Part shown: positions 1 to 64,000 of the stretch, piece by piece
Numbering within the stretch: the stretch's first letter is position 1
Layout: each line of letters begins with the position of its first letter
From: Methylopila sp. 73B
Lineage (GTDB): Bacteria > Pseudomonadota > Alphaproteobacteria > Rhizobiales > Methylopilaceae
Assembly (NCBI RefSeq): GCF_000526315.1
Contig: NZ_JAFV01000001.1
Span: 3,350,501 to 3,414,500, forward strand
Length of the DNA stretch: 64,000 nt
Reading direction: 5' to 3'
Notes under the pieces: model-generated
Told to the model about the DNA's origin: nothing
Databases searched by the model: none
Seen by the model: the letters and a program-made list of their open reading frames with translations, nothing else
Translations under genes and position numbers: made by a program

Positions 1-78
1 AATGGATCGTTAAAACGTGCGGCGCGACAACGGAGTCCGGCTCCGAATTCCGCCCCGAAGGACCAGGATTTCCCGCCT

Positions 79-738
79 ATGCTGCGTTTCGAAAACGTCG
101 GTCTGCGCTACGGGCCCGGGCCCGAGGTGCTGCGCGACCTGACGTTCGAGATCGAATCGAACTCGTTCCAGTTCCTGACCGGGCCGTCGGGAGCGGGCAA
201 GACCTCGCTGCTGCGCCTTCTGTTCCTGGCGCTGAAGCCGACGCGCGGCCTCGTCAACATCTTCGGCCGGGACATGGCCACGCTCCCGAAGAAGGACCTG
301 CCGGGCCTGCGCCGGCGGATCGGCGTCGTGTTTCAGGACTTCCGGCTGCTCGACCACATGACGACCTATGAGAACGTCGCGCTGCCGCTCAGGGTGGCGG
401 GCCGCGACGAGAGCTCGTATCGTGCCGAAGTCGTCGAGCTGCTCGGCTGGGTCGGACTCGGGGAGCGTCTCGACGCCCTGCCGCCCGTGCTCTCGGGCGG
501 CGAAAAGCAGCGCGCGGCCATCGCCCGGGCGCTGGTCGCGCGGCCCGAGCTGCTGCTCGCCGACGAGCCCACCGGCAACGTCGACCCGCAGCTCGCGCGC
601 CGCATCCTCCGGCTCTTCGTCGAGCTTCACAAATCCGGAACCTCGGTCGTGATCGCCACCCACGACATCGCCCTCATGGATCTCTACGACGCGCGCCGCC
701 TCGTGCTCCACGACGGCCGGCTCCATATCTACGAATGA
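79..738 (+). CDS. ftsE: Cell division ATP-binding protein FtsE
   Basis: ABC-type ATPase that pairs with FtsX at the inner face of the division site, where the complex controls periplasmic peptidoglycan hydrolases. The 219-residue length is normal for FtsE. Visible motifs are Walker A GPSGAGKT (residues 35-42), Q-loop region VVFQDFRL (about 83-90), signature LSGGEKQ (138-144), Walker B LLLADEPTGN (158-167) and a switch-histidine region IATHD. The ATG is followed directly by the usual FtsE opening (MLRFENVGLRYG). The stop overlaps the ftsX start as ATGA, so the two are translationally coupled. Positions 1-78 upstream hold only leader sequence. Confidence 0.96.
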   Translation: MLRFENVGLRYGPGPEVLRDLTFEIESNSFQFLTGPSGAGKTSLLRLLFLALKPTRGLVNIFGRDMATLPKKDLPGLRRRIGVVFQDFRLLDHMTTYENVALPLRVAGRDESSYRAEVVELLGWVGLGERLDALPPVLSGGEKQRAAIARALVARPELLLADEPTGNVDPQLARRILRLFVELHKSGTSVVIATHDIALMDLYDARRLVLHDGRLHIYE

Positions 739-1730
739 GCGCCAACGCCGCCGCCGCGCCGGAGCCCAAGGGCCGTCCGGCCCCGAAGACCGGCCCCAAG
801 CCGAAGACGAAGACCGCGAACGCACCCAAAGCGCGGCGGCAGGGGCCGATCGTTCCCGCGTCCTCCGTCTCGGGCCACACCCTCGTGATGGTCATCGCGA
901 TCATGACCTATCTCGCGGCCCTGACCGCGGGCGCGGTCGATCTCGTGCGCGCCACCGCGGCGGGTTGGGAGCGGGACATCGTGCGCGAGACGACCGTCCA
1001 GATCCGCCCCGCCGACGGCCGCGACATGAACGCGGCGGTAGCGCGCGTCGCCGAGATCGCTCGCGCCGCGCCCGGCGTCGTCGAAGTGCGGCCCTACAGC
1101 GAGGCCGAGACCGCCCGTCTGCTGGAGCCCTGGCTCGGCGCCGGCCTGTCGTTCTCGGATCTGCCGATCCCGCGGCTCGTGGTGCTGCGTCTGTCGGACG
1201 ACGGTCGCTTCGATCCCGCCGCGCTGAAGGCGGCGCTCGAGCGGGAGGCGCCGGGCGCCTCGCTCGACGACCACCGGCGCTTCCTCGATCGTCTCGTCGC
1301 CATGGCGCGCACGCTGGTCGCGCTCGGCCTCGGCGTGCTCGCGCTGGTGCTGGCCGCGACGGTGCTGTCGGTCGTCTTCGCCACGCGGGGGGCGATGGCC
1401 GGAAATCGCGACATCGTTCAGGTGCTGCATTTCGTCGGCGCCAAGGACGGCTACATCGCCGGCCAGTTCCAGCGCCGCTTCCTGAGGCTCGGCCTCAAGG
1501 GAGGGCTTGCGGGCGGCCTCGCCGCGATCGCGACCTTCCTGCTCGCCGAACTGACGGCCGAGCAGGGCGTCGGCAGCGCCGCCGTCGACCAGATGGACGC
1601 CCTGTTCGGCAGGTTTCAGGTCGGACCCACCGCCTACGCCGGCGTCGTGGCCATCGTCGTGCTGATCTCGGTCCTCACCGCCGTGACCTCGCGCGTCACC
1701 GTGTTCCGGACGCTGCGCGCCCTGGATTGA
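735..1730 (+). CDS. ftsX: Cell division permease FtsX
   Basis: Membrane partner of FtsE. The 331-residue protein has a Pro/Lys/Ala-rich cytoplasmic N-terminus of about 45 residues, a first membrane segment (about 48-71), a large periplasmic loop of about 120 residues, and three further membrane segments near 192-217, 255-272 and 299-320. This is the four-helix FtsX/MacB-like layout. The start overlaps the ftsE stop by four bases. The long basic N-terminal tail is common in alphaproteobacterial FtsX but carries no motif I can name. Confidence 0.94.
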   Translation: MSANAAAAPEPKGRPAPKTGPKPKTKTANAPKARRQGPIVPASSVSGHTLVMVIAIMTYLAALTAGAVDLVRATAAGWERDIVRETTVQIRPADGRDMNAAVARVAEIARAAPGVVEVRPYSEAETARLLEPWLGAGLSFSDLPIPRLVVLRLSDDGRFDPAALKAALEREAPGASLDDHRRFLDRLVAMARTLVALGLGVLALVLAATVLSVVFATRGAMAGNRDIVQVLHFVGAKDGYIAGQFQRRFLRLGLKGGLAGGLAAIATFLLAELTAEQGVGSAAVDQMDALFGRFQVGPTAYAGVVAIVVLISVLTAVTSRVTVFRTLRALD

Positions 1731-1784
1731 CGGGGCGGCTTGCGAGGGCGCGCGCCGAGGCGCACTTTGGATGATGAGGACGGC

Positions 1785-2495
1785 GTGACCAGCATGGACG
1801 GGCAGGCGCAGGTGCGAACCAGCGGAGCGGCGACGCCGCCGGGCGGCGCCTTCTGGCGCGCCGCCCGCACGCTGCTCGTCGTCTCGCTGACCGCCGGCGC
1901 GATCGCCGGGGCCGGATTCGCCGTCTTCCTCACGCTCGTGCCGCGGGACGAACCACCGGCCTCGGTCCGCGGCGACGGCATCGTGGCGCTGACCGGAGGG
2001 GCTGAGCGCCTCGCCGACGCCCTCCGCCTGTTGTCCTCCGGCAGCGGACGCCGTCTGCTGATCTCCGGGGTTCATCCGTCGACCACCGAGCAGGAGCTGG
2101 CGCGCGCCCAGCCGGATTACGCCCAGTTCGCGCGCTGCTGCGTCGATCTCGGCCGCCGCGCGCTCAACACCGCGGGCAACGCCATCGAGACGCGGCGGTG
2201 GGCCGAACGCCACGGGTTTCGCTCGCTCGTCGTCGTCACCTCGGGCTATCACATGCCACGCACGATGATGGAGCTCGCGCGGCAGATGCCGAACATCGAA
2301 CTGATCCCCTACGCCGTCGTCACCGAGCGCCTGCGCGAAGAACCGTGGTGGGGCGATTGGGCGACGACGAAGCTGTTGGCCGGCGAATACGTGAAATACG
2401 TGGCCGCCCTCGTGCGCGTCCGCCTCGCGCCGCGCCTGGCCGAGACCGAGACGGCCGCCAAGGGGCGCCCGTCGCCCGCGGCCTGCTGCTCCTGA
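1785..2495 (+). CDS. YdcF/SanA-like DUF218 membrane-anchored protein
   Basis: DUF218 (YdcF-like) protein, 236 residues from the GTG at 1785, which has GAGG six bases upstream; an in-frame ATG at 1794 is the alternative. One N-terminal membrane segment (about residues 25-50) is followed by the domain: an IVALTGGAERL strand, a RRLLISGVHP segment, the N-rich TAGNAIETRRWA region and VVVTSGYHMPRTM. Family members are linked to envelope integrity, but their reaction is not settled. It lies between ftsX and plsC in what looks like one transcript, a common arrangement in Hyphomicrobiales, which favours an envelope role. Confidence 0.85.
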   Translation: MTSMDGQAQVRTSGAATPPGGAFWRAARTLLVVSLTAGAIAGAGFAVFLTLVPRDEPPASVRGDGIVALTGGAERLADALRLLSSGSGRRLLISGVHPSTTEQELARAQPDYAQFARCCVDLGRRALNTAGNAIETRRWAERHGFRSLVVVTSGYHMPRTMMELARQMPNIELIPYAVVTERLREEPWWGDWATTKLLAGEYVKYVAALVRVRLAPRLAETETAAKGRPSPAACCS

Positions 2496-2514
2496 CGGCC
2501 GCGACCGCCTGCCC

Positions 2515-3318
2515 GTGACCGAGCCTCATCTCCCGCGCCGCGCCGGCGCCGCCGTGTTCTGGCGCTCCGTCGGCTTCACCGTAGCCTTCACGCTCCAGAC
2601 CTTCGCGATCGCGGCGGTGAGCCTGCCGATCGTGCTGTTCCTGCCGCGACGCCATGTCCTCGCCGTCGCGAAGTTCTGGTGCCGGCGCAGCGTCGCGCTC
2701 ACCCACGCGATCCTCGGCATCGAGGTCGAGATCCGCGGCCGCGAGCACATCCCGACCGGCGCCGCCATCATCGCCGCGAAGCACCAGTCGGAGCTCGAGA
2801 CCTTCGCCATGGTGCCGGCGATCCGCGATCCCCTGTTCGTTCTGAAGCGGGAACTGACCTGGATCCCGTTCTTCGGCTGGTTCCTGATGCGGCTGCGCAT
2901 GATCGCGATCAACCGATCGGCAGGCTCCGACGCGCTGGCGCAGATCTTGGCGCAGGCGAAGATCGTCGCCGCGGAAGATCGCCAAATCATCATCTTTCCC
3001 GAAGGCACCCGTCGCCTGATCGGCGCCCCCCCGCGCTACAAGCACGGGGTGTCCCATCTCTATCGCCAGCTCGACCTTCCCGTGACGCCGGTCGCGATGG
3101 ACACAGGCGCGTTCTGGCCGCGGGGAACGTGGCGGAGACGGCCCGGCCGGACGGTCATCGAGTTTCTCGAGCCGATACCGCCCGGTCTCGACCGCGCGAC
3201 CTTCGAACGCGTTCTGCAGGAGCGCATCGAGGGCCGAAGCGCGGCGCTTGCGGCGGAATCGCTCGGCGTTGCGTGGGCGCCTCCTGTGGATACCGGGGGC
3301 GATCCTCTCCGTCCATAA
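2515..3318 (+). CDS. plsC: 1-acyl-sn-glycerol-3-phosphate acyltransferase
   Basis: Converts lysophosphatidic acid to phosphatidic acid in phospholipid synthesis at the inner membrane. The 267-residue protein starts at GTG. A hydrophobic N-terminal stretch (about 15-45) is followed by the acyltransferase HX4E-type motif (H90-QSEL-E95) and the FPEGTRR glycerophosphate-binding motif near residue 165. The catalytic acidic residue is Glu rather than the more usual Asp. It starts 19 bases after the DUF218 gene and is probably the last gene of the ftsEX cluster. It could act on another lysolipid; the motifs only establish the PlsC family. Confidence 0.9.
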   Translation: MTEPHLPRRAGAAVFWRSVGFTVAFTLQTFAIAAVSLPIVLFLPRRHVLAVAKFWCRRSVALTHAILGIEVEIRGREHIPTGAAIIAAKHQSELETFAMVPAIRDPLFVLKRELTWIPFFGWFLMRLRMIAINRSAGSDALAQILAQAKIVAAEDRQIIIFPEGTRRLIGAPPRYKHGVSHLYRQLDLPVTPVAMDTGAFWPRGTWRRRPGRTVIEFLEPIPPGLDRATFERVLQERIEGRSAALAAESLGVAWAPPVDTGGDPLRP

Positions 3319-3349
3319 ATTATCGGTTGACGAGTCTGCCGGGCTCTAC

Positions 3350-3380
3350 GCCGAAACCCTTACCATGGTAGGGTTTCGGC
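3350..3380. promoter_or_regulatory. Strong palindrome immediately upstream of the 3392 gene's ribosome-binding site
   Basis: Two 10-base arms (GCCGAAACCC at 3350-3359 and GGGTTTCGGC at 3371-3380) flank an inner perfect palindrome TACCATGGTA (3361-3370), with a single extra T at 3360. The element ends directly before GGAGG (3381-3385), the ribosome-binding site of the next gene. It could be a DNA operator, an RNA hairpin gating translation, or a terminator for plsC (a TTTT run follows at 3387-3390). Confidence 0.6.
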
Positions 3381-3391
3381 GGAGGATTTTC

Positions 3392-3895
3392 ATGACTGAT
3401 TCGGCCGAACGTGCTGCGGACGTCATTGCGCGAATCGCGGCCGCCATGTCGTCGGAGGCGACCACCACCGCCGCCGACCAGGGTTTGGCGCGCGTCGCGC
3501 AGGAAGGCTCGTTCGACGACCGCTACCGGGTGTGGCGTGGTCGGTCCGGCGCGCGCTATCTCGTGACCGTGATGCCGCTCGGCGAGGCGATCCGCATCGA
3601 GAACGGCGTCGTGCTCGTGGTTGCGGTCGAAGCGGACGGTTCGCGCCGCGTCGTCTGGGCCGGCGAGAGCGGGGCGAGGCTTCCCGGCCTTCGGCTCGAG
3701 CCGGGCCTGCGCGTCGAGGCTCACGTGCATCTGATCGCGCTCAGCGCGGAGAAGCGGCAGGCCGCGATCGACGACCTCGCGGACGGCGCGCAGTCCTACT
3801 CGTCGGTGCTGAGCGTGAGCGCCGATGCGAGCCAGGCGAGCGTCGGGTCCGTCACGCCGAGCCGCTCCAACTCCCGCACGGTGTTCAGGACGTAA
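3392..3895 (+). CDS. Hypothetical protein, 167 residues, function unknown
   Basis: I do not recognise this protein. The ATG at 3392 is chosen because GGAGG lies at 3381-3385; an in-frame ATG at 3365 sits inside the palindrome and lacks such a site. The N-terminal half has helical Ala/Glu-rich character (about 1-40), then a beta-rich core with RYRVWRGRSGARYLVTVMPL and a VVLVVAVEADGSRRVVWAG segment (about 55-105), then a helix ending in KRQAAIDDLADG. No signal peptide, membrane segment or metal motif is seen. The last 33 or so codons run antisense into the 3' end of chaC (100-base convergent overlap), so the C-terminal tail may be read-through rather than conserved sequence. Confidence 0.6.
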   Translation: MTDSAERAADVIARIAAAMSSEATTTAADQGLARVAQEGSFDDRYRVWRGRSGARYLVTVMPLGEAIRIENGVVLVVAVEADGSRRVVWAGESGARLPGLRLEPGLRVEAHVHLIALSAEKRQAAIDDLADGAQSYSSVLSVSADASQASVGSVTPSRSNSRTVFRT

Positions 3896-4338
3896 TCGGG
3901 ATTCGGGCCCGCCGCGCCGACGCTGCAGCGGACGCGCGCGAGGGTCTCTTCCGGAGGCAGGAGTCCCACATACTGGGGATGCTCCTGGTCCACGACATAG
4001 GCGAGCGCCTGCACGGTGCGGTCTCCGTCGAGACGCGTCGGCAGCAGCGTCTCGCGGTAGACGTGGGTCACGAGTTCGCGCTCGCGCAAATAGGCGAGGG
4101 CGCCCGGCACATGCGCGGCGTCGACCCGGAAGGCGATGCCCTGGCATGAGCCGCCTTCGTCGAGGCCGAGCACGAGCCCCGGGCGCTCCGGGGTGCCGCG
4201 GTGGCGATGGGAGGCGATGCAGAGCGCGCGATGATAGCCGTCGACGGTCGCCGGCGATTGCTCGACGAACGCGAAGCCCGGCCGCCACATGAGGGAGCCG
4301 TAGGCGAACACCCACAGGTCGACGTCGGTCGGAATCAT
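3796..4338 (-). CDS. chaC: ChaC-like gamma-glutamylcyclotransferase
   Basis: Cytosolic enzyme of the ChaC family, which splits glutathione to 5-oxoproline and Cys-Gly. Starting at 4338 (MIPTDVDLWVFAYGSL) gives 180 residues, the usual ChaC size; a longer in-frame reading to 4422 adds a basic, non-conserved tail. The YGSLMW substrate-binding loop is near the N-terminus, followed by the RHRGTPERPGLVLGLD region and an LRERELVTHVYRE segment that carries the acidic residues expected at the active site. It is convergent with, and overlaps by 100 bases, the unknown gene at 3392. It stands alone, so its target is inferred from the family. Confidence 0.88.
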   Translation of the reverse strand: MIPTDVDLWVFAYGSLMWRPGFAFVEQSPATVDGYHRALCIASHRHRGTPERPGLVLGLDEGGSCQGIAFRVDAAHVPGALAYLRERELVTHVYRETLLPTRLDGDRTVQALAYVVDQEHPQYVGLLPPEETLARVRCSVGAAGPNPDYVLNTVRELERLGVTDPTLAWLASALTLSTDE

Positions 4339-4469
4339 CCCGTCGCGGTCGAGGACCGGCCCTAGCGATTGACAGGAGAAGCGGCGTCCGTTTCCGGTAC
4401 CAGCCCTGCGCCGTCGCGGCAAGACGACGGCGCGTCGCGTCCTGCTCGCGCAGAGAATGAGATCCGCCC

Positions 4470-5561
4470 ATGACGTCCCCGATGTCGCCGCCCCCGACCC
4501 GCTCTCCTGAGGCGCCGCCGCCCTCCCGCGGCTTGTCGCGCTGGGGCGTGTTCCTGCCCGTGGCGCTTCTCGTCGCGCTGGCGGCGGGCTGGTCCGTCTT
4601 CTGGTTCGTGGCGGCGGGCAAGGCGACCGAAGCCGCGGACGCCTGGATCGCGCGCGAAGCCAAGCGCGGACGGACCTACGCCTGCGCCGAACGCGACACG
4701 TCGGGGTTTCCGTTCCGGATCGAGCTGTCCTGCAACGGCGCGACGGCGAGCCTGCCGGCGGACGGCGGCCCGGTCGTTGCGACCGCTCCGCGCTTCGTCG
4801 CGGTCGCCCAGATCTACGATCCGCGCCGGCTGATCGGCGACGTCCGCGGGCCGATCGAGGTAACGGACGGGAGCGGCCGCAACGCCACCCTGTCGTTCGC
4901 GACCGCGCAGGCGAGCGTCGCGGTTTCTTCGGACCGCCGGTTCGAGCGCACCTCGATCGCGCTGACGGCGCCGCGGCTGGTGGCGGGCGCCGACGAGATC
5001 GGCGCGGCGAAGCATCTCGAGCTTCATCTCCGGCGCGCGCCGGACGGAGCCGACGGCGTCTACGACCTGGCCGTGCGCGTCGAGCAGGCGACCTCGCCGG
5101 CGCTCGCGCTGGTGCCCGTGGGCGCCGGGCCGCTGTCGGGCGAACTGCAGATCGAGGCGCGTGGGGTGGGCGACCTCGCGCCGCAACCGACCTCCGAACG
5201 GCTGCGGGCCTTCGCCGAGGCCGGCGGTCGCCTGCATGTCGCGCTGGCGCGCGTTACCCGCGGCGACGTGGCGGCCGAGGCCAAGGGCGACCTCGCGCTG
5301 AACATCGAAGGCCGGCCCGAGGGCAAGCTCACCCTTACCGCCCGCGGGGTCGACCAACTCGTCCAGACCCTGTTCGGGGCGGGCGAGGAGAGCGACGGCA
5401 AGAAGGACCTGCTGTCGTCGCTGCTCGGCGCCGGCGCCAAGATGCTGGGGTCGCCGGCCACCCTCGACGACCGGCCCGCCACCGCTTACCCCGTCCGGAT
5501 CGCGAACGGGCGGCTCTCCATCGGTCCCGTGAAGCTCTGGCGGTCGCCGCCCCTGTTCTGA
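4470..5561 (+). CDS. DUF2125 domain-containing protein
   Basis: Exported or membrane-anchored protein of the DUF2125 family, common in alphaproteobacteria and of unknown function. The 363-residue product has a Pro/Ser-rich cytoplasmic tail, one membrane segment (about 25-52, VFLPVALLVALAAGW), then a periplasmic domain. The family-typical TYACAERDTSGFPFRIELSC region, with two cysteines that could form a disulfide, lies near residues 70-90. The remainder is beta-rich and fits a lipid- or envelope-binding sandwich, but that is inference. It is a single gene, divergent from chaC and upstream of ubiE. Confidence 0.82.
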   Translation: MTSPMSPPPTRSPEAPPPSRGLSRWGVFLPVALLVALAAGWSVFWFVAAGKATEAADAWIAREAKRGRTYACAERDTSGFPFRIELSCNGATASLPADGGPVVATAPRFVAVAQIYDPRRLIGDVRGPIEVTDGSGRNATLSFATAQASVAVSSDRRFERTSIALTAPRLVAGADEIGAAKHLELHLRRAPDGADGVYDLAVRVEQATSPALALVPVGAGPLSGELQIEARGVGDLAPQPTSERLRAFAEAGGRLHVALARVTRGDVAAEAKGDLALNIEGRPEGKLTLTARGVDQLVQTLFGAGEESDGKKDLLSSLLGAGAKMLGSPATLDDRPATAYPVRIANGRLSIGPVKLWRSPPLF

Positions 5562-5633
5562 TCTGGCGCGGCGCGGGCCGCCGCGGTAGGGTCCAGCCGC
5601 CCGAGGCGGAGCGTTCCGCCTCCCGAGGACGCC

Positions 5634-6407
5634 ATGGACCGACCTGACCCAACGCACGACGAAGACACGCATTTCGGCTTTTCCGACGTGCGCACGACCG
5701 AGAAGCAGGGGCTGGTCGACGACGTCTTCCACAAGGTCGCCTCGCGCTACGACCTGATGAACGACCTGATGTCCGGCGGCCTGCACCGCGCCTGGAAAGC
5801 GGCGATGGTGACGGCGATCGCTCTCCCGAAAGCGGCACGGCCGTTCAAGATGCTGGACGTGGCCGGGGGCACCGGCGACATCGCCTTCCGCGCGCTGAAG
5901 CAGGGCGGCGCCGGCGTCGACGTGACGGTGCTCGACATCAACGGCGCCATGCTCGCCGTCGGCAAGGAGCGCGCGGCTGCGCGCCGGCTGGGCCAACGGG
6001 TCGAGTTCGTGCAGGGCAACGCCGAGGAGCTGCCGTTCCCGGACCGCTCCTTCGACGCGGTCACGATCGCCTTCGGCATCCGCAACGTTCCGCGCATCCC
6101 CAAGGCGCTGAAGGAGATGCGGCGCGTGCTCAAGCCGGGAGGGCGGGCGCTGGTGCTGGAGTTCTCGACCGTCGACGTCCCCGGCCTCGACAAGGTCTAC
6201 GACGCGTTCTCGTTCCGGGTGATCCCCCAGCTCGGCAAGCTCGTGGCCGGCGACGCGGAGCCCTACCAGTATCTGGTCGAGTCGATCCGCCGCTTCCCCG
6301 ACGCGGCGACCTTCGCCGAGATGATGCGCGAGGCGGGCTTCGAGCAGGTGACCGCGACGCCCATGACCGGCGGCGTCGCCGCGCTGCATCTGGGCTTCCG
6401 AATTTGA
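5634..6407 (+). CDS. ubiE: Ubiquinone/menaquinone C-methyltransferase UbiE
   Basis: SAM-dependent C-methylation of the benzoquinol ring in ubiquinone synthesis. The 257-residue protein has the UbiE signature: the [25 protein letters not shown] opening split around residues 32-55, SAM motif [14 protein letters not shown], the acidic VLDIN motif II, and [14 protein letters not shown]. The C-terminus [15 protein letters not shown] is typical. It is followed after 64 bases by ubiB, as in many Hyphomicrobiales, so the two probably share a transcript for quinone synthesis. Confidence 0.96.
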
Positions 6408-6471
6408 GCGGACCGTCGATCCCGCACGCCCCCGCCGCGCCCGCCGGCGGCCGACCTGCGCCGGCGGCGTC

Positions 6472-8043
6472 ATGTCCGTACTGAGCGTCGCGCCGAACCT
6501 GCTGCGTCTCGCGCGCGGCGGCTTCGTGATGGCGCGCGAGGGCGCGCTCCGGCTCGCGGATCCGATCGACCTGCCGCCGCACATTCGTACGCTGATCCGG
6601 CTCGGCCGCCTGATCGAGCGCCGCGGCGCGACCGACGGCGCCGACGGCCTCGCCCGCGCGCTGCAGCGCCTTGGACCGTCCTACGTCAAGCTGGGCCAGT
6701 TCCTCGCCACCCGGCCCGACGTGGTGGGCCTGCGGACGGCGCGCGACCTGGAACGTCTGCAGGACCGCGTCGACCCCTTCCCCCAGGACCAGGCCGAGGC
6801 CGCGATCGAAGAGGCGCTGGCGGCGCCGCTCGCGGCCCGTTTCGTCGCGCTCGGGCCTGCGGTGGCGGCGGCCTCGATCGCCCAGGTGCATCAGGCGACG
6901 GTGCGCGACGCCTTCGGCGAGCGCGTGGTCGCGGTCAAGGTGCTGCGCCCCGGCGTCGCGCATCGGATCGGGCGGGATCTCGAGGCCTTCCTCGCCATCG
7001 CGCGCATGATCGAGCGCTGGGTCCCGAAGGCCCGGCGTTTGAAGCCCGTCGTGGTGGTGGAGACGCTGGCGCGCTCGGTCGCGATCGAGATGGACCTGCG
7101 CCTCGAAGCCGCCGCCCTCTCGGAGATCGCGGAGAACACCGCCGCAGACCCCGGTTTCCGCGTGCCCGAGGTGGACTGGGAGCGCACCGCGCGCGGCGTG
7201 CTCACCATGGAGTGGATCGCGGCGATCAAGCTCTCGGACCGCGAGGGCTTGGTGGCCGCGGGGCTCGACCTACCGGCGCTGGGCCAGCTGGTGATGCAGA
7301 CCTTCCTGCGGCACGCCATGCGCGACGGCTTCTTTCACGCCGACATGCACCCGGGAAACCTGTTCGTGGACGCGGGCGGCGGCCTGATCGCGGTCGACTT
7401 CGGCCTGACCGGCCGGCTCGGCAAGAAGGAGCGGCGCTTCCTCGCCGAAATCCTTCACGGTTTCATCACCCGCGACTACAAGCGAATCGCCGAGGTGCAT
7501 TTTGAAGCCGGCTATGTTCCGGCTGACCAGTCGGTCGACGAGTTCGCCCGCGCGCTCCGCGCCATCGGCGAGCCGATCCATTCCCGCACCGCCGACCAGA
7601 TCTCGATGGCCAAGCTGCTCACGCTGCTGTTCGAGGTGACGGAGCTGTTCCAGATGCAGACGCGGCCCGAGCTGCTGATGCTGCAGAAGACCATGGTGGT
7701 GGTGGAGGGCGTCGCGCGGTCGCTCGACCCGAAGCTCGACATGTGGGCGACGGCGGCCCCCGTCGTCCGCGAATGGCTCGAGCGCAACCTCGGGCCGATC
7801 GGAATCGCCGAGACGGCGGCCGAAGAGCTCCGTCAGCTCGTGCGGGGCCTCGGCGCCGTGCCGGAGCTTCTGCTGCGGATCGAACGCACCTCGATCGAGT
7901 TCGAGGAGGTCGTGCGCGGCGGCCTGAGCTATTCGGAGGAAAGCATCCAGGCGATCGTCGGCGGCGTCCGCCGCGCGGCGCTGTGGAGCAATCTGGCCTT
8001 GATCGCGATTGCGGTCGGGCTGCTGGTATACGTCTTCCGCTAA
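6472..8043 (+). CDS. ubiB: UbiB, ABC1/ADCK atypical kinase for ubiquinone biosynthesis
   Basis: Atypical protein-kinase-like ATPase required for ubiquinone synthesis; family members are thought to extract or organise lipid intermediates at the membrane. The 523-residue protein shows the KxGQ motif (SYVKLGQFLATRPD, about 72-85), the Ala-rich loop AAASIAQVHQA, the catalytic-loop region HADMHPGNLFVD and IAVDFGLTGRLG, and a hydrophobic C-terminal anchor (WSNLALIAIAVGLLVYVF). Length and C-terminal anchor match the family. It sits between ubiE and coaBC. Confidence 0.95.
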   Translation: MSVLSVAPNLLRLARGGFVMAREGALRLADPIDLPPHIRTLIRLGRLIERRGATDGADGLARALQRLGPSYVKLGQFLATRPDVVGLRTARDLERLQDRVDPFPQDQAEAAIEEALAAPLAARFVALGPAVAAASIAQVHQATVRDAFGERVVAVKVLRPGVAHRIGRDLEAFLAIARMIERWVPKARRLKPVVVVETLARSVAIEMDLRLEAAALSEIAENTAADPGFRVPEVDWERTARGVLTMEWIAAIKLSDREGLVAAGLDLPALGQLVMQTFLRHAMRDGFFHADMHPGNLFVDAGGGLIAVDFGLTGRLGKKERRFLAEILHGFITRDYKRIAEVHFEAGYVPADQSVDEFARALRAIGEPIHSRTADQISMAKLLTLLFEVTELFQMQTRPELLMLQKTMVVVEGVARSLDPKLDMWATAAPVVREWLERNLGPIGIAETAAEELRQLVRGLGAVPELLLRIERTSIEFEEVVRGGLSYSEESIQAIVGGVRRAALWSNLALIAIAVGLLVYVFR

Positions 8044-8113
8044 GCGAGGCTCGGACGCGGCGCCTGGATCGGCATCCATTGGTCCCCTCGTCCTCAACGT
8101 ACGGCGTCAGCGC

Positions 8114-9325
8114 ATGAGCTCCTCCCGCATCCTGCTCGTCATCGGCGGCGGCATCGCCGCCTACAAGACGCTCGACCTGATCCGCCGTCTGAAGGAGCGC
8201 GGCTTCTCCGTCCGCGCGATCCTGACCAAAGCCGCGGCGGAGTTCGTGACCCCGCTGTCGGTCGGGACGCTCACGGCGGAGCCGGTGTTCCAGGAGCTGT
8301 TCGACCTGACGCAGGAGCAGGACGTGGGCCACATCCGGCTCGCCCGCGACGCCGATCTGGTGGTGGCGGCGCCGGCGACGGCCGACCTGCTCGCCAAGAT
8401 GGCGAACGGGCTCGCCAACGACCTCGCCTCGACCACGCTGTTGGCCACCACCGCGCCAGTGCTCGCGGTCCCCGCCATGAACCCGACGATGTGGGCGCAC
8501 CCCGCCACGCGTCGAAACGTGGCCTGGCTCGAGGCGCAGGGCGTCGCGTTCGTCGGCCCCGAGGAGGGCCTTATGGCCGAGCGCGGCGAGAGCGGGCTCG
8601 GCCGGATGAGCGAGCCGCTCGCGATCGTGGCCGCCGTCGAAGCGCGGCTGCGGCCGACCGCCGGCGGGCTGGCGGGCCGGCGGGTGCTGGTGACGTCGGG
8701 CCCGACGCATGAGCCGATCGATCCCGTGCGCGTGCTGGCGAACCGCTCGTCCGGCCGCCAGGGCCACGCCATCGCCGCCGCCGCCGCGCGGGCGGGCGCG
8801 GAGGTCACGCTGGTGTCCGGCCCCGTGGCGCTGCCCGATCCCGCCGGCGTGACGACGGTCCATGTGGAGAGCGCCCGGGAGATGCTGGCCGCCGTGGAGG
8901 CCGCGCCGCCGGCGGACGTGGCGGTGTTCGCCGCCGCCGTGGCCGACTGGCGGGTGGCCGAGGACGCCGTCCAGAAGATCAAAAAGGGCGCAGGCGGCCC
9001 TCCGACGCTGACGCTGGTCGAGAACCCCGACATCCTGGCGAGCGTCGCCCGCAGGACCGAGGGGCGGCCGGAGTTGGTGGTGGGCTTCGCGGCGGAGACC
9101 GAGAACGTGCTGGACAACGCGCGCGCCAAGCTCGCCCGCAAGGGCTGCGACCTGATCGTGGCGAACGACGTTTCGGCCGGGGGCGGCGGCGTCATGGGCG
9201 GCGCGCGCAACACCGTGCATCTCGTCGGGAGCGGCGGCGTCGAATCCTGGGAGACAATGACCAAGGAAGCCGTCGCCGAGGCGCTCGTCGCGCGCTTCGC
9301 AGCCGCCCTGAGGCCGCGGCCATGA
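8114..9325 (+). CDS. coaBC: Bifunctional phosphopantothenoylcysteine decarboxylase / phosphopantothenate-cysteine ligase
   Basis: Carries out the second and third steps of coenzyme A synthesis. The ATG at 8114 gives 403 residues beginning [17 protein letters not shown], the normal CoaC flavoprotein start; upstream in-frame codons read into the ubiB tail and are not used. The CoaC half shows the PAMNPTMW and HPATRRN motifs, and the CoaB half the linker [31 protein letters not shown] and KIKKG motifs. Its stop overlaps the dut start as ATGA; the coaBC-dut pairing is widespread. Confidence 0.96.
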
Positions 9326-9771
9326 CCGAACTCCGCATCCTGCGTCTCCCCCACGGCGAGGGGCTTCCGACCCCGGCTTACGAGACCTCGGCGGCCGCCG
9401 GCCTCGATCTGCCTGCGGCCGTGCCGGCGGATGCGCCGATCGTGATCGCGCCGGGCGCGCGCGCTCTTGTCCCGACAGGGCTGGTGCTCCAGTTCCCCAC
9501 GGGGTTCGAAGCCCAGGTCAGACCGCGTTCGGGCCTCGCGCTTCGTCACGGGGTGACGGTGCTGAACGCTCCCGGGACGATCGACGCGGACTATCGCGGC
9601 GAGTTGAAGGTTCTTCTCGTGAATCACGGGGACGAACCCTTCGCGGTGACGCGTGGAGCGCGGATCGCCCAGCTGGTGCTGGCGTCGGTCGCGCGCGCCA
9701 TGGTCGTCGAAGCGGAGGCGGTCGATCCCAGCGGGCGCGGGGAGGGCGGCTTCGGCTCCACGGGACGGTGA
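9322..9771 (+). CDS. dut: Deoxyuridine 5'-triphosphate nucleotidohydrolase
   Basis: Homotrimeric dUTPase that converts dUTP to dUMP and pyrophosphate, keeping uracil out of DNA and feeding dTMP synthesis. The 149-residue protein has the five family motifs: [10 protein letters not shown] (1), the [10 protein letters not shown] uracil-region loop (2), [16 protein letters not shown] with the catalytic Asp (3), [10 protein letters not shown] (4) and the mobile C-terminal [12 protein letters not shown] (5). It is translationally coupled to coaBC through a four-base overlap. Confidence 0.96.
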
Positions 9772-9788
9772 GGTCGGAAGGAGAGGTC

Positions 9789-10256
9789 ATGAATTTGCTG
9801 CCGCGCCGCAGCCTGCTCGCCGTGGCGGCGGTCGTGGACATCGCCTACCACGCGCGTCCCACGCCGATCGCCGCCAAGATCCTCGCCGCCCGCCATGGCC
9901 TGCCCCCGCGGCATCTCGAGACGCTGCTGCAGGTTCTCGTGCGCACCGGCATCCTCAAGGGCGTCCGCGGACCTCGCGGCGGATATGAGCTCGCGCGCGA
10001 GCGCCGGCGCATCTCGATCGCGGACATCGTTCGTGCCGCCATGGGCGAGGAGGAGGACGTCGACGCGCTCGCTGCGCGCGAGGTCCGCGAGGGGGGCTCC
10101 CTGCTGGTAGCGGAGGTGGTCAAGCCGATGATCCGCTCCGCCTCCGAGAGCTTTCTCGAACGGCTCGACGAGATCAACGTCGAGGACCTGTGCCAGGAGG
10201 CCGAACGCCGTCGCGTGTTCGGCGACAGCCGGCAGACCTACGATTTCACAATATAG
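9789..10256 (+). CDS. Rrf2-family transcriptional regulator
   Basis: Winged-helix repressor or regulator of the Rrf2 family, 155 residues from the ATG at 9789, which has AAGGAGAGG at 9778-9786. The HTH segment PIAAKILAARHGLPPRHLETLLQVLVRTG and the wing GVRGPRGGYELARERRRISIADIVRA are both present (split here over residues 23-85). Only one cysteine (in EDLCQEAE) is visible, so the three-Cys Fe-S site of IscR/NsrR is absent, which favours a CymR-like sensor. It lies 118 bases upstream of cysK in the same direction, with a small inverted repeat between them, suggesting control of cysteine synthesis (inference). Confidence 0.88.
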   Translation: MNLLPRRSLLAVAAVVDIAYHARPTPIAAKILAARHGLPPRHLETLLQVLVRTGILKGVRGPRGGYELARERRRISIADIVRAAMGEEEDVDALAAREVREGGSLLVAEVVKPMIRSASESFLERLDEINVEDLCQEAERRRVFGDSRQTYDFTI

Positions 10257-10268
10257 CGACGCATAATA

Positions 10269-10281
10269 TCGATTTTATCGA
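10269..10281. promoter_or_regulatory. AT-rich inverted repeat between the Rrf2 gene and cysK (candidate operator)
   Basis: TCGAT-TTT-ATCGA is a perfect 5-base inverted repeat inside an unusually AT-rich stretch (10249-10287) of otherwise GC-rich DNA. It lies about 95 bases before the cysK start, immediately downstream of an Rrf2 regulator gene. A promoter and operator for cysK is the simplest reading, but no binding motif for this regulator is known to me. Confidence 0.4.
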
Positions 10282-10374
10282 CAATGTTCTGTGGGTTTGG
10301 TAGGCTCAGACTAGAACATGGCCCGACGCGCAGAGGCGAAGGGCCCGAGAAACAGGTCTCCTAGGAGAGGTCCC

Positions 10375-11361
<987 letters not shown>

Positions 11362-11393
11362 GAGCGGCGGCTTCCGCGTCCCGCCGGCTTTGG

Positions 11394-11428
11394 GATGGTC
11401 ATGCTGACATTGGTCCGGCATGACCATC
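11394..11428. promoter_or_regulatory. 11-bp inverted repeat directly before gluQ
   Basis: GATGGTCATGC (11394-11404) and GCATGACCATC (11418-11428) are perfect reverse complements separated by 13 bases. The right arm ends four bases before the gluQ ATG (11433), and no Shine-Dalgarno sequence is visible in that gap. It can act as a hairpin that ends the cysK transcript (no U-run follows), an operator, or a structure controlling gluQ translation. Confidence 0.5.
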
Positions 11429-11432
11429 TGAC

Positions 11433-12251
11433 ATGACGCCCGTCTTTCGCTTCGCCCCGTCGCCGACGGGGCTGCTCCATCTCGGCCACGCGGCGTCGGC
11501 CTCTGCGGTCTGGCGCGCCGCGGAGGCCATTGGGGGACGCGTTCTGCTGCGGATCGAGGACATCGATCCGCAGCGGTCGAAGGCCAAGTTCGCCACGGCG
11601 ATCGAGGAGGATCTGGCGTGGCTCGGCTTCCGCTGGGACGGCCCGGTCGTTCGCCAGTCCGAGCGCTTCGACTTCTACGCCGCGGCCCTGTCTCGCCTCG
11701 ACGCGAAGGGGCTGCTGTATCCCTGCCGACTTTCCCGGGCGGACATCGCGGCCGCCGCGCCGCCGGCCGCTGCGCGCGATCCGGACGGCGCCGTGCGCCT
11801 GCCGCTCGGGGGCGCCCGTCCAGCCGATCCGGACGGCCCCGCCGCGCATCGTCTGAATATGGCGAAGGCGCTGGGGGCGCTCGGCGACGAGCGCCTTTTC
11901 TGGCGGGAGGAGGGCGTCGGCGCGATCGAGGCCCGGCCCGAGTTCTGGGGCGACGTCGTACTCGCGCGCAAGGAGACGCCGACGAGCTACCATCTCGCCG
12001 TGGTCGTGGACGACGCGGCGCAGGGCGTCACCCACGTCGTGCGCGGCCGCGACCTCTACGAGGCGACCGCCGTTCACCGGCTGCTCCAGCGCCTGCTCGA
12101 TCTGCCGGAGCCCGCCTACCGCCACCATCCGATCCTGCTGGCGCCCGACGGCGGGAAGCTGTCGAAGAGCCGCGGCTCGCCGTCGTTGCGGTCGCTGCGG
12201 GCGGAGGGGTGGTCGCGCGAGGACGTCCTGCGCGCGGTCGGGGCGGCCTGA
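11433..12251 (+). CDS. gluQ: Glutamyl-Q tRNA(Asp) synthetase
   Basis: GluRS paralogue without the anticodon-binding domain; it attaches glutamate to queuosine 34 of tRNA(Asp). The 272-residue length and the end just after the KLSKSRGS loop fit GluQ rather than GltX. The class I signature FAPSPTGLLHLGHA is at residues 7-20. The zinc site is degenerate: the YPC cysteine is present, but the second cysteine of the usual CxC and the later Tyr/Cys ligands are missing (YPCRLSRADI). It follows cysK by 71 bases. Confidence 0.92.
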   Translation: MTPVFRFAPSPTGLLHLGHAASASAVWRAAEAIGGRVLLRIEDIDPQRSKAKFATAIEEDLAWLGFRWDGPVVRQSERFDFYAAALSRLDAKGLLYPCRLSRADIAAAAPPAAARDPDGAVRLPLGGARPADPDGPAAHRLNMAKALGALGDERLFWREEGVGAIEARPEFWGDVVLARKETPTSYHLAVVVDDAAQGVTHVVRGRDLYEATAVHRLLQRLLDLPEPAYRHHPILLAPDGGKLSKSRGSPSLRSLRAEGWSREDVLRAVGAA

Positions 12252-12357
12252 GCGGGCCTCGTCGCAGAAGCGTTATCGACCCGTCGCGCTTTGCGACCTA
12301 GGTTCAGCTCTGACGGCCGGCCGTCGAGGCCGCCGCCGCGCATGCCAGGAGACGATC

Positions 12358-15300
12358 ATGCTGCAGGGCGAGGCCATCCGCACCAGGCTCATCGGCGACG
12401 CGGCGGAGCGGGCCAGCCAAGCGGACGGACCGCCGGCGGCCTTTGTCGAGGCCCTGTTCTCCCGCGCCGCGCTGGACGATCTCGAACCCCTTCAGCCGGA
12501 CGCGCTCGCGACCCTCGCCAGCGACGCGTGGCGGCATCTGGCGCGCCGGGCCCCGGGGAAGGCCGATATTCGGCTGATCGACCCCGAACTCGGGGGCCGC
12601 GCCGAGACGACCGTCATCGAGATCGTCAACGACGACATGCCGTTCCTGCTCGACAGCGTGCTGGCCGAGCTCGGCGAGCGCGCCATGACGGCGGGGCTCG
12701 TGGCCCATCCCATCATCGCGGTGGAGCGCGACGCCGACGGCAGGCTCGCCCGCTTCCTCGGCGACGCCAACCGCGCGGAGGTGGAGGACACGCCGCGCGA
12801 GAGCCTGATCCACCTGCACGTCGACCGGATCGACGACGAGGCCGCCCGCGCCGATCTGGTCGCGGCGCTTGAGGACGTGCTGGCCGAGGTCCGAAAGGCG
12901 ACCGAGGACTACGAGGCCATGCGAACGCTCGTGCAGGCGCAGGTCGCCGCCTTCAAGGAGACGCCGCCGCCGCTCGACGTCGGCGAGATCGCGGAGGCGA
13001 TCCAGTTCCTGCAATGGCTCGACGGCGACGAGTTCATTTTCCTCGGCGCCCGCGAGTACGCGCTGAAGGGGGAGGGCGACGACGAGCGGCTGGAGCAGCT
13101 GTCCGAAACGGGCCTCGGCGCGCTGCGCGATCCCGCCGCCCGCGTGCTCCGTCGCGGCGGCCAGCTGGTCAACCTCACGCCCGAGATACGGGCCTTCCTG
13201 CACGAGCCGAAGCCGCTGATCGTCACCAAGGCGAGCGTGCACGCAAAGGTCTTTCGGCGGCGGCACATGGACTACGTCGGCGTGAAGCGGTTCGACGGCG
13301 ACGGCCGCCTCGTCGGCGAGCTCCGCATCGTGGGCCTGTTCACCGCCTCGGCCTACACCCGGCCGGCCCGCAGCCTGCCGGTGGTCCGCCGCAAGATCGA
13401 TCAGGTCATCCGCCGCGCGGGCTTCGATCCGGACAGCCACTCCGGCAAGGCGCTGGCGACCGTGCTGGAGACCCACCCGCGCGACGAGCTGTTTCAGGTC
13501 GACGCCGACGCGCTGTTCGACACCGCGATGGAGATTCTCGCGCTCTACGAACGCCCGCGCGTGAAGGCGCTGCTTCGGGTCGACCGGTTCGAACGCTTCG
13601 CCTCGGCGCTCGTCTACGTGCCGCGCGAGCGCTACGACTCCGCCGTGCGCGCGCGCATCGGTCAGCGGCTGGCCGAGCGTCTCTGCGGGCGCCTGAGCGC
13701 CTATTATCCCGCTTTCCCCGAGGGTCCGCTCGCCCGCGTCCAGTTTGTGGTCGAGCTCGACGGCCCGCCCCCGCAGATCGATCCCGCCGCGCTCGACGAG
13801 GACGTCGCGCGGCAGGCGGCGACCTGGGGCGACCTGCTGCGGACCGCGCTTTCGGCCAGCCGCACAGGCGCCGAGGCACGCCGGCTGGCGCAGCGCTACG
13901 GCCACGCGTTCGGCCGCGCCTACGAGTCGCGCACCTCGCCGGCGGAGGCTGTGGTCGATCTTGGCCACATCGAGCGCCTGCCGGCCGAAGCCGGTTTCGC
14001 GATCGACTTCTTTCGCCGCGACGGCGAGCCGGAGATCCGCCTGAAGGTGTTTTCGCGCGGGGCGCCGATCCCGCTGTCGCGCCGCGTCCCCATGCTCGAG
14101 AACATGGGATTCCGGGTGATCGAGGAGCGCAGCTACCGCGCGGAGCCCGCGGGTCTCGGGGCGGAGGCCCATGTCTTTATCCACGACATGGCGCTGGAGC
14201 GCGCCAGCGGGGGCGCGTTCGAGCTGACGCCCGCGCTCGACGCCCAGCTCGAGGCGCTGCTCATCGCGGTGCTGAACGGCGACGCGGAAAGCGACGGGTA
14301 CAACGCGCTGGCGCTCGAAGGCGGTCTCGGCTGGCGGGACATCGCGCTGGTGCGGGCGCTCTCGCGCTACCTCCGGCAGGCGCGGGTCCCCTACGACCAG
14401 GACTACATGTGGACCACTCTGACGAAGCACGCGGGCGTCGCCGCGATGATCGTCGAGCTGTTCCACGTCCGCTTTACGCCGGGCGCGCCCGGCGACCGGG
14501 CCGCGCGCGAGGCCGCGATTGTCGCCCGCATCGAGGAGGCGCTCGCCGCCGTCGACAGCCTGGACGAAGACCGCATCCTGCGCCGGTTCGAGAACTTCGT
14601 GCAGGCCTGCCAGCGCACCAACTTCTTCCAGGACGACGCCGCGGGAGGGCTGAAGCGCACCTTCGCCTTCAAGCTGGAGAGCGCCAGGGTCGACGGCCTG
14701 CCCGCCCCGCGGCCGCTCTACGAAATCTCGGTCTATTCGCCGCGCGTGGAGGGCGTGCATCTCCGCTTCGGCAAGGTCGCGCGCGGCGGCCTGCGCTGGT
14801 CCGATCGGCCGCAGGATTTCCGCACCGAGGTGCTGGGGCTCGTGAAGGCCCAGCAGGTGAAGAACGCGGTCATCGTGCCGGTGGGCGCCAAGGGCGGCTT
14901 CGTGCCGAAGCAGCTGCCCGCGGCGCCTCGTGACGCCTGGTTCGCGGAAGGAACCGAGGCCTACAAGATCTTCATCAACGCGCTGCTGGACGTCACGGAC
15001 GACCTGAAGGGCGACGAGCTGGTTCCGCCCGAGGCGGTCGTCCGCCACGACGGCGACGACCCCTACCTCGTGGTGGCCGCGGACAAGGGCACCGCCACCT
15101 TCTCCGACACCGCGAACGGCATCGCCGAGGCCCGCGGCTTCTGGCTCGGCGACGCCTTCGCCTCGGGCGGCTCCGTCGGCTACGACCACAAGGCCATGGG
15201 CATCACCGCGCGGGGCGCGTGGGAGGCGGTGAAGCGGCATTTCCGCGAGATGGACGTCGACATCCAGACCACGCCCTTCACGGTGGTGGGCGTCGGCGAC

Positions 15301-17172
15301 ATGTCGGGCGACGTCTTCGGCAACGGCATGCTGCTGTCGCCTGCGATCAAGCTCCTCGCAGCCTTCGACCACCGCGACATCTTCCTCGACCCCGATCCGG
15401 ACCCCGCCGTCTCGTTCGCGGAGCGCAAGCGCCTGTTCGCGCTGCCGCGCTCGAGCTGGAAGGACTACGACGCCGCTAAGATCTCGGCCGGAGGCGGCGT
15501 CTTCGCCCGCAGCCTGAAGACGATCCCGCTGTCGGAGCCCGTCCGCGCCGCGCTCGGCTTCGACACGGCGAGCGCCACGCCGCAGGAGCTGATGAGCGCG
15601 ATCCTCAAGGCGCCCGCGGACCTGCTCTGGTTCGGCGGCATAGGCACCTATGTGCGGGCGACGAGCGAGACCGACGAGCAGGCCGGCGACCGCGCCAACG
15701 ACGCCATCCGCGTCGTCGCGCCGGACCTCCGGGTGAAGGTGGTGGGCGAGGGCGCCAACCTCGGCGTCACCCAGAAGGCCCGCATCGAGGCGGCGGCCAA
15801 GGGCGTGCGGATCAACTCCGACGCCATCGACAACTCCGCGGGGGTCAACACCTCGGACGTGGAGGTGAACATCAAGATCGCCTTCGCCGGCCCCGTGCGC
15901 GACGGCGCGCTGGCGCTCGAGGAGCGCAACCGCATCCTCAGCGAGATGACCGACGAGGTCGCGGGGCTCGTCCTCGCCAACAACTACGACCAGACGCTGG
16001 CGATCTCGCTCAGCCAGCGCGCCGGCGTCGACGAGGCGGGCTTCCAGTCGCGGCTGATGCAGGCGCTCGAGGCCCGCGGCCTGCTCGATCGCGCGGTCGA
16101 GACCCTGCCGGACGACGCCACGCTCGCCGAGCGCGTGCGCGCCGGCGATCCGCTGGAGCGGCCCGAGATCGCGGTGCTGTTGGCCTGGTCCAAGATCGCG
16201 CTCTACGACGACCTGCTCGCCTCCGGCACGCCGGACGATCCCTACCTCGCGAAGGAGCTGGTCCGCTATTTCCCGACGCTGATGCGCGAGCGCTTCGCGG
16301 AGGCGATCGCCGGCCACCGGCTGCGGCGGGAGATCATCGCGACCATGCTCGCGAACGCCATGATCAACCGCGGTGGGCCGGCGCTCGTGGTCCGGCTGAT
16401 GGACCAGACCGGGGCGCCGCCGTCCCGCATCGCCGCCGCCTTCGCGGTGGCGCGCGACGCGTTCCGCATGGACGAGGTGCACGACGAGATCGACGCGCTG
16501 GACGCCAAGATCCCCGGCGCTCTCCAGCTCGATCTCTACGCCGGCATGCGCGAACTGCTGCTCCACCGCATGGTCTGGTTCCTCCGCAACGTCGATCTCG
16601 ACGGCGGCCTTGACAGCGTCGTCGCCCGCTTCCGGGCCGGGGTGGACGCGGTGGCCGCCGGGCTCGACGACGCGCTCGGGCCTGACGCGGCGGCCCGCCG
16701 GTCCGCCCGGGCGACCGAGCTCGTGCGCGCGGGCCTGCCGGGCCCGCTCGCGGTGCGGTTCTCGGCTCTGCTCGCCATGGAGGGGGCGACCGACGCGGTG
16801 CTGATCGCCGAAAGGACCGGCCGGCCGATCGACGTCGCCGCGGCGGCGCTGTTCGCGGTCGCCGACGAGTTCCAGCTCGCCCGGATGGTGCGGTCGGCGC
16901 AGGCGATCGGCGTGGCGGACTATTACGACCGCCTCGCGCTCGACCGCGGGCTGGACCAGATCGGCTTCGCCGCGCGGGCCATGGCGGTCGCGGCGCTCGT
17001 GGCCCAGCCCGGCCTCGACGGGTGGCCGGCGGTGTCGGCGTGGGCCGAGAACGCTCCCGACGTCGCCCGCGTGCGCCGCGCGGTCGGCGAGATCGCCGGC
17101 GGCGGGCTCACGCTCGCGCGGCTGACGGTGGCCTCCAGCCTGCTCGGAGATTTGGCGCGGGACGTGGCGTAG
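12358..17172 (+). CDS. gdhB: NAD-specific glutamate dehydrogenase, large (about 180 kDa) type
   Basis: Catalyses NAD-dependent oxidative deamination of glutamate to 2-oxoglutarate. At 1604 residues it matches the L_180 class with long N- and C-terminal regulatory regions. The N-terminal third includes ACT-like segments (NDDMPFLLDSVLAEL, about 95-110). The catalytic core, about residues 780-1260, includes RGGLRWSDRPQDFRTEVLGL, VPVGAKGGFVPKQLP with the substrate lysine region, ADKGTATFSDTAN, DMSGDVFGNGML and GGIGTYVR. CAGGAGA lies before the ATG. It forms its own unit between gluQ and an MFS gene. The gene symbol follows common usage for this class. Confidence 0.95.
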   Translation: MLQGEAIRTRLIGDAAERASQADGPPAAFVEALFSRAALDDLEPLQPDALATLASDAWRHLARRAPGKADIRLIDPELGGRAETTVIEIVNDDMPFLLDSVLAELGERAMTAGLVAHPIIAVERDADGRLARFLGDANRAEVEDTPRESLIHLHVDRIDDEAARADLVAALEDVLAEVRKATEDYEAMRTLVQAQVAAFKETPPPLDVGEIAEAIQFLQWLDGDEFIFLGAREYALKGEGDDERLEQLSETGLGALRDPAARVLRRGGQLVNLTPEIRAFLHEPKPLIVTKASVHAKVFRRRHMDYVGVKRFDGDGRLVGELRIVGLFTASAYTRPARSLPVVRRKIDQVIRRAGFDPDSHSGKALATVLETHPRDELFQVDADALFDTAMEILALYERPRVKALLRVDRFERFASALVYVPRERYDSAVRARIGQRLAERLCGRLSAYYPAFPEGPLARVQFVVELDGPPPQIDPAALDEDVARQAATWGDLLRTALSASRTGAEARRLAQRYGHAFGRAYESRTSPAEAVVDLGHIERLPAEAGFAIDFFRRDGEPEIRLKVFSRGAPIPLSRRVPMLENMGFRVIEERSYRAEPAGLGAEAHVFIHDMALERASGGAFELTPALDAQLEALLIAVLNGDAESDGYNALALEGGLGWRDIALVRALSRYLRQARVPYDQDYMWTTLTKHAGVAAMIVELFHVRFTPGAPGDRAAREAAIVARIEEALAAVDSLDEDRILRRFENFVQACQRTNFFQDDAAGGLKRTFAFKLESARVDGLPAPRPLYEISVYSPRVEGVHLRFGKVARGGLRWSDRPQDFRTEVLGLVKAQQVKNAVIVPVGAKGGFVPKQLPAAPRDAWFAEGTEAYKIFINALLDVTDDLKGDELVPPEAVVRHDGDDPYLVVAADKGTATFSDTANGIAEARGFWLGDAFASGGSVGYDHKAMGITARGAWEAVKRHFREMDVDIQTTPFTVVGVGDMSGDVFGNGMLLSPAIKLLAAFDHRDIFLDPDPDPAVSFAERKRLFALPRSSWKDYDAAKISAGGGVFARSLKTIPLSEPVRAALGFDTASATPQELMSAILKAPADLLWFGGIGTYVRATSETDEQAGDRANDAIRVVAPDLRVKVVGEGANLGVTQKARIEAAAKGVRINSDAIDNSAGVNTSDVEVNIKIAFAGPVRDGALALEERNRILSEMTDEVAGLVLANNYDQTLAISLSQRAGVDEAGFQSRLMQALEARGLLDRAVETLPDDATLAERVRAGDPLERPEIAVLLAWSKIALYDDLLASGTPDDPYLAKELVRYFPTLMRERFAEAIAGHRLRREIIATMLANAMINRGGPALVVRLMDQTGAPPSRIAAAFAVARDAFRMDEVHDEIDALDAKIPGALQLDLYAGMRELLLHRMVWFLRNVDLDGGLDSVVARFRAGVDAVAAGLDDALGPDAAARRSARATELVRAGLPGPLAVRFSALLAMEGATDAVLIAERTGRPIDVAAAALFAVADEFQLARMVRSAQAIGVADYYDRLALDRGLDQIGFAARAMAVAALVAQPGLDGWPAVSAWAENAPDVARVRRAVGEIAGGGLTLARLTVASSLLGDLARDVA

Positions 17173-17209
17173 ACTGCGCGTCCCGCCACGCCTGCGTTAC
17201 GCGAGCCCC

Positions 17210-18577
17210 ATGCCCCAGCACCGAACCGTCTCCCGCCGCGCGGTCGCCGCGTGGGCGCTCTACGATGCGGCGACGCAGCCCGTGTTCACCTTGCTCGCGA
17301 CCTTCGTGTTCGCGCCGTTCTTCGTGTCGCGGCTGATGGACGATCCCGCGGAAGGGCAGGCGCTGTGGGGCGTCGCGGCGGGAACCGCGGGACTGATCGT
17401 GGGCCTCGCCACGCCGCCGCTCGGCGCGATCGCGGACCGAACCGGCGGCCGCAAGCTGTGGATCGCGGGGTTCTCGCTCCTGATCGTCCTCGGCGCCTCG
17501 GCTCTGTGGTTCGCGGTCCCCGGCTCGGCCTACGCGGTTCCGATCGCGCTCGGCGGGTTCGTGATCGCGACCATCGGGGCGGAATGCGCCACGGCGTTCA
17601 CCAACGCCATGATGCCGACGCTGGCGCCGCCGGAGCGGATCGGCCGTCTGTCCGGCCTGGGCTGGGCGACCGGCTACGTCGGCGGCCTGATCGCCTTGGC
17701 GATCGCGCTGCTGCTGTTCTCCGCCGATCTGGAGGACGGGCTGACGCTCGCCGGGATCGCGCCGATCCTCGGGCTCGATCCCGCAACCTCCGCAGGGGAT
17801 CGCGCGGCGGGCCCCTTCTCGGCGCTCTGGTACCTCGTCTTCGCCGCCCCGCTGTTCCTGTTCACGCCCGACGTGGCGGCCGGATCTCCGCGCGGCGCGG
17901 TCAAGGCGGGCTTGAGCGACCTTTGGCGGACGCTGAAGAGCCTGCGACGATCGCCGGACCTCGCGCTCTTCCTGGCCGCTCACATGCTCTACGTGGACGG
18001 GCTCACTGCCCTGTTCGCCTTCGGCGGAATCTACGGGGCGGGCGCCCTCGGCTGGGGGCCGATCGAAACCGGCGTCTTCGGGGTGCTCGTTATCGTCTCG
18101 GGGATCGGCGGATCGCTGGTCGGCGGCTGGCTCGACGACCGCCTGGGGCCGGAGCGCGTGGTTGCGTGGTCGCTCGGGCTGCTGACGGCCGCCGCGGTGG
18201 CGATCGCCTCGATCGACCGCGCGCGCATCCTGTTTGTGGTGCCGGTGACGCCCCCGGTGCCGGACGACGCGCTGTTCTCGTCCGCCCCCGAGCGGCTGTT
18301 CATCGGCCTCGCCCTGGTGCTCGGCGCGGCCTCTGGCCCGCTCCAGGCGTCCTCCCGCTCGCTGCTGGTGCGCCTCGCTCCGAAGGAAAAGCTCACGCAG
18401 GCGTTCGGCCTGTTCGCGCTGTCGGGGAAGGTCACGTCCTTCCTCGGGCCGTTCGCGGTGGCGGCCGTGACCGCGCTGACCGACAGCCAGCGGGTCGGCG
18501 TGTCGGTGCTGATCGCCTTCTTCCTCGGCGGGGCGGCGCTGCTCGGCGCCGTCCGGGTGCCCGACGCGCGGGACTAG
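17210..18577 (+). CDS. MFS transporter, UMF1/Atg22-like family
   Basis: A 455-residue permease with about 12 hydrophobic segments. The start RAVAAWALYDAATQPVFTLL is the conserved (W-x-L-Y-D-x-A) entry of the UMF1 group related to yeast Atg22, and GAIADRTGGRKLWI is the MFS motif A loop between helices 2 and 3. A second such loop, GGWLDDRLGPERV, occurs in the second half. The substrate is unknown; family members include putative amino-acid or peptide exporters. It starts 37 bases after the glutamate dehydrogenase stop, so cotranscription is plausible but does not identify the substrate. Confidence 0.85.
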   Translation: MPQHRTVSRRAVAAWALYDAATQPVFTLLATFVFAPFFVSRLMDDPAEGQALWGVAAGTAGLIVGLATPPLGAIADRTGGRKLWIAGFSLLIVLGASALWFAVPGSAYAVPIALGGFVIATIGAECATAFTNAMMPTLAPPERIGRLSGLGWATGYVGGLIALAIALLLFSADLEDGLTLAGIAPILGLDPATSAGDRAAGPFSALWYLVFAAPLFLFTPDVAAGSPRGAVKAGLSDLWRTLKSLRRSPDLALFLAAHMLYVDGLTALFAFGGIYGAGALGWGPIETGVFGVLVIVSGIGGSLVGGWLDDRLGPERVVAWSLGLLTAAAVAIASIDRARILFVVPVTPPVPDDALFSSAPERLFIGLALVLGAASGPLQASSRSLLVRLAPKEKLTQAFGLFALSGKVTSFLGPFAVAAVTALTDSQRVGVSVLIAFFLGGAALLGAVRVPDARD

Positions 18578-18649
18578 CGGCCTCCCGCCTCAGGGCGCGG
18601 CCTTGCCGCTCACGGGTTGCGCCGCGCGCGCCGATGGCTAGAGTGCGCC

Positions 18650-18680
18650 GCGCTCCAAGACCCTTGCGCTCCAAGACCCT
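18650..18680 (+). repeat. Tandem 15-bp direct repeat in the argG leader
   Basis: GCGCTCCAAGACCCT occurs at 18650-18664 and again at 18666-18680, separated by one T, ending 14 bases before the argG ATG. The sequence GCTAGAGT just upstream (about 18637-18644) resembles a -10 element, which would put the repeat in the 5' untranslated leader. Confidence 0.6.
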
Positions 18681-18694
18681 CAGGACCCTTTCGC

Positions 18695-19930
18695 ATGTCA
18701 GACGCCGCCTCCGTGAAGAAGGTCGTTCTCGCCTACTCCGGCGGCCTCGACACCTCCGTGATCCTCAAGTGGCTGCAGACCACCTACGGCTGCGAAGTGG
18801 TGACCTTCACCGCCGACCTCGGCCAGGGCGAGGAGCTGGAGCCCGCGCGCAAAAAGGCGGAGCTGCTCGGCATCAAGCCCGACAACATCTTCATCGAGGA
18901 CCTGCGCGAGGAGTTCGTGCGCGACTTCGTGTTCCCGATGTTCCGGGCGAACGCGGTCTATGAGGGGCAGTACCTGCTCGGCACCTCGATCGCACGGCCG
19001 CTGATCGCCAAGCGCCAGATCGACATCCTGCGCGCGACGGGGGCGGACGCCGTCTGCCACGGTGCGACCGGCAAGGGCAACGACCAGGTCCGCTTCGAGC
19101 TCGCCTACTACGCGCTGGAGCCCGAGGTGAAGGTCATCGCGCCGTGGCGGGAGTGGGACCTGACCTCCCGCACCCGGCTGATCGAGTTCGCCGAGCAGCA
19201 CCAGATCCCGATCTCGAAGGACAAGCGCGGCGAGGCCCCTTTCTCGGTTGACGCCAACCTCCTGCACTCCTCCTCGGAAGGAAAAGTGCTCGAGGACCCG
19301 AGCCTCGCGGCCCCCGAGGACGTGCACATGCGCACGATCTCGCCCGAAGAGGCGCCGGACCAGCCGACGCTGATGTCGATCGACTTCGAGAAGGGTGACG
19401 CGGTCGCGATCGACGGCGAGGCGCTGTCGCCGGCGTCGATCCTGACCAGGCTCAACGAGCTGGGCAAGGCTAACGGCATCGGCCGCCTCGACCTCGTCGA
19501 AAACCGCTTCGTTGGCATGAAGTCGCGCGGCGTCTACGAGACGCCCGGCGGCACGATCCTCCTCGCCGCCCACCGCGCGATCGAGTCGATCACGCTCGAC
19601 CGCGGCGCCGCCCACCTCAAGGACGAGCTGATGCCGCGCTACGCGGAGCTCATCTACAACGGCTTCTGGTTCTCGCCGGAGCGCGAGATGCTGCAGGCGG
19701 CGATCGACCTGTCCCAGAAGGAGGTCTCCGGCCGCGTCCGGTTGAAACTCTACAAGGGCAACGTCATCGTCACCGGCCGCGAGAGCCCGAACTCGCTCTA
19801 CAATCAGGAGCTCGTGACCTTCGAGGACGGCGCGGTCGCCTACGATCACCGCGACGCCGCGGGCTTTATCAAGCTCAACGCCCTGCGCCTGCGGACGCTC
19901 GCCGCCCGGAAGAACCGAGCGGAAAGCTGA
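18695..19930 (+). CDS. argG: Argininosuccinate synthase
   Basis: ATP-dependent condensation of citrulline and aspartate, penultimate step of arginine synthesis. The ATG at 18695 gives 411 residues, the standard length. The P-loop-like AYSGGLDTS is at residues 13-21, followed by [12 protein letters not shown], the citrulline/aspartate-binding [13 protein letters not shown] region, and the C-terminal [19 protein letters not shown] monocistronic unit is likely: it is preceded by a leader with a tandem repeat and followed by a hairpin with a U-run. Confidence 0.97.
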
Positions 19931-19946
19931 GCGACGGGTCCTCGGG

Positions 19947-19983
19947 ACGCGCGCGAACCCGAGCGGGTTTCGGCGCGCGTTTT
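19947..19983 (+). terminator. Probable argG terminator
   Basis: Imperfect GC-rich stem (GCGCGCGAACCCG paired with CGGGTTTCGGCGCGC, loop AG) followed by TTTT, starting 17 bases after the argG stop. Confidence 0.65.
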
Positions 19984-20008
19984 AGGCCGGGACCGAGGGT
20001 CGTCTGGG

Positions 20009-20039
20009 AGGGCGCGCGGCCGCGCGGCCGGCGCGCCCT
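20009..20039. promoter_or_regulatory. Hairpin in the typA leader
   Basis: AGGGCGCGC (20009-20017) and GCGCGCCCT (20031-20039) are perfect complements enclosing an internally self-complementary GGCCGCGCGGCC. It lies 95 bases before the typA start, downstream of the argG terminator. It could be a leader structure or only a GC-rich coincidence; no U-run follows. Confidence 0.35.
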
Positions 20040-20134
20040 TGCGTTTCGAGCATATTTCGCGCATGTGTGCGCCGCACACGAGATAGAAGAAGCGAACAGG
20101 CGGGGCCGCGCGGGCGGCCCTGAAGCGAGAGCCC

Positions 20135-21964
<1,830 letters not shown>

Positions 21965-21974
21965 GGCTTGACGA

Positions 21975-22022
21975 AAGGCGGCGTCGTCCGGGCTCCATGA
22001 GCCGGGCGAGCCGCCCTTTTTT
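21975..22022 (+). terminator. typA terminator
   Basis: Outer stem GGCGGC (21977-21982) with GCCGCC (22010-22015) and a nearly perfect inner stem around CATGA, followed by TTTTTT (22017-22022). It overlaps the 3' end of the convergent phosphatase gene. Confidence 0.85.
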
Positions 22023-22768
22023 CATCGTGCCGCCTGCACCAGGCGCATCCTGTCTCCGAGGATCACGAGCCCCGACAGCAGGCCCGAGCGGTAGGCGCCG
22101 GTGTCCAGGTTGATCCGGTGCGGATGGTCGAGATCCACGCCGCGCTGGGGCGTGTGGCCGTGGATCACGGCGACGTTCTCGGCGTAGGGGCCCGCGCTCT
22201 CCAGCCAGGGCCGGCGGATCCACATCAGGGTCCGGTCGGTCTGCGCCGCGAGCGACGTCTGCGGGTCCAGCCCGGCGTGAACGAAGACCAGATCGCCGAT
22301 CCGCCACAGCGTCGGCCGCGCGTCGAGCCATTCCAGCAGGTCCGGGCCGATCGCCTCCTTCAGGGCGTCCGTCCAGCCGCTCTCGCCGACGCGCACGCCC
22401 GCCTCGTCCGCCACCTCCCCGCCTCCGAACTCCAGCCAGTGCGCGACGACCTCGGGTCGAGGCTCGGCCAGCACGTCAAGCAGGACGTCCTCGTGATTGC
22501 CCCTCAAGGTGATCGCGGTCGCGCCTTGCGGCGCGGCGCGCGCGAGCCGTAGCGCGGCGAGGCTTCCCGGCCCGCGGTCCACCAGGTCGCCGACGCTGAC
22601 GAAGATCCGCTCCGGCGCCGACGCGATCTCTTCCTCCAGCACGTCGCGCAGGGCCGCGAACAGGTCGATCTGGCCATGGACGTCGCCGACGGCCGCGATC
22701 GCGACCCCCGGCGGCGCGGGACGGATGGCGGGACGCCACTCATGGCGCAGGACGGTGACGGCGACCAT
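22022..22768 (-). CDS. Metallophosphoesterase, PPP-family serine/threonine phosphatase or Ap4A hydrolase-like
   Basis: A 248-residue protein from the ATG at 22768 (MVAVTVLRHEW). It carries the full PPP metal-site set in order: GDVHGQ, GDLVDRGPGS, RGNHED, FVHAGLD and VIHGHTPQ. These ligands bind two metal ions in bacterial PrpA/PrpE-like and ApaH-like phosphatases. Size and motifs fit a soluble phosphatase, but protein phosphatase, Ap4A hydrolase and decapping activities cannot be separated by eye. An in-frame extension to 22903 overlaps the lanmodulin terminator and is unlikely. It lies downstream of lanM in the same direction. Confidence 0.85.
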   Translation of the reverse strand: MVAVTVLRHEWRPAIRPAPPGVAIAAVGDVHGQIDLFAALRDVLEEEIASAPERIFVSVGDLVDRGPGSLAALRLARAAPQGATAITLRGNHEDVLLDVLAEPRPEVVAHWLEFGGGEVADEAGVRVGESGWTDALKEAIGPDLLEWLDARPTLWRIGDLVFVHAGLDPQTSLAAQTDRTLMWIRRPWLESAGPYAENVAVIHGHTPQRGVDLDHPHRINLDTGAYRSGLLSGLVILGDRMRLVQAAR

Positions 22769-22845
22769 GGCGGGCTCTACGAAAGACGAACGGACACGAT
22801 CGAAGACATAACGCGCCGTGCGCGGTTCGCGATGCGGAAACGCGA

Positions 22846-22876
22846 ACGGCCCGCGAGGGGTCTCCCCGCGGGCCGT
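22846..22876 (-). terminator. lanM terminator
   Basis: ACGGCCCGCG (22846-22855) pairs with CGCGGGCCGT (22867-22876), and an inner GGGG/CCCC extends the stem. It lies about 50 bases downstream of the lanM stop on the minus strand; the following U-run is weak, so some read-through into the phosphatase gene is possible. Confidence 0.6.
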
Positions 22877-22924
22877 CGAAGCGTCAAGGACAGGCCGGCG
22901 CATGCGGCCCGTCGATCCTTCGGA

Positions 22925-23344
22925 TCAGTGCGCGATCATCGCGACGAACAGCTGGCCGCGCTTGGAGTCGAGCTCGGCGGCGGTGAGCTTTCCGTCCTTG
23001 TCGGCGTCGGCGCCCTTAAAGCGCTTGCGCGCGATGCTGAGCCACTCGTCGAGCTCGAGCGTCTTGTCGCCGTCCTTGTTGGCGCGCTCCCAGTCCTTCG
23101 CCGTCAGGCGGCCTTCGGTCTCGTTCGGCTCGAGGGTCTTGTCGCCGTCCGGATTGATCGCCTGATAGGTGTCGGCGGCGAGCATCAGAGCCTCGGGCAG
23201 CTCGATGGTCTGATCGCCGTCCTTGTTGTACTTCGCCAGAACTTCCGCGCCGGTCATGGTCGTCGCGGCCTGCGCCACGAGGGGAGCCGCCACGAGGACA
23301 AGCGCCGCTGCGGCGGCGCCAAGACGATGAGTGATCACGCTCAT
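22925..23344 (-). CDS. lanM: Lanmodulin (lanthanide-binding periplasmic EF-hand protein), Hansschlegelia-like
   Basis: Periplasmic protein that binds lanthanides with very high selectivity. The 139-residue precursor has a Sec signal (cleavage near AQA|ATT, residue 27) and four 12-residue EF loops at 40-51, 64-75, 89-100 and 113-124. Loops 1-3 start with Asn (NKDGDQTIELPE, NPDGDKTLEPNE, NKDGDKTLELDE); loop 4 is DADKDGKLTAAE. The spacers are 12, 13 and 12 residues, the same as in Methylobacterium lanmodulin and much shorter than in calmodulin. Loop 2 has the lanmodulin hallmark Pro at position 2; the others have Lys or Ala there. From memory, GRLT-KDW-RANKDGD and the ADA-KDGKLTAAELDSK ending match the Hansschlegelia protein. 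The start has AGGA seven bases upstream. It is alone in its transcription unit; no methanol dehydrogenase is nearby. Confidence 0.9.
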   Translation of the reverse strand: MSVITHRLGAAAAALVLVAAPLVAQAATTMTGAEVLAKYNKDGDQTIELPEALMLAADTYQAINPDGDKTLEPNETEGRLTAKDWERANKDGDKTLELDEWLSIARKRFKGADADKDGKLTAAELDSKRGQLFVAMIAH

Positions 23345-23440
23345 GGTGTTTTCCTGATAATAATAAGCTTAAACGGAGCAATCGGCAGCGGTGACTCCGC
23401 GCGCAACAACAAACCTTGCGGAACCACGCTGCATGGGCTC

Positions 23441-23459
23441 CTTATAAGCGTTTTATAAG
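23441..23459. promoter_or_regulatory. Inverted repeat upstream of lanM (candidate promoter/operator)
   Basis: CTTATAA (23441-23447) and TTATAAG (23453-23459) are perfect complements with a five-base spacer, about 100 bases upstream of the lanM start and 37 bases from the phaZ stop. On the minus strand the arms read TATAAA and TATAAG and could supply a -10 element, with TTGCGC at a possible -35 position but 19 bases away. It stands out as AT-rich in a GC-rich region. Confidence 0.45.
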
Positions 23460-23495
23460 TGTCGACCAGAGCCGACGCGCAAAAAGCCGCTGAAG

Positions 23496-25190
23496 TCAGC
23501 CCGCCTCGACGAGGCGCGCCGCTTGCTCCACCCATTTGTCGCGCGCGATACGGCCGGGCGGCGTCATCTTGGCGTCCAGCGACACGCGCTCGTCCTCGGT
23601 CATCCGCGCGATCTGCCAGTAATGGAAGATCCCGGCCTCGTTGAGCACGGCCTGCAGCTTCGGCCCGACACCGGTGATCCGGGTGAGGTCGTCGGCCGGG
23701 CCCTGCGGCTCGGCGAGCCGGGTCGCGCCGTTCGACCTCGCGCGCTTGGCCGTGGCGCGAACCTTGACGGCGGCGTCCGCGCCCGTCGAGGCCTTCGCCT
23801 CGGCGCCGACGTCGGCGGGCTCCGCCTTCTGAGGTGCCTCGGCGGGCGCAGCGGGCTTCGACGGCGACGCGGCGCGCGGCTGGTTCGACAGGATGAAGTC
23901 ATGGATGCGCGGGGCGATCTGCGACCGGAATCGCGAACCGTTGAACACGCCGTAGTGGCCGACCTTGTCCTGCAGATAGTGGACGCGCTTGTCGTCGGAG
24001 AGGCTGGAGCAGAGCGTATGCGCCGCCTTGGTCTGGCCGACGCCCGAGATGTCGTCGCGCTCGCCCTCCACCGTCATCAGAGCGCAGCGGGTGATCTTCG
24101 AGCAGTCCACCGGCTTGCCGCGGTGGGTCATCTCGCCCTTCGGCAGCGACTGCCGCACGAACACGGTGTCGACCGTCTGGAGGTAGAACTCCGCGGTGAG
24201 GTCCATCACCGCAAGGTACTCGTCGTAGAACTCGCGGTGTTTCTCGGCGCTGTCGCCGTCGCCGTCCACGAGGTGGTTGAAGAACTCCTTGTGGGCCTCG
24301 ACGTGCCGGTCGAGGTTCATCGACACGAAGCCCGTCAGCTGCAGGAAGCCGGGGTAGACCTGACGCATGGCGCCGGGGTGCGGCCACGGCACCATGGTCA
24401 CCACGTTGCGCTGGAACCACTCGGTGCCGCGGTCGATCGCGACCTGGTTGACGGCGGTCGGGTTCTCGCGTGTGTCGATCGGGCCGCCCATCAAGGTCAT
24501 GGAATGCGGCACGAAGGGGTCGTTGTCGGCTTCCATGCGCGCGACAGCGGCGAGCACCGGCACGGCGGGCTGACACACCGCCATCACGTGCACGTCGCCC
24601 TTCATGAAGCGGAACATCGAGATGAGGTAGTCGATGTAGTCGTCGAGGTCGAAGGACCCGTCGGTGACCGGGACAAGGCGGGCGTCGGTCCAGTCGGTGA
24701 TGAAGAGGTCGTGGTCCGGCAGCATGGCCTCGACGGTGCCGCGCAGCAGCGTGGCGTAGTGACCGGACATCGGCGCGACGATCAGCAGCTTCGGCTGCTT
24801 GCGGGCGCCCGGCCGCATCGCGCGCTCGAAATGGACGAGGTTGCAGAACGGTCGGCTCCAGACCGCCTTCTCGGTCACCGCCAGCCGTTCGCCGTTGACG
24901 AGCGTCGTGGCGAGGCCGAACTCGGGCTTGCCGTAGCGGCGCGTCGCGCGCTCGAACACCTCGCACATCGCCCCCATCTTCCGACCCCAGTCGGTGTGGG
25001 AGGCCGGGTTCGCGGGGTTCTTGAAGTAGAGCCGACCGGCGTCCGCCAGCGCTCGGGCCGGCCCCAGCGAGGATTGCGCCGCCTCGTACATCCAGTACAA
25101 CGGCATGGTCGTCAGCGAGCCGCCCCAGTCGGCGGTGGCGGGCGCCCCGCCAAACTCGCCGATACCCGCGCTCTTGATGTCTCTCGGCAT
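23496..25190 (-). CDS. phaZ: Intracellular polyhydroxyalkanoate depolymerase with C-terminal helix-hairpin-helix-like domain
   Basis: Mobilises stored polyhydroxybutyrate in the cytoplasm. The 564-residue protein has the PhaZ opening MPLYWMYEAAQSSLGPARAL (about 29-48) and the nucleophile C206 in the lipase-box-like VMAVCQPAVPVL. Later come TDWTDARLVP, the conserved LMGGPIDTRENPTAVNQ, and the catalytic His region VGHYGVFNGSRFR. The usual depolymerase ends near residue 425. Here an Ala/Pro/Lys-rich linker (about 425-499) joins a 65-residue domain (500-564) with LTRITGVGPKLQAVLNEAGI, a helix-hairpin-helix-like motif. The ATG at 25190 has GGAAGGA upstream. The gene is divergent from the RegB-type kinase and upstream of lanM. 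Confidence 0.92.
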   Translation of the reverse strand: MPRDIKSAGIGEFGGAPATADWGGSLTTMPLYWMYEAAQSSLGPARALADAGRLYFKNPANPASHTDWGRKMGAMCEVFERATRRYGKPEFGLATTLVNGERLAVTEKAVWSRPFCNLVHFERAMRPGARKQPKLLIVAPMSGHYATLLRGTVEAMLPDHDLFITDWTDARLVPVTDGSFDLDDYIDYLISMFRFMKGDVHVMAVCQPAVPVLAAVARMEADNDPFVPHSMTLMGGPIDTRENPTAVNQVAIDRGTEWFQRNVVTMVPWPHPGAMRQVYPGFLQLTGFVSMNLDRHVEAHKEFFNHLVDGDGDSAEKHREFYDEYLAVMDLTAEFYLQTVDTVFVRQSLPKGEMTHRGKPVDCSKITRCALMTVEGERDDISGVGQTKAAHTLCSSLSDDKRVHYLQDKVGHYGVFNGSRFRSQIAPRIHDFILSNQPRAASPSKPAAPAEAPQKAEPADVGAEAKASTGADAAVKVRATAKRARSNGATRLAEPQGPADDLTRITGVGPKLQAVLNEAGIFHYWQIARMTEDERVSLDAKMTPPGRIARDKWVEQAARLVEAG

Positions 25191-25316
25191 CGCTCATCCT
25201 TCCGGATATGTTGCGTCGCACAACCTGCCAGACGATTCCGCGCTTCGGCCGCGCCGTCAATCCATCCGATGGCGCCGGCTCTCCGCCGGGGGCGAAGCGC
25301 GTGTAAGGTGGTCGCC

Positions 25317-26642
25317 GTGACCCTCGACATCTCCCACGCCCGCGAGCGCCTGTTCTTCGTCCAGCACCGCCTTCGGCTCGACACGCTCGTGCGCTTGCGC
25401 TGGCTCGCTGTCGCGGGTCAGAGCGCGGCGGTGGTGCTGGTCCACGCGGCGCTCGGCTTTCCGCTGCCGCTCGCCGCGTGCTTCCTCGTCATCGCGCTTT
25501 CCGCCGGGTTGAACGTTCTGCTGCGCCTGCGGTTTCCGGTGACGCACCGGCTCGCGCCGCAGGCGGCGGCGGCGCTGCTCGGCTACGACGTGCTGCAGCT
25601 TGCGGCCCTGCTCTACCTCACGGGCGGGCTGGAGAACCCCTTCTCCGTCCTGTTCCTCGCGCCGGTCATGATCTCGGCGACGGCGCTGCCGCCGAAGGCC
25701 ACGTTGTCGCTCGCGGCGCTCGTGGTCGCCTGCGCGACCCTGCTCGGCCTGGTCCATCGCCCGCTGCCCTGGTCGGGCGCCGAGCCCGTCGACATGCCGT
25801 TCCTTTATGTGGCGGGCATCTGGTGCGCTCTGCTGCTGGCGCTTTGCTTCATCGGCGTCTACGCGTGGCGCGTCGCGGCCGAGAGTCGGGAGCTCGGACA
25901 GGCGCTGGCGGCGACCGAACTGGTGCTCGCACGCGAGCAGCACCTGTCCGCGCTCGACGGCCTCGCCGCAGCGGCCGCCCACGAACTTGGAACGCCGCTC
26001 GCCACCATCGCGCTCGTCGCCAAGGAGCTCGAGCGGGGGATGGAGGCCGGCCCCCAGCGCGACGACATCGTGCTGCTGCGCGAGCAGGTCGACCGCTGCC
26101 GCGACATCCTCAAGAAGCTGACGTCGCTCGACGAGCACGGCGCGCCTTTCGACATCATGGCCATGGGCCACCTGATCGAAGACGTCGTCGAGCCGCACCG
26201 CAATTTCGGCGTGGCGCTGCGGGTCGCGCTGATCGGCGACCGGGCGACCGAGCCGCACTGGCGCCGCAACCCGAGCGTTTTGTATGGCCTCGGCAACATC
26301 GTGGAGAATGCGGTCGACTTCGCCCGGTCGAGCGTGCGCGTGACCGCCGGCTGGGATGCGGCGCGGGTCACGTTGGAGATCGCGGACGACGGCCCGGGCT
26401 TCGCGCCCGAGATCCTCGCCAAGGTGGGCGAACCCTATGTCTCCACCCGCTCGGACGACCGCGGCCACGACCAGGAGGCCGGCGGCCTCGGGCTCGGCGT
26501 CTTCATCGCCAAGACCCTGCTGGAGCGGTCGGGTGCGACGATCGAGATCGGCAACGCCGCGGCGCCGGAGGAGGGGGCGGTGGTGCGCGTCGCCTGGCCG
26601 CGCGGGCGTTTCGAAGCTCAGGAGCGCGGCCTGTTCGGCTGA
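25317..26642 (+). CDS. regB: Redox-sensing histidine kinase of the RegB/PrrB/ActS family
   Basis: Membrane sensor kinase that reads the redox state of the quinone pool. The GTG at 25317 with AAGG eight bases upstream gives 441 residues; an ATG at 25269 would add 16. About six membrane segments occupy residues 28-185, with the ubiquinone-site motif GGLENPF at 103-109. The H-box AAAHELGTPLATI places the phospho-His at H222. The redox-active cysteine of RegB is present as C261 in the DRCRDIL motif, followed by ATPase boxes NIVENAVDFA, DDGPGFAPEI and GGLGLGVFIAKTLLERSGA. No response regulator (regA/actR) or senC lies beside it, which is unusual, so the partner must be encoded elsewhere. Confidence 0.9.
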   Translation: MTLDISHARERLFFVQHRLRLDTLVRLRWLAVAGQSAAVVLVHAALGFPLPLAACFLVIALSAGLNVLLRLRFPVTHRLAPQAAAALLGYDVLQLAALLYLTGGLENPFSVLFLAPVMISATALPPKATLSLAALVVACATLLGLVHRPLPWSGAEPVDMPFLYVAGIWCALLLALCFIGVYAWRVAAESRELGQALAATELVLAREQHLSALDGLAAAAAHELGTPLATIALVAKELERGMEAGPQRDDIVLLREQVDRCRDILKKLTSLDEHGAPFDIMAMGHLIEDVVEPHRNFGVALRVALIGDRATEPHWRRNPSVLYGLGNIVENAVDFARSSVRVTAGWDAARVTLEIADDGPGFAPEILAKVGEPYVSTRSDDRGHDQEAGGLGLGVFIAKTLLERSGATIEIGNAAAPEEGAVVRVAWPRGRFEAQERGLFG

Positions 26643-26796
26643 TCCGCGCCGTGGACATGAGCTCCGGCGTTGACGCGCGGGCGCTTCGTTGCTAGGAGAC
26701 CGCCACTCGCGGCGGGCCTGAGCTCGCCGCTCGTCATTTTATCGCCGCCCCTGCGCTCGACGCTCGCGGCGCATCGGATCAAGGAACGAGACGCCC

Positions 26797-27063
26797 ATGG
26801 CCAACACGCCGTCGGCCAAAAAGGCCGCCCGTAAGATCGCTCGCCGCACGCTCGTGAACGGCGCCCGTCGCAGCCGCGTGCGCACCTTCCTCCGCAAGGT
26901 CGAAGAGGCGCTGGCCTCCGGCCAGGCGGACGACGCCCGCAACGCTCTCCGCGCCGCCGAGCCGGAGATCATGCGCGCCGCCCAGAAGGGGGTGCTGCAC
27001 AAGAACACCGCCTCGCGGAAGGTCTCGCGCCTCGCCGCTCGCGTGCGCGCCCTCAGCGCCTGA
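26797..27063 (+). CDS. rpsT: 30S ribosomal protein S20
   Basis: Binds 16S rRNA in the small subunit. The 88-residue, strongly basic, Ala-rich protein begins [17 protein letters not shown], as S20 does, and includes [13 protein letters not shown] and [16 protein letters not shown]. It is a single gene with AAGGA before the ATG and a perfect terminator afterwards. Position next to dnaA is conserved in Hyphomicrobiales. Confidence 0.97.
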
Positions 27064-27085
27064 ACGACGGTTTCAGGACGCGTCG

Positions 27086-27113
27086 AAACCCGGCCTCGCG
27101 GCCGGGTTTTTTC
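27086..27113 (+). terminator. rpsT terminator
   Basis: Perfect 10-base stem AAACCCGGCC (27086-27095) and GGCCGGGTTT (27100-27109) with loop TCGC, followed by a T-run to 27112. Confidence 0.92.
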
Positions 27114-27738
27114 GTTTGTGGCGCCTGCGCGACGGGCTCCATGAACGCGCCGCTGCCCGGATTCCGCGCTTGACTCCGATTTGTGAAGGATTCGCAACAG
27201 ATCGAGTCCATCCGGCCTAGGCGAGCAGGAAAAATCGATGTATCTCAATGCCTTAGGGGCAAGACCTCGAAAGGGACCCGGAATCCGCCCCGTCACGGGG
27301 TAGTCGCATGGGTCCGGAGGACAAGATTCGACACCTTGGAGTCGCTTTTGGAGGACCTTCCGGGACGCTGTGATTTTGCTGGCTACCCAAGGTTTTGCGG
27401 AGGTCTGGGCGCTTCGGTCGGCTGACGCTGCGGCGATATGAATCGATTCGTTTGGGAGTCGGCATTGCGCCGTTTTAGACCGCTGTGTATCGTCTGAACC
27501 CATGGAGACGCCGCAAATATCTTTCTTCCACAGAAACATAAAAGCGGATCATCCGGAGATAACCTCCAGTCGTTCAAAGTATTTTTTGTGTGCGCTGGCT
27601 GCTTATCACCTGAGTTAGTGTTCCAGGATATTTAAAGCCGTGGCCCGGCGAGACGTTCCCAACCAGGGAGCCTCGCCGCACGGCCAGTCGTGACAACGTG
27701 AAATGGGAGCGTCGGGCGAGTCCGGCGAAGGCTAGTCT
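27114..27738. other. Non-coding region upstream of the rhodanese-dnaA genes; possible replication-control region
   Basis: No convincing gene is seen: the short open frames here have no ribosome-binding site and no family features. The DNA is richer in A+T than its surroundings, especially 27500-27640. It contains ten GANTC sites between 27160 and 27460. Only weak DnaA-box-like words are visible (TCTTCCACA near 27524 and TGTGTATCG near 27485, both imperfect). It may hold the dnaA promoter and possibly the origin, but the latter is not shown. Confidence 0.5.
27160..27460. promoter_or_regulatory. Cluster of ten GANTC (CcrM) methylation sites
   Basis: GANTC occurs at 27160, 27172, 27189, 27204, 27281, 27325, 27339, 27440, 27445 and 27456. 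With roughly two-thirds G+C, about one site per 300 bases would be expected by chance. CcrM methylation of GANTC times gene expression, including dnaA, in alphaproteobacteria. Confidence 0.7.
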
Positions 27739-28185
27739 ATGTCTCAGACGAAAGGGCATCCCTACGCTGGCGACGTGACGCCCACCGAGGCTTGGGCGGC
27801 GCTCGGGAGCGACGGCGCGGCGGCGATGGTCGACGTGCGGACCAGCGTCGAGTGGACCTTCGTCGGCGTTCCCGATCTCTCGCCGCTGTCGAAGCGCGCG
27901 GTGCTGCAGGAATGGCAGACCTTTCCGACCATGCAGGTCGATCCCGAGTTCCCCGCGAAGGTGGAGGGCGCGCTCGCCGCCGCCGGAGCGAGCAAGGACG
28001 TTCCCGTGTTCTTTCTCTGCCGCAGCGGCGCGCGGAGCCAGGCTGCGGCGGCCGCGATGGCCGCGGCGGGCTGGACCCGCTGCTACAATGTCGCCGGCGG
28101 CTTCGAAGGCCCTCTCGATCAGGACCGCCACCGCGGCGCCGCCGCCGGCTGGAAGGCCGACGGCCTTCCCTGGATCCAGAGCTGA
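27739..28185 (+). CDS. Rhodanese-like domain protein
   Basis: Single-domain sulfurtransferase of 148 residues. The active-site loop LCRSGARSQ carries the persulfide-forming C94; [10 protein letters not shown] (about 30-39) and [12 protein letters not shown] are the other rhodanese signatures. A 26-residue insertion with Trp and Phe ([11 protein letters not shown]) between the first Asp motif and the loop is a feature of this subfamily. It lies directly upstream of dnaA (55 bases), in the same direction. The physiological sulfur acceptor is not known. Confidence 0.88.
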
Positions 28186-28240
28186 TCCGTCTCCGCCAAT
28201 CTTTTCGACCGCCGCATCAGCTTCCCCCGGAGTGGTCCCT

Positions 28241-29725
28241 ATGCCTTCAGCGCAACCCGAACGACGTTTCCCTGCGACTCCGGCGGTCGGCGAGATGACC
28301 GAGGGGGAGGCCGCGTGGCGGAAGGCCAGCGAAAGGCTGCGCGCCGAGTTCGGGGACGACGTCTACGCGAGCTGGTTCGCCCGCCTGGTGCTCGACCGGA
28401 TCGAGGACGGCGTGGCCCATCTGACGGTGCCGACGCGCTTCCTGAAGAGCTGGATTCAGTCGCACTACGCCGACCGCATCGCGGCGGTGTTCGGCGAGGA
28501 GCGGTCGGACGTCACCCGCATCGCCCTTGGCCTCCGTGTCGCGGCGCCGAAGCTTGCGACCAACGGCGGCGACGTGGTGACGTCGCCCGCCCCGCGCGAG
28601 CCCTTCTTCGACCGCGCCGCCCAGGCCGGCGCGGCTCCCGCGTCGCAGTCCGGCTCCAGCCGCCCATCGGAGCACCAGCGCCTTCCCGGCTCGCCGCTCG
28701 ACCGGCGGCTGACCTTCGACACCTTCCTCGTCGGCCGCGCCAACCAGCTCGCCTACGCGGCTGCGCTGCAGGTTGCGAACGCCAAGGCCGGCGACCCCGT
28801 GACCTTCAACCCGCTGGTGATCCACGCGGCCGTCGGACTCGGCAAGACCCACCTGCTGCAGGCGACGGCGCACGCCGTCGAGGCCTCCGGCCGGCGCGTC
28901 ATGTACCTCACCGCCGAGAAGTTCATGTTCGACTTCGTCGCGTCGCTGAAGGGGCAGACCGCGCTCGCCTTCAAGGAGAAGCTGCGCGCGATCGACCTGC
29001 TGGTGATCGACGACCTGCAGTTCCTGCAGGGCAAGGTGGTGCAGCAGGAGTTCGGCCACACGCTGAACGCCCTGCTCGACGGCCGCCAGCAGGTGATCGT
29101 CGCCGCCGACCGCGCGCCGTCCGAGCTCGAGGGCGTCGACGAGCGGCTGCGCTCGCGTCTCGCCGGCGGCCTGACGCTGGAGATAGGCTCGCTCGACGAA
29201 GAGCTGCGCGCCAAGATCTTGGTGGAGCGGATCGCCGCCGCCCGCGCCGTGCATGTGAAGTTCGACGTGCCGTCCGAGGTGATCGCCTATGTGGCGAAGA
29301 TCATCACGGCGAACGGCCGCGATCTCGACGGCGCGGTGAACCGCCTGCTGGCGCACAACACGCTGACGGGCGCGCCGATCACGGTCGAGATGGCGGAGAC
29401 GGCGCTGCGCGACCTCGTGCGCCAGGTCGAGCCGAAGCGCGTCAAGATCGAGGACATCCAGCGCATCGTCGCGAAGCACTACAACGTCAGCCGCGCCGAC
29501 GTGCTGTCGTCCCGCCGGACTCAGACGGTGGTTCGGCCGCGCCAGGTGGCGATGTATCTGTCGAAGCAGATGACCCTGCGGTCGCTGCCTGAAATCGGCC
29601 GCCGTTTCGGCGGGCGCGACCACACCACGGTGCTCCACGCGGTGCGCAAGATCGACGACCTGGCGAAGCGCGACCAGACCCTCTCCGACGAGATCGAACT
29701 GATCCGGCGCATGCTCCTGGAGTGA
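28241..29725 (+). CDS. dnaA: Chromosomal replication initiator protein DnaA
   Basis: ATP-dependent initiator that binds DnaA boxes and opens the origin. The ATG at 28241 with GGAG upstream gives 494 residues; M19 ([15 protein letters not shown]) is an alternative. Domain I is at about 19-95, a variable linker about 105-150, the AAA+ domain about 155-370 with Walker A VGLGKTH (198-204) and Walker [11 protein letters not shown], and the DNA-binding domain IV at the C-terminus with [16 protein letters not shown]. dnaN does not follow; the next genes encode ETF, so the classic dnaA-dnaN order is broken, as in many alphaproteobacteria. Confidence 0.97.
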
Positions 29726-29943
29726 TCCGGCGTGGGCGCAAACCCCTGCGGCGCAGGGCCCCGACCCTAGACTTTTGACGGGCGCGAGCGGCCCCTGCGA
29801 GCGTTGACTTCGCGCCTGCGGCAACCCTACTGTCCGCCCCGCTCGCGACCGGATCTGCCTGCCGGCGCGCCAAGTCTTGCCGCGCCGCTCGGCCCGAGGC
29901 GATCGCCCGGGGCCCGCCGCGAACCCTTGAGGTGACCGCCGCG

Positions 29944-30693
29944 ATGAAGGTTCTCGTTCCCGTCAAGAGAGTGGTCGACTACAACGTGAAGATCCGGGTG
30001 AAGCCGGATGGGTCGGGCGTCGAGCTCGCCAACGTCAAGATGTCGATGAACCCCTTCGACGAGATCGCGGTCGAGGAAGCGCTTCGCCTCAAGGAAGCCG
30101 GGACCGCGACCGAGGTCGTGGTGGTCTCGATCGGACCCGCCCAGGCCGCCGAGACGATCCGTACCGGTCTCGCCATGGGCGGCGACCGCGGCGTCCTCGT
30201 GAAGGTCGATGGCCCGGTGGAGCCGCTCGCCGTCGCGAAGATCCTGGTCAAGCTCGTCGAGCAGGAGCAGCCGGGCCTTGTGATCATGGGCAAGCAGGCG
30301 ATCGACGACGACTGCAACCAGACCGGCCAGATGCTGGCCGCGCTGCTCGGCTGGCCCCAGGGCACCTTCGCCTCCAAAGTCGCGCCCGACGCCGACGGCG
30401 TGTCGGTCACCCGCGAGGTCGACGGCGGCCTCCAGACGGTGCGGCTGAAGCTCCCCGCCATCGTGACGACCGACCTGCGCCTCAACGAGCCGCGCTACGC
30501 CTCGCTGCCGAACATCATGAAGGCGAAGAAGAAGCCGATCGACGAAAAGTCGGCGGCCGATCTCGGCGTCGACGTCACGCCGCGCCTCCAGGTGGTGAAG
30601 ACCTCCGAGCCGCCGAAGCGCCAGGCCGGCGTGAAGGTCGGCTCCGTCGCGGAGCTCGTCCAGAAGCTCAAGACCGAAGCGGGAGTGATCTGA
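29944..30693 (+). CDS. etfB: Electron transfer flavoprotein beta subunit
   Basis: Forms the AMP/FAD-containing ETF heterodimer that takes electrons from acyl-CoA and dimethylglycine-type dehydrogenases to ETF-ubiquinone oxidoreductase. The 249-residue protein starts [20 protein letters not shown] and contains the ETF-beta signature near [35 protein letters not shown] (about 157-192). The start at 29944 is preferred over the in-frame GTG four codons upstream. It is followed after two bases by etfA and then hbd. A 218-base gap after dnaA probably holds its promoter. Confidence 0.96.
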
Positions 30694-30695
30694 TC

Positions 30696-31637
30696 ATGGC
30701 GACCCTGCTTCTCGCCGACCATCACGAAGACAGCCTCGGCGACGCCACCGCCAAGGCGCTCACCGCCGCCAAGGCGCTCGGCGCCCCAGTGCACGTGCTG
30801 GTCGCCGGCCAGTCGCCAAAGGGCGCGGCCGAAGCCGCTGCGAAGCTCGACGGCGTCGAGAAGGTGCTGGTCGTAAGCGCCGAGATCTACGCTCATGGCC
30901 TGGCCGAGCCCTTCGCGGAGCTCATCGTCGGCCTGATGGCGAACTACGACGCGCTGGTCGCCTCGTCCTCGACGACGGGCAAGAACGTGCTCCCGCGCGT
31001 CGCCGCCAAGCTCGACGTCATGCAGATCTCCGACATCGTGAAGGTCGAGAGCCCGGACACCTTCGAGCGGCCGATCTACGCCGGCAACGCGCTGCAGACG
31101 GTCACGAGCTCGGATCCGAAGAAGATCATCACGGTGCGCACCGCGGCCTTCGCCGCGACCGGCGAGGGCGGCTCCGCCGCGATCGAGGACGTCGCCGCGG
31201 CCGCCGACCCCGCGCTGTCGAGCTTCGTCGGCGAGGACCTCACCCAGTCCGACCGGCCGGAGCTCGGCTCCGCCAAGGTCATCGTCTCCGGCGGGCGCGC
31301 GCTGGGCTCCCGCGAGAAGTTCGAGCAGGTGATCGAGCCGCTCGCCGACGCCTTCGGGGCCGCGATCGGCGCGAGCCGGGCCGCGGTCGACGCCGGCTAC
31401 GCCCCGAACGACCAGCAGGTCGGCCAGACCGGCAAGATCGTGGCGCCGGACCTTTACGTCGCCCTCGGCATCTCCGGCGCGATCCAGCATCTCGCCGGCA
31501 TGAAGGACTCGAAGGTCATCGTCGCGATCAACAAGGACGACGAGGCGCCGATCTTCCAGGTCGCGGACTACGGCTTGGTGGCGGACCTGTTCGTCGCGGC
31601 GCCGGAGCTTCAGGCGGAGCTCGCCAAGTCGAAATGA
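30696..31637 (+). CDS. etfA: Electron transfer flavoprotein alpha subunit
   Basis: FAD-binding partner of EtfB, 313 residues. The C-terminal FAD domain has [14 protein letters not shown] and the [20 protein letters not shown] segment typical of ETF-alpha, then [21 protein letters not shown]. It begins two bases after the etfB stop and is certainly in the same operon; the hydroxyacyl-CoA dehydrogenase gene follows after 148 bases. Confidence 0.97.
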
Positions 31638-31785
31638 CGCTTCGGCGCGCAGGCGATGGTCGCCGGCGCGCCGTTCTGCTTAAAATGAGCATGCGCGCTG
31701 GCATTGTGCGGCGCACCAATTATAGTCCGCCGCGACAGTGTCCCTTCCCGGGACGGCGGCGCAGCAGACTGGCCAGGCAGGTTCG

Positions 31786-32667
31786 ATGGCGGTGGACATT
31801 CGCAAGATCGGCGTGATCGGCGCAGGCCAGATGGGCAGCGGCATCGCTCACGTCTGCGCGCTCGCCGGACTGGACGTCGCCTTCAACGACATCTCGTCCG
31901 ACCGGCTCACGGCCGCGATCGGCCGCATCGACGGCAATATGCAGCGCCAGGTGGTCAAGGGGGCCATCGCGGAGACCGATCGGGTCGAGGGCCTGTCGCG
32001 CATTCGGCCCGTCGACAGCTACGCCGGCCTCGCCGACTGCGATCTCGTGATCGAGGCCGCGACCGAGGACGAACAGGTCAAGCGCAAGATCTTCTCGGAA
32101 CTCTGCCCGCAGCTGCAGCCGGGCACGATGGTGGCGAGCAACACCTCGTCGATCTCGATCACGCGGCTCGCCGCCTCCACCGATCGGCCGGAGCGGTTCA
32201 TCGGCATCCACTTCATGAACCCGGTCCCGCTGATGCAGCTCGTGGAGCTGATCCGCGGCATCGCCACCGAAGACGAGACCTTCGAGAGCTCCAAGGCGCT
32301 GATCGACCGGCTCGGCAAGACCGTCGCGGTCTCCGAGGACTTCCCGGCCTTCATGGTCAACCGCATCCTGCTGCCGATGATCAACGAGGCGATCTACACG
32401 CTCTACGAGGGCGTGGGCTCGGTCGACGCCATCGACACCGCCATGAAGCTCGGCGCCAACCACCCGATGGGGCCGCTGCAGCTCGCGGACTTCATCGGCC
32501 TCGACACCTGCCTGTCCATCATGCAGGTGCTCTACGAGGGGCTGGCGGACTCGAAGTACCGCCCCTGCCCGCTGCTGGTGAAGTACGTCGAGGCGGGCTG
32601 GCTCGGCCGCAAGACCCAGCGCGGCTTCTACGACTACCGCGGCGAACACCCGGTCCCCACGCGTTGA
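31786..32667 (+). CDS. hbd: 3-hydroxybutyryl-CoA dehydrogenase
   Basis: NAD(P)-dependent oxidation or reduction of 3-hydroxybutyryl-CoA, in fatty-acid and C4 metabolism. The ATG at 31786 gives 293 residues opening with the Rossmann motif [30 protein letters not shown], the catalytic His in [12 protein letters not shown], and [15 protein letters not shown] followed by [15 protein letters not shown] are all present. It follows etfBA, as in many Hyphomicrobiales. In a serine-cycle methylotroph the enzyme could also serve the PHB/ethylmalonyl-CoA route, which is inference. Confidence 0.94.
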
Positions 32668-32748
32668 CCGCCTGCGGCCGGCCGGTTTAATCGTCCGTTA
32701 AAGTCGCTCCGCCATGGTGGTCTTTTGCACCATGCGGGGAGATCGCCC

Positions 32749-32943
32749 ATGGACATCGGTTCGCTGGCGGCGGGCGCCGTGGCCACCCAGGCGCAGCAGA
32801 CCCGCGACGGCTTCACCATAGCCGCGCTCAAGATCGCGAACGAGCAGCAGCAGGCGATGGCGGACCTCGTCGCCCAGACCGCCGCGGACAGCAAGGCGCT
32901 GACCGAAGCCGGCGTCGGAACGGTGCTCGACGTTTCCGCCTGA
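32749..32943 (+). CDS. YjfB-like putative motility protein
   Basis: Very small protein of 64 residues, recognised by its start MDIGSLAAGAVATQAQQTRD, which fits the YjfB putative motility family (MDI-SIA opening, then an amphipathic helix ending with a hydrophobic tail). GGGGAG at 32735-32740 places the start at 32749; an in-frame start at 32731 would overlap that site. Nearly the whole chain is helical, with no membrane segment. It stands alone between hbd and lemA, away from any flagellar gene in the window. The family function is not established. Confidence 0.72.
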   Translation: MDIGSLAAGAVATQAQQTRDGFTIAALKIANEQQQAMADLVAQTAADSKALTEAGVGTVLDVSA

Positions 32944-33056
32944 CGGTCGCTCCATATCTCGACACCTCTTCGGCGTTCGCCGTCGCACGCCGGCTTGACT
33001 CGGGGCCCGCCGTCGCGACTTCGTGCTCGCAGGACCCATGTTCGAAGGAGCCCGCG

Positions 33057-33659
33057 ATGGCCCGCACGCTCGTCGCCGCCATCGGCCGCGCCGCCGCCGT
33101 TCTCGCGCTCGCCGTCACCCTTGTCGGCTGCGGCGTCAACAATGTGCCGACGCTCGAGGAGAAGGCCAAGGCCAGCTGGAGCGAGGTGCAGAACCAGTAC
33201 CAGCGCCGCGCCGATCTGATCCCCAACCTCGTAGAGACCGTGAAGGGCTTCGCGCGGCAGGAGCAGGAGGTGCTGACCGCCGTCGTCGAGGCGCGCGCCA
33301 AGGCGACGCAGGTCATGATCGACGCCAGCAAGCTCACCGACCCCGCGGCCGTGAAGGCCTTCCAGGATGCGCAGGCCCAACTCTCGGGAGCGCTCGGCCG
33401 GCTGCTCGCGGTGTCCGAGCGCTACCCCGACCTCAAGTCGAACCAGAACTTCCTGGCGCTCCAGTCCCAGCTCGAAGGCACCGAGAACCGGATCGCGGTC
33501 GCGCGGCGCGACTACATCGAGTCCGTCCAGGCCTACAACACCGAGCTGCGCACCGTGCCCGGCCGCTGGATCGCCGGCTGGCTCTATCCCGACGCCAAAC
33601 CCATGGCGACCTTCACCGCGACGCCGGAAAACCAGGCGCCCCCGAAGGTCTCGTTCTGA
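33057..33659 (+). CDS. lemA: LemA family lipoprotein
   Basis: LemA family protein of 200 residues. The signal peptide ends in a lipobox LVGC, predicting a lipoprotein anchored to the periplasmic face. The helical LemA core has SWSEVQNQYQRRADLIPNLVETVKGFA (split around residues 39-65), SERYPDLKSNQNF and the C-terminal WLYPDAKPMATF. AAGGAG lies just before the ATG. Neighbouring TPM-domain genes (ygcG type), often next to lemA, are absent. The molecular role of LemA is not known. Confidence 0.93.
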   Translation: MARTLVAAIGRAAAVLALAVTLVGCGVNNVPTLEEKAKASWSEVQNQYQRRADLIPNLVETVKGFARQEQEVLTAVVEARAKATQVMIDASKLTDPAAVKAFQDAQAQLSGALGRLLAVSERYPDLKSNQNFLALQSQLEGTENRIAVARRDYIESVQAYNTELRTVPGRWIAGWLYPDAKPMATFTATPENQAPPKVSF

Positions 33660-33695
33660 GAGGCTGATCGTTTCAAACAGACGCGCCCGCTTTTG

Positions 33696-33720
33696 TCCCC
33701 CTCCCCCTTGCGGGGAGGGG
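33696..33720. repeat. C/G-rich palindromic intergenic element
   Basis: CCCCTCCCC and GGGGAGGGG arms around CTTG form a hairpin in the 174-base gap between convergent lemA and the methyltransferase gene. The wording resembles a short palindromic repeat frequent in Hyphomicrobiales genomes. It may also work as a bidirectional terminator. Confidence 0.45.
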
Positions 33721-33833
33721 AGAGAGCGCGGCTCGGCGACGGTGAGCTTTCGGGACTGTAGGCGCTCCAACTCAACGATCAGGCTTTTGTCCGAGCGCCT
33801 CACACGGCCGCCCGGCGACTTCGCCGATCGCCC

Positions 33834-34679
33834 TCACCGAGGCGGCCGGGCGTAGAGATCGAGATGTCCGACCTCGGCGCGCACGCCCGCGAACTCGGTC
33901 CGAAAGGCGAGCCATCCGTCGAGGCCGGCGGGCGCGTCGGGGAGTTCCGCGACCGCGCGGGCCATGCCCGCCACGAGCTCGCTCGTGAGCTCGGTCTCGC
34001 CCCAGCCGAGCCGCCACGGGCTCGCCTCAACCACGGTTTCGCGCCCCCGCGCCTGCAGAAGCCGCGTCAGCGTCTCGGCGGCCGCGGGCCCGAGCGCAGG
34101 CCCGAAGCCCTTGTCGGTCTGCTGGTGGCGATTGAAGGCCGCCACGACGGCGAGGTCGCTCGGATGCGCCGGGGTGAACCGAGTCGCGCCGTCGTAGCTC
34201 AGCGCGGCGTAGAGCGGCCGGCGCGTCGCAGCCAGCGCGCCGACGAACTCGCGAAGCCAGCCGTCGCCGACCAGATCGAACAGGGCGGACGCCGTGACGA
34301 GGTCGGCGGCGCGCGCGGCCTCCGGCAGCGGGTCGGCGGAGAGATCGAGAGCGAAGGTCTCGATCGCGATCTCCTGTCCCCCACGGGCCAAACGCAGCAG
34401 GCCGCCGTCGTCCGTCGCCATGTCCGCCCAGGCGGACAGCCGGGCGCGGGCGTGCGCCAGCAGGGCGGGGTCGTGATCGATCAGCCGCCAGCGCTGCCGC
34501 GGCCCCAGATGCGGCGCGAGCGCGCGCAGCGTCGAGCCGGACCCGCAGCCGAGATCGGCGATGACGACCTCTTCCGGGCCGGCGAAATCCAAGGCGACGG
34601 CCGCCAGAACCTCGGCCGAGCGGGCGGCGTGATCGGCGGGCTCGCGCAGGTCGAGCCAGACGGGATCGAAGCCGCTCAC
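33834..34679 (-). CDS. Class I SAM-dependent methyltransferase
   Basis: A 281-residue Rossmann-type methyltransferase with motif I VIADLGCGSGSTLRAL (about 39-54), an acidic motif II (WRLIDHDPALL) and a motif IV-like region LVTASALFDLV. The substrate is unknown. Its ATG overlaps the stop of the upstream glycosyltransferase (ATGA), and it is the last of four coupled genes: MDR dehydrogenase, PTPS-like protein, GT4, methyltransferase. That context suggests it modifies a glycosylated small molecule, possibly a pterin, which is inference. Confidence 0.85.
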   Translation of the reverse strand: MSGFDPVWLDLREPADHAARSAEVLAAVALDFAGPEEVVIADLGCGSGSTLRALAPHLGPRQRWRLIDHDPALLAHARARLSAWADMATDDGGLLRLARGGQEIAIETFALDLSADPLPEAARAADLVTASALFDLVGDGWLREFVGALAATRRPLYAALSYDGATRFTPAHPSDLAVVAAFNRHQQTDKGFGPALGPAAAETLTRLLQARGRETVVEASPWRLGWGETELTSELVAGMARAVAELPDAPAGLDGWLAFRTEFAGVRAEVGHLDLYARPPR

Positions 34680-35722
34680 CGCACAAGCGCCGCGACGCGC
34701 TCGAACACGTCCGCCGTATCCGACCAGCGCGGCAAGCGCTCGGCATGGGCCCAGGTCGCGTCGGCGGCGGTCCGTCGAGCGTCGGCGTCGCCGACGAGGC
34801 GGCGGAGCGCGGCCTCGAGGCCCGCCACGTCCTCCGGATCGACGATCGCGCCGGCGTCCGCCGGCACGGTCGTCTCCGAGGCCCCGCCGCGGCCGGCGAT
34901 CACCGGCAGGCCGCGCGCGAGCGCCTCGGTGTAGGCCATGCCATAGCCCTCGTAGCGCGAGGCCAGCACGAAGACGTCCGCGCCGGCGTACTCTCGATCG
35001 ATCGCCTCATGCGACAGCTCGCCCAGCAGCTCGACGCGGTCGCCGATCCCGGACGCCGCGATCTCGGCCGTCAGCGCCTCCACCGTCGCGACGTCCCGCG
35101 CGACGCTTCCGGCGATCCGCCAACGCCAGTCGAGATCGGTCATGCGCGCGAGCGCGCGGGCGACGGCGATGTGGTTCTTGCGGGGGGTGACGGTCGCGAC
35201 GGTGAGCAGGGTCGGCGGGCTGTTCTCCGCTCCGCGCGCGCGCTCCGCGGGGGCGACGCCGGGCTCGGCGACCGAGAGCCGTTCGGCCGAGACGCCGAAG
35301 CGGTCGCGCAGGGTGGCGGCGGTGGTCTCGCTGGTCGCCACGACGTGGGCCACGGCGGTCAGCGCGGCGCGCTCGGAGGCTTCAAGCCGGGCCGCGACGT
35401 CGTCCGCCAGATTGCCCTCGAGCGCCAGCGGGTGGTGACAGAGCGCGATCACCGGCCGCTCAAGCGAACGGATGCGCTCCGGCGGCAGCACGGCGTAGGC
35501 GAGCCCGTCCACGAACAGCGCCGAGTCCTTCGGCACGGCCGCCAGGCGCCGCAGGGCCTCCGTGAGGTCGGCGTCGGAGCCGAAGGGCAGCGCCGCCGGA
35601 AGACCGAGCGCGACGGCGCCCCGGCGGCGGCCGGCGAGCTCCGCGAGCACGTGTGAGTCGTAGACGTAGCCGCCGGTGCGGATCTGCAGGTCGCCCGGAA
35701 CCGCGAGGACGATGTCAGCCAT
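34676..35722 (-). CDS. GT4-family glycosyltransferase
   Basis: GT-B glycosyltransferase of 348 residues from the ATG at 35722 (MADIVLAVPGDLQIRTGGYV). The donor-binding half shows VATVTPRKNHIAVARAL, the ADVFVLASRYEGYGMAYTEAL segment with the EX7E motif, and GLPVIAGRGGASE. The acceptor half has the GGYVYD loop. There are no membrane segments, so a soluble enzyme. The start lies inside the PTPS-like gene (eight-base overlap) and the stop overlaps the methyltransferase start, so translation is coupled. No polysaccharide genes are adjacent, which argues for a small-molecule acceptor. Confidence 0.86.
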   Translation of the reverse strand: MADIVLAVPGDLQIRTGGYVYDSHVLAELAGRRRGAVALGLPAALPFGSDADLTEALRRLAAVPKDSALFVDGLAYAVLPPERIRSLERPVIALCHHPLALEGNLADDVAARLEASERAALTAVAHVVATSETTAATLRDRFGVSAERLSVAEPGVAPAERARGAENSPPTLLTVATVTPRKNHIAVARALARMTDLDWRWRIAGSVARDVATVEALTAEIAASGIGDRVELLGELSHEAIDREYAGADVFVLASRYEGYGMAYTEALARGLPVIAGRGGASETTVPADAGAIVDPEDVAGLEAALRRLVGDADARRTAADATWAHAERLPRWSDTADVFERVAALVR

Positions 35723-36116
35723 GGCCGAGCGCGCCTTCGTACCAGGCACGGGCCACATGGCTCTCGTTCAGTGTGACGCGGATCTTCGTGAGGCCGGCGG
35801 CGTTCGGTCCGAGCGCGCCGGTGCGCGCGGCCTCCGCCATGGCGTCGAAGATGTGCTTCGCGAGAAATTCGGTGGTGGTGCGCTTGCCCGGAAGCGCCTC
35901 GTCGAGGTTGGCGTAGTTGATCGGCGCGAGTGCGGCCTTCAGCGTCTCCGTCGCCCGGCCGATGTCGACCACGATGTCGTCGGCGTCCAATTCCTCGCGG
36001 AAGAAGGCGACGTCGACCACGAAGGTCGCCCCGTGCAGCGCCTGGGCCGGCCCGAAGGTCTCGCCCTTCAGGCTGTGGGCGATCATGATGTGGTCGCGGA
36101 CTTCGACGGCGTACAT
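35715..36116 (-). CDS. 6-pyruvoyltetrahydropterin synthase / QueD homologue with altered active site
   Basis: T-fold protein of 133 residues related to PTPS and 6-carboxytetrahydropterin synthase: the start MYAVEVRDHIMIAHSL, the ALHGATFVVDVAF strand, VVDIGRATETLKAALAPINYANLDE, PTTEFLAKHI-like KRTTTEFLAKHI, and a final VTLNESHVARAWY are recognisable. Key residues differ from the enzyme consensus: the zinc pair HGH is HGA (A30), the cysteine that normally precedes it is missing, and LDH is INY. H14 and H28 remain. It is therefore probably not a normal queuosine or biopterin enzyme. It lies 22 bases after the MDR dehydrogenase and overlaps the glycosyltransferase. Confidence 0.82.
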   Translation of the reverse strand: MYAVEVRDHIMIAHSLKGETFGPAQALHGATFVVDVAFFREELDADDIVVDIGRATETLKAALAPINYANLDEALPGKRTTTEFLAKHIFDAMAEAARTGALGPNAAGLTKIRVTLNESHVARAWYEGALGHG

Positions 36117-36138
36117 GCGGGGCGCTCCAGAAGCGGGG

Positions 36139-37143
36139 TCAGGCGTAAGCCAGCGCGACGCCGAGGGCGTCCGCGCCGGGCGCGAAGATGTACGGCAGCA
36201 GCCGGGGCGCGTCCTCGAAGGCGATCTCGCGGTCGATCAGGAGATCGAACCGCTCGTCGTTCGCAAGCAGCTCCAGCGCCGCAGCCAGCCGGCGCGCGTG
36301 GCTCCAGCGCGGCCGCCGCTCCGGCGAGACCCGGCCCACCTGCGAGGAGACCAGCTTCAGCCGCCGCGCATGGAATGCGCCGCCGAGCGCGACCGGCGTC
36401 TCGCCCGCGCCGTGCCAGCTCATCTCCACCACCGTCGCCTCGTCGCCGGCGAGCGACAGCGCGAGGTTGAGGCCGTCGGCCGTCGCGCTGGCGTGCAGCA
36501 CCACGTCGGCCTCGCCCGGCGCGTCATTCGGCGTCGCGAATCGGGCTCCGAGCGCTTCCGCGACGAGACGGCGCCTGGGGTCAATGTCCACCGCCGTGAC
36601 CTCCGCCCCCGGCAGCCGCGCGGCGAGGGCGGCGACCAGCAGGCCGACGACGCCGGCGCCGACAACCACGATCCGGTCGCAGGGGCCCGCGCCGGAATCC
36701 CAGATGGCGTTCAGCGCCGTCTCCATGTTGGCCGCCAGGGTCGCACGTTTCGGCGGCAGGGCGGCGGGCAGGAGCGTGAGCATCCCGACCGGCGCAAGGA
36801 ACAGACTTTCGTGGGGGTTCAGGCAAAACACCGCGCGGCCGATCAGGTCCTCGGGGCCGTCCGCCACCATTCCGACCGCGCAGTAGCCGTACTTCACCGG
36901 ACCGGGAAAGGCGCCCTCCTGCCGCGGCGCGCGCATCCTCTCCCATTCGCTTTCGGGCACGCGGCCTTGGAAAACCAGTCGCTCCGTGCCGCGGCTGACG
37001 CCGGAGAAGCTTGCGCGCACCAGCGCCTCTCCGCTAGGCGGGGGAGGCGGCGCCGCGGCCTCGCGAATCTCGATCCGGCCGTCGCCGAGATACCACAGCG
37101 CTCTCGGCCGGTCCGCGGCGGGGGAGTTGTCGGCTCGCCGCAT
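36139..37143 (-). CDS. Zinc-binding-dehydrogenase-like MDR oxidoreductase
   Basis: Medium-chain dehydrogenase/reductase of 334 residues. The GroES-like half begins at about residue 14; the nucleotide-binding half has the Rossmann motif VVVGAGVVGLLVAALAA and VDIDPRRRLVAEALGA. The catalytic-zinc cysteine of alcohol dehydrogenases is replaced by the SFSGVSRGTERLVF motif, a form shared with BchC-like bacteriochlorophyllide dehydrogenases. No structural-zinc Cys cluster is seen either. It is the first gene of the four-gene minus-strand operon and is divergent from opgH, with a 121-base shared promoter region. Confidence 0.84.
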   Translation of the reverse strand: MRRADNSPAADRPRALWYLGDGRIEIREAAAPPPPPSGEALVRASFSGVSRGTERLVFQGRVPESEWERMRAPRQEGAFPGPVKYGYCAVGMVADGPEDLIGRAVFCLNPHESLFLAPVGMLTLLPAALPPKRATLAANMETALNAIWDSGAGPCDRIVVVGAGVVGLLVAALAARLPGAEVTAVDIDPRRRLVAEALGARFATPNDAPGEADVVLHASATADGLNLALSLAGDEATVVEMSWHGAGETPVALGGAFHARRLKLVSSQVGRVSPERRPRWSHARRLAAALELLANDERFDLLIDREIAFEDAPRLLPYIFAPGADALGVALAYA

Positions 37144-37264
37144 CGACCCTAATTGCCCGCCAGTTCGTTCCAGAGGATGCGGACGTTCGCCCGCGACGGA
37201 AGTTATATCCGGCTGCGCGCGGACGACCAGCCCGCCGCCGCGTCCCCGTCATCGAAAGCGTCAC

Positions 37265-39193
37265 ATGAGTTCCACGATCGACAGCTCCCCGGTCGCCGCC
37301 TCCCGTCCCTCCTGGCTGCGGGGCCTGTTCCGGGGGACCACGCCGACCGGCGCACAGTCGACCGCGGCGCTCGCCGCCCGAAGGATGACGATGGCGGGTC
37401 TCGTGCTGGGCACGATGGTGGGCCTGAGCTGGGCTTTCTGGACGGTGATGGCGGTCGACGGGTGGTCGATCCCCGAGATGGTCATGTACCTCTGCTTCGT
37501 CGTCTCGCTGCCCTGGATCGTGATCGGTTTCTGGAACGGGGTGATCGGCCTGCTGCTGCTGCGGGTCGCGCGCGATCCGCTCGACATTGTGGTTCCCTGC
37601 GCGGCCTACGCCGGCGCCGCCGACCCGATCGTCGTCCGGACCGCGATCGTCATGTGCATCCGCCATGAAAACCCCGAGCGCGTCGTGCGCCGCCTCGACG
37701 CCGTCCTGCGCAGCGTCGACGCAACCCGCGAGGGCCGGGCGTTCGACCTCTTCATCCTGAGCGACTCGACGCAGGACGACCTGGCGGCCGAGGAGCGCGC
37801 GACGATCGAGACCTGGCGCGCGCGCCTCGCGGACCCGGACCGCGTCGTCTACCGCCGCCGCGCCGTCAACGCCGGCTTCAAGGCGGGAAACATCCGCGAG
37901 TTCCTGATGGAGCGCGGCGACGACTACGAGCTGATGATTACGCTCGACGCCGACAGCGTGATGTCCGGCGAGACCATCCTGCGCCTCGTCCGCATCATGC
38001 AGGCGAACCCGAAGCTGGGCATCCTGCAGAGCCTCGTGGTCGGGCTTCCCGCCCGCACCGCCTTCGCGCGCATCTTCCAGTTCGGCATGCGCGCCGGCAT
38101 GCGCAGCTACACCATGGGCGCAGCCTGGTGGAGCGGCGACTGCGGGCCCTACTGGGGCCACAACGCCGCGATCCGCGTGGCGCCCTTCCGCGACCACGCC
38201 GAACTGCCGACGCTGTCTGGCAAGCCCCCGCTCGGCGGGGTCATCCTCAGCCACGACCAAGTCGAGGCCGTGCTCGTGCGCCGCGCCGGTTACGAAGTCT
38301 GCGTGCTGCCGGAAGAAGGCGGCTCGTGGGAGGACAACCCGCCGTCGCTGCCGGAGTTCATGCGGCGTAACCTGCGCTGGTGCCAGGGCAACATGCAGTA
38401 CGTGAAGCTGCTTGGCATGCCCGGCGTCAAGCTCATCAGCCGGGTGCAACTGCTGCTTGCGATCCTGATGTACGTCGGCGCTCCCGCCTGGATCGGCTTC
38501 ATGATCGCGGGCGCGGCGCAGGCCTTCATGCCGCCGTCCGTCATCGGCGAGCTCGACCCGCCCGGCTCCTTTCCCGTCGGGCTCTCCATCGGCCTGCTCA
38601 TGACGATGCTGACCATCACCTTCACGCCAAAGCTGATGGGCTACCTCGACGTCGCTCTGCAGCGGAACGAGATGGACCGCTACGGCGGGCCGCAACTGTT
38701 CACCCTCGGCGCGCTGGCCGAAGTGCTGTTCGGCTTCCTGCTGGCGCCGCTCATCAGCTTCTCGGTGACGACCTTCCTGTTCGTGCTGTTCGTCTTCGGC
38801 AAGTCGGTCGGCTGGGAGGCGCAGGACCGCGACGCCCACCGCATCGGCTGGGGCGAGGCGACGCGCAAGCTGTGGCCGGCCACCCTGTTCGGCGCGGGGC
38901 TCACCGTCGCCTTCGCCGTCTCCGCCCCTTACGTGCTGTTCTGGGCGGCGCCGGTTCTCGCGAGCTTCCTGCTGGCCATTCCCTTCACGGTGCTGACCTC
39001 GACGGAGACGCTCGGCGCGCTCACCGCCCGCGCGGGCCTCGGCGCGACGCCGGAGGAGGTGCGCCCGCCGCTGGAGGTGCGCGCCGTCAGCGACGACCTC
39101 GTCGCCGCGCGCTACGCTCCCCCGATGTCGCCCTTCCGCCTGGACGGCGGCGAGGCGGCCGCGCTCAGGGCTGCGGAGAAGGCGGCGGGCTGA
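37265..39193 (+). CDS. opgH: Osmoregulated periplasmic glucan glucosyltransferase OpgH (MdoH)
   Basis: Inner-membrane GT2 enzyme that polymerises the beta-glucan backbone of osmoregulated periplasmic glucans. The ATG at 37265 gives 642 residues. Two N-terminal membrane segments precede the cytoplasmic GT2 domain with LFILSDSTQDD, MITLDADSVMSGE, the base Asp in SHDQVEAVLVRRAGY and the RRNLRWCQGN product-site motif, followed by about five further membrane segments. opgG, its usual partner, is not in the window. A bidirectional terminator follows. Confidence 0.93.
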   Translation: MSSTIDSSPVAASRPSWLRGLFRGTTPTGAQSTAALAARRMTMAGLVLGTMVGLSWAFWTVMAVDGWSIPEMVMYLCFVVSLPWIVIGFWNGVIGLLLLRVARDPLDIVVPCAAYAGAADPIVVRTAIVMCIRHENPERVVRRLDAVLRSVDATREGRAFDLFILSDSTQDDLAAEERATIETWRARLADPDRVVYRRRAVNAGFKAGNIREFLMERGDDYELMITLDADSVMSGETILRLVRIMQANPKLGILQSLVVGLPARTAFARIFQFGMRAGMRSYTMGAAWWSGDCGPYWGHNAAIRVAPFRDHAELPTLSGKPPLGGVILSHDQVEAVLVRRAGYEVCVLPEEGGSWEDNPPSLPEFMRRNLRWCQGNMQYVKLLGMPGVKLISRVQLLLAILMYVGAPAWIGFMIAGAAQAFMPPSVIGELDPPGSFPVGLSIGLLMTMLTITFTPKLMGYLDVALQRNEMDRYGGPQLFTLGALAEVLFGFLLAPLISFSVTTFLFVLFVFGKSVGWEAQDRDAHRIGWGEATRKLWPATLFGAGLTVAFAVSAPYVLFWAAPVLASFLLAIPFTVLTSTETLGALTARAGLGATPEEVRPPLEVRAVSDDLVAARYAPPMSPFRLDGGEAAALRAAEKAAG

Positions 39194-39215
39194 CGGCTGT
39201 CGCAGCAGACGAAAG

Positions 39216-39243
39216 AGGGCGCCGTTTGTGGCGCCCTTTTTTA
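39216..39243. terminator. Bidirectional terminator between opgH and ispZ
   Basis: AGGGCGCC (39216-39223) and GGCGCCCT (39230-39237) with a six-base loop, followed by TTTTTATT on the plus strand and preceded by GAAAG (CTTTC on the minus strand). It lies 22 bases after opgH and overlaps the ispZ stop. Confidence 0.85.
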
Positions 39244-39828
39244 TTCCGCTGGCGCGTCGGTCGTGGCGTAGCGCTGTAGCAGCGGCGTCTGGGCGACCGC
39301 GAAGACCATGGTCAGCGGCATGACGCCCCAGACCTTGAAGGCGACCCAGAAATCCGTCGTCTGGGTCCGCCACACCACCTCGTTGATCACCGCGAGGACC
39401 ACGAAGAAGAACGCCCAGCGCCAGGTCAGCTTGGTCCAGCCCTCGTGCGTCAGGCGGAAGGCCTGATCGAACACGATGGCGAGCAGCGGCTTGCCCATGG
39501 CGAGACCTGCGAACAGCGCGCCCGCGAACAGCAGGTTCACGATCGTCGGCTTCAGCTTGATGAACAGCTCGTCCTGGAGGAACAGCGTGAGGCCGCCGAA
39601 GATCAGCACCACGGCGCCCGACACCAGCGGCATGATCGGCAGCCGGCGCATCAGCGTCCAGGACAGGACCAGCGATACGACCGTCGCGACCATGAAGGCG
39701 GCGGTGGCGGTGAACAGGTCGGTCCGGTTGTTCGCGATGAAGAACACCACGAGCGGCCCGAGCTCGAGCCCGAGCTTGAGGAAGGGATTGACGGCCTTGG
39801 GGGCCGATTTCGGCGGTTGCGACGTCAT
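39241..39828 (-). CDS. yciB: Inner-membrane-spanning protein YciB (septation protein IspZ)
   Basis: Integral membrane protein of 195 residues with about five hydrophobic segments. [51 protein letters not shown] (split about 57-89), the [10 protein letters not shown] segment and [19 protein letters not shown] are hallmarks of the YciB/IspZ family, which is linked to envelope biogenesis and intracellular septation. The gene stands between convergent opgH and metX in the same direction as metX (64 bases apart). Confidence 0.93.
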
Positions 39829-39892
39829 GGCTTAAGCTCTGCCTCCGCCCCGCGGCGGGATCAAGGCGGAAGAAACGCCTTCCGGTTGCATT

Positions 39893-41059
39893 TTAAGGAG
39901 ACGGCAGCCCACGCACCTTCGCGGCGGCGTCGATGAAGCCCCGCGTGGTGGCGAACAATTCCGGCACGTCGAGCAGGAAGGCGTCGTGGCCCTTGTCGGT
40001 CGCGATCTCGACGAAGCTGACGTTCGCCGCCGCGGCGTTCAGCGCATGCACGATCTGGCGCGCCCCCTCGGTCGGGAACAGCCAGTCCGACGTGAAGGAC
40101 GCCACGCAGAACCGGGTCCTGGTGCCCTGGAACGCCTTCGCCAGCACGCCGCCGTGGTCCGCCGCCAGGTCGAAATAGTCCATCGCGCGCGTTACATAGA
40201 GGTAGCTGTTGGCGTCGAAGCGCTCGACGAAGCTCGCGCCCTGGTGGCGGAGGTAGCTCTCGATCTGGAAGTCGGCGTCGAAGCCGAAGGTCCGCGCGTC
40301 GCGGTCCTGCAGGTTGCGGCCGAACTTGGTCTGGAGCGCCGGCTCCGACAGATAGGTGATGTGCGCGGCCATGCGCGCCACCGCCAATCCCTTGCGAGGC
40401 ACCGCGCCCTCCATCAGGTAGCGCCCGTTCCGCCAGTCGGGGTCGGCGGTGATGGCCTGCCGGCCGACCTCGTGGAAGGCGATGTTCTGGGCCGAATGCT
40501 TGGCCGCGGTCGCGATCGGCAGCGCGGCGAACACCCGGTCGGGATAGCTCGCGGCCCATTCCAGCACCTGCATGCCCCCCATGGAGCCGCCGACCACCGC
40601 GAACAGGTCAGGGATCCCGAGGTGGTCGATCAGCATGGCCTGGGCGGCCACCATGTCGCGGATGGTGACGAGCGGAAGGTCGAGGCCGTAGGGCTCGCCG
40701 GTCGCCGGATTGGTGGACGCGGGGCCGGTGGTGCCGAGGCAACCGCCCACGACGTTCGAGCAGATGACGAAGAAGCGGTCAGTGTCGACCGGCCGCCCGG
40801 GACCGACCATGGTCGACCACCAGCCGGGCTTGCCTGTCACGGGATGGACGTTGGCGACGTGCTGGTCGCCTGTCAGCGCGTGGCAGACGAGCACGGCGTT
40901 GGACCGGTCGGCGTTCAGTTCGCCGTAGGTCTGGTAGGCGATGTTGAGCGGCGCCAGCGCCTTGCCGGACTCGAGCGTCAGCGGCGGCGCGATGCGCGCG
41001 ACGAGGCTGTGGGGCGCGTCGGCTTCCGACCGCGCCGCCTCGTTCGTCGTCCGCTCCAT
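39893..41059 (-). CDS. metX: Homoserine O-acetyltransferase (or O-succinyltransferase) MetX
   Basis: Alpha/beta-hydrolase-fold acyltransferase that activates homoserine for methionine synthesis. The ATG at 41059 gives 388 residues. The ALTGDQH oxyanion region, the nucleophile elbow [10 protein letters not shown], the Asp of SFTSDWLFP and the His of [10 protein letters not shown] form the expected triad. The family contains both acetyl- and succinyl-transferases and sequence reading alone does not decide between them; acetyl is the default for MetX. metW, often next to metX, is not seen here. Confidence 0.93.
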
Positions 41060-41157
41060 GGTTCCGCCCAAGCAATCCTCTCGAGGCGTAGGCTTTTTGT
41101 CCGGCGGCGAGGTGAAGCGCCGACGCCGCCTCATGTCAATGGGCGCGTCGCCGAACG

Positions 41158-42132
41158 CTATTTGACGGCCATCACCTGGATGATGGCCGGGCCGAGGATC
41201 ACGATGAAGATCACCGGCAGGAAGAACACGATCATCGGCACCGTCAGCTTCGGGGGCAGGGCCGCGGCCTTCTTCTCCGCGTCCGCCATCCGCATGTCGC
41301 GGCTTTCTTGCCCGAGCACCCGCAGCGCCTGGCTTACGGGCGTGCCGTACTTGTCCGCCTGAATCAGCGCGGTCGCCACCGACCTCACCGATTCCAGCCC
41401 GGTGCGCATGCCGAAGTTCTCGTAGGCCAGGCGGCGATCCTGCAGGTAGGACATCTCCGCCATCGTGAGCGTCAGCTCCTCGGCGAGCGGGATGGACTGG
41501 GCGCCGATCTCGTCCGCCACCTTGCGGAAGGCGGCCTCGACCGACATGCCGGCCTCGACGCAGATCAGCATCAGATCGAGCGCGTCGGGAAACGCGCGCT
41601 TCATCGAGAGCTGGCGCTTCTGCGTCTGGTTTCGGAGGAACAGCTCCGGCGCCTTGATGCCGAGGTAGGTGGCGAACACCACGGCGGCGAGCCGCATCAG
41701 CGGCGGCTTGCCGAGATCGTTGATCAGAAAGAGATAGCCGAGCGACACCGCCATGAAGGCGAGCGGCGCGACGAGTCGAAAGAACAGAAACGCCGTCATG
41801 GCGCCCGGGCCGCGGTAGCCCGCCTGCAGCAGGCGCTCCTTGGCGTCGGCGGTGCCGAAATGCTTGGCCAGATTGAACTGGCTGACGATGTTCTGCATGT
41901 AGGCCCTGGGCTCGCGCTTCAGGCCTCTTCGATCGCTGCGCGCGAGCCGCTCGCGCTCTCGGGCGCGGATCCGCGACCGCTCGATCGCGACCGACTTCAT
42001 GCGTTTCTCGAGCTGATCGCCCGCCAGCAGCGGCATGGCGAAGGTCACGACGGTCGCGACGGCCGCGATCGCGGCGAGCAGCATCGCCATGGCGTGCGGA
42101 TCGTTGATGGTCCGAAAGATCTGGTCGATCAC
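41158..42132 (-). CDS. tadC: Tad pilus platform protein TadC (type II secretion F-domain)
   Basis: Inner-membrane platform protein of the Tad/Flp pilus machine, 324 residues starting at GTG (42132). One membrane segment at the N-terminus ([22 protein letters not shown]), a pair in the middle, and a C-terminal one ([23 protein letters not shown]) bracket the F-domain, with the [25 protein letters not shown] signature split around residues 175-200. It is the last gene of the run and lies 15 bases after tadB. Confidence 0.93.
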
Positions 42133-42147
42133 GCGACGTTCCCGTCT

Positions 42148-43131
42148 TTAGAAGTCGAAGCTGATCATCTTCTTCATGACCAGCACGCCCGTCAGCATCA
42201 GGCACCCGCCGCCGAAGAGGAGGACGCGGCCTAAGTCCGTGGTCCACATCAGCGACATGTAATCGGGGCTCGTCACCGAGATGATCCCGATCGTGATGAT
42301 CGGAAGGGAGCCGATGATGGCGGCCGACGCCTTGGCCTCCATGCTCATCGCCTGGATCTTCGCCTTCATTTTCTTGCGGTCGCGCAGCACCCGGGCGAGG
42401 TTGCCGAGGGCGTCGGACAGGCTGCCGCCGGCCTTGGACTGGATGGCGATGACGATGCCGAGGAAGTTCGCTTCCGTCACCGGCATCCGCTCGTAGAGCT
42501 TGGCGACGGCTTCGGAGAGCGGAATGCCGACGGTCTGCTCCTCGACGATCGTGCGGAACTCCGACTTCACCGGCTCCTGGGTCTCGTTGGCGACGATGCG
42601 GATGCAATCGCCGAGCGGAAGACCGGCCTTGAGGCCGCGCAGGATGACCTCCACCGCGTTCGGAAGCTCGTTGAGGAACCGGGCGATGCGGCGCTTCCGC
42701 AGGAAGGCGAGCGCCCAGCGCGGCAGGCCGAGCCCGCCGACGAACGCGGCGAGCAGGCCGATCCGCATGTCGCCGCTCAGGACGAGCGCGGCGAAGCCGA
42801 GGGCGGCCGCGACGGCGGCGCTGATGGCGTAGAAGCGCTCCTTTGACCAGCTCAGCCCGGCCTGCTCGATCCGCATGCTGAGCGACGGGCGATTGATGCG
42901 CTTCTGCCGCTCGTCGAGCGCCTTCAGGCTGTCGGCGACATGCCCGCGCCTCAGGGTCTCCTGCGCCGCCTGGGCGACCACGCGCCGGCGATCGAGGCCG
43001 ACGCCGGCGAGCTTCTTCCGCTCCTCCGCGCGCATTTCGCCCGAGAGCAGCGGGTAAAGCAGCGCGTAGGCCGCGCCGCCGGCCGCGACGGTCGCGAGCA
43101 GGATGACGGGGAGCCGGTCCATGTCGATCAT
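42148..43131 (-). CDS. tadB: Tad pilus platform protein TadB (type II secretion F-domain)
   Basis: Second platform protein, 327 residues, with the F-domain motif [22 protein letters not shown] and [18 protein letters not shown], and membrane segments at the N-terminus, in the middle (about 105-135) and at the C-terminus ([17 protein letters not shown]). It is thought to work with TadC and the CpaF ATPase. Its start at 43131 is followed closely by an alternative Met four codons on (MIDMDRL). It lies 22 bases after cpaF. Confidence 0.93.
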
Positions 43132-43153
43132 GCGCGGTCTCCGCTCGCCGGGG

Positions 43154-44629
43154 TCACGCGACGCGGCTTTCGTTGTTGCTCTCCGCGGCGTCGAGCGCGG
43201 CCGCGAGCCGGTTCTCCTCGCCGAAGTAGCGGGCCCGCTCCCAGAAGCGGGGGCGGCCGATGCCCGTCGAGCGGTGGCGTCCGATCAGGCGCTTGTTCGC
43301 GTCCTCCCCGAGGATGTCGTAGAGGAAGATGTCCTGCGTGATGACGACGTCGCCCTCCATCCCCATCACCTCGGTGATGTGCGTGATGCGGCGGGAGCCG
43401 TCGCGCAGGCGCGACGCCTGCACGATGACGTCGACCGAGGTGCAGACCATCTCCTTGATGGTCTTCGACGGCAGGGTGAAGCCGCCCATCGTGATCATCG
43501 ACTCCAGACGGGACAGGGCCTCGCGCGGCGAGTTCGCGTGCAGCGTGCCCATCGAGCCGTCGTGGCCGGTGTTCATCGCCTGGAGCAGGTCGAAGGCCTC
43601 TGGTCCGCGGACCTCGCCGACGATGATCCGCTCGGGGCGCATGCGCAGGCAGTTCTTGACCAGGTCGCGCATGGTCACCGTGCCCTCGCCTTCGAGGTTC
43701 GGCGGACGCGTCTCGAGGCGCACGACGTGCGGCTGCTGCAGCTGCAGTTCGGCCGCGTCCTCGCAGGTGATGATGCGCTCGTCCTCGTCGATGTAGCGCG
43801 TGAGGCAGTTGAGCAGCGTCGTCTTGCCGGAGCCCGTGCCGCCGGAGATCAGCACGTTGCAGCGGACGCGGCCGATGATCTTGAGGATCTCGGCGCCCTC
43901 GGGGCTGATCGAACCGAATTTGACCAGCTGGTCGAGAGTCAGCTTGTCCTTCTTGAACTTGCGGATGGTCAGCGTCGGGCCGTCGAGCGCCAGCGGCGCG
44001 ACGATGACGTTGACGCGCGAGCCGTCGGGAAGGCGCGCGTCGCAGATCGGCGAGCTCTCGTCGACGCGGCGGCCGACCTGGCTGACGATGCGCTGGCAGA
44101 TGTTGAGAAGCTGTGCGTTGTCCCGGAAGCGGATCGGGGTCTGCTGCACCTTGCCGGCGACCTCGATGTAGGTCCGCTCGGCGCCGTTGACCATGATGTC
44201 GGCGATGTCGTCCCGCGCCAGCAGCGGTTCGAGCGGACCGTAGCCGAGGACGTCGTTGCAGATGTCGTCGAGCAGCTCCTCCTGCTCGGCGATCGACATC
44301 ACGACGTTCCGGATCGCGATGATCTCGTTGACGATGTCGCGGATTTCCTCGCGCGCGCTCTCGGTGTCGAGGCGGGCGAGCTGCGCGAGGTCGATCGCCT
44401 CGATCAGGGCGCCGAAGATCCGGCTCTTGGTCTGGAAGTACTCGTCGTTGCGGCGGGTGTCGATCGGGGGCGGCGCGACCGGACGAGGGTCGGACTGCGG
44501 CGCCGAGGCCGGAGCGCCGATCGGCGCCACGGCGATCAGCGGCGCGCCGAACTCGCTCGCGGCGGAGGACTGGCGCGTGAAGCCGGCCGTCGTGGCCGGC
44601 GTGGCCGGCGTTCCGCGTTTTCCGAACAT
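43154..44629 (-). CDS. cpaF: Tad pilus assembly ATPase CpaF/TadA
   Basis: Secretion ATPase driving Flp pilus assembly, 491 residues. It shows the CpaF-type N-terminal region with Ala/Pro-rich head, [17 protein letters not shown], the Walker [15 protein letters not shown], the Asp-box [19 protein letters not shown], Walker B-region [17 protein letters not shown], and the His-box [18 protein letters not shown]. It is in the middle of the run cpaE-cpaF-tadB-tadC, 31 bases after cpaE. Confidence 0.95.
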
Positions 44630-44660
44630 CGTGGCGCTTCTCCTCGTCCGATCCCCCGGC

Positions 44661-45941
44661 TCAGCCGGCTTTCTTCCGATTGATCCGGGCCATCAACGGC
44701 TCCAGCAGCGACCGGTTGGCCTTTCGGGCCTCCGTCCGGCCCGTCAGGCGCTTCGCGAGCTCGACGAACATCTCGTTGGTCTTGTGGCCCGCCGCGGTCT
44801 CGGCGAGCATCTGGCCGTTGTTCGCGGCCGTGCCGAACAGCTGCGGATCGAAGGGCACGATCGCCGCCGGCTCGAGGTCGAGCGCCTTCGCGAAGTCCTG
44901 CGGCTTGATCTCCGCGCGCTTCGGAACCCCCACTTGGTTGAGGATCAGCCGCGGCGGACCGTCGTTCGGCCTCGCGGCCTTCAGCAGATCGATCAGGTTC
45001 TTCGCGTTGCGCAGGTTCGCGAGGTCCGGCGTCGCCACGATCGCCACTTCGTCGGCCGCGATCAGGGCGCGCTTCGACCAGGCGGTCCAGACATGCGGCA
45101 CGTCGAGCACGGCGCAGGGCACGTTGGCCCTGAGAATGTCGAGCAGCGGGTCGAACACGTCCTCGTGGAAGTCATAGACCCGGTCGAGCGTCGCCGGCGC
45201 CGCGAGCAGCGACAGCTGCTCGGTGCATTTCGACAGCAGGCGGTCGACCAGCGCCGCGTCGAGCCGGTCCGGGGCGAACACCACCTCGGCGACGCCCTGG
45301 GGCGGGTCCTGATTGAAGTTCAGTCCCGCGGTGCCGAAGGCCAGGTCGAGATCGACCACGACGCTGTCGAGCTTGATCTGGCGCGCGATCGCCCAGGACA
45401 CGTTGTGCGCGATGGTCGAGGAGCCGACGCCGCCCTTCGCCCCCACGAAGGCCACGGTGCGGCCGACCGGGTCGGCGCCCGGCGCGCGGAAGATTTCCGA
45501 CAGCGAGCGCACGAGGTCGACCACGTCGAACGGCGGCACGAGATAGTCGCTGACGCCCTGCCGCATGAGCTCGCGGTAGAGCAGCACGTCGTTGACCTGC
45601 CCGATCACGACCACCTTGGTGCCGGGGTCGCACACGTCGGACAGGCGGTGGAGGATGTCGAGCAGGCGTTCGCGGTGGGCGTCGCCCTCGATGACGATGA
45701 CGTTGGGCGTGGGCGCGTTCTTGTAGGCTTCGGCCGCGGCGAGGCCGCCGCCCATCTGCACCTTGACGTGCGCCTTCTCCATCCGCCGGTCGGTCGCGGC
45801 GTGCTCGACGAGGCGCGCGATCTCGGGCGTTTCGCAGAACGCCTGGATCGAGACGCGCGGAAGCGGCGCGATGATGTCGACGGTCGCCGCTGAGGGTTCG
45901 TCGACCAGGGAACCAGGATGCGAGGCGAACTTGGTCATCAT
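44661..45941 (-). CDS. cpaE: Pilus assembly protein CpaE/TadZ (MinD/ParA-like ATPase with receiver-like domain)
   Basis: Localisation ATPase of the Tad system, 426 residues. The N-terminal half is a degenerate response-regulator fold (VIVIEGDAHRERLLDILHRL), and the C-terminal half is a ParA/MinD ATPase with the deviant Walker A GAKGGVGSSTIAHNV, VVDLDLAFGTAG and APATLDRVYDFHEDVF. Its start overlaps the cpaD stop by four bases, so the two are coupled. Confidence 0.94.
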   Translation of the reverse strand: MMTKFASHPGSLVDEPSAATVDIIAPLPRVSIQAFCETPEIARLVEHAATDRRMEKAHVKVQMGGGLAAAEAYKNAPTPNVIVIEGDAHRERLLDILHRLSDVCDPGTKVVVIGQVNDVLLYRELMRQGVSDYLVPPFDVVDLVRSLSEIFRAPGADPVGRTVAFVGAKGGVGSSTIAHNVSWAIARQIKLDSVVVDLDLAFGTAGLNFNQDPPQGVAEVVFAPDRLDAALVDRLLSKCTEQLSLLAAPATLDRVYDFHEDVFDPLLDILRANVPCAVLDVPHVWTAWSKRALIAADEVAIVATPDLANLRNAKNLIDLLKAARPNDGPPRLILNQVGVPKRAEIKPQDFAKALDLEPAAIVPFDPQLFGTAANNGQMLAETAAGHKTNEMFVELAKRLTGRTEARKANRSLLEPLMARINRKKAG

Positions 45942-46675
45942 TTCGAGCCTCCAACGTCGCTGATGTCCGCCTCTTCCTGCTTGTAGGTCGTCGTTGTGTC
46001 CTCGCCGGCGCGATGCTTCTGGATCACGGTCTGGCGACGCGCCGCATAGACGGGAGTCTCGGCGCGCGGACGCGCCAGATCTTCAGGATCGGCGACCTGC
46101 GCGGCGAGGTTCTGCTGCGTGGCGCAGCCGAAGTTCCAATAGTCGCGGTTTTGGGTCGCGCCGTAGACGTCGCCGCCGCCATGTCCAAGATCTTCAGGCC
46201 ACAAGCCGCAGGGGTGCGGCACCTCCGCCTTCAGCTTCACGTAGCCCAGCCTGAGCGGCGCGAAGTGATCCGGCGCCTCGGCGGTGTAGCGCTGGCTGAG
46301 CACGGCCGTCGCCGGCACGCCGGCCGACGCCAGGGTGGTGCGCACGGCGGGAAGAGCATAGGCCGCGGCCGCGTCGCTCGCTCCGCCGCGCGGCGAAAGG
46401 ATCGCGATCGGGCCGCGTCCGTTCCTGCGCCAGTCCGCGGCGAAGGCGCGAATGTCCTCCTTCTGGCGCTGGGTCAGGCCCTCCCGCGTGGCGCCGACCG
46501 GCAGGTCGAGCTTGGCCTCGCCCTCCGCGAGCACGATGGGATGCCGCTGCTGGTAGCTCTGAGGGTAGTCGTCGCCGACGATCCGGTCGGCATGGCAGCC
46601 GGCGAGCGCCGCGGCCGCGGCGCCGAGGCAGGCGAGCCTCGCGGCGCGGAACAGGAAAGCGTGGGAAAAGGTCAT
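45938..46675 (-). CDS. cpaD: Pilus assembly lipoprotein CpaD
   Basis: Outer-membrane-associated lipoprotein of the Tad pilus, 245 residues. The signal peptide ends in a lipobox AALAGC. The CpaD family core follows: YPQSYQQRHPIVLAEG, LTQRQKEDIRAFAADWRRNGRG, VILSQRYTAEAPDHFAPLRL, and the WNFGCATQQNLAAQVADPEDLARPR segment (split about 180-205). It lies between the secretin gene and cpaE. It probably assists secretin assembly, as described for family members. Confidence 0.92.
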   Translation of the reverse strand: MTFSHAFLFRAARLACLGAAAAALAGCHADRIVGDDYPQSYQQRHPIVLAEGEAKLDLPVGATREGLTQRQKEDIRAFAADWRRNGRGPIAILSPRGGASDAAAAYALPAVRTTLASAGVPATAVLSQRYTAEAPDHFAPLRLGYVKLKAEVPHPCGLWPEDLGHGGGDVYGATQNRDYWNFGCATQQNLAAQVADPEDLARPRAETPVYAARRQTVIQKHRAGEDTTTTYKQEEADISDVGGSK

Positions 46676-46703
46676 CTGCTGCGCTCCGTTGCGCGACTCA
46701 CGC

Positions 46704-48152
46704 TCAATCGATGATGAAGCCGCTGCGGCGGTGGCCCACAGTGGAGGGGTCGATCCTGCCGGGAATCCCGTAAAGGCGGTTCAGCCGGCCGAGGAGGAGG
46801 TTGGACTGGTCGGTCGGTTCGGCGAACCCGTCGTCGGGCGCGGCGAGCTTCGCCGCCGAAGTGGGTTTGGCGATGTAGGGCGTCACGAAGATCGCCAGCT
46901 CCGTCTCGTTCTTCTGGAAGTCGTTGGACCGGAACAGCTGGCCGAGCACGGGCAGTTTCATGAGGCCCGGAAGGCCGTTCACGGCGCGCTTGGTCTGCTG
47001 CTGGATGAGGCCCGCCATGACCAGCGACCCGCCGGAAGGGATCTCGACCGTGGAGTCCGCGCGCCGGGTTTTCAGGCCAGGGATGGTCGTCCCGCTGAGG
47101 ATGACCGCGTTGCTGTTGTCGATCTCGCTGACCTCGGTGCTGATCTTGAGGCTGATGCGGCCAGCGGACAGCACCACCGGCGTGAAGTTCAGTCCGACGC
47201 CGAACTCCTTGAAGGCGACGGTCGCGGTGCGCGTATCTGCGTCGACGCCCGTGATGATCGGGAACTCGCCGCCCACGAGGAACTTGGCGCTTTCGCCCGA
47301 GATCGCGGTCAGGTTCGGTTCGGCCAGCGTGCGGGAGACGCCGTTGCGCTCCAGCGCCTGCAACTGTGCGGTCGCCGACCCTGACCCTTTAGTGACGGTG
47401 CCGGCGATGGCCGCAGACGACGCCGGCGAGGTGCTGCTTGCGGAGAACGGAAAGCTCGTCGCGGCGTCCAGGACGACGCCTCCGACCGAAAAATTATTCA
47501 AAGAGTAGTCCACGCCGAGCTGCTTCAGCACCTCGCGTTGCATCTCGACGATCTTGACCTTGAGCAGGACCTGGTCCTGTCCCTCGATCTTGAGCGCGTT
47601 CACGACCTTCTTCGGATCCGCCATGTAGCCGGCGGCGATGTCGACGGCGGTCTGCGCCTCCTGCGCGGACTTCACCGAACCCGTCACCACGACGCCGTCG
47701 CCGACGCCTTCGACCCGGATGTTCCCCGCGCCGCCGAGCGAGCGGCCGATCGAGGAGCGGATGGACCCGACGTCGCGCGACACCGAGACCTCGTACGCCG
47801 CGATCTCGCGGCCTTCGGCGTCGAGGAACATCACGTCGGTCTGCCCGGGGCCGGCCCCGATCAGGTAGGCCTTGCGGGCCGAACGGACGACGGCGTTCGC
47901 GACCGAGGGGTCGGCCACGAACACCTCCTTGGCGTCGCGCGGCAGGGTGACGACGTAGGACTTGCCGATGCCGAGATCGACGCGGTCGCCCTGACCGCCC
48001 GGCTGGGCCTCGGCGTAGTAGCCGGGATCGGCGGCGAGGGCTGCCGGACCCGTGGCGAGGGAGAGGGCCGCGGTCGCGACGAGCGTAGCGCGAAGACCCC
48101 GGCGAAGCCGAACCGTGGTCGAGAGAAGGACGCTCAGCACGCTGGCGGTCAT
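46704..48152 (-). CDS. cpaC: Pilus secretin CpaC/RcpA
   Basis: Outer-membrane pore of the Tad system. The ATG at 48152 gives 482 residues with a signal peptide (about 1-40, ending near LAAD). An N-terminal pilus-formation domain (about 60-130, KSYVVTLPRDAKEVFVADPSVANAVV) is followed by a BON-like segment and the secretin domain with ALERNGVSRTLAEPNLTAISGESAKFLVGGEFPI (split about 300-335), GLNFTPVVLS and the terminal VFVTPYIAKP. The longer in-frame reading to 48248 adds only a basic, non-signal stretch. Confidence 0.94.
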   Translation of the reverse strand: MTASVLSVLLSTTVRLRRGLRATLVATAALSLATGPAALAADPGYYAEAQPGGQGDRVDLGIGKSYVVTLPRDAKEVFVADPSVANAVVRSARKAYLIGAGPGQTDVMFLDAEGREIAAYEVSVSRDVGSIRSSIGRSLGGAGNIRVEGVGDGVVVTGSVKSAQEAQTAVDIAAGYMADPKKVVNALKIEGQDQVLLKVKIVEMQREVLKQLGVDYSLNNFSVGGVVLDAATSFPFSASSTSPASSAAIAGTVTKGSGSATAQLQALERNGVSRTLAEPNLTAISGESAKFLVGGEFPIITGVDADTRTATVAFKEFGVGLNFTPVVLSAGRISLKISTEVSEIDNSNAVILSGTTIPGLKTRRADSTVEIPSGGSLVMAGLIQQQTKRAVNGLPGLMKLPVLGQLFRSNDFQKNETELAIFVTPYIAKPTSAAKLAAPDDGFAEPTDQSNLLLGRLNRLYGIPGRIDPSTVGHRRSGFIID

Positions 48153-48244
48153 GGCGCGTCGAATCCTGGCGCTGGGAGGGGTGGCGTCGCCTACGCGCGA
48201 CGGAAGGCTCAAGAGCAGCGGACGCTGCGGCGGGCGACGGTCGA

Positions 48245-49036
48245 TCACCGGGCGCCGCCTTGGCTCGCGACGCCGAAGCGGACAATCGTCAGGCCGCCGC
48301 CGCGCTTGTTGAGCTCGGAGGCGGCGCCGTCGCTGGGGCTCGGGCCGGAGTCGGCGAGCGAGCGCAGGGCGAGCGAGAGCGTGCCGAGCTGGCGGCTGAG
48401 CGCGAGCTGTTCGGTCTGGACAGGGCTGAGCTCGAGCGTCGCGGTCTTGCCGACCACCACGCGCTGGCCGTCCTTGTCCTCCACGGCCTGGTCGATCGCC
48501 AGGACGCGGACGTTGGCGCCGATCGTCTCGGAATAGGTCTCGTCCCGGCCGTTCGCGCCCTGCTGGCGGCGGGTGAGGATCACGTCGACTCGGTCGTTCG
48601 GGAGGATGAAGCCGCCGGCGCCGGTCTCGGGCGAAATCTCGATGGAGATCGCGCGCATGCCGGCCGGCAGGATCGCGGCCATGTAGCCGGAGCCGTTGCC
48701 CTTGATCAGCTTGTCGGCGCGGATCGGCTCGCCGGCGACGAAGGGCGAGCGCGCGATCGAGCCCGCCGTGGTCTCGATCGCCTGCGGCGTCGCCGGCTTC
48801 TGCAGGAACTGCGCGTTGGCCGCGTCCTGGGGCCAGGCCTGCCAGCGCACGTCTTCCGCCTTCACGACGGACCCGAGCGGGATGTCGGCCGCCGCGACCA
48901 GGACGTCCACGGTGTTCATCGGCGGGGTGTCTGCGACCGGCGCCTGAGGCGCGTCCCCGCCGCCGCCGGCGAGCATCGCGGCTCCGAGCCCGGCGACGAG
49001 CGCGATGCCAAGCACCACAAGGCGAGCGGCTTTCAT
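48245..49036 (-). CDS. cpaB: Flp pilus assembly protein CpaB/RcpC
   Basis: Periplasmic SAF-domain protein thought to stabilise the secretin. The ATG at 49036 gives 263 residues with an N-terminal membrane segment (LVVLGIALVAGLGAAMLAG). The SAF domain follows (DVLVAAADIPLGSVVKAEDV), then LPAGMRAISIEISPETGAGGFILPNDRVDVILTRR, split about 135-170, which is the conserved CpaB core. It lies 92 bases upstream of cpaC and probably starts the cpaBC transcript; two GGTTAA/TTAACC words lie in the 142 bases upstream. Confidence 0.93.
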   Translation of the reverse strand: MKAARLVVLGIALVAGLGAAMLAGGGGDAPQAPVADTPPMNTVDVLVAAADIPLGSVVKAEDVRWQAWPQDAANAQFLQKPATPQAIETTAGSIARSPFVAGEPIRADKLIKGNGSGYMAAILPAGMRAISIEISPETGAGGFILPNDRVDVILTRRQQGANGRDETYSETIGANVRVLAIDQAVEDKDGQRVVVGKTATLELSPVQTEQLALSRQLGTLSLALRSLADSGPSPSDGAASELNKRGGGLTIVRFGVASQGGAR

Positions 49037-49122
49037 CAGGCGATCCCCATGAGCGGCCCGATGCCGCTGATCGCGGGGCGAGCGTCGTTCTCGGGGATTC
49101 AACCAGCCATTCGTCAATTCGT

Positions 49123-49160
49123 GGTTAACGAAGGGTCTCCAGCCTGCTGAGCCAGGTTAA
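49123..49160. promoter_or_regulatory. Two TTAACC-type half-sites upstream of cpaB
   Basis: GGTTAA at 49123-49128 and again at 49155-49160 (TTAACC on the minus strand), 32 bases apart and 85-125 bases upstream of cpaB. TTAACC resembles the CtrA half-site used at pilus promoters in Caulobacter; the spacing differs from the full TTAA-N7-TTAA site. Confidence 0.3.
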
Positions 49161-49178
49161 TATCGCCGCATTTGACGC

Positions 49179-49679
49179 TCAGCCGAGGGCGGCGAACCAC
49201 GCCGTGCTCGGAAGCAGGGTGAGCGCGCCCGCCGCCAGCGCGATCCCGTAGGGCGCGCCTTCGAGGGGCGAGTGCAGGCGGTTGAGAAAGCCGACCCGTT
49301 CGAACGCGAGAGGCATCGGCGCGCGGCGGTAGGCCAGCAGGGCCATGGTCAGCGCCCCGCCGAACAGCGCGAACGAGACGAACCACGACAGCAGCGGATC
49401 GAAGCCGAGCCAGAGCGCGACCGCCGCCGCGAGCTTGGCGTCGCCGCCGCCGATCCAGCCGGGAATGAACAGCGCCATCCCGATCGCGAGCGTCAGCGCG
49501 CCCGCGGCGAGATGCAGACCGACGTCCTGCAGGCCGAGGTGGCCGAGCGGCGCCGCCACGGCGAAGGCCGCGACCAGCGCCATCACGAGCCGGTTCGGGA
49601 TGGTCAGCGTCATGAGGTCGGACACCGCCGCGACGGCGATTAGCGCCGGCAGGACCACGATCACCATCGTCTCGAGCAT
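49179..49679 (-). CDS. cpaA: Prepilin peptidase CpaA/TadV
   Basis: Type IV leader peptidase-like aspartyl protease that processes the Flp prepilin. The 166-residue protein is a short form (no methylase domain). Catalytic Asp residues are in SDLMTLTIPNRL (near residue 21) and GGGDAKL (near 79). About six hydrophobic segments are present. It is separated from flp by about 360 bases containing palindromic repeats. Confidence 0.93.
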   Translation of the reverse strand: MLETMVIVVLPALIAVAAVSDLMTLTIPNRLVMALVAAFAVAAPLGHLGLQDVGLHLAAGALTLAIGMALFIPGWIGGGDAKLAAAVALWLGFDPLLSWFVSFALFGGALTMALLAYRRAPMPLAFERVGFLNRLHSPLEGAPYGIALAAGALTLLPSTAWFAALG

Positions 49680-49781
49680 CGGGGGGAGGTCCCTTAGGGA
49701 AGCGGTGGCTGGAGGCCGATGGCGAAATCCGCATGGCTTCGGAAGAGCCCGTCTGGAGTTCCGACCCGGTAAAAAAAGCGC

Positions 49782-49817
49782 GCCTGGATTCCCCGGTTCG
49801 TCCGGGGGAATCCAGGC
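49782..49817. repeat. Palindromic intergenic repeat, copy 1
   Basis: Starts with GCCTGGATTCCCCGG and ends with its near-exact complement CCGGGGGAATCCAGGC around a TTCGT centre. The wording resembles palindromic intergenic repeats common in Hyphomicrobiales. It pairs with copy 2 at 49845. Confidence 0.65.
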
Positions 49818-49844
49818 ATTTCACGGCTCGCGCTCGACGACCCG

Positions 49845-49880
49845 GCCTGGATTCCCCGGACGAACCGGGGAATGACGAGG
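49845..49880. repeat. Palindromic intergenic repeat, copy 2
   Basis: Shares GCCTGGATTCCCCGG with copy 1, but its centre (ACGAAC) is the complement of copy 1's centre, and its right end reads CCGGGGAATGACGAGG. The two copies are 27 bases apart. Confidence 0.65.
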
Positions 49881-49971
49881 GCTGAGGACCGCCCCCGGTT
49901 TTGCGAACGATCCAGCGACGCCTGGTATGACGCGTGATCCACTAGAGCCGATCCCGGTCTCCCAAACGACG

Positions 49972-50004
49972 AACCCGCCACCCGGCTTAATGCGGGCGGC
50001 GGTT
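49972..50004 (-). terminator. Possible flp terminator
   Basis: On the minus strand an imperfect stem AACCGCCGCCCG with GGGTGGCGGGTT follows the flp stop by about 35 bases; there is no clear U-run, so the assignment is weak. Confidence 0.35.
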
Positions 50005-50037
50005 TCTACGATGGCCGAGACGGCCACTTAGCCAATC

Positions 50038-50205
50038 TTAGTTGGTCACCAACTTGCCAGCAATATTGCTAAACGTGTTAGAAAGATTGGTGCCAACCAA
50101 GTTTGCCATCGTGATGATCGCTACCGCGATCCCCACCGCGATCAGACCGTACTCAATGGCGGTGGCGCCGGACTCGTCCTTGGCGAAACGCTTGAAGATG
50201 TTCAT
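50038..50205 (-). CDS. flp: Flp/Fap-type pilin
   Basis: Structural subunit of the Tad pilus. The ATG at 50205 gives 55 residues, normal for Flp pilins, with AGGAG about nine bases upstream. A short basic leader (NIFKRFAKDESG) is followed by the cleavage site SG|ATAIEYGLIA, with the Glu-Tyr pair of mature Flp pilins, and a hydrophobic helix ending TNLSNTFSNIAGKL. It is the first gene of the cluster in transcription order. The 400 bases upstream are A+T-rich and probably carry a strong promoter. Longer in-frame readings to 50331 have no leader features. Confidence 0.95.
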   Translation of the reverse strand: MNIFKRFAKDESGATAIEYGLIAVGIAVAIITMANLVGTNLSNTFSNIAGKLVTN

Positions 50206-50609
50206 GGCGAAGACTCCTGGTCTACGGAGGTTGCGACTGTTCCTGTCCCGCGTCCTCGTGTCGTCGCCGGCCCGCTGGAACATCCTCATAAAACCACCCG
50301 TGAGTTGCGATTGAGTTAATCGCGAAAGCAACTTCGAGGTGAATCAAATTGAACTCACTCACGGTTAAAGCATCGTTGCATGAAAGATCGTAATTAACGC
50401 CAGATGAAAATCAAAAGATAACCTTGCCGCCGACGGTTGGGCGGGCCTTCCCGCGCGGCGGGAGGACAGCAGCGCCGTGCGAAACGGATAAGATTAGATA
50501 TTGAGGCGGCTGACATGCGGCGGCAAACGGCGTCGCCTGGGAGCAGGTTAGGACTTCGTTCACCCAATTCCGCTTTCCTGACGCCACCAAAGGTTGGGGA
50601 AACGACGTC
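50206..50609. other. Divergent promoter region between flp and the 50610 gene
   Basis: A 404-base region that is unusually A+T-rich for this genome (about 50290-50420). TTAA words occur near 50316, 50365 and 50394, one as GGTTAA (50363-50368). No gene or clear terminator is seen. It most likely carries the flp promoter in one direction and that of the 50610 gene in the other. Confidence 0.5.
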
Positions 50610-51074
50610 ATGAGCGCCCGGATGGCCGCCCGCCGCATCGCCGCTGTCTGCGGTCTTATGCTCGTCGCCGCGCCGGCGGGCGCCGCGACCGACTCGATAA
50701 ACGTCACCGTTGACCGCGCCAGCGTGATCCGGTCGCCGGAAGGCACCGCCACCGTGATCGTCGGCAACCCGCTGATCGCCGACGCCACCAGCCAGCGGAA
50801 CGGTGTGCTGGTCATCACCGGCAAGAGCTTCGGGACGACCAACATCATGCTTCTTGATGGCGCGGGAACGTTGCTGAGCGAGACGCTGGTGCACGTCGGG
50901 CGCGCGTCCGATGGCACGATCGTGGTCCAGCGCGGCGGCAAGCGCGAAAGCCTCGCCTGCACCCCGCGCTGCGAGCCTGTGCTTGCGGTTGGCGATGACC
51001 CCGACAACTTTTCTACGACGGCGAAGCAGATCGGTCAGCGCTCCGGTCTGTCGGTCGGCGAAAAGGCGGATTGA
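50610..51074 (+). CDS. Pilus-assembly N-terminal-domain protein (secretin N-domain-like)
   Basis: Exported protein of 154 residues with a signal peptide (about 1-26, ending GAAT). The next 80 residues form the domain also found at the N-terminus of CpaC secretins: INVTVDRASVIRSPEGTATVIVGNPLIADAT (split about 30-60), then VLVITGKSFGTTNIMLLD and GTLLSETLVHVGR. A short tail has two cysteines (LACTPRCEP) that could form a disulfide, then a polar end. It is divergent from flp. It likely helps the pilus machine at the periplasmic or outer-membrane side, but there is no direct evidence for the role. Confidence 0.83.
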   Translation: MSARMAARRIAAVCGLMLVAAPAGAATDSINVTVDRASVIRSPEGTATVIVGNPLIADATSQRNGVLVITGKSFGTTNIMLLDGAGTLLSETLVHVGRASDGTIVVQRGGKRESLACTPRCEPVLAVGDDPDNFSTTAKQIGQRSGLSVGEKAD

Positions 51075-51361
51075 CCACGTCTTTGGGCGGTCCGGTCAAG
51101 CTCTGGCGAAGCTTACCGCGCCTCGATGGACGGCTTGCGGCCGGAACGCGGCGCGATCCTCTCGGGATGACCGCGATCCTGCCCGCGGACGCCGCTAGAA
51201 CTCACGGCCGTGGTCGCGGGACGGAACGCGCGTTGCGCCATTTCCGGCGCGCAAAGACGCCCGATTTGGCGCTGCCCCTGCTCGCCTTGACGCTCGCAAT
51301 GCTGGAGAGCGCCTTCGTCGCCGTGGCCGGCGGCTTGGCGCGGCTCGTCGGCGGCGGCTGA
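51071..51361 (+). CDS. Doubtful small open frame, 96 residues
   Basis: A TTG start overlaps the stop of the preceding gene, and an internal ATG at 51167 is possible. The first half is Arg/Gly-rich with no structure; the C-terminal part (DLALPLLALTLAMLESAFVAVAGGLARLVGG) reads like one membrane helix, split about residues 65-96. No family is recognised and no ribosome-binding site is obvious. It may be a real small membrane protein or only open sequence; the opposite strand is open here too. Confidence 0.25.
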   Translation: MTTSLGGPVKLWRSLPRLDGRLAAGTRRDPLGMTAILPADAARTHGRGRGTERALRHFRRAKTPDLALPLLALTLAMLESAFVAVAGGLARLVGGG

Positions 51362-51507
51362 CCTGTCGTCAAGCCTGCATAAGACCTTCGTCTGCGGTTC
51401 TCCGACACGGTTGCGAACCACGCCCCGAAAGGTGACAAAAGCGCCCCATCCTCAAGGGGCTCGGCTTGGCGGCCGGTCTCCTTCCTGCCACGTCAGCCGG
51501 AGCCGCT

Positions 51508-53181
51508 ATGCCGACCGACATCGAGATCGCCCGTTCCGTCGAACTCAAGCCGATCGTCGAGATCGCGGCCAAGGTCGGCATTCCGGAAGACGCCCTGCAT
51601 CTGCACGGCAAGACGATCGCCAAGATCGACGATCGCTTCATCGCGGGCCTGCCGAAGAAGCCCGGCGCCAAGTTGGTGCTGGTCACCGCGATCAACCCGA
51701 CGCCTGCGGGCGAAGGCAAGACCACGACCACCGTCGGCCTCGGCGACGCGCTGAACCGCATCGGCCAGAAGGCCGTGGTGTGCCTGCGCGAGCCCTCGCT
51801 CGGCCCGGTGTTCGGCGTGAAGGGCGGCGCCGCCGGCGGCGGCTGGGCCCAGGTGCTGCCGATGGAGCAGATCAACCTGCACTTCACCGGCGACTTCCAC
51901 GCCATCACCTCGGCGAACAACCTGCTCGCCGCACTGGTCGACAACTCGCTCTACTGGGGCAACCCGCTCAACATCGACCCGCGCCGCATCGTCTTCCGCC
52001 GCGTGCTCGACATGAACGACCGCACGCTGCGCAGCATCATCTCCGGCGTCGGGGCGCCGACCAACGGCTACACCCGCGAGGCCGGCTTCGACATCACGGT
52101 CGCCTCCGAGATCATGGCGATCTTCTGCCTGGCGAACGACCTGAAGGACCTCGAGGAGCGGATCGGCCGGATCGTCGTGGCCTACACGCCGGACAAGAAG
52201 CCGATCACCGCCAAGGACGTCGCCGCCGAAGGCGCGATCTGCGTGCTGCTGCGCGACGCGCTGCGGCCGAATCTGGTGCAGTCGATCGAGGGCACGCCCG
52301 CCTTCATCCACGGCGGCCCCTTCGCCAACATCGCCCACGGCTGCAACTCGGTCATCGCCACCACCACGGGCCTTGCGCTCGCCGACTGGACGGTGACGGA
52401 GGCCGGCTTCGGCGCGGACCTGGGCGCCGAGAAGTTCCTCGACATCAAATGCCGCAAGTCCGGCGTCTCGCCGGACGCGGTGGTGATCGTCGCCACCATC
52501 CGCGCGCTCAAGATGCACGGCGGCGTGGCGAAGGCGGAGCTCACCTCCGAGAACGTCCCGGCGCTCGAGGCCGGCCTCGCCAACCTCGGCCGCCACATCG
52601 AGAACATGAAGGGCTTCGGCCTGCCGGTCGTGGTGGCGATCAACCACTTCGTCTCCGACACCGAGGCCGAGGTCGAGACGCTGAAGCGTCGCGTGAAGGC
52701 GGACTTCGGCGTCGACGCCGTGCTCTGCAAGCACTGGGCGGAGGGCGGCGCGGGCGCCGAGGAGCTCGCGCGCACGCTGGTTGATCTGGTCGAGCGCGAG
52801 AAGGCGAACTTCGAGTTCCTCTACGGCGACGAGCTGCCGCTGCTGGAGAAGGTCGAGACCATCGCCAAGAAGCTCTACCGGGCCGACAAGGTGACCGCGA
52901 GCGCGGCCATCAAGAAGCAGCTCAAGGAGTGGGAGACCGCCGGCTACGGCTCCTTCCCGGTCTGCATGGCGAAGACCCAGAGCTCGTTCTCGTCCGATCC
53001 GACCGCGATCGGCGCGCCGACCGGCCACACGCTGCCGATCCGCGAGGTGCGGCTGTCCGCAGGCGCCGGCTTCATCGTGGTGATCTGCGGCGAGCTCATG
53101 ACCATGCCGGGCCTGCCGAAGGTCCCGGCCTCGGTCAACATGCGCCTGCTCGACGACGGCGTGATCGACGGCATCGCCTGA
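51508..53181 (+). CDS. fhs: Formate-tetrahydrofolate ligase
   Basis: ATP-dependent formation of 10-formyl-THF from formate. The ATG at 51508 with GGAG upstream gives 557 residues; an earlier in-frame start at 51466 adds no conserved sequence. The FTHFS signatures are visible: the P-loop [14 protein letters not shown] (about 71-84), [12 protein letters not shown], the substrate region [23 protein letters not shown] split about 171-195, [25 protein letters not shown] and the C-terminal [20 protein letters not shown]. In serine-cycle methylotrophs this enzyme links formate to assimilation. It is monocistronic, with a perfect terminator. Confidence 0.97.
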
Positions 53182-53215
53182 CGCTCGGCCGCGGGTCGGG
53201 CGCCACCCGGACCAG

Positions 53216-53255
53216 CAAAAACCCCGGCGATCGAGCGCGATCGCCGGGGTTTTTT
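53216..53255. terminator. Bidirectional terminator between fhs and the EamA gene
   Basis: Perfect 13-base stem ACCCCGGCGATCG (53221-53233) and CGATCGCCGGGGT (53238-53250), loop AGCG, with TTTTTT after it on the plus strand and AAAA before it (T-run on the minus strand). It serves both convergent genes. Confidence 0.93.
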
Positions 53256-54214
53256 CATTTGCGCGGCCGCCCCCTGAAGGGTCTGGCGTCCTCAGCTTGA
53301 CGGGCGGCGGCCGTGCTCCGCGCCGCCGCCCACACGCCGGCGAGCACCAGCGCGAAGCCGATCGCATGATAGGCCTGCGGGCGTTCGCCCAGCAGCAGGA
53401 TGGCGAGCGCGGCCCCGAACAGCGGGATGAGGTGGAAGAACGGACCGGCCCGATTCGCGCCGATCAGCTCCACGCCGCGGTTGTAGAAGAGGTAGCCGAG
53501 CGTCGAGGGGAAGACGATGACGTAGGCCAGCGAGGCCGCGGAAAGCGCGTCGAACGACATCGTCCGCCCCTGCGCGATCTCCCACAGGAACGCCGGCGTC
53601 AGCAGGATGGCGGCGAGACCCATCAGGGCGGTGAGGAGCGAGGTCTGGGCGACCTTGGGCTTGTCGCGCAGAAGCGTCGAATAGAGAGCGTAGAGCGCGA
53701 TCGCGACCATGAAGATCAGGTCGCCGAGGTTGACGTCGATCCGCGCCAGCGCCCCAAGGTCGCCGCGCGTCACGATCGTCGCGACGCCCGCGAGCGAGAC
53801 GACGACGCCGACGGCTTGCCGCGGCGTCAGCGCGTCGCGGTACAGCGCGAAGCTCCAGACCGCGATCACCAGCGGCGTGACGGACTGGGCCAGAAGCGCG
53901 TTCAGCGCCTGGGTGTAATGCAGCGCCCAGTACGCGAGCACGGTGTAGCCGGCGACGCCGAGCGCCGACAGCCCGACCAGCTGGCGCCAACGGCTGCGCA
54001 GCGCCGGCAGGTCCCGTGCGAGATCGCGGCGCGCTATCAGCGCGAGCAGGACGAAGGCGCCGACCCACCGCGTCCAGGTCAGCGCCACAGGTGGAATCTG
54101 GTCTGCGATGAATCGCCCGAGGACGATGTTCCCGGCCCAGAACAGCGACGCCAGCGACAGCAGCAGATAGGGCCGGTCGAACGGCCGGAGACCCGTCGGT
54201 CCGGAAGCGCTCAC
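53255..54214 (-). CDS. EamA/DMT-family transporter
   Basis: Ten-helix drug/metabolite transporter of 319 residues with two EamA repeats. The first begins PYLLLSLASLFWAGNIVLGRFI and the second DLIFMVAIALYALYSTLLR, followed by AYVIVFPSTLGYLFYNRGVELIGANRAG (split about 230-258) and the final PLFGAALAILLLGERPQAYH. The family exports amino acids or other metabolites, but the substrate here is unknown. It is convergent with fhs and divergent from the small gene at 54441. Confidence 0.9.
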   Translation of the reverse strand: MSASGPTGLRPFDRPYLLLSLASLFWAGNIVLGRFIADQIPPVALTWTRWVGAFVLLALIARRDLARDLPALRSRWRQLVGLSALGVAGYTVLAYWALHYTQALNALLAQSVTPLVIAVWSFALYRDALTPRQAVGVVVSLAGVATIVTRGDLGALARIDVNLGDLIFMVAIALYALYSTLLRDKPKVAQTSLLTALMGLAAILLTPAFLWEIAQGRTMSFDALSAASLAYVIVFPSTLGYLFYNRGVELIGANRAGPFFHLIPLFGAALAILLLGERPQAYHAIGFALVLAGVWAAARSTAAARQAEDARPFRGRPRK

Positions 54215-54440
54215 GTCTCGCGCCTCCGCGCCATTGTTTCTCAGGGGCTTCGCGTATCGCCCGCGCTCGCCGGACGGTCAATGCGCCGCGGCGCGCGCGA
54301 GGGTGGAGGCAGACCCCCGCCAAGGCATGGAACCGAAAGACGCATGGACCTGTTCGGAACGCATACTAATGTTCTTACCCTCAGCGACGAGCCGGCCAAC
54401 CCCTGGCCGCTCCCGGCGCTCGCGTGACCCGGTGCAGTTC

Positions 54441-54794
54441 ATGACCTCCAAGCTTTTCGAGTTGTGGCGCAGGCAGGCGGCGCTCGCTGGCGGCTTCGCC
54501 GCCATGGGCCCCTTCGCCGGCGTCGTGATGGCCCACAGGGTAACGCAGATGGTGCAGGAGGCGGGATCGCCTTCCGCGGCCGGTTTGGCCGAGGCGCAGC
54601 GCATGGTCGCCGAGAAGCTGTCCGCCGCCTTCGAAGGCGGCCTGGCGGCGACGAAGGTCATGACCGCGATGGCCGGCGCGCAGGATCCGATCGCCGCGGC
54701 CGGCCTGATGGTCGCGGCCAGCGAGGCGGCGATGCGGCCGGCGTCACGCATGGTGCGCGCCAACGCCCGGCGGCTTTCGCGCAAGGGCCTCTGA
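54441..54794 (+). CDS. Small helical protein of unknown function, 117 residues
   Basis: The ATG at 54441 opens TSKLFELWRRQAALAGGFAAMGPF, followed by an Ala/Met-rich helical protein with no charged-cluster or metal motif, ending RPASRMVRANARRLSRKGL. There is no convincing signal peptide or membrane helix. The amphipathic Ala-rich character resembles phasins (PHA-granule proteins) in general style, but no phasin signature is present. A longer in-frame start at 54234 gives an Arg/Pro-rich leader without protein-like features. It lies alone between the EamA gene and the polyketide synthase region. Confidence 0.6.
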   Translation: MTSKLFELWRRQAALAGGFAAMGPFAGVVMAHRVTQMVQEAGSPSAAGLAEAQRMVAEKLSAAFEGGLAATKVMTAMAGAQDPIAAAGLMVAASEAAMRPASRMVRANARRLSRKGL

Positions 54795-55298
54795 CAGCGC
54801 CGCACGAGGCCTCGGCGGTCCGTGGCCTCCAGGCCCGCATGGCGGCAAAGGCCACGATACACCAATGGGCATAGACAGGACGCCTGACCGCAATGCCGTC
54901 GCGATCCGCGACGAGGCCATAGGCGAACGCGTCGAAAGTCGTGTAGGGTCCGCTTCGGCACGACACCGTGAACGACGGCGCGACACCGCGAGAGGACGCA
55001 TGGGGCGGGGAACGCCTGCGCAACACGCATTCAGGACCACCGATGCGGCCAAGACGGCCACGCGGCGCTGGAACAAGGGTTGGGCGATCGTCTCGCTAAG
55101 GGTTATGTTGCACCGCGTCATGACCCTTGCAGCCACGTTCACCGCTCATATCGGACCTGATTTGCTTCACATCGCCCGCGCCGTTTCCATGCTTCCGCCC
55201 CATTCCACGACGCGCCGTCCGCACGGCCCTGTGACGGTTTCGTCACGGCCGAGCGTCCCTCGACGGCGTTTTCGTGACGCTCGCGCGCAGGCCCTGTC
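54795..55298. other. Intergenic region upstream of the polyketide synthase
   Basis: A 504-base region with no convincing gene. Open frames on both strands are Arg-rich and lack family features. The last 100 bases contain a GTGACG-N4-CGTCAC inverted repeat (55231-55246) and a further CGTGACG at 55273-55279, probably the control region of rkpA. Confidence 0.5.
55231..55246. promoter_or_regulatory. Inverted repeat upstream of the polyketide synthase (candidate operator)
   Basis: GTGACG (55231-55236) and CGTCAC (55241-55246) flank GTTT; a third word CGTGACG lies at 55273-55279. The repeat is 53 bases before the rkpA start. Confidence 0.4.
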
Positions 55299-58200
55299 AT
55301 GAAAGCTCCCTTGTCGCTCGCCGTCGTCGGACGGTCGTGTCGTCTTCCGGGCGCCAACGACGTTCCGTCGTTCTGGAATCTTCTGGCCGAAGGTCGTTGC
55401 GCCGTCACGGAGATCGGCGAGGATCGCTGGAGCCACGCGCGCTATCTGCATCCCCGCAAGGGCGAGCCGGGCAAGAGCTACACCTTCGCGGCCGGCGTGC
55501 TGGACGACGTGTTCGGCTTCGATCCGGCCGCCTTCGGCATCTCGCCACGCGAGGCCGAGCAGATGGACCCGCAGCAGCGCATCGGCCTGCAGCTGGTCTG
55601 GGAGGCGCTCGAGGACGCCGGGATTCCGCCCTCGAGCATCGCCGGCAGCGAGACCGGCGTGTTCGTCGGCGCCTCCGCGCTCGACTACGGCAACCGCGTC
55701 ATTTTCGACACCGCCTCGGCCGACCCCTATTTCGCGACCGGCAACACGCTGTCGATCGTCTCGAACCGCATTTCCTACGTCTATGACCTGCATGGGCCGA
55801 GCTTCACCATCGACACGGCCTGCTCGTCGTCGCTGGTCGCGCTGAACGAAGCGATCGTCGCCCTGCGCTCCGGCCGGATCGAGCGGGCGGTGGTGCTCGG
55901 CGTCAGCATTCTCGGCAGCCCGTTCCCGTTCATCTCCTTCGCCCAGGCGACCATGCTGTCGCCGCGCGGCCGCTGCCGCGCCTTCGACGCCGGCGCGGAC
56001 GGCTACGTGCGGGCCGAAGGCGGCGTCGCTCTGGTGATCGAGCGCGCCGACGTCGCCCGCGCCGCTCATCGCCCGATGCGCCTGATGATCGCGGCCTCCG
56101 GCGTGAACTCCGACGGCCGCACCGTCGGCATGTCGCTGCCGTCGTCCGACGCCCAGGTGGCGCTGCTCGAGCGGCTGTACTCCGACGCCGGCGTTCACCC
56201 CGACCGCCTCGCCTTCATCGAGGCGCACGGCACCGGCACCCGCGTCGGCGACCCGGCCGAGGCGAGCGCCGTCGGCCGCGCCTTCAAGGGCCGCACCGTC
56301 GGGCCGTTGCCGATCGGCTCGGTCAAGACCAACGTCGGCCATCTCGAGCCGGCCTCGGGCCTCGTCGGGCTGCTTAAGGTCGATCTCGCGCTCGAGAACG
56401 ACCTGCTCCCGGCCTCGCTCCACCTCGAGGAGCTGAACCCCGACATCCCGTTCGACGAGCTCAACCTCACGGTCGCGACCGAGCTGACGCCGCTGCCGCG
56501 CGGCGCCCTGGCGCGGTACTCCGGCGTGAACTCCTTCGGCTTCGGCGGCACCAACGCGCACGTCGTGGTCTACGACCCGACGCCCGAGGACCGTCTCGGC
56601 CACGCCGGGCCGCGGCCCGCGCAGACCTCGGCGACCGCGCCGGTGCTGGCGCTCTCCGCCCGGTCGCGGGAGGCGCTGTCGGCGCTCGCCGGCGCCTACG
56701 CCAAGTCGCTCGACGGCGCGGACGCTGCCGAAGCCCGGCGCATCGCCACCAGCGTGGCGGCGACGCGCGATCTTCTGCCCCGCCGCCTCGTGCTCGAAAG
56801 CGACGACGCCCAGAGCTGGGCCGCGACGCTCGCCGCCTTCGCCGAGACCGGCGAGGTCGCAGGCGCCGCGGCGGACCAGGCGGTCGGCCGCGAGGCGCCC
56901 GTCGCCTTCGCCTTCTCGGGCAACGGCTCGCAATGGGCCGGCATGGGGCGGAAGCTCCACGCCCAGGATCGCGCCTTCCGCACCAGCCTCGCCGAGGTCG
57001 ACGCGGCGTTCGGCAAGGTCGCCGGCTGGTCGCTGCGCGAGGCGCTGTTCGCCGAGGATCTCGCGGACAAGCTGCGCCGGGCCGAGTTCGCCCAGCCGCT
57101 GCTGTTCGCCGTGCAGGTGGCGACCACCGCGGCGCTGGGCGCCGTCGGCGTGACGCCCGACGTGGTGCTCGGTCATTCCGTCGGCGAGGTCGCCGCGGCC
57201 TACGCGTCCGGCGCTCTGACGCTGGAGCAGGCGGCGGAGGTCGTGCATTCGCGCAGCCTGCACCAGGAGATCGCCTGGAAGGCCGGCGCCATGGCGGCCG
57301 TGCTGTCGCCTGCCGACGAGGTCCAGGCGCTGCTCGACGAGGGCGGCTTCGAGGGCGTCGAGATCGCCGCCGTCAACAGCGCCCGCTCGATCACCGTCTC
57401 CGGCCCGGAGGCCGAGATCCGCGAGCTGCAGCGCTTCGCCAAGGGCAAGCGCATCGCGGTGCGCGTGTTGGACATCGACTACCCCTTCCATACCGGCCTG
57501 ATCGAGGGCGTGCGCGCGCCGCTGCTGGCCGACCTCAAGGGTCTGAAGCCGCGCGCGACGCGGCGCGCCTTCGTGTCGAGCGTGACCGGCGCGGCGGTCG
57601 AGGGCTCGGCCCTCGTCGCCGACTATTGGTGGGACAACGTCCGCCAGCCAGTGCTGTTTTCCGACGCCGTCACGGCCGCCGCGGCGCTCGGCGCCCGGAT
57701 CTTCGTCGAGATCGGCCCCCGGCCGGTGTTGCAGACCTACATCTCCGACGTGCTCGCGGCGGAAGAGGTCCAGGGCGGCGCGCTGTCCTGCGACGACCAT
57801 GGCCCCGGCGATCACGACCCGGTGCGCCGCACGCTCTCGCGCGTGATCGCCAAGGGCGGCCGCGTCGACCGCGACCTCGCCTTCGGACGGCTCGGCGGCC
57901 CCGCCGCGAAGCTGCCGACCTACCCCTGGCAGAACGCGCGCTTCGCGGTCTCCGTCACCGGCGAAGGGCAGGGCATCTACCACGGCTACGACCAGCATCC
58001 GCTGATCGGCGCGCGGCTTAAGGTCGACAGCGACCAGTGGACCACCCACCTCGACCCGCTGGTCGCGCCGCTGCTCGCCGACCACAAGGTCGGCGGCCGC
58101 GTGGTGGTGCCGGCCGCAGCGCTCGCCGAGATGGCGCTCGCCGCCGGCCGCGCCTGGCTGAAGACGCCGACCGTGGAGCTTTCGGATTTCGAGATTCCGC

Positions 58201-61200
58201 ATGCGCTGACGCTCGATTCCGACTCGTTGACGGAGGTGCGGACCCGCATTTCGCCGGAGAGCCGCACCGTCGAGATCCTCAGCCGTCCGCGCCTGCGCTC
58301 CGACGACTGGATCCTGCACGCCAGCGGGCGCGTCGCGCCGACGCCGACCAAGGTGATCCCGACCCCGGAGCCCGTCTCCGGCGACGGTCCGAGCTTCACC
58401 TCGGCCGAGATCTACGCCCGCTCCGAGATCCACGGCCTCGGCTTCGGCCCGGCTTTCCGCGCGGTCGAGCGGGTCGACCGGCCCGCGCCGCATGCGATCC
58501 GCGTCACGCTGAAGCCGGAGGCCGAGCGGGCCGGCGCGCGGGACGACCGCTACGGCCTGCACCCGGCTGACTTCGACGCCTGCTTCCACGGGCTGCTGAC
58601 TCTGTTCGGCGAGCACGGCGACCGGCCGGACGTGACCTACCTGCCGATGCGCTTCGGCGCGCTGCGGCTGATGAAGCCGGGCGCCGCGATCGGCGCCGCT
58701 GAGATTCGCATCCGCCGCTTCAGCCCGCGTTCGATCGACGCGACTTTCACCGTGTTCGGCGTCGACGGCGAGATCGTCGCGACACTGACCGACGCCCGCT
58801 TCCGGGCTGTCACGCTCGCGCGGCGCACGCCTCTCGAGCGGCTGTCGTACCATCCGGCCCCGGCGCTGATCGGCGCGCCGCTCGACGGGGAGACGCCGCC
58901 GGCGCCCGAGGCCGCGGCCATCGTCGCCCGCGCCAAGGCGCTCGGCCTCGCCGGCGACGCGGACGACCGGGCGGACGACGACCTGCTGCTGGAAGCCTTC
59001 GCCGTGGCGCTCGCCCACGAGGCTCTGGTCACGCTCTTCGGCCGCGCCCGCAGCGGCGCCGTCGCCGCGCTGGTCGCGCGCAAGCGATTGGCCGCGGGGT
59101 CGGTCCGCCTCGCCAACCGTCTGCTCGCGATCCTTGAGGAGCGCGGCCACGCCTCGCTCGACGGCGAGACCTGGACGCTCGCCGCCGCCACCGGCCTGCC
59201 CTCGGCAGTCGACATCGCCCGCACGGTGCTGGCCGATCATCCCGACCGCAGCGCGGAGGTGACGCTCGCCACCCGCGCGCTCTCCCTGCTGCCGAAGACG
59301 CTGAAGCAGGGCCCGGGCGCCGGCGCGCCGTTCGGCGCCTCCACCCTCGCGCATCTCGCCGGCGGCGCGCCGCTCGTCGCGGCGGGCGTCGAGGCTGTCG
59401 CGGCGCTTGCAGCCGACACGCTCGCGGGCTGGCCGGCCGACCGGCCGCTCCGCATCCTCGAGCTCGGCGCCGGCGCCGGCGCGCTGACCCGCCGCCTGCT
59501 GCCGCTCGGCGGCGACCCGCGCGTGACCCTCGCCGTGACCGATCCCGACGCCACCGCCGCGGAGCGCCTGCGCTTCGCCTTCGCCGGCGCGCCCGGCGTC
59601 ACCGTCGCCGCCTTCGATCCCGGTTCCGACGCGGAAGCCCCGGGCCGGTTCGACCTCGTCGTCGGCGCTGTCGGCTGGGGAACCGCGCTGCATGACCACG
59701 ACGCGGTCCGCCGCCTCGCGGCGGCGCTGGCCGACGGCGGACGCCTGCTGCTGGCGGCGGTCGAACCGGCTCCGTTCCTCGACGTCACGCTCGGCCTCGA
59801 CCCCTCGTGGTTCGACCGGTCGGCCGCCGACGCCTTCCCGGTGGGCGCGGCCCGCGCGCCGGAGGACTGGGCGGCGGACTTCGCGGACGCCCGGCTGACC
59901 GACCATGCCTTCGCGCCCGTCGCCGGCGCCCGCGCGCCCACCACGCTCGCCGTCGCCACCCGCGCGCCCCGCGCCGCGGAGGCGGACGAGACCGTCGCCG
60001 CCGGCCCGGTCGTCCTGTTCGCCGAGACCGCCGACGGCGCTTTGGCCGCGGGCCTGTCGGAGGCGCTCGCGGGCGCCGGCCGCAAGGTCGCGCGGATCGC
60101 GGGCGAGCCTGGCGCCGACTGGGGCGACGCCCTCGACCTCGGCCTCGGCAAGGCGCCCAAGTCAGCGCCGAAGCCCGACCTCGTCGCCGTGTTCGACGCC
60201 GCCGGCCCGGACGACTCCGCGACCGCGACGACGCGCTCCGGCCGCCTGCTCGGTCTCGTCCGCGCCGCGGCCGCAGCCGAAGCGCGGCTGTGGATCGTCG
60301 CGCCGGGCGCGCTCGGCTGGACGCTGGACAGCGGCGGCCGTACGGATCAGGCGGCGCTCGCCGGCTTCCTGCGCGTCGTGCGCAACGAGTTCCGGGGACA
60401 GGACATCCGGCTGATCGACGTCGATCCGGCGCTTGGCGACGAAACCGCGGCGCGCGCCGTCGCCGCCGAGATCGCCGCCCCCCGCGCCGACGTCGAGATC
60501 GAGATCTCGGCGGGCGGCGTGCGCGCGCCCCGGCTGCGCCACGGCCTTCCGCCCGCGCCCGTCAGGGCTGCGAGCGCGACGTCCGTCCGCGCGCAGCTCG
60601 ACACCGGCCGCGAAGGCGGCCTGGACGACGTCGCGTGGCGCCCCGCGCCCGTCATGGCGCCCCAGGCCGGCGAGGTCGCGATCGACGTCGCCGCGGTCGG
60701 CCTGAACTTCCGCGACGTGATGTGGGCGCTCGGCCTGCTGCCCGAAGAGGCGCTCGAGGACGGCTTCGCCGGCCCCGGCCTCGGCATCGAGTGCTCGGGC
60801 GTCGTCACCTCCGTCGGCGCGGGCGTCACCGCCTTCGCGGCCGGCGACCGCGTGGTCACCTTCGCCTCCGGCGCCTTCGCGAGCCATGTTACCGTGCCCG
60901 AGATCGCGGTCGCGCCGCTGCCCGAGGGGCTGGCCTTCGAGGAAGGCGCGACCATCCCGGTCTGCTTCCTCACCGCCTACTACGCACTGGTCGAACTCGC
61001 CCGCATCAAGCGCGGCGAGTGGGTGCTGATCCACGGCGGCGCCGGCGGCGTCGGCCTCGCCGCTCTCCAGATCGCGCTCTGGCGCGGGGCCAAGGTCATC
61101 GCGACCGCCGGCTCCGACGAGAAGCGCGACCTGCTGCGCGCGCTCGGCGCCCGCCATGTGCTGTCCAGCCGCAACCTCGACTTCGTCGACGAGGCCCGGC

Positions 61201-62846
61201 GCCTCACCGGCGGCGAGGGCGTCGACGTGGTGCTGAACTCGCTGTTCGGCGAGGCGATGGAGCGCAGCCTCCAGACGCTGAAGCCCTTCGGCCGCTTCCT
61301 CGAGCTCGGCAAGCGCGACTACTACGCCAACAGCCGCGTCGGCCTGCGTCCGTTCCGGCGCAACATCGCCTACTTCGGCATCGACGCCGACCAGCTGCTG
61401 GTCCACCGCAAGGATCTCGGCCAGAAACTGTTCCGCGACGTGCTGAAGCTGTTCGCGAAGGGCGTGTTCTCGCCGCTGCCCTACCGCGCCTTCGGGGCGA
61501 CGGAGGTGCGCGACGCGTTCCGGCTGATGCAGCAGTCCGGGCACATCGGGAAGATCGTGGTGCGGCCGCAGGTGCCCGAGGCGCTGAGCGTCCCGGAGAC
61601 CGCGTCGTTCCAGGCGGCCGAGGGCGCGCATGTGCTGGTGGGCGGCCTCGGCGGCTTCGGTCTCGCCACCGCGGAGTGGCTGGTGGCCAAGGGCGCGACC
61701 AAGCTCGCGCTGATCGGCCGGTCCGGCGCTAGGGGTGAGCACGCCAAGGCCGGCGTCGCGCGGCTGAAGGCGGCGGGCGCGGAGGTGAAGGTGTTCGCCT
61801 GCGACGCGGCCGACGAGGCGGCCCTCGCGACGGCGCTCGACGAAACCCGCGCGGCGCTCGGGCCCATCGGCGGCGCCTGGCACGTCGCCATGGTGCTGGA
61901 GGATTCGCTGCTCGCGAACCTCGACGCCACGCGCTTCGAGGCCGTGCTACGGCCCAAGATCGACGGCGCCGCGGCGCTCGACCGGCTGACGGCGAACGAT
62001 CCGCTCGGCCAGTTCGTGGTCTACTCCTCCGCCACCACCGTGATCGGCAATCCCGGTCAGGCCAACTACGTCGCGGCCAACGCCTGGCTCGAGGCGCTGG
62101 TGCGCCGGCGCCGGGCGGCGGGCAGGCCCGGGCTCGCGATCGCCTGGGGCGCGCTCGGCGACGTCGGCTACCTCGCCCGCACCGGCGAGGTGAAGGAGAA
62201 GATCCAGCGGCGGCTCGGCCACGCCACGCTCTCCGGCGCGGAGGCGCTCGAAGGGCTCGGGACCGTGCTGGCGCGCAACGACCCGCGTCCGGAGACGGCG
62301 GTCGTCGCCATCGCCCCGATCGACTGGGCGGCGGCGCGGCGCGACCTCGCCTTCCTCGCGGCGCCGACCTTCGCCGAAGTGCTGGCTGGCGCCGAGCTTG
62401 GGCCGCAGGACACGGTGGAGCAGATCGATCTTGCGGCGCTCGTGCGCGGCAAGGACGCCCGCGAGGCGCGCGACGTCGTGTCGGAGATCCTCGCCGGCGA
62501 GGTGGCCCGCATCCTGAAGCTGCCGGCGAAGGAAATCTCGGCCCAGCGCCCGCTGGCCGAGCTTGGAATGGACTCGCTGATGGGCCTCGAGCTGCGCATG
62601 AGCGTCGAGCGACGCTTCGACATCGAACTGCCGCTCGTCGCGATCGGCGACTCGACGACCCTGACGACGATCGCCCAGTCGATCGTCTCGCGCATCCACG
62701 AGCCGGACGGCGGCGCCGAAAACGCGGCGGTGAACGCGGACCTCGTCAACCGCCACCTCTCCGACGACGTCGCGGTCGAAGACCTCGCGGCCTTCGGCGC
62801 GGCTGTGGAGGAGCGCCGGTCGGCGATCGGCCGGGTGACCGGATGA
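55299..62846 (+). CDS. rkpA: Type I polyketide/fatty-acid synthase, RkpA-like (KS-AT-DH-MT-psiKR-ER-KR-ACP)
   Basis: Single-module iterative synthase of 2515 residues, the size of Sinorhizobium RkpA. KS (about 6-430): catalytic C175 in DTACSSS, H310 in EAHGTGT, H348 in NVGHLEP. AT (about 530-840): S627 in GHSVG, YPFH at the specificity site, closer to malonyl than methylmalonyl types. DH (about 900-1160): H929 in DHKVGG and D1091 in HPADFD. Next, a methyltransferase-like domain with ILELGAGAGALTRRLL (about 1385) and a pseudo-KR (about 1520-1760). ER (about 1770-2090): HGGAGGVGLAALQ near 1911. KR (about 2105-2290): GGLGGFGLA and Y2257 in NYVAANAW. ACP: phosphopantetheine S2426 in LGMDSL. There is no thioesterase. 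All reducing domains look intact, so a saturated chain is expected. The stop overlaps the next gene as ATGA. Confidence 0.9.
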   Translation: MKAPLSLAVVGRSCRLPGANDVPSFWNLLAEGRCAVTEIGEDRWSHARYLHPRKGEPGKSYTFAAGVLDDVFGFDPAAFGISPREAEQMDPQQRIGLQLVWEALEDAGIPPSSIAGSETGVFVGASALDYGNRVIFDTASADPYFATGNTLSIVSNRISYVYDLHGPSFTIDTACSSSLVALNEAIVALRSGRIERAVVLGVSILGSPFPFISFAQATMLSPRGRCRAFDAGADGYVRAEGGVALVIERADVARAAHRPMRLMIAASGVNSDGRTVGMSLPSSDAQVALLERLYSDAGVHPDRLAFIEAHGTGTRVGDPAEASAVGRAFKGRTVGPLPIGSVKTNVGHLEPASGLVGLLKVDLALENDLLPASLHLEELNPDIPFDELNLTVATELTPLPRGALARYSGVNSFGFGGTNAHVVVYDPTPEDRLGHAGPRPAQTSATAPVLALSARSREALSALAGAYAKSLDGADAAEARRIATSVAATRDLLPRRLVLESDDAQSWAATLAAFAETGEVAGAAADQAVGREAPVAFAFSGNGSQWAGMGRKLHAQDRAFRTSLAEVDAAFGKVAGWSLREALFAEDLADKLRRAEFAQPLLFAVQVATTAALGAVGVTPDVVLGHSVGEVAAAYASGALTLEQAAEVVHSRSLHQEIAWKAGAMAAVLSPADEVQALLDEGGFEGVEIAAVNSARSITVSGPEAEIRELQRFAKGKRIAVRVLDIDYPFHTGLIEGVRAPLLADLKGLKPRATRRAFVSSVTGAAVEGSALVADYWWDNVRQPVLFSDAVTAAAALGARIFVEIGPRPVLQTYISDVLAAEEVQGGALSCDDHGPGDHDPVRRTLSRVIAKGGRVDRDLAFGRLGGPAAKLPTYPWQNARFAVSVTGEGQGIYHGYDQHPLIGARLKVDSDQWTTHLDPLVAPLLADHKVGGRVVVPAAALAEMALAAGRAWLKTPTVELSDFEIPHALTLDSDSLTEVRTRISPESRTVEILSRPRLRSDDWILHASGRVAPTPTKVIPTPEPVSGDGPSFTSAEIYARSEIHGLGFGPAFRAVERVDRPAPHAIRVTLKPEAERAGARDDRYGLHPADFDACFHGLLTLFGEHGDRPDVTYLPMRFGALRLMKPGAAIGAAEIRIRRFSPRSIDATFTVFGVDGEIVATLTDARFRAVTLARRTPLERLSYHPAPALIGAPLDGETPPAPEAAAIVARAKALGLAGDADDRADDDLLLEAFAVALAHEALVTLFGRARSGAVAALVARKRLAAGSVRLANRLLAILEERGHASLDGETWTLAAATGLPSAVDIARTVLADHPDRSAEVTLATRALSLLPKTLKQGPGAGAPFGASTLAHLAGGAPLVAAGVEAVAALAADTLAGWPADRPLRILELGAGAGALTRRLLPLGGDPRVTLAVTDPDATAAERLRFAFAGAPGVTVAAFDPGSDAEAPGRFDLVVGAVGWGTALHDHDAVRRLAAALADGGRLLLAAVEPAPFLDVTLGLDPSWFDRSAADAFPVGAARAPEDWAADFADARLTDHAFAPVAGARAPTTLAVATRAPRAAEADETVAAGPVVLFAETADGALAAGLSEALAGAGRKVARIAGEPGADWGDALDLGLGKAPKSAPKPDLVAVFDAAGPDDSATATTRSGRLLGLVRAAAAAEARLWIVAPGALGWTLDSGGRTDQAALAGFLRVVRNEFRGQDIRLIDVDPALGDETAARAVAAEIAAPRADVEIEISAGGVRAPRLRHGLPPAPVRAASATSVRAQLDTGREGGLDDVAWRPAPVMAPQAGEVAIDVAAVGLNFRDVMWALGLLPEEALEDGFAGPGLGIECSGVVTSVGAGVTAFAAGDRVVTFASGAFASHVTVPEIAVAPLPEGLAFEEGATIPVCFLTAYYALVELARIKRGEWVLIHGGAGGVGLAALQIALWRGAKVIATAGSDEKRDLLRALGARHVLSSRNLDFVDEARRLTGGEGVDVVLNSLFGEAMERSLQTLKPFGRFLELGKRDYYANSRVGLRPFRRNIAYFGIDADQLLVHRKDLGQKLFRDVLKLFAKGVFSPLPYRAFGATEVRDAFRLMQQSGHIGKIVVRPQVPEALSVPETASFQAAEGAHVLVGGLGGFGLATAEWLVAKGATKLALIGRSGARGEHAKAGVARLKAAGAEVKVFACDAADEAALATALDETRAALGPIGGAWHVAMVLEDSLLANLDATRFEAVLRPKIDGAAALDRLTANDPLGQFVVYSSATTVIGNPGQANYVAANAWLEALVRRRRAAGRPGLAIAWGALGDVGYLARTGEVKEKIQRRLGHATLSGAEALEGLGTVLARNDPRPETAVVAIAPIDWAAARRDLAFLAAPTFAEVLAGAELGPQDTVEQIDLAALVRGKDAREARDVVSEILAGEVARILKLPAKEISAQRPLAELGMDSLMGLELRMSVERRFDIELPLVAIGDSTTLTTIAQSIVSRIHEPDGGAENAAVNADLVNRHLSDDVAVEDLAAFGAAVEERRSAIGRVTG

Positions 62847-64000
62847 GCGAGCGGCGTGGCGTGGGCGCGCTGTCGCGCTCGGCGAAGGACGGACTGCTCA
62901 GCGCGCTGAGGCAGTCCGCCCCGAAGAAGGACGGCTCCGCGGAGGCTCCGGCGCCGCGGGCGAAACGGGCGCGGAAGGCGCAGCTTCGGTTCCAGGACCT
63001 GCCGGAGCTGAAGGACATCCGCACCCAGCAGGCGGTGGCGGAGCTGATCGGCGTCGGCACGCCGTTCTTCCGCGTGCACGACGACCGGGCGGGCGCGACC
63101 ACCCACATCGACGGCCGCACCATCCTGAACTTCGCCTCCTACAACTACCTCGGCCTGAACGGCCATCCCGAGGTCAGCGCCGCCGCCAAGGCCGCGATCG
63201 ACCGCTACGGCACGTCGGTCTCCGCGAGCCGGCTCGTCGCCGGCGAACGGCCCATCCACCAGGAGCTCGAAGGCCGCATCGCGCGCTTCATCGGCGTCGA
63301 GGCGGCGGTGTGCTTCGTCAGCGGCCACGCCACCAACGTCTCGGCGATCGGTCACCTCATGCGCCAGGGCGACTTGGTGCTCTACGACAGCCTCGCGCAC
63401 AACTCGATCGTGGTCGGCGCGACGCTCTCGGGCGCGACCCGGCGGCTGTTCCCCCACAACGATCTCGACGCGCTCGAGGAAATGCTGATCGCCCACGCCC
63501 ATGGCCACGCGCGGGTGCTCGTCGTCGTCGAGGGTCTCTACAGCATGGACGGCGACTTTCCGGACCTGAAGCGCCTCGTCGCCCTGCGCGAACGCTTCGG
63601 CTTCTGGCTGATGGTGGACGAGGCCCATTCGCTCGGCGTGCTGGGCAAGACCGGCCGCGGCATCGCGGAAGAGGCCGGCGTCGATCCCAACGAGATCGAC
63701 ATCTGGATGGGCACCCTGTCCAAGACGCTCTCGGGCTGCGGCGGCTACATCGCCGGCTCCGCCGCGCTCTGCGACTATCTCAAGTTCTCCGCGCCCGGCT
63801 TCGTCTATTCGGTCGGCATGCCGCCGCCGGTCGCCGGCGCCGCCATCGCGTCGCTCGACGTGCTGGAGCGCGAGCCCGAGCGGGTGGCGAAGCTGCGCGC
63901 GATCGGCCAGCGCTTCGTGGAGAAGGCAAAGGCCGCGGGCCTCGACGTCGGCGCCAGCGCCGGCTTCGCGATCTCGCCAGTCATGGTGGGCGACAGCCTG
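62843..64000 (+). CDS. rkpG: Alpha-oxoamine synthase (BioF/SPT-like), RkpG-like; partial at window end
   Basis: PLP-dependent acyltransferase; 386 codons are visible and the frame stays open to the window end. A 45-residue basic Ala/Lys-rich extension precedes LPELKDIRTQQAV. Family features include FASYNYLGLNGHPEV, the PLP-stacking H186 in AHNSI, D259 and H262 in VDEAHSLG, and the PLP lysine K294 in GTLSKTLSGCGGYIAG. Such enzymes join an amino acid to an acyl-CoA or acyl-ACP with loss of CO2. Coupled to the thioesterase-less synthase, it probably releases the chain as an amino ketone, as in sphingoid synthesis. The position matches rkpG after rkpA in Sinorhizobium. The amino-acid substrate cannot be read from the sequence. 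Confidence 0.85.
   Translation, partial: MSERRGVGALSRSAKDGLLSALRQSAPKKDGSAEAPAPRAKRARKAQLRFQDLPELKDIRTQQAVAELIGVGTPFFRVHDDRAGATTHIDGRTILNFASYNYLGLNGHPEVSAAAKAAIDRYGTSVSASRLVAGERPIHQELEGRIARFIGVEAAVCFVSGHATNVSAIGHLMRQGDLVLYDSLAHNSIVVGATLSGATRRLFPHNDLDALEEMLIAHAHGHARVLVVVEGLYSMDGDFPDLKRLVALRERFGFWLMVDEAHSLGVLGKTGRGIAEEAGVDPNEIDIWMGTLSKTLSGCGGYIAGSAALCDYLKFSAPGFVYSVGMPPPVAGAAIASLDVLEREPERVAKLRAIGQRFVEKAKAAGLDVGASAGFAISPVMVGDSL

Follow-up and report, generated by a model that had tools for sequence, protein, structure and literature searches.

The lanM gene in the window, the 64,000-nucleotide stretch of Methylopila sp. 73B DNA analysed here, very probably encodes a periplasmic, Hans-cluster lanmodulin of a Methylopila-like methylotroph, and its product would, by analogy, share the metal-binding and dimerisation role of the Hansschlegelia quercus protein (Hans-LanM). 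The Hans-type lanmodulin is a kind already described; the Hans cluster comprises 20 sequences, Methylopila among them (PMC10232371, Extended Data Fig. 1), and, judged from alignment, the sequence itself appears barely new. What is new here is a DNA element 5' of lanM that is shared genus-wide with a distant lut-like operon.

The lanM open reading frame starts with ATG and is a genuine gene (Table 1). Its product of 139 residues, well within a limit of 200, carries four EF loops whose neighbours are 12-13 residues apart (spacers 12/13/12) and a Pro at loop position 2 in EF2 only; a Pro at this position in at least one EF hand is a criterion for lanmodulins (PMC10232371). The first-pass annotation had read the four loops, their spacers and the single Pro in the same way, and the loop positions confirm it, the Pro pattern being also that of Hans-LanM. 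Its description of the loops as Asn-first holds for EF1, EF2 and EF3 but not for EF4, which opens with Asp.

Table 1. Features of the lanM region, in coordinates of the window
Feature	Coordinates	Strand	Basis or remark
lanM CDS, Hans-type lanmodulin, 139 aa	22925..23344	(-)	stop counted in coordinates
Signal-peptide-like N-terminus (residues 1-26; cut presumed to follow AQA)	23267..23344	(-)	read by eye; low pLDDT there
EF1 loop, residues 40-51, NKDGDQTIELPE	23192..23227	(-)	loop listing and alignment
EF2 loop, residues 64-75, NPDGDKTLEPNE, sole Pro at loop position 2	23120..23155	(-)	loop listing and alignment
EF3 loop, residues 89-100, NKDGDKTLELDE, with D3, E9 and D11 of the Hans dimer network	23045..23080	(-)	loop listing and alignment
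Arg106, counterpart of Hans-LanM Arg100	23027..23029	(-)	alignment
EF4 loop, residues 113-124, DADKDGKLTAAE, Asp-first	22973..23008	(-)	loop listing and alignment
Metallophosphoesterase gene, downstream of lanM	22022..22903	(-)	Pfam Metallophos 2.6e-12; in slot in 11/13 genomes
PHB depolymerase (phaZ) gene, upstream of lanM	23496..25190	(-)	PHB_depo_C 6.2e-100; slot neighbour in 13/13 genomes
Leader element CTTATTATTA	23358..23367	(-)	22-27 nt before the lanM start codon across the genus
Spaced repeat CTTATAAAACGCTTAT (YTTAT-N6-YTTAT), common to the lut-like operon	23444..23459	(-)	overlapping match on the other strand

Comparison with solved structures by phmmer ranks the Ancylobacter protein 9pi2 (7.6e-46) before 8dq2 of Hans-LanM (4.5e-40) and 6mi5 of the Methylorubrum extorquens protein, Mex-LanM (3.7e-16), calmodulin reaching only 1e-3; across the Hans-LanM region, the protein is 69, 64.5 and 35.5% identical to 9pi2, Hans-LanM and Mex-LanM, respectively. 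In a maximum-likelihood tree, the Hans-type and Mex-type rows split at 100/100 and our protein stands among the former, a long-branch warning applying to the relationships within the Mex type. The marks of the Hans cluster are indeed present, with Asn1 and Glu9 in EF1-3 and a grouping with Hans-LanM that excludes Mex-LanM. Furthermore, the AlphaFold2 model (pLDDT 83.7) adopts the three-helix-bundle fold of lanmodulins and superimposes on 8dq2 with a TM of 0.93 over the target and an rmsd of 1.3; its structure matches under E 0.001 are four lanmodulin entries only, calmodulins being non-significant. Tree, alignment and predicted fold thus bear out the earlier proposal of a Hansschlegelia-type lanmodulin, and the alignment with the M. 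extorquens and H. quercus proteins, suggested at that time as a check, places the sequence on the Hans side. As for the accompanying view that the Hansschlegelia protein is the closest one, the common cluster stands, whereas the nearest solved sequence is that from Ancylobacter.

Relatives of lanM are present in all 12 other genus genomes searched. With the NCBIfam lanmodulin model NF053806, the protein described here scores 97 bits, below the cut-off of 135; the intact Hans-type relatives listed score 94-128 bits, likewise under it. Since the only two proteins to pass over 61 genomes are both of the Mex type in the tree, this model likely leaves Hans-type proteins unnamed; its cut-off governs naming and is not in itself a biological feature. 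The Hans-type lanmodulins of the genus left unnamed in this way include one, in G003, that is letter-identical to Hans-LanM (101.9 bits). Natural mixtures of loop types also occur, with a Mex-like EF1 (Asp1, Gly6, Asp9) joined to a Hans-like EF2 in L013 (G006) and L014 (G007), and a Hans-like EF3 in G006. The lanM of G007 (L014/L066) changes frame within EF3 and loses the usual C-terminus, through a frameshift or an assembly error; this assembly has 88% completeness, and its xoxF and lut genes are also broken up.

At each of the 15 side-chain ligand positions in EF1-3 (Asn1, Asp3, Asp5, Glu9 and Glu12 in each loop), the residue is that of Hans-LanM, and the dimer network Asp85/Glu91/Asp93/Arg100, whose role is described together with those of the ligands in PMC10232371, corresponds to Asp91/Glu97/Asp99/Arg106. 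Among the ligand positions, only EF4 position 3 differs, with Asp here in place of the Asn of Hans-LanM; the differences outside the ligands include helix alpha-1 (ALMLAADTYQAI here, VIHAGATTFTAI in Hans-LanM). Because the EF1-3 ligands and the Arg100 network equal those of Hans-LanM, the metal selectivity of its own that had been suggested for this protein finds no support in the sequence, from which the strength of a dimer would not be predictable either.

Metal affinity, dimerisation and physiological role can be sketched by analogy with Hans-LanM. The apoprotein would be exported, disordered, to the periplasm and would bind light lanthanides via the above side chains of EF1-3 plus a backbone carbonyl, EF4 being weak. 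Metal binding would drive folding, and two molecules would associate head to tail, Arg106 of one entering the EF3 of the other, in a dimer that light lanthanides would hold together more firmly than heavy ones. Periplasmic LanM may then buffer lanthanides or pass them on between uptake and XoxF; lanM is dispensable for XoxF-dependent growth in M. aquaticum 22A (PMC9260416), and a delivery role is therefore not established for lanmodulins generally.

The surroundings of lanM agree with the core-genome context read by the first-pass annotation. The gene adjoins phaZ in every one of the 13 genus genomes, with the metallophosphoesterase gene on its other side in 11, and lies near rpsT and dnaA. 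A histidine-kinase gene queried with this neighbourhood is of the ActS/PrrB/RegB type; Rfam, tRNA and plasmid searches returned no matches. The genome G002 encodes two Hans-type lanmodulins (L009, L019), one in the phaZ slot and the other without slot neighbours or the lanM leader element. A look for xoxF and lut genes elsewhere in the window's genome, advised at the outset, recovered two xoxF genes whose products carry the additional Asp of the active site (HDEWDFD, HDEWDYD) and a lut-like ABC operon encoding a substrate-binding protein, a beta-propeller, an ATPase and a permease, of the PQQ-alcohol-dehydrogenase-associated TIGR03861/03863/03864/03866 type. A single mxaF has Ala at the Asp position (HDEWDYA). 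With two xoxF, mxaF and the lut-like operon, the genome fits a lanthanide user; lanM stands outside this operon, at a distance of 2.4 Mb in contig coordinates.

This setting bears on whether the lanM product could be an ordinary periplasmic calcium-binding EF-hand protein, calmodulin-like or CREC-like, which we hold to be very improbable. Pfam does assign it to generic EF-hand families only, and EF4 is a canonical Asp-first loop, but the 12/13/12 spacing, Asn1 and Glu9 in EF1-3, the clade at 100/100 with Hans-LanM, a fold that matches lanmodulins and not calmodulin, and a genome with xoxF and lut-like genes all argue for a lanmodulin. A Hans-cluster lanmodulin could still depart from Hans-LanM in oligomeric behaviour or selectivity, for instance as a monomer or with a stronger EF4, and both the different sequence of helix alpha-1, which is part of the Hans-LanM dimer face, and the Asp at EF4 position 3 speak for it. 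We nonetheless regard such a departure as unlikely in view of the identity of all EF1-3 side-chain ligands and of the Arg100 network, which is reported to be completely conserved within the cluster (PMC10232371). Our preferred reading is a Hans-cluster lanmodulin with a Hans-like role.

The spaced repeat YTTAT-N6-YTTAT has an 11-bp period. It precedes the lanM start by 94-126 bp in 12/13 genus genomes and is found upstream of the lut-like substrate-binding gene in all 12 genomes examinable. The 400 bp upstream of xoxF1 (0/13 genomes) and of mxaF (0/8) lack the repeat, and no copy was seen 5' of lanM in two Xanthobacter genomes or in G027. In the window's genome, the repeat occupies three places, at lanM, at the lut-like operon and at one site beside no convincing gene. 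Dinucleotide shuffles give about 0.01-0.03 expected occurrences per upstream set, figures that are optimistic since the repeat was defined after inspection of the same regions; with a motif chosen in this way and 13 related genomes, we treat the joint lanM/lut regulon as a hypothesis. The shared element suggests joint regulation, and we consider it plausible, if not quite probable, that in Methylopila/Hansschlegelia methylotrophs lanM and the far-off lut-like operon form one small regulon through this repeat and a putative regulator, distinct from whatever controls xoxF1 and mxaF.

That the repeat is a mere core promoter or a generic AT-rich upstream feature, and not a lanM/lut regulatory site, is a somewhat doubtful explanation that nevertheless has to be taken seriously. 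Besides the post hoc choice of the motif, it draws on the whole-genome count in the window's genome, where the reversed control word is similarly frequent (3 matches versus 4 for the repeat), and on the fact that no binding protein is known for the repeat. On the other hand, a generic feature would sit poorly with its absence 5' of mxaF and of xoxF1, whose upstream region is equally AT-rich, and with the shuffles, which expect about 0.01 per set. In four genomes, extra copies of the repeat (L166 2257, L167 5741, L168 2615, L169 2622) stand some 4 kb away from the lut repeat, between a fae-looking ORF, so read by eye, and a divergent periplasmic protein. As marks of lutH, the extra sites near the lut region (G007, G008, G010, G012) were discarded, no TonB receptor being among the ORFs listed there.

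Closer to the gene, CTTATTATTA precedes lanM in 13/13 genus genomes; the match is exact except in G004, which has the close variant CTTATTATTT, and five genomes contain no exact copy other than the one at lanM. We would guess at a function in translation or as a leader. As a shared operator it was rejected, being mostly lanM-specific and missing 5' of both the lut-like operon and xoxF1 in the window's genome. TTATTAT was likewise set aside as a regulon mark, its 32 genome copies equalling those of the reversed control word; three copies lie 5' of xoxF1, yet the structured repeat is absent there, and no link to xoxF1 is claimed through it. Before xoxF1, two ATAATAA sites, at about -296 and -268, are retained within a well conserved block in 13/13 genomes (L029, L092-L103), and 8 genomes retain a third one near -70; this block is a candidate xoxF1 control region.

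Hans-cluster lanmodulins are useful in rare-earth separation, and the present protein adds a natural variant in which the binding residues are the same, helix alpha-1 differs and EF4 is slightly altered. The shared repeat, for its part, would give a direct and cheap handle on the joint control of lanM and lanthanide-uptake genes, and on the regulator, in organisms with lanM outside the lut cluster.

Among named lanmodulins, that of Methylopila capsulata DSM 6130 (L002/L025) is identical over 107 aligned mature residues and occupies the same locus, with one signal-peptide residue different (MSVF for MSVI). The lanthanum-bound protein of Ancylobacter lacus (PDB 9pi2) shares the Pro at EF1 position 11 and the Asp-first EF4; it comes from another genus and is known here as a PDB sequence alone. 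Hans-LanM (PDB 8dq2, 8fnr) has in common the EF1-3 side-chain ligands, the Pro in EF2 only, the Arg100 network, the spacing and the fold, as well as the phaZ-lanM-phosphatase slot at its locus L063, where LanM matches 8dq2 at every one of the 107 residues shown; beyond its other helix alpha-1 and EF4 position 3, it differs by the Pro at EF1 position 11 that is present here. Mex-LanM (6mi5, 8fns) shares four EF loops at lanmodulin spacing and the same fold, but has Pro at position 2 in all four loops, Asp9 for Glu9 and no Arg100 network. Finally, while lanM of Methylorubrum extorquens strain AM1 sits within the lut cluster (PMC7391723), the gene described here lies far from the lut-like operon.
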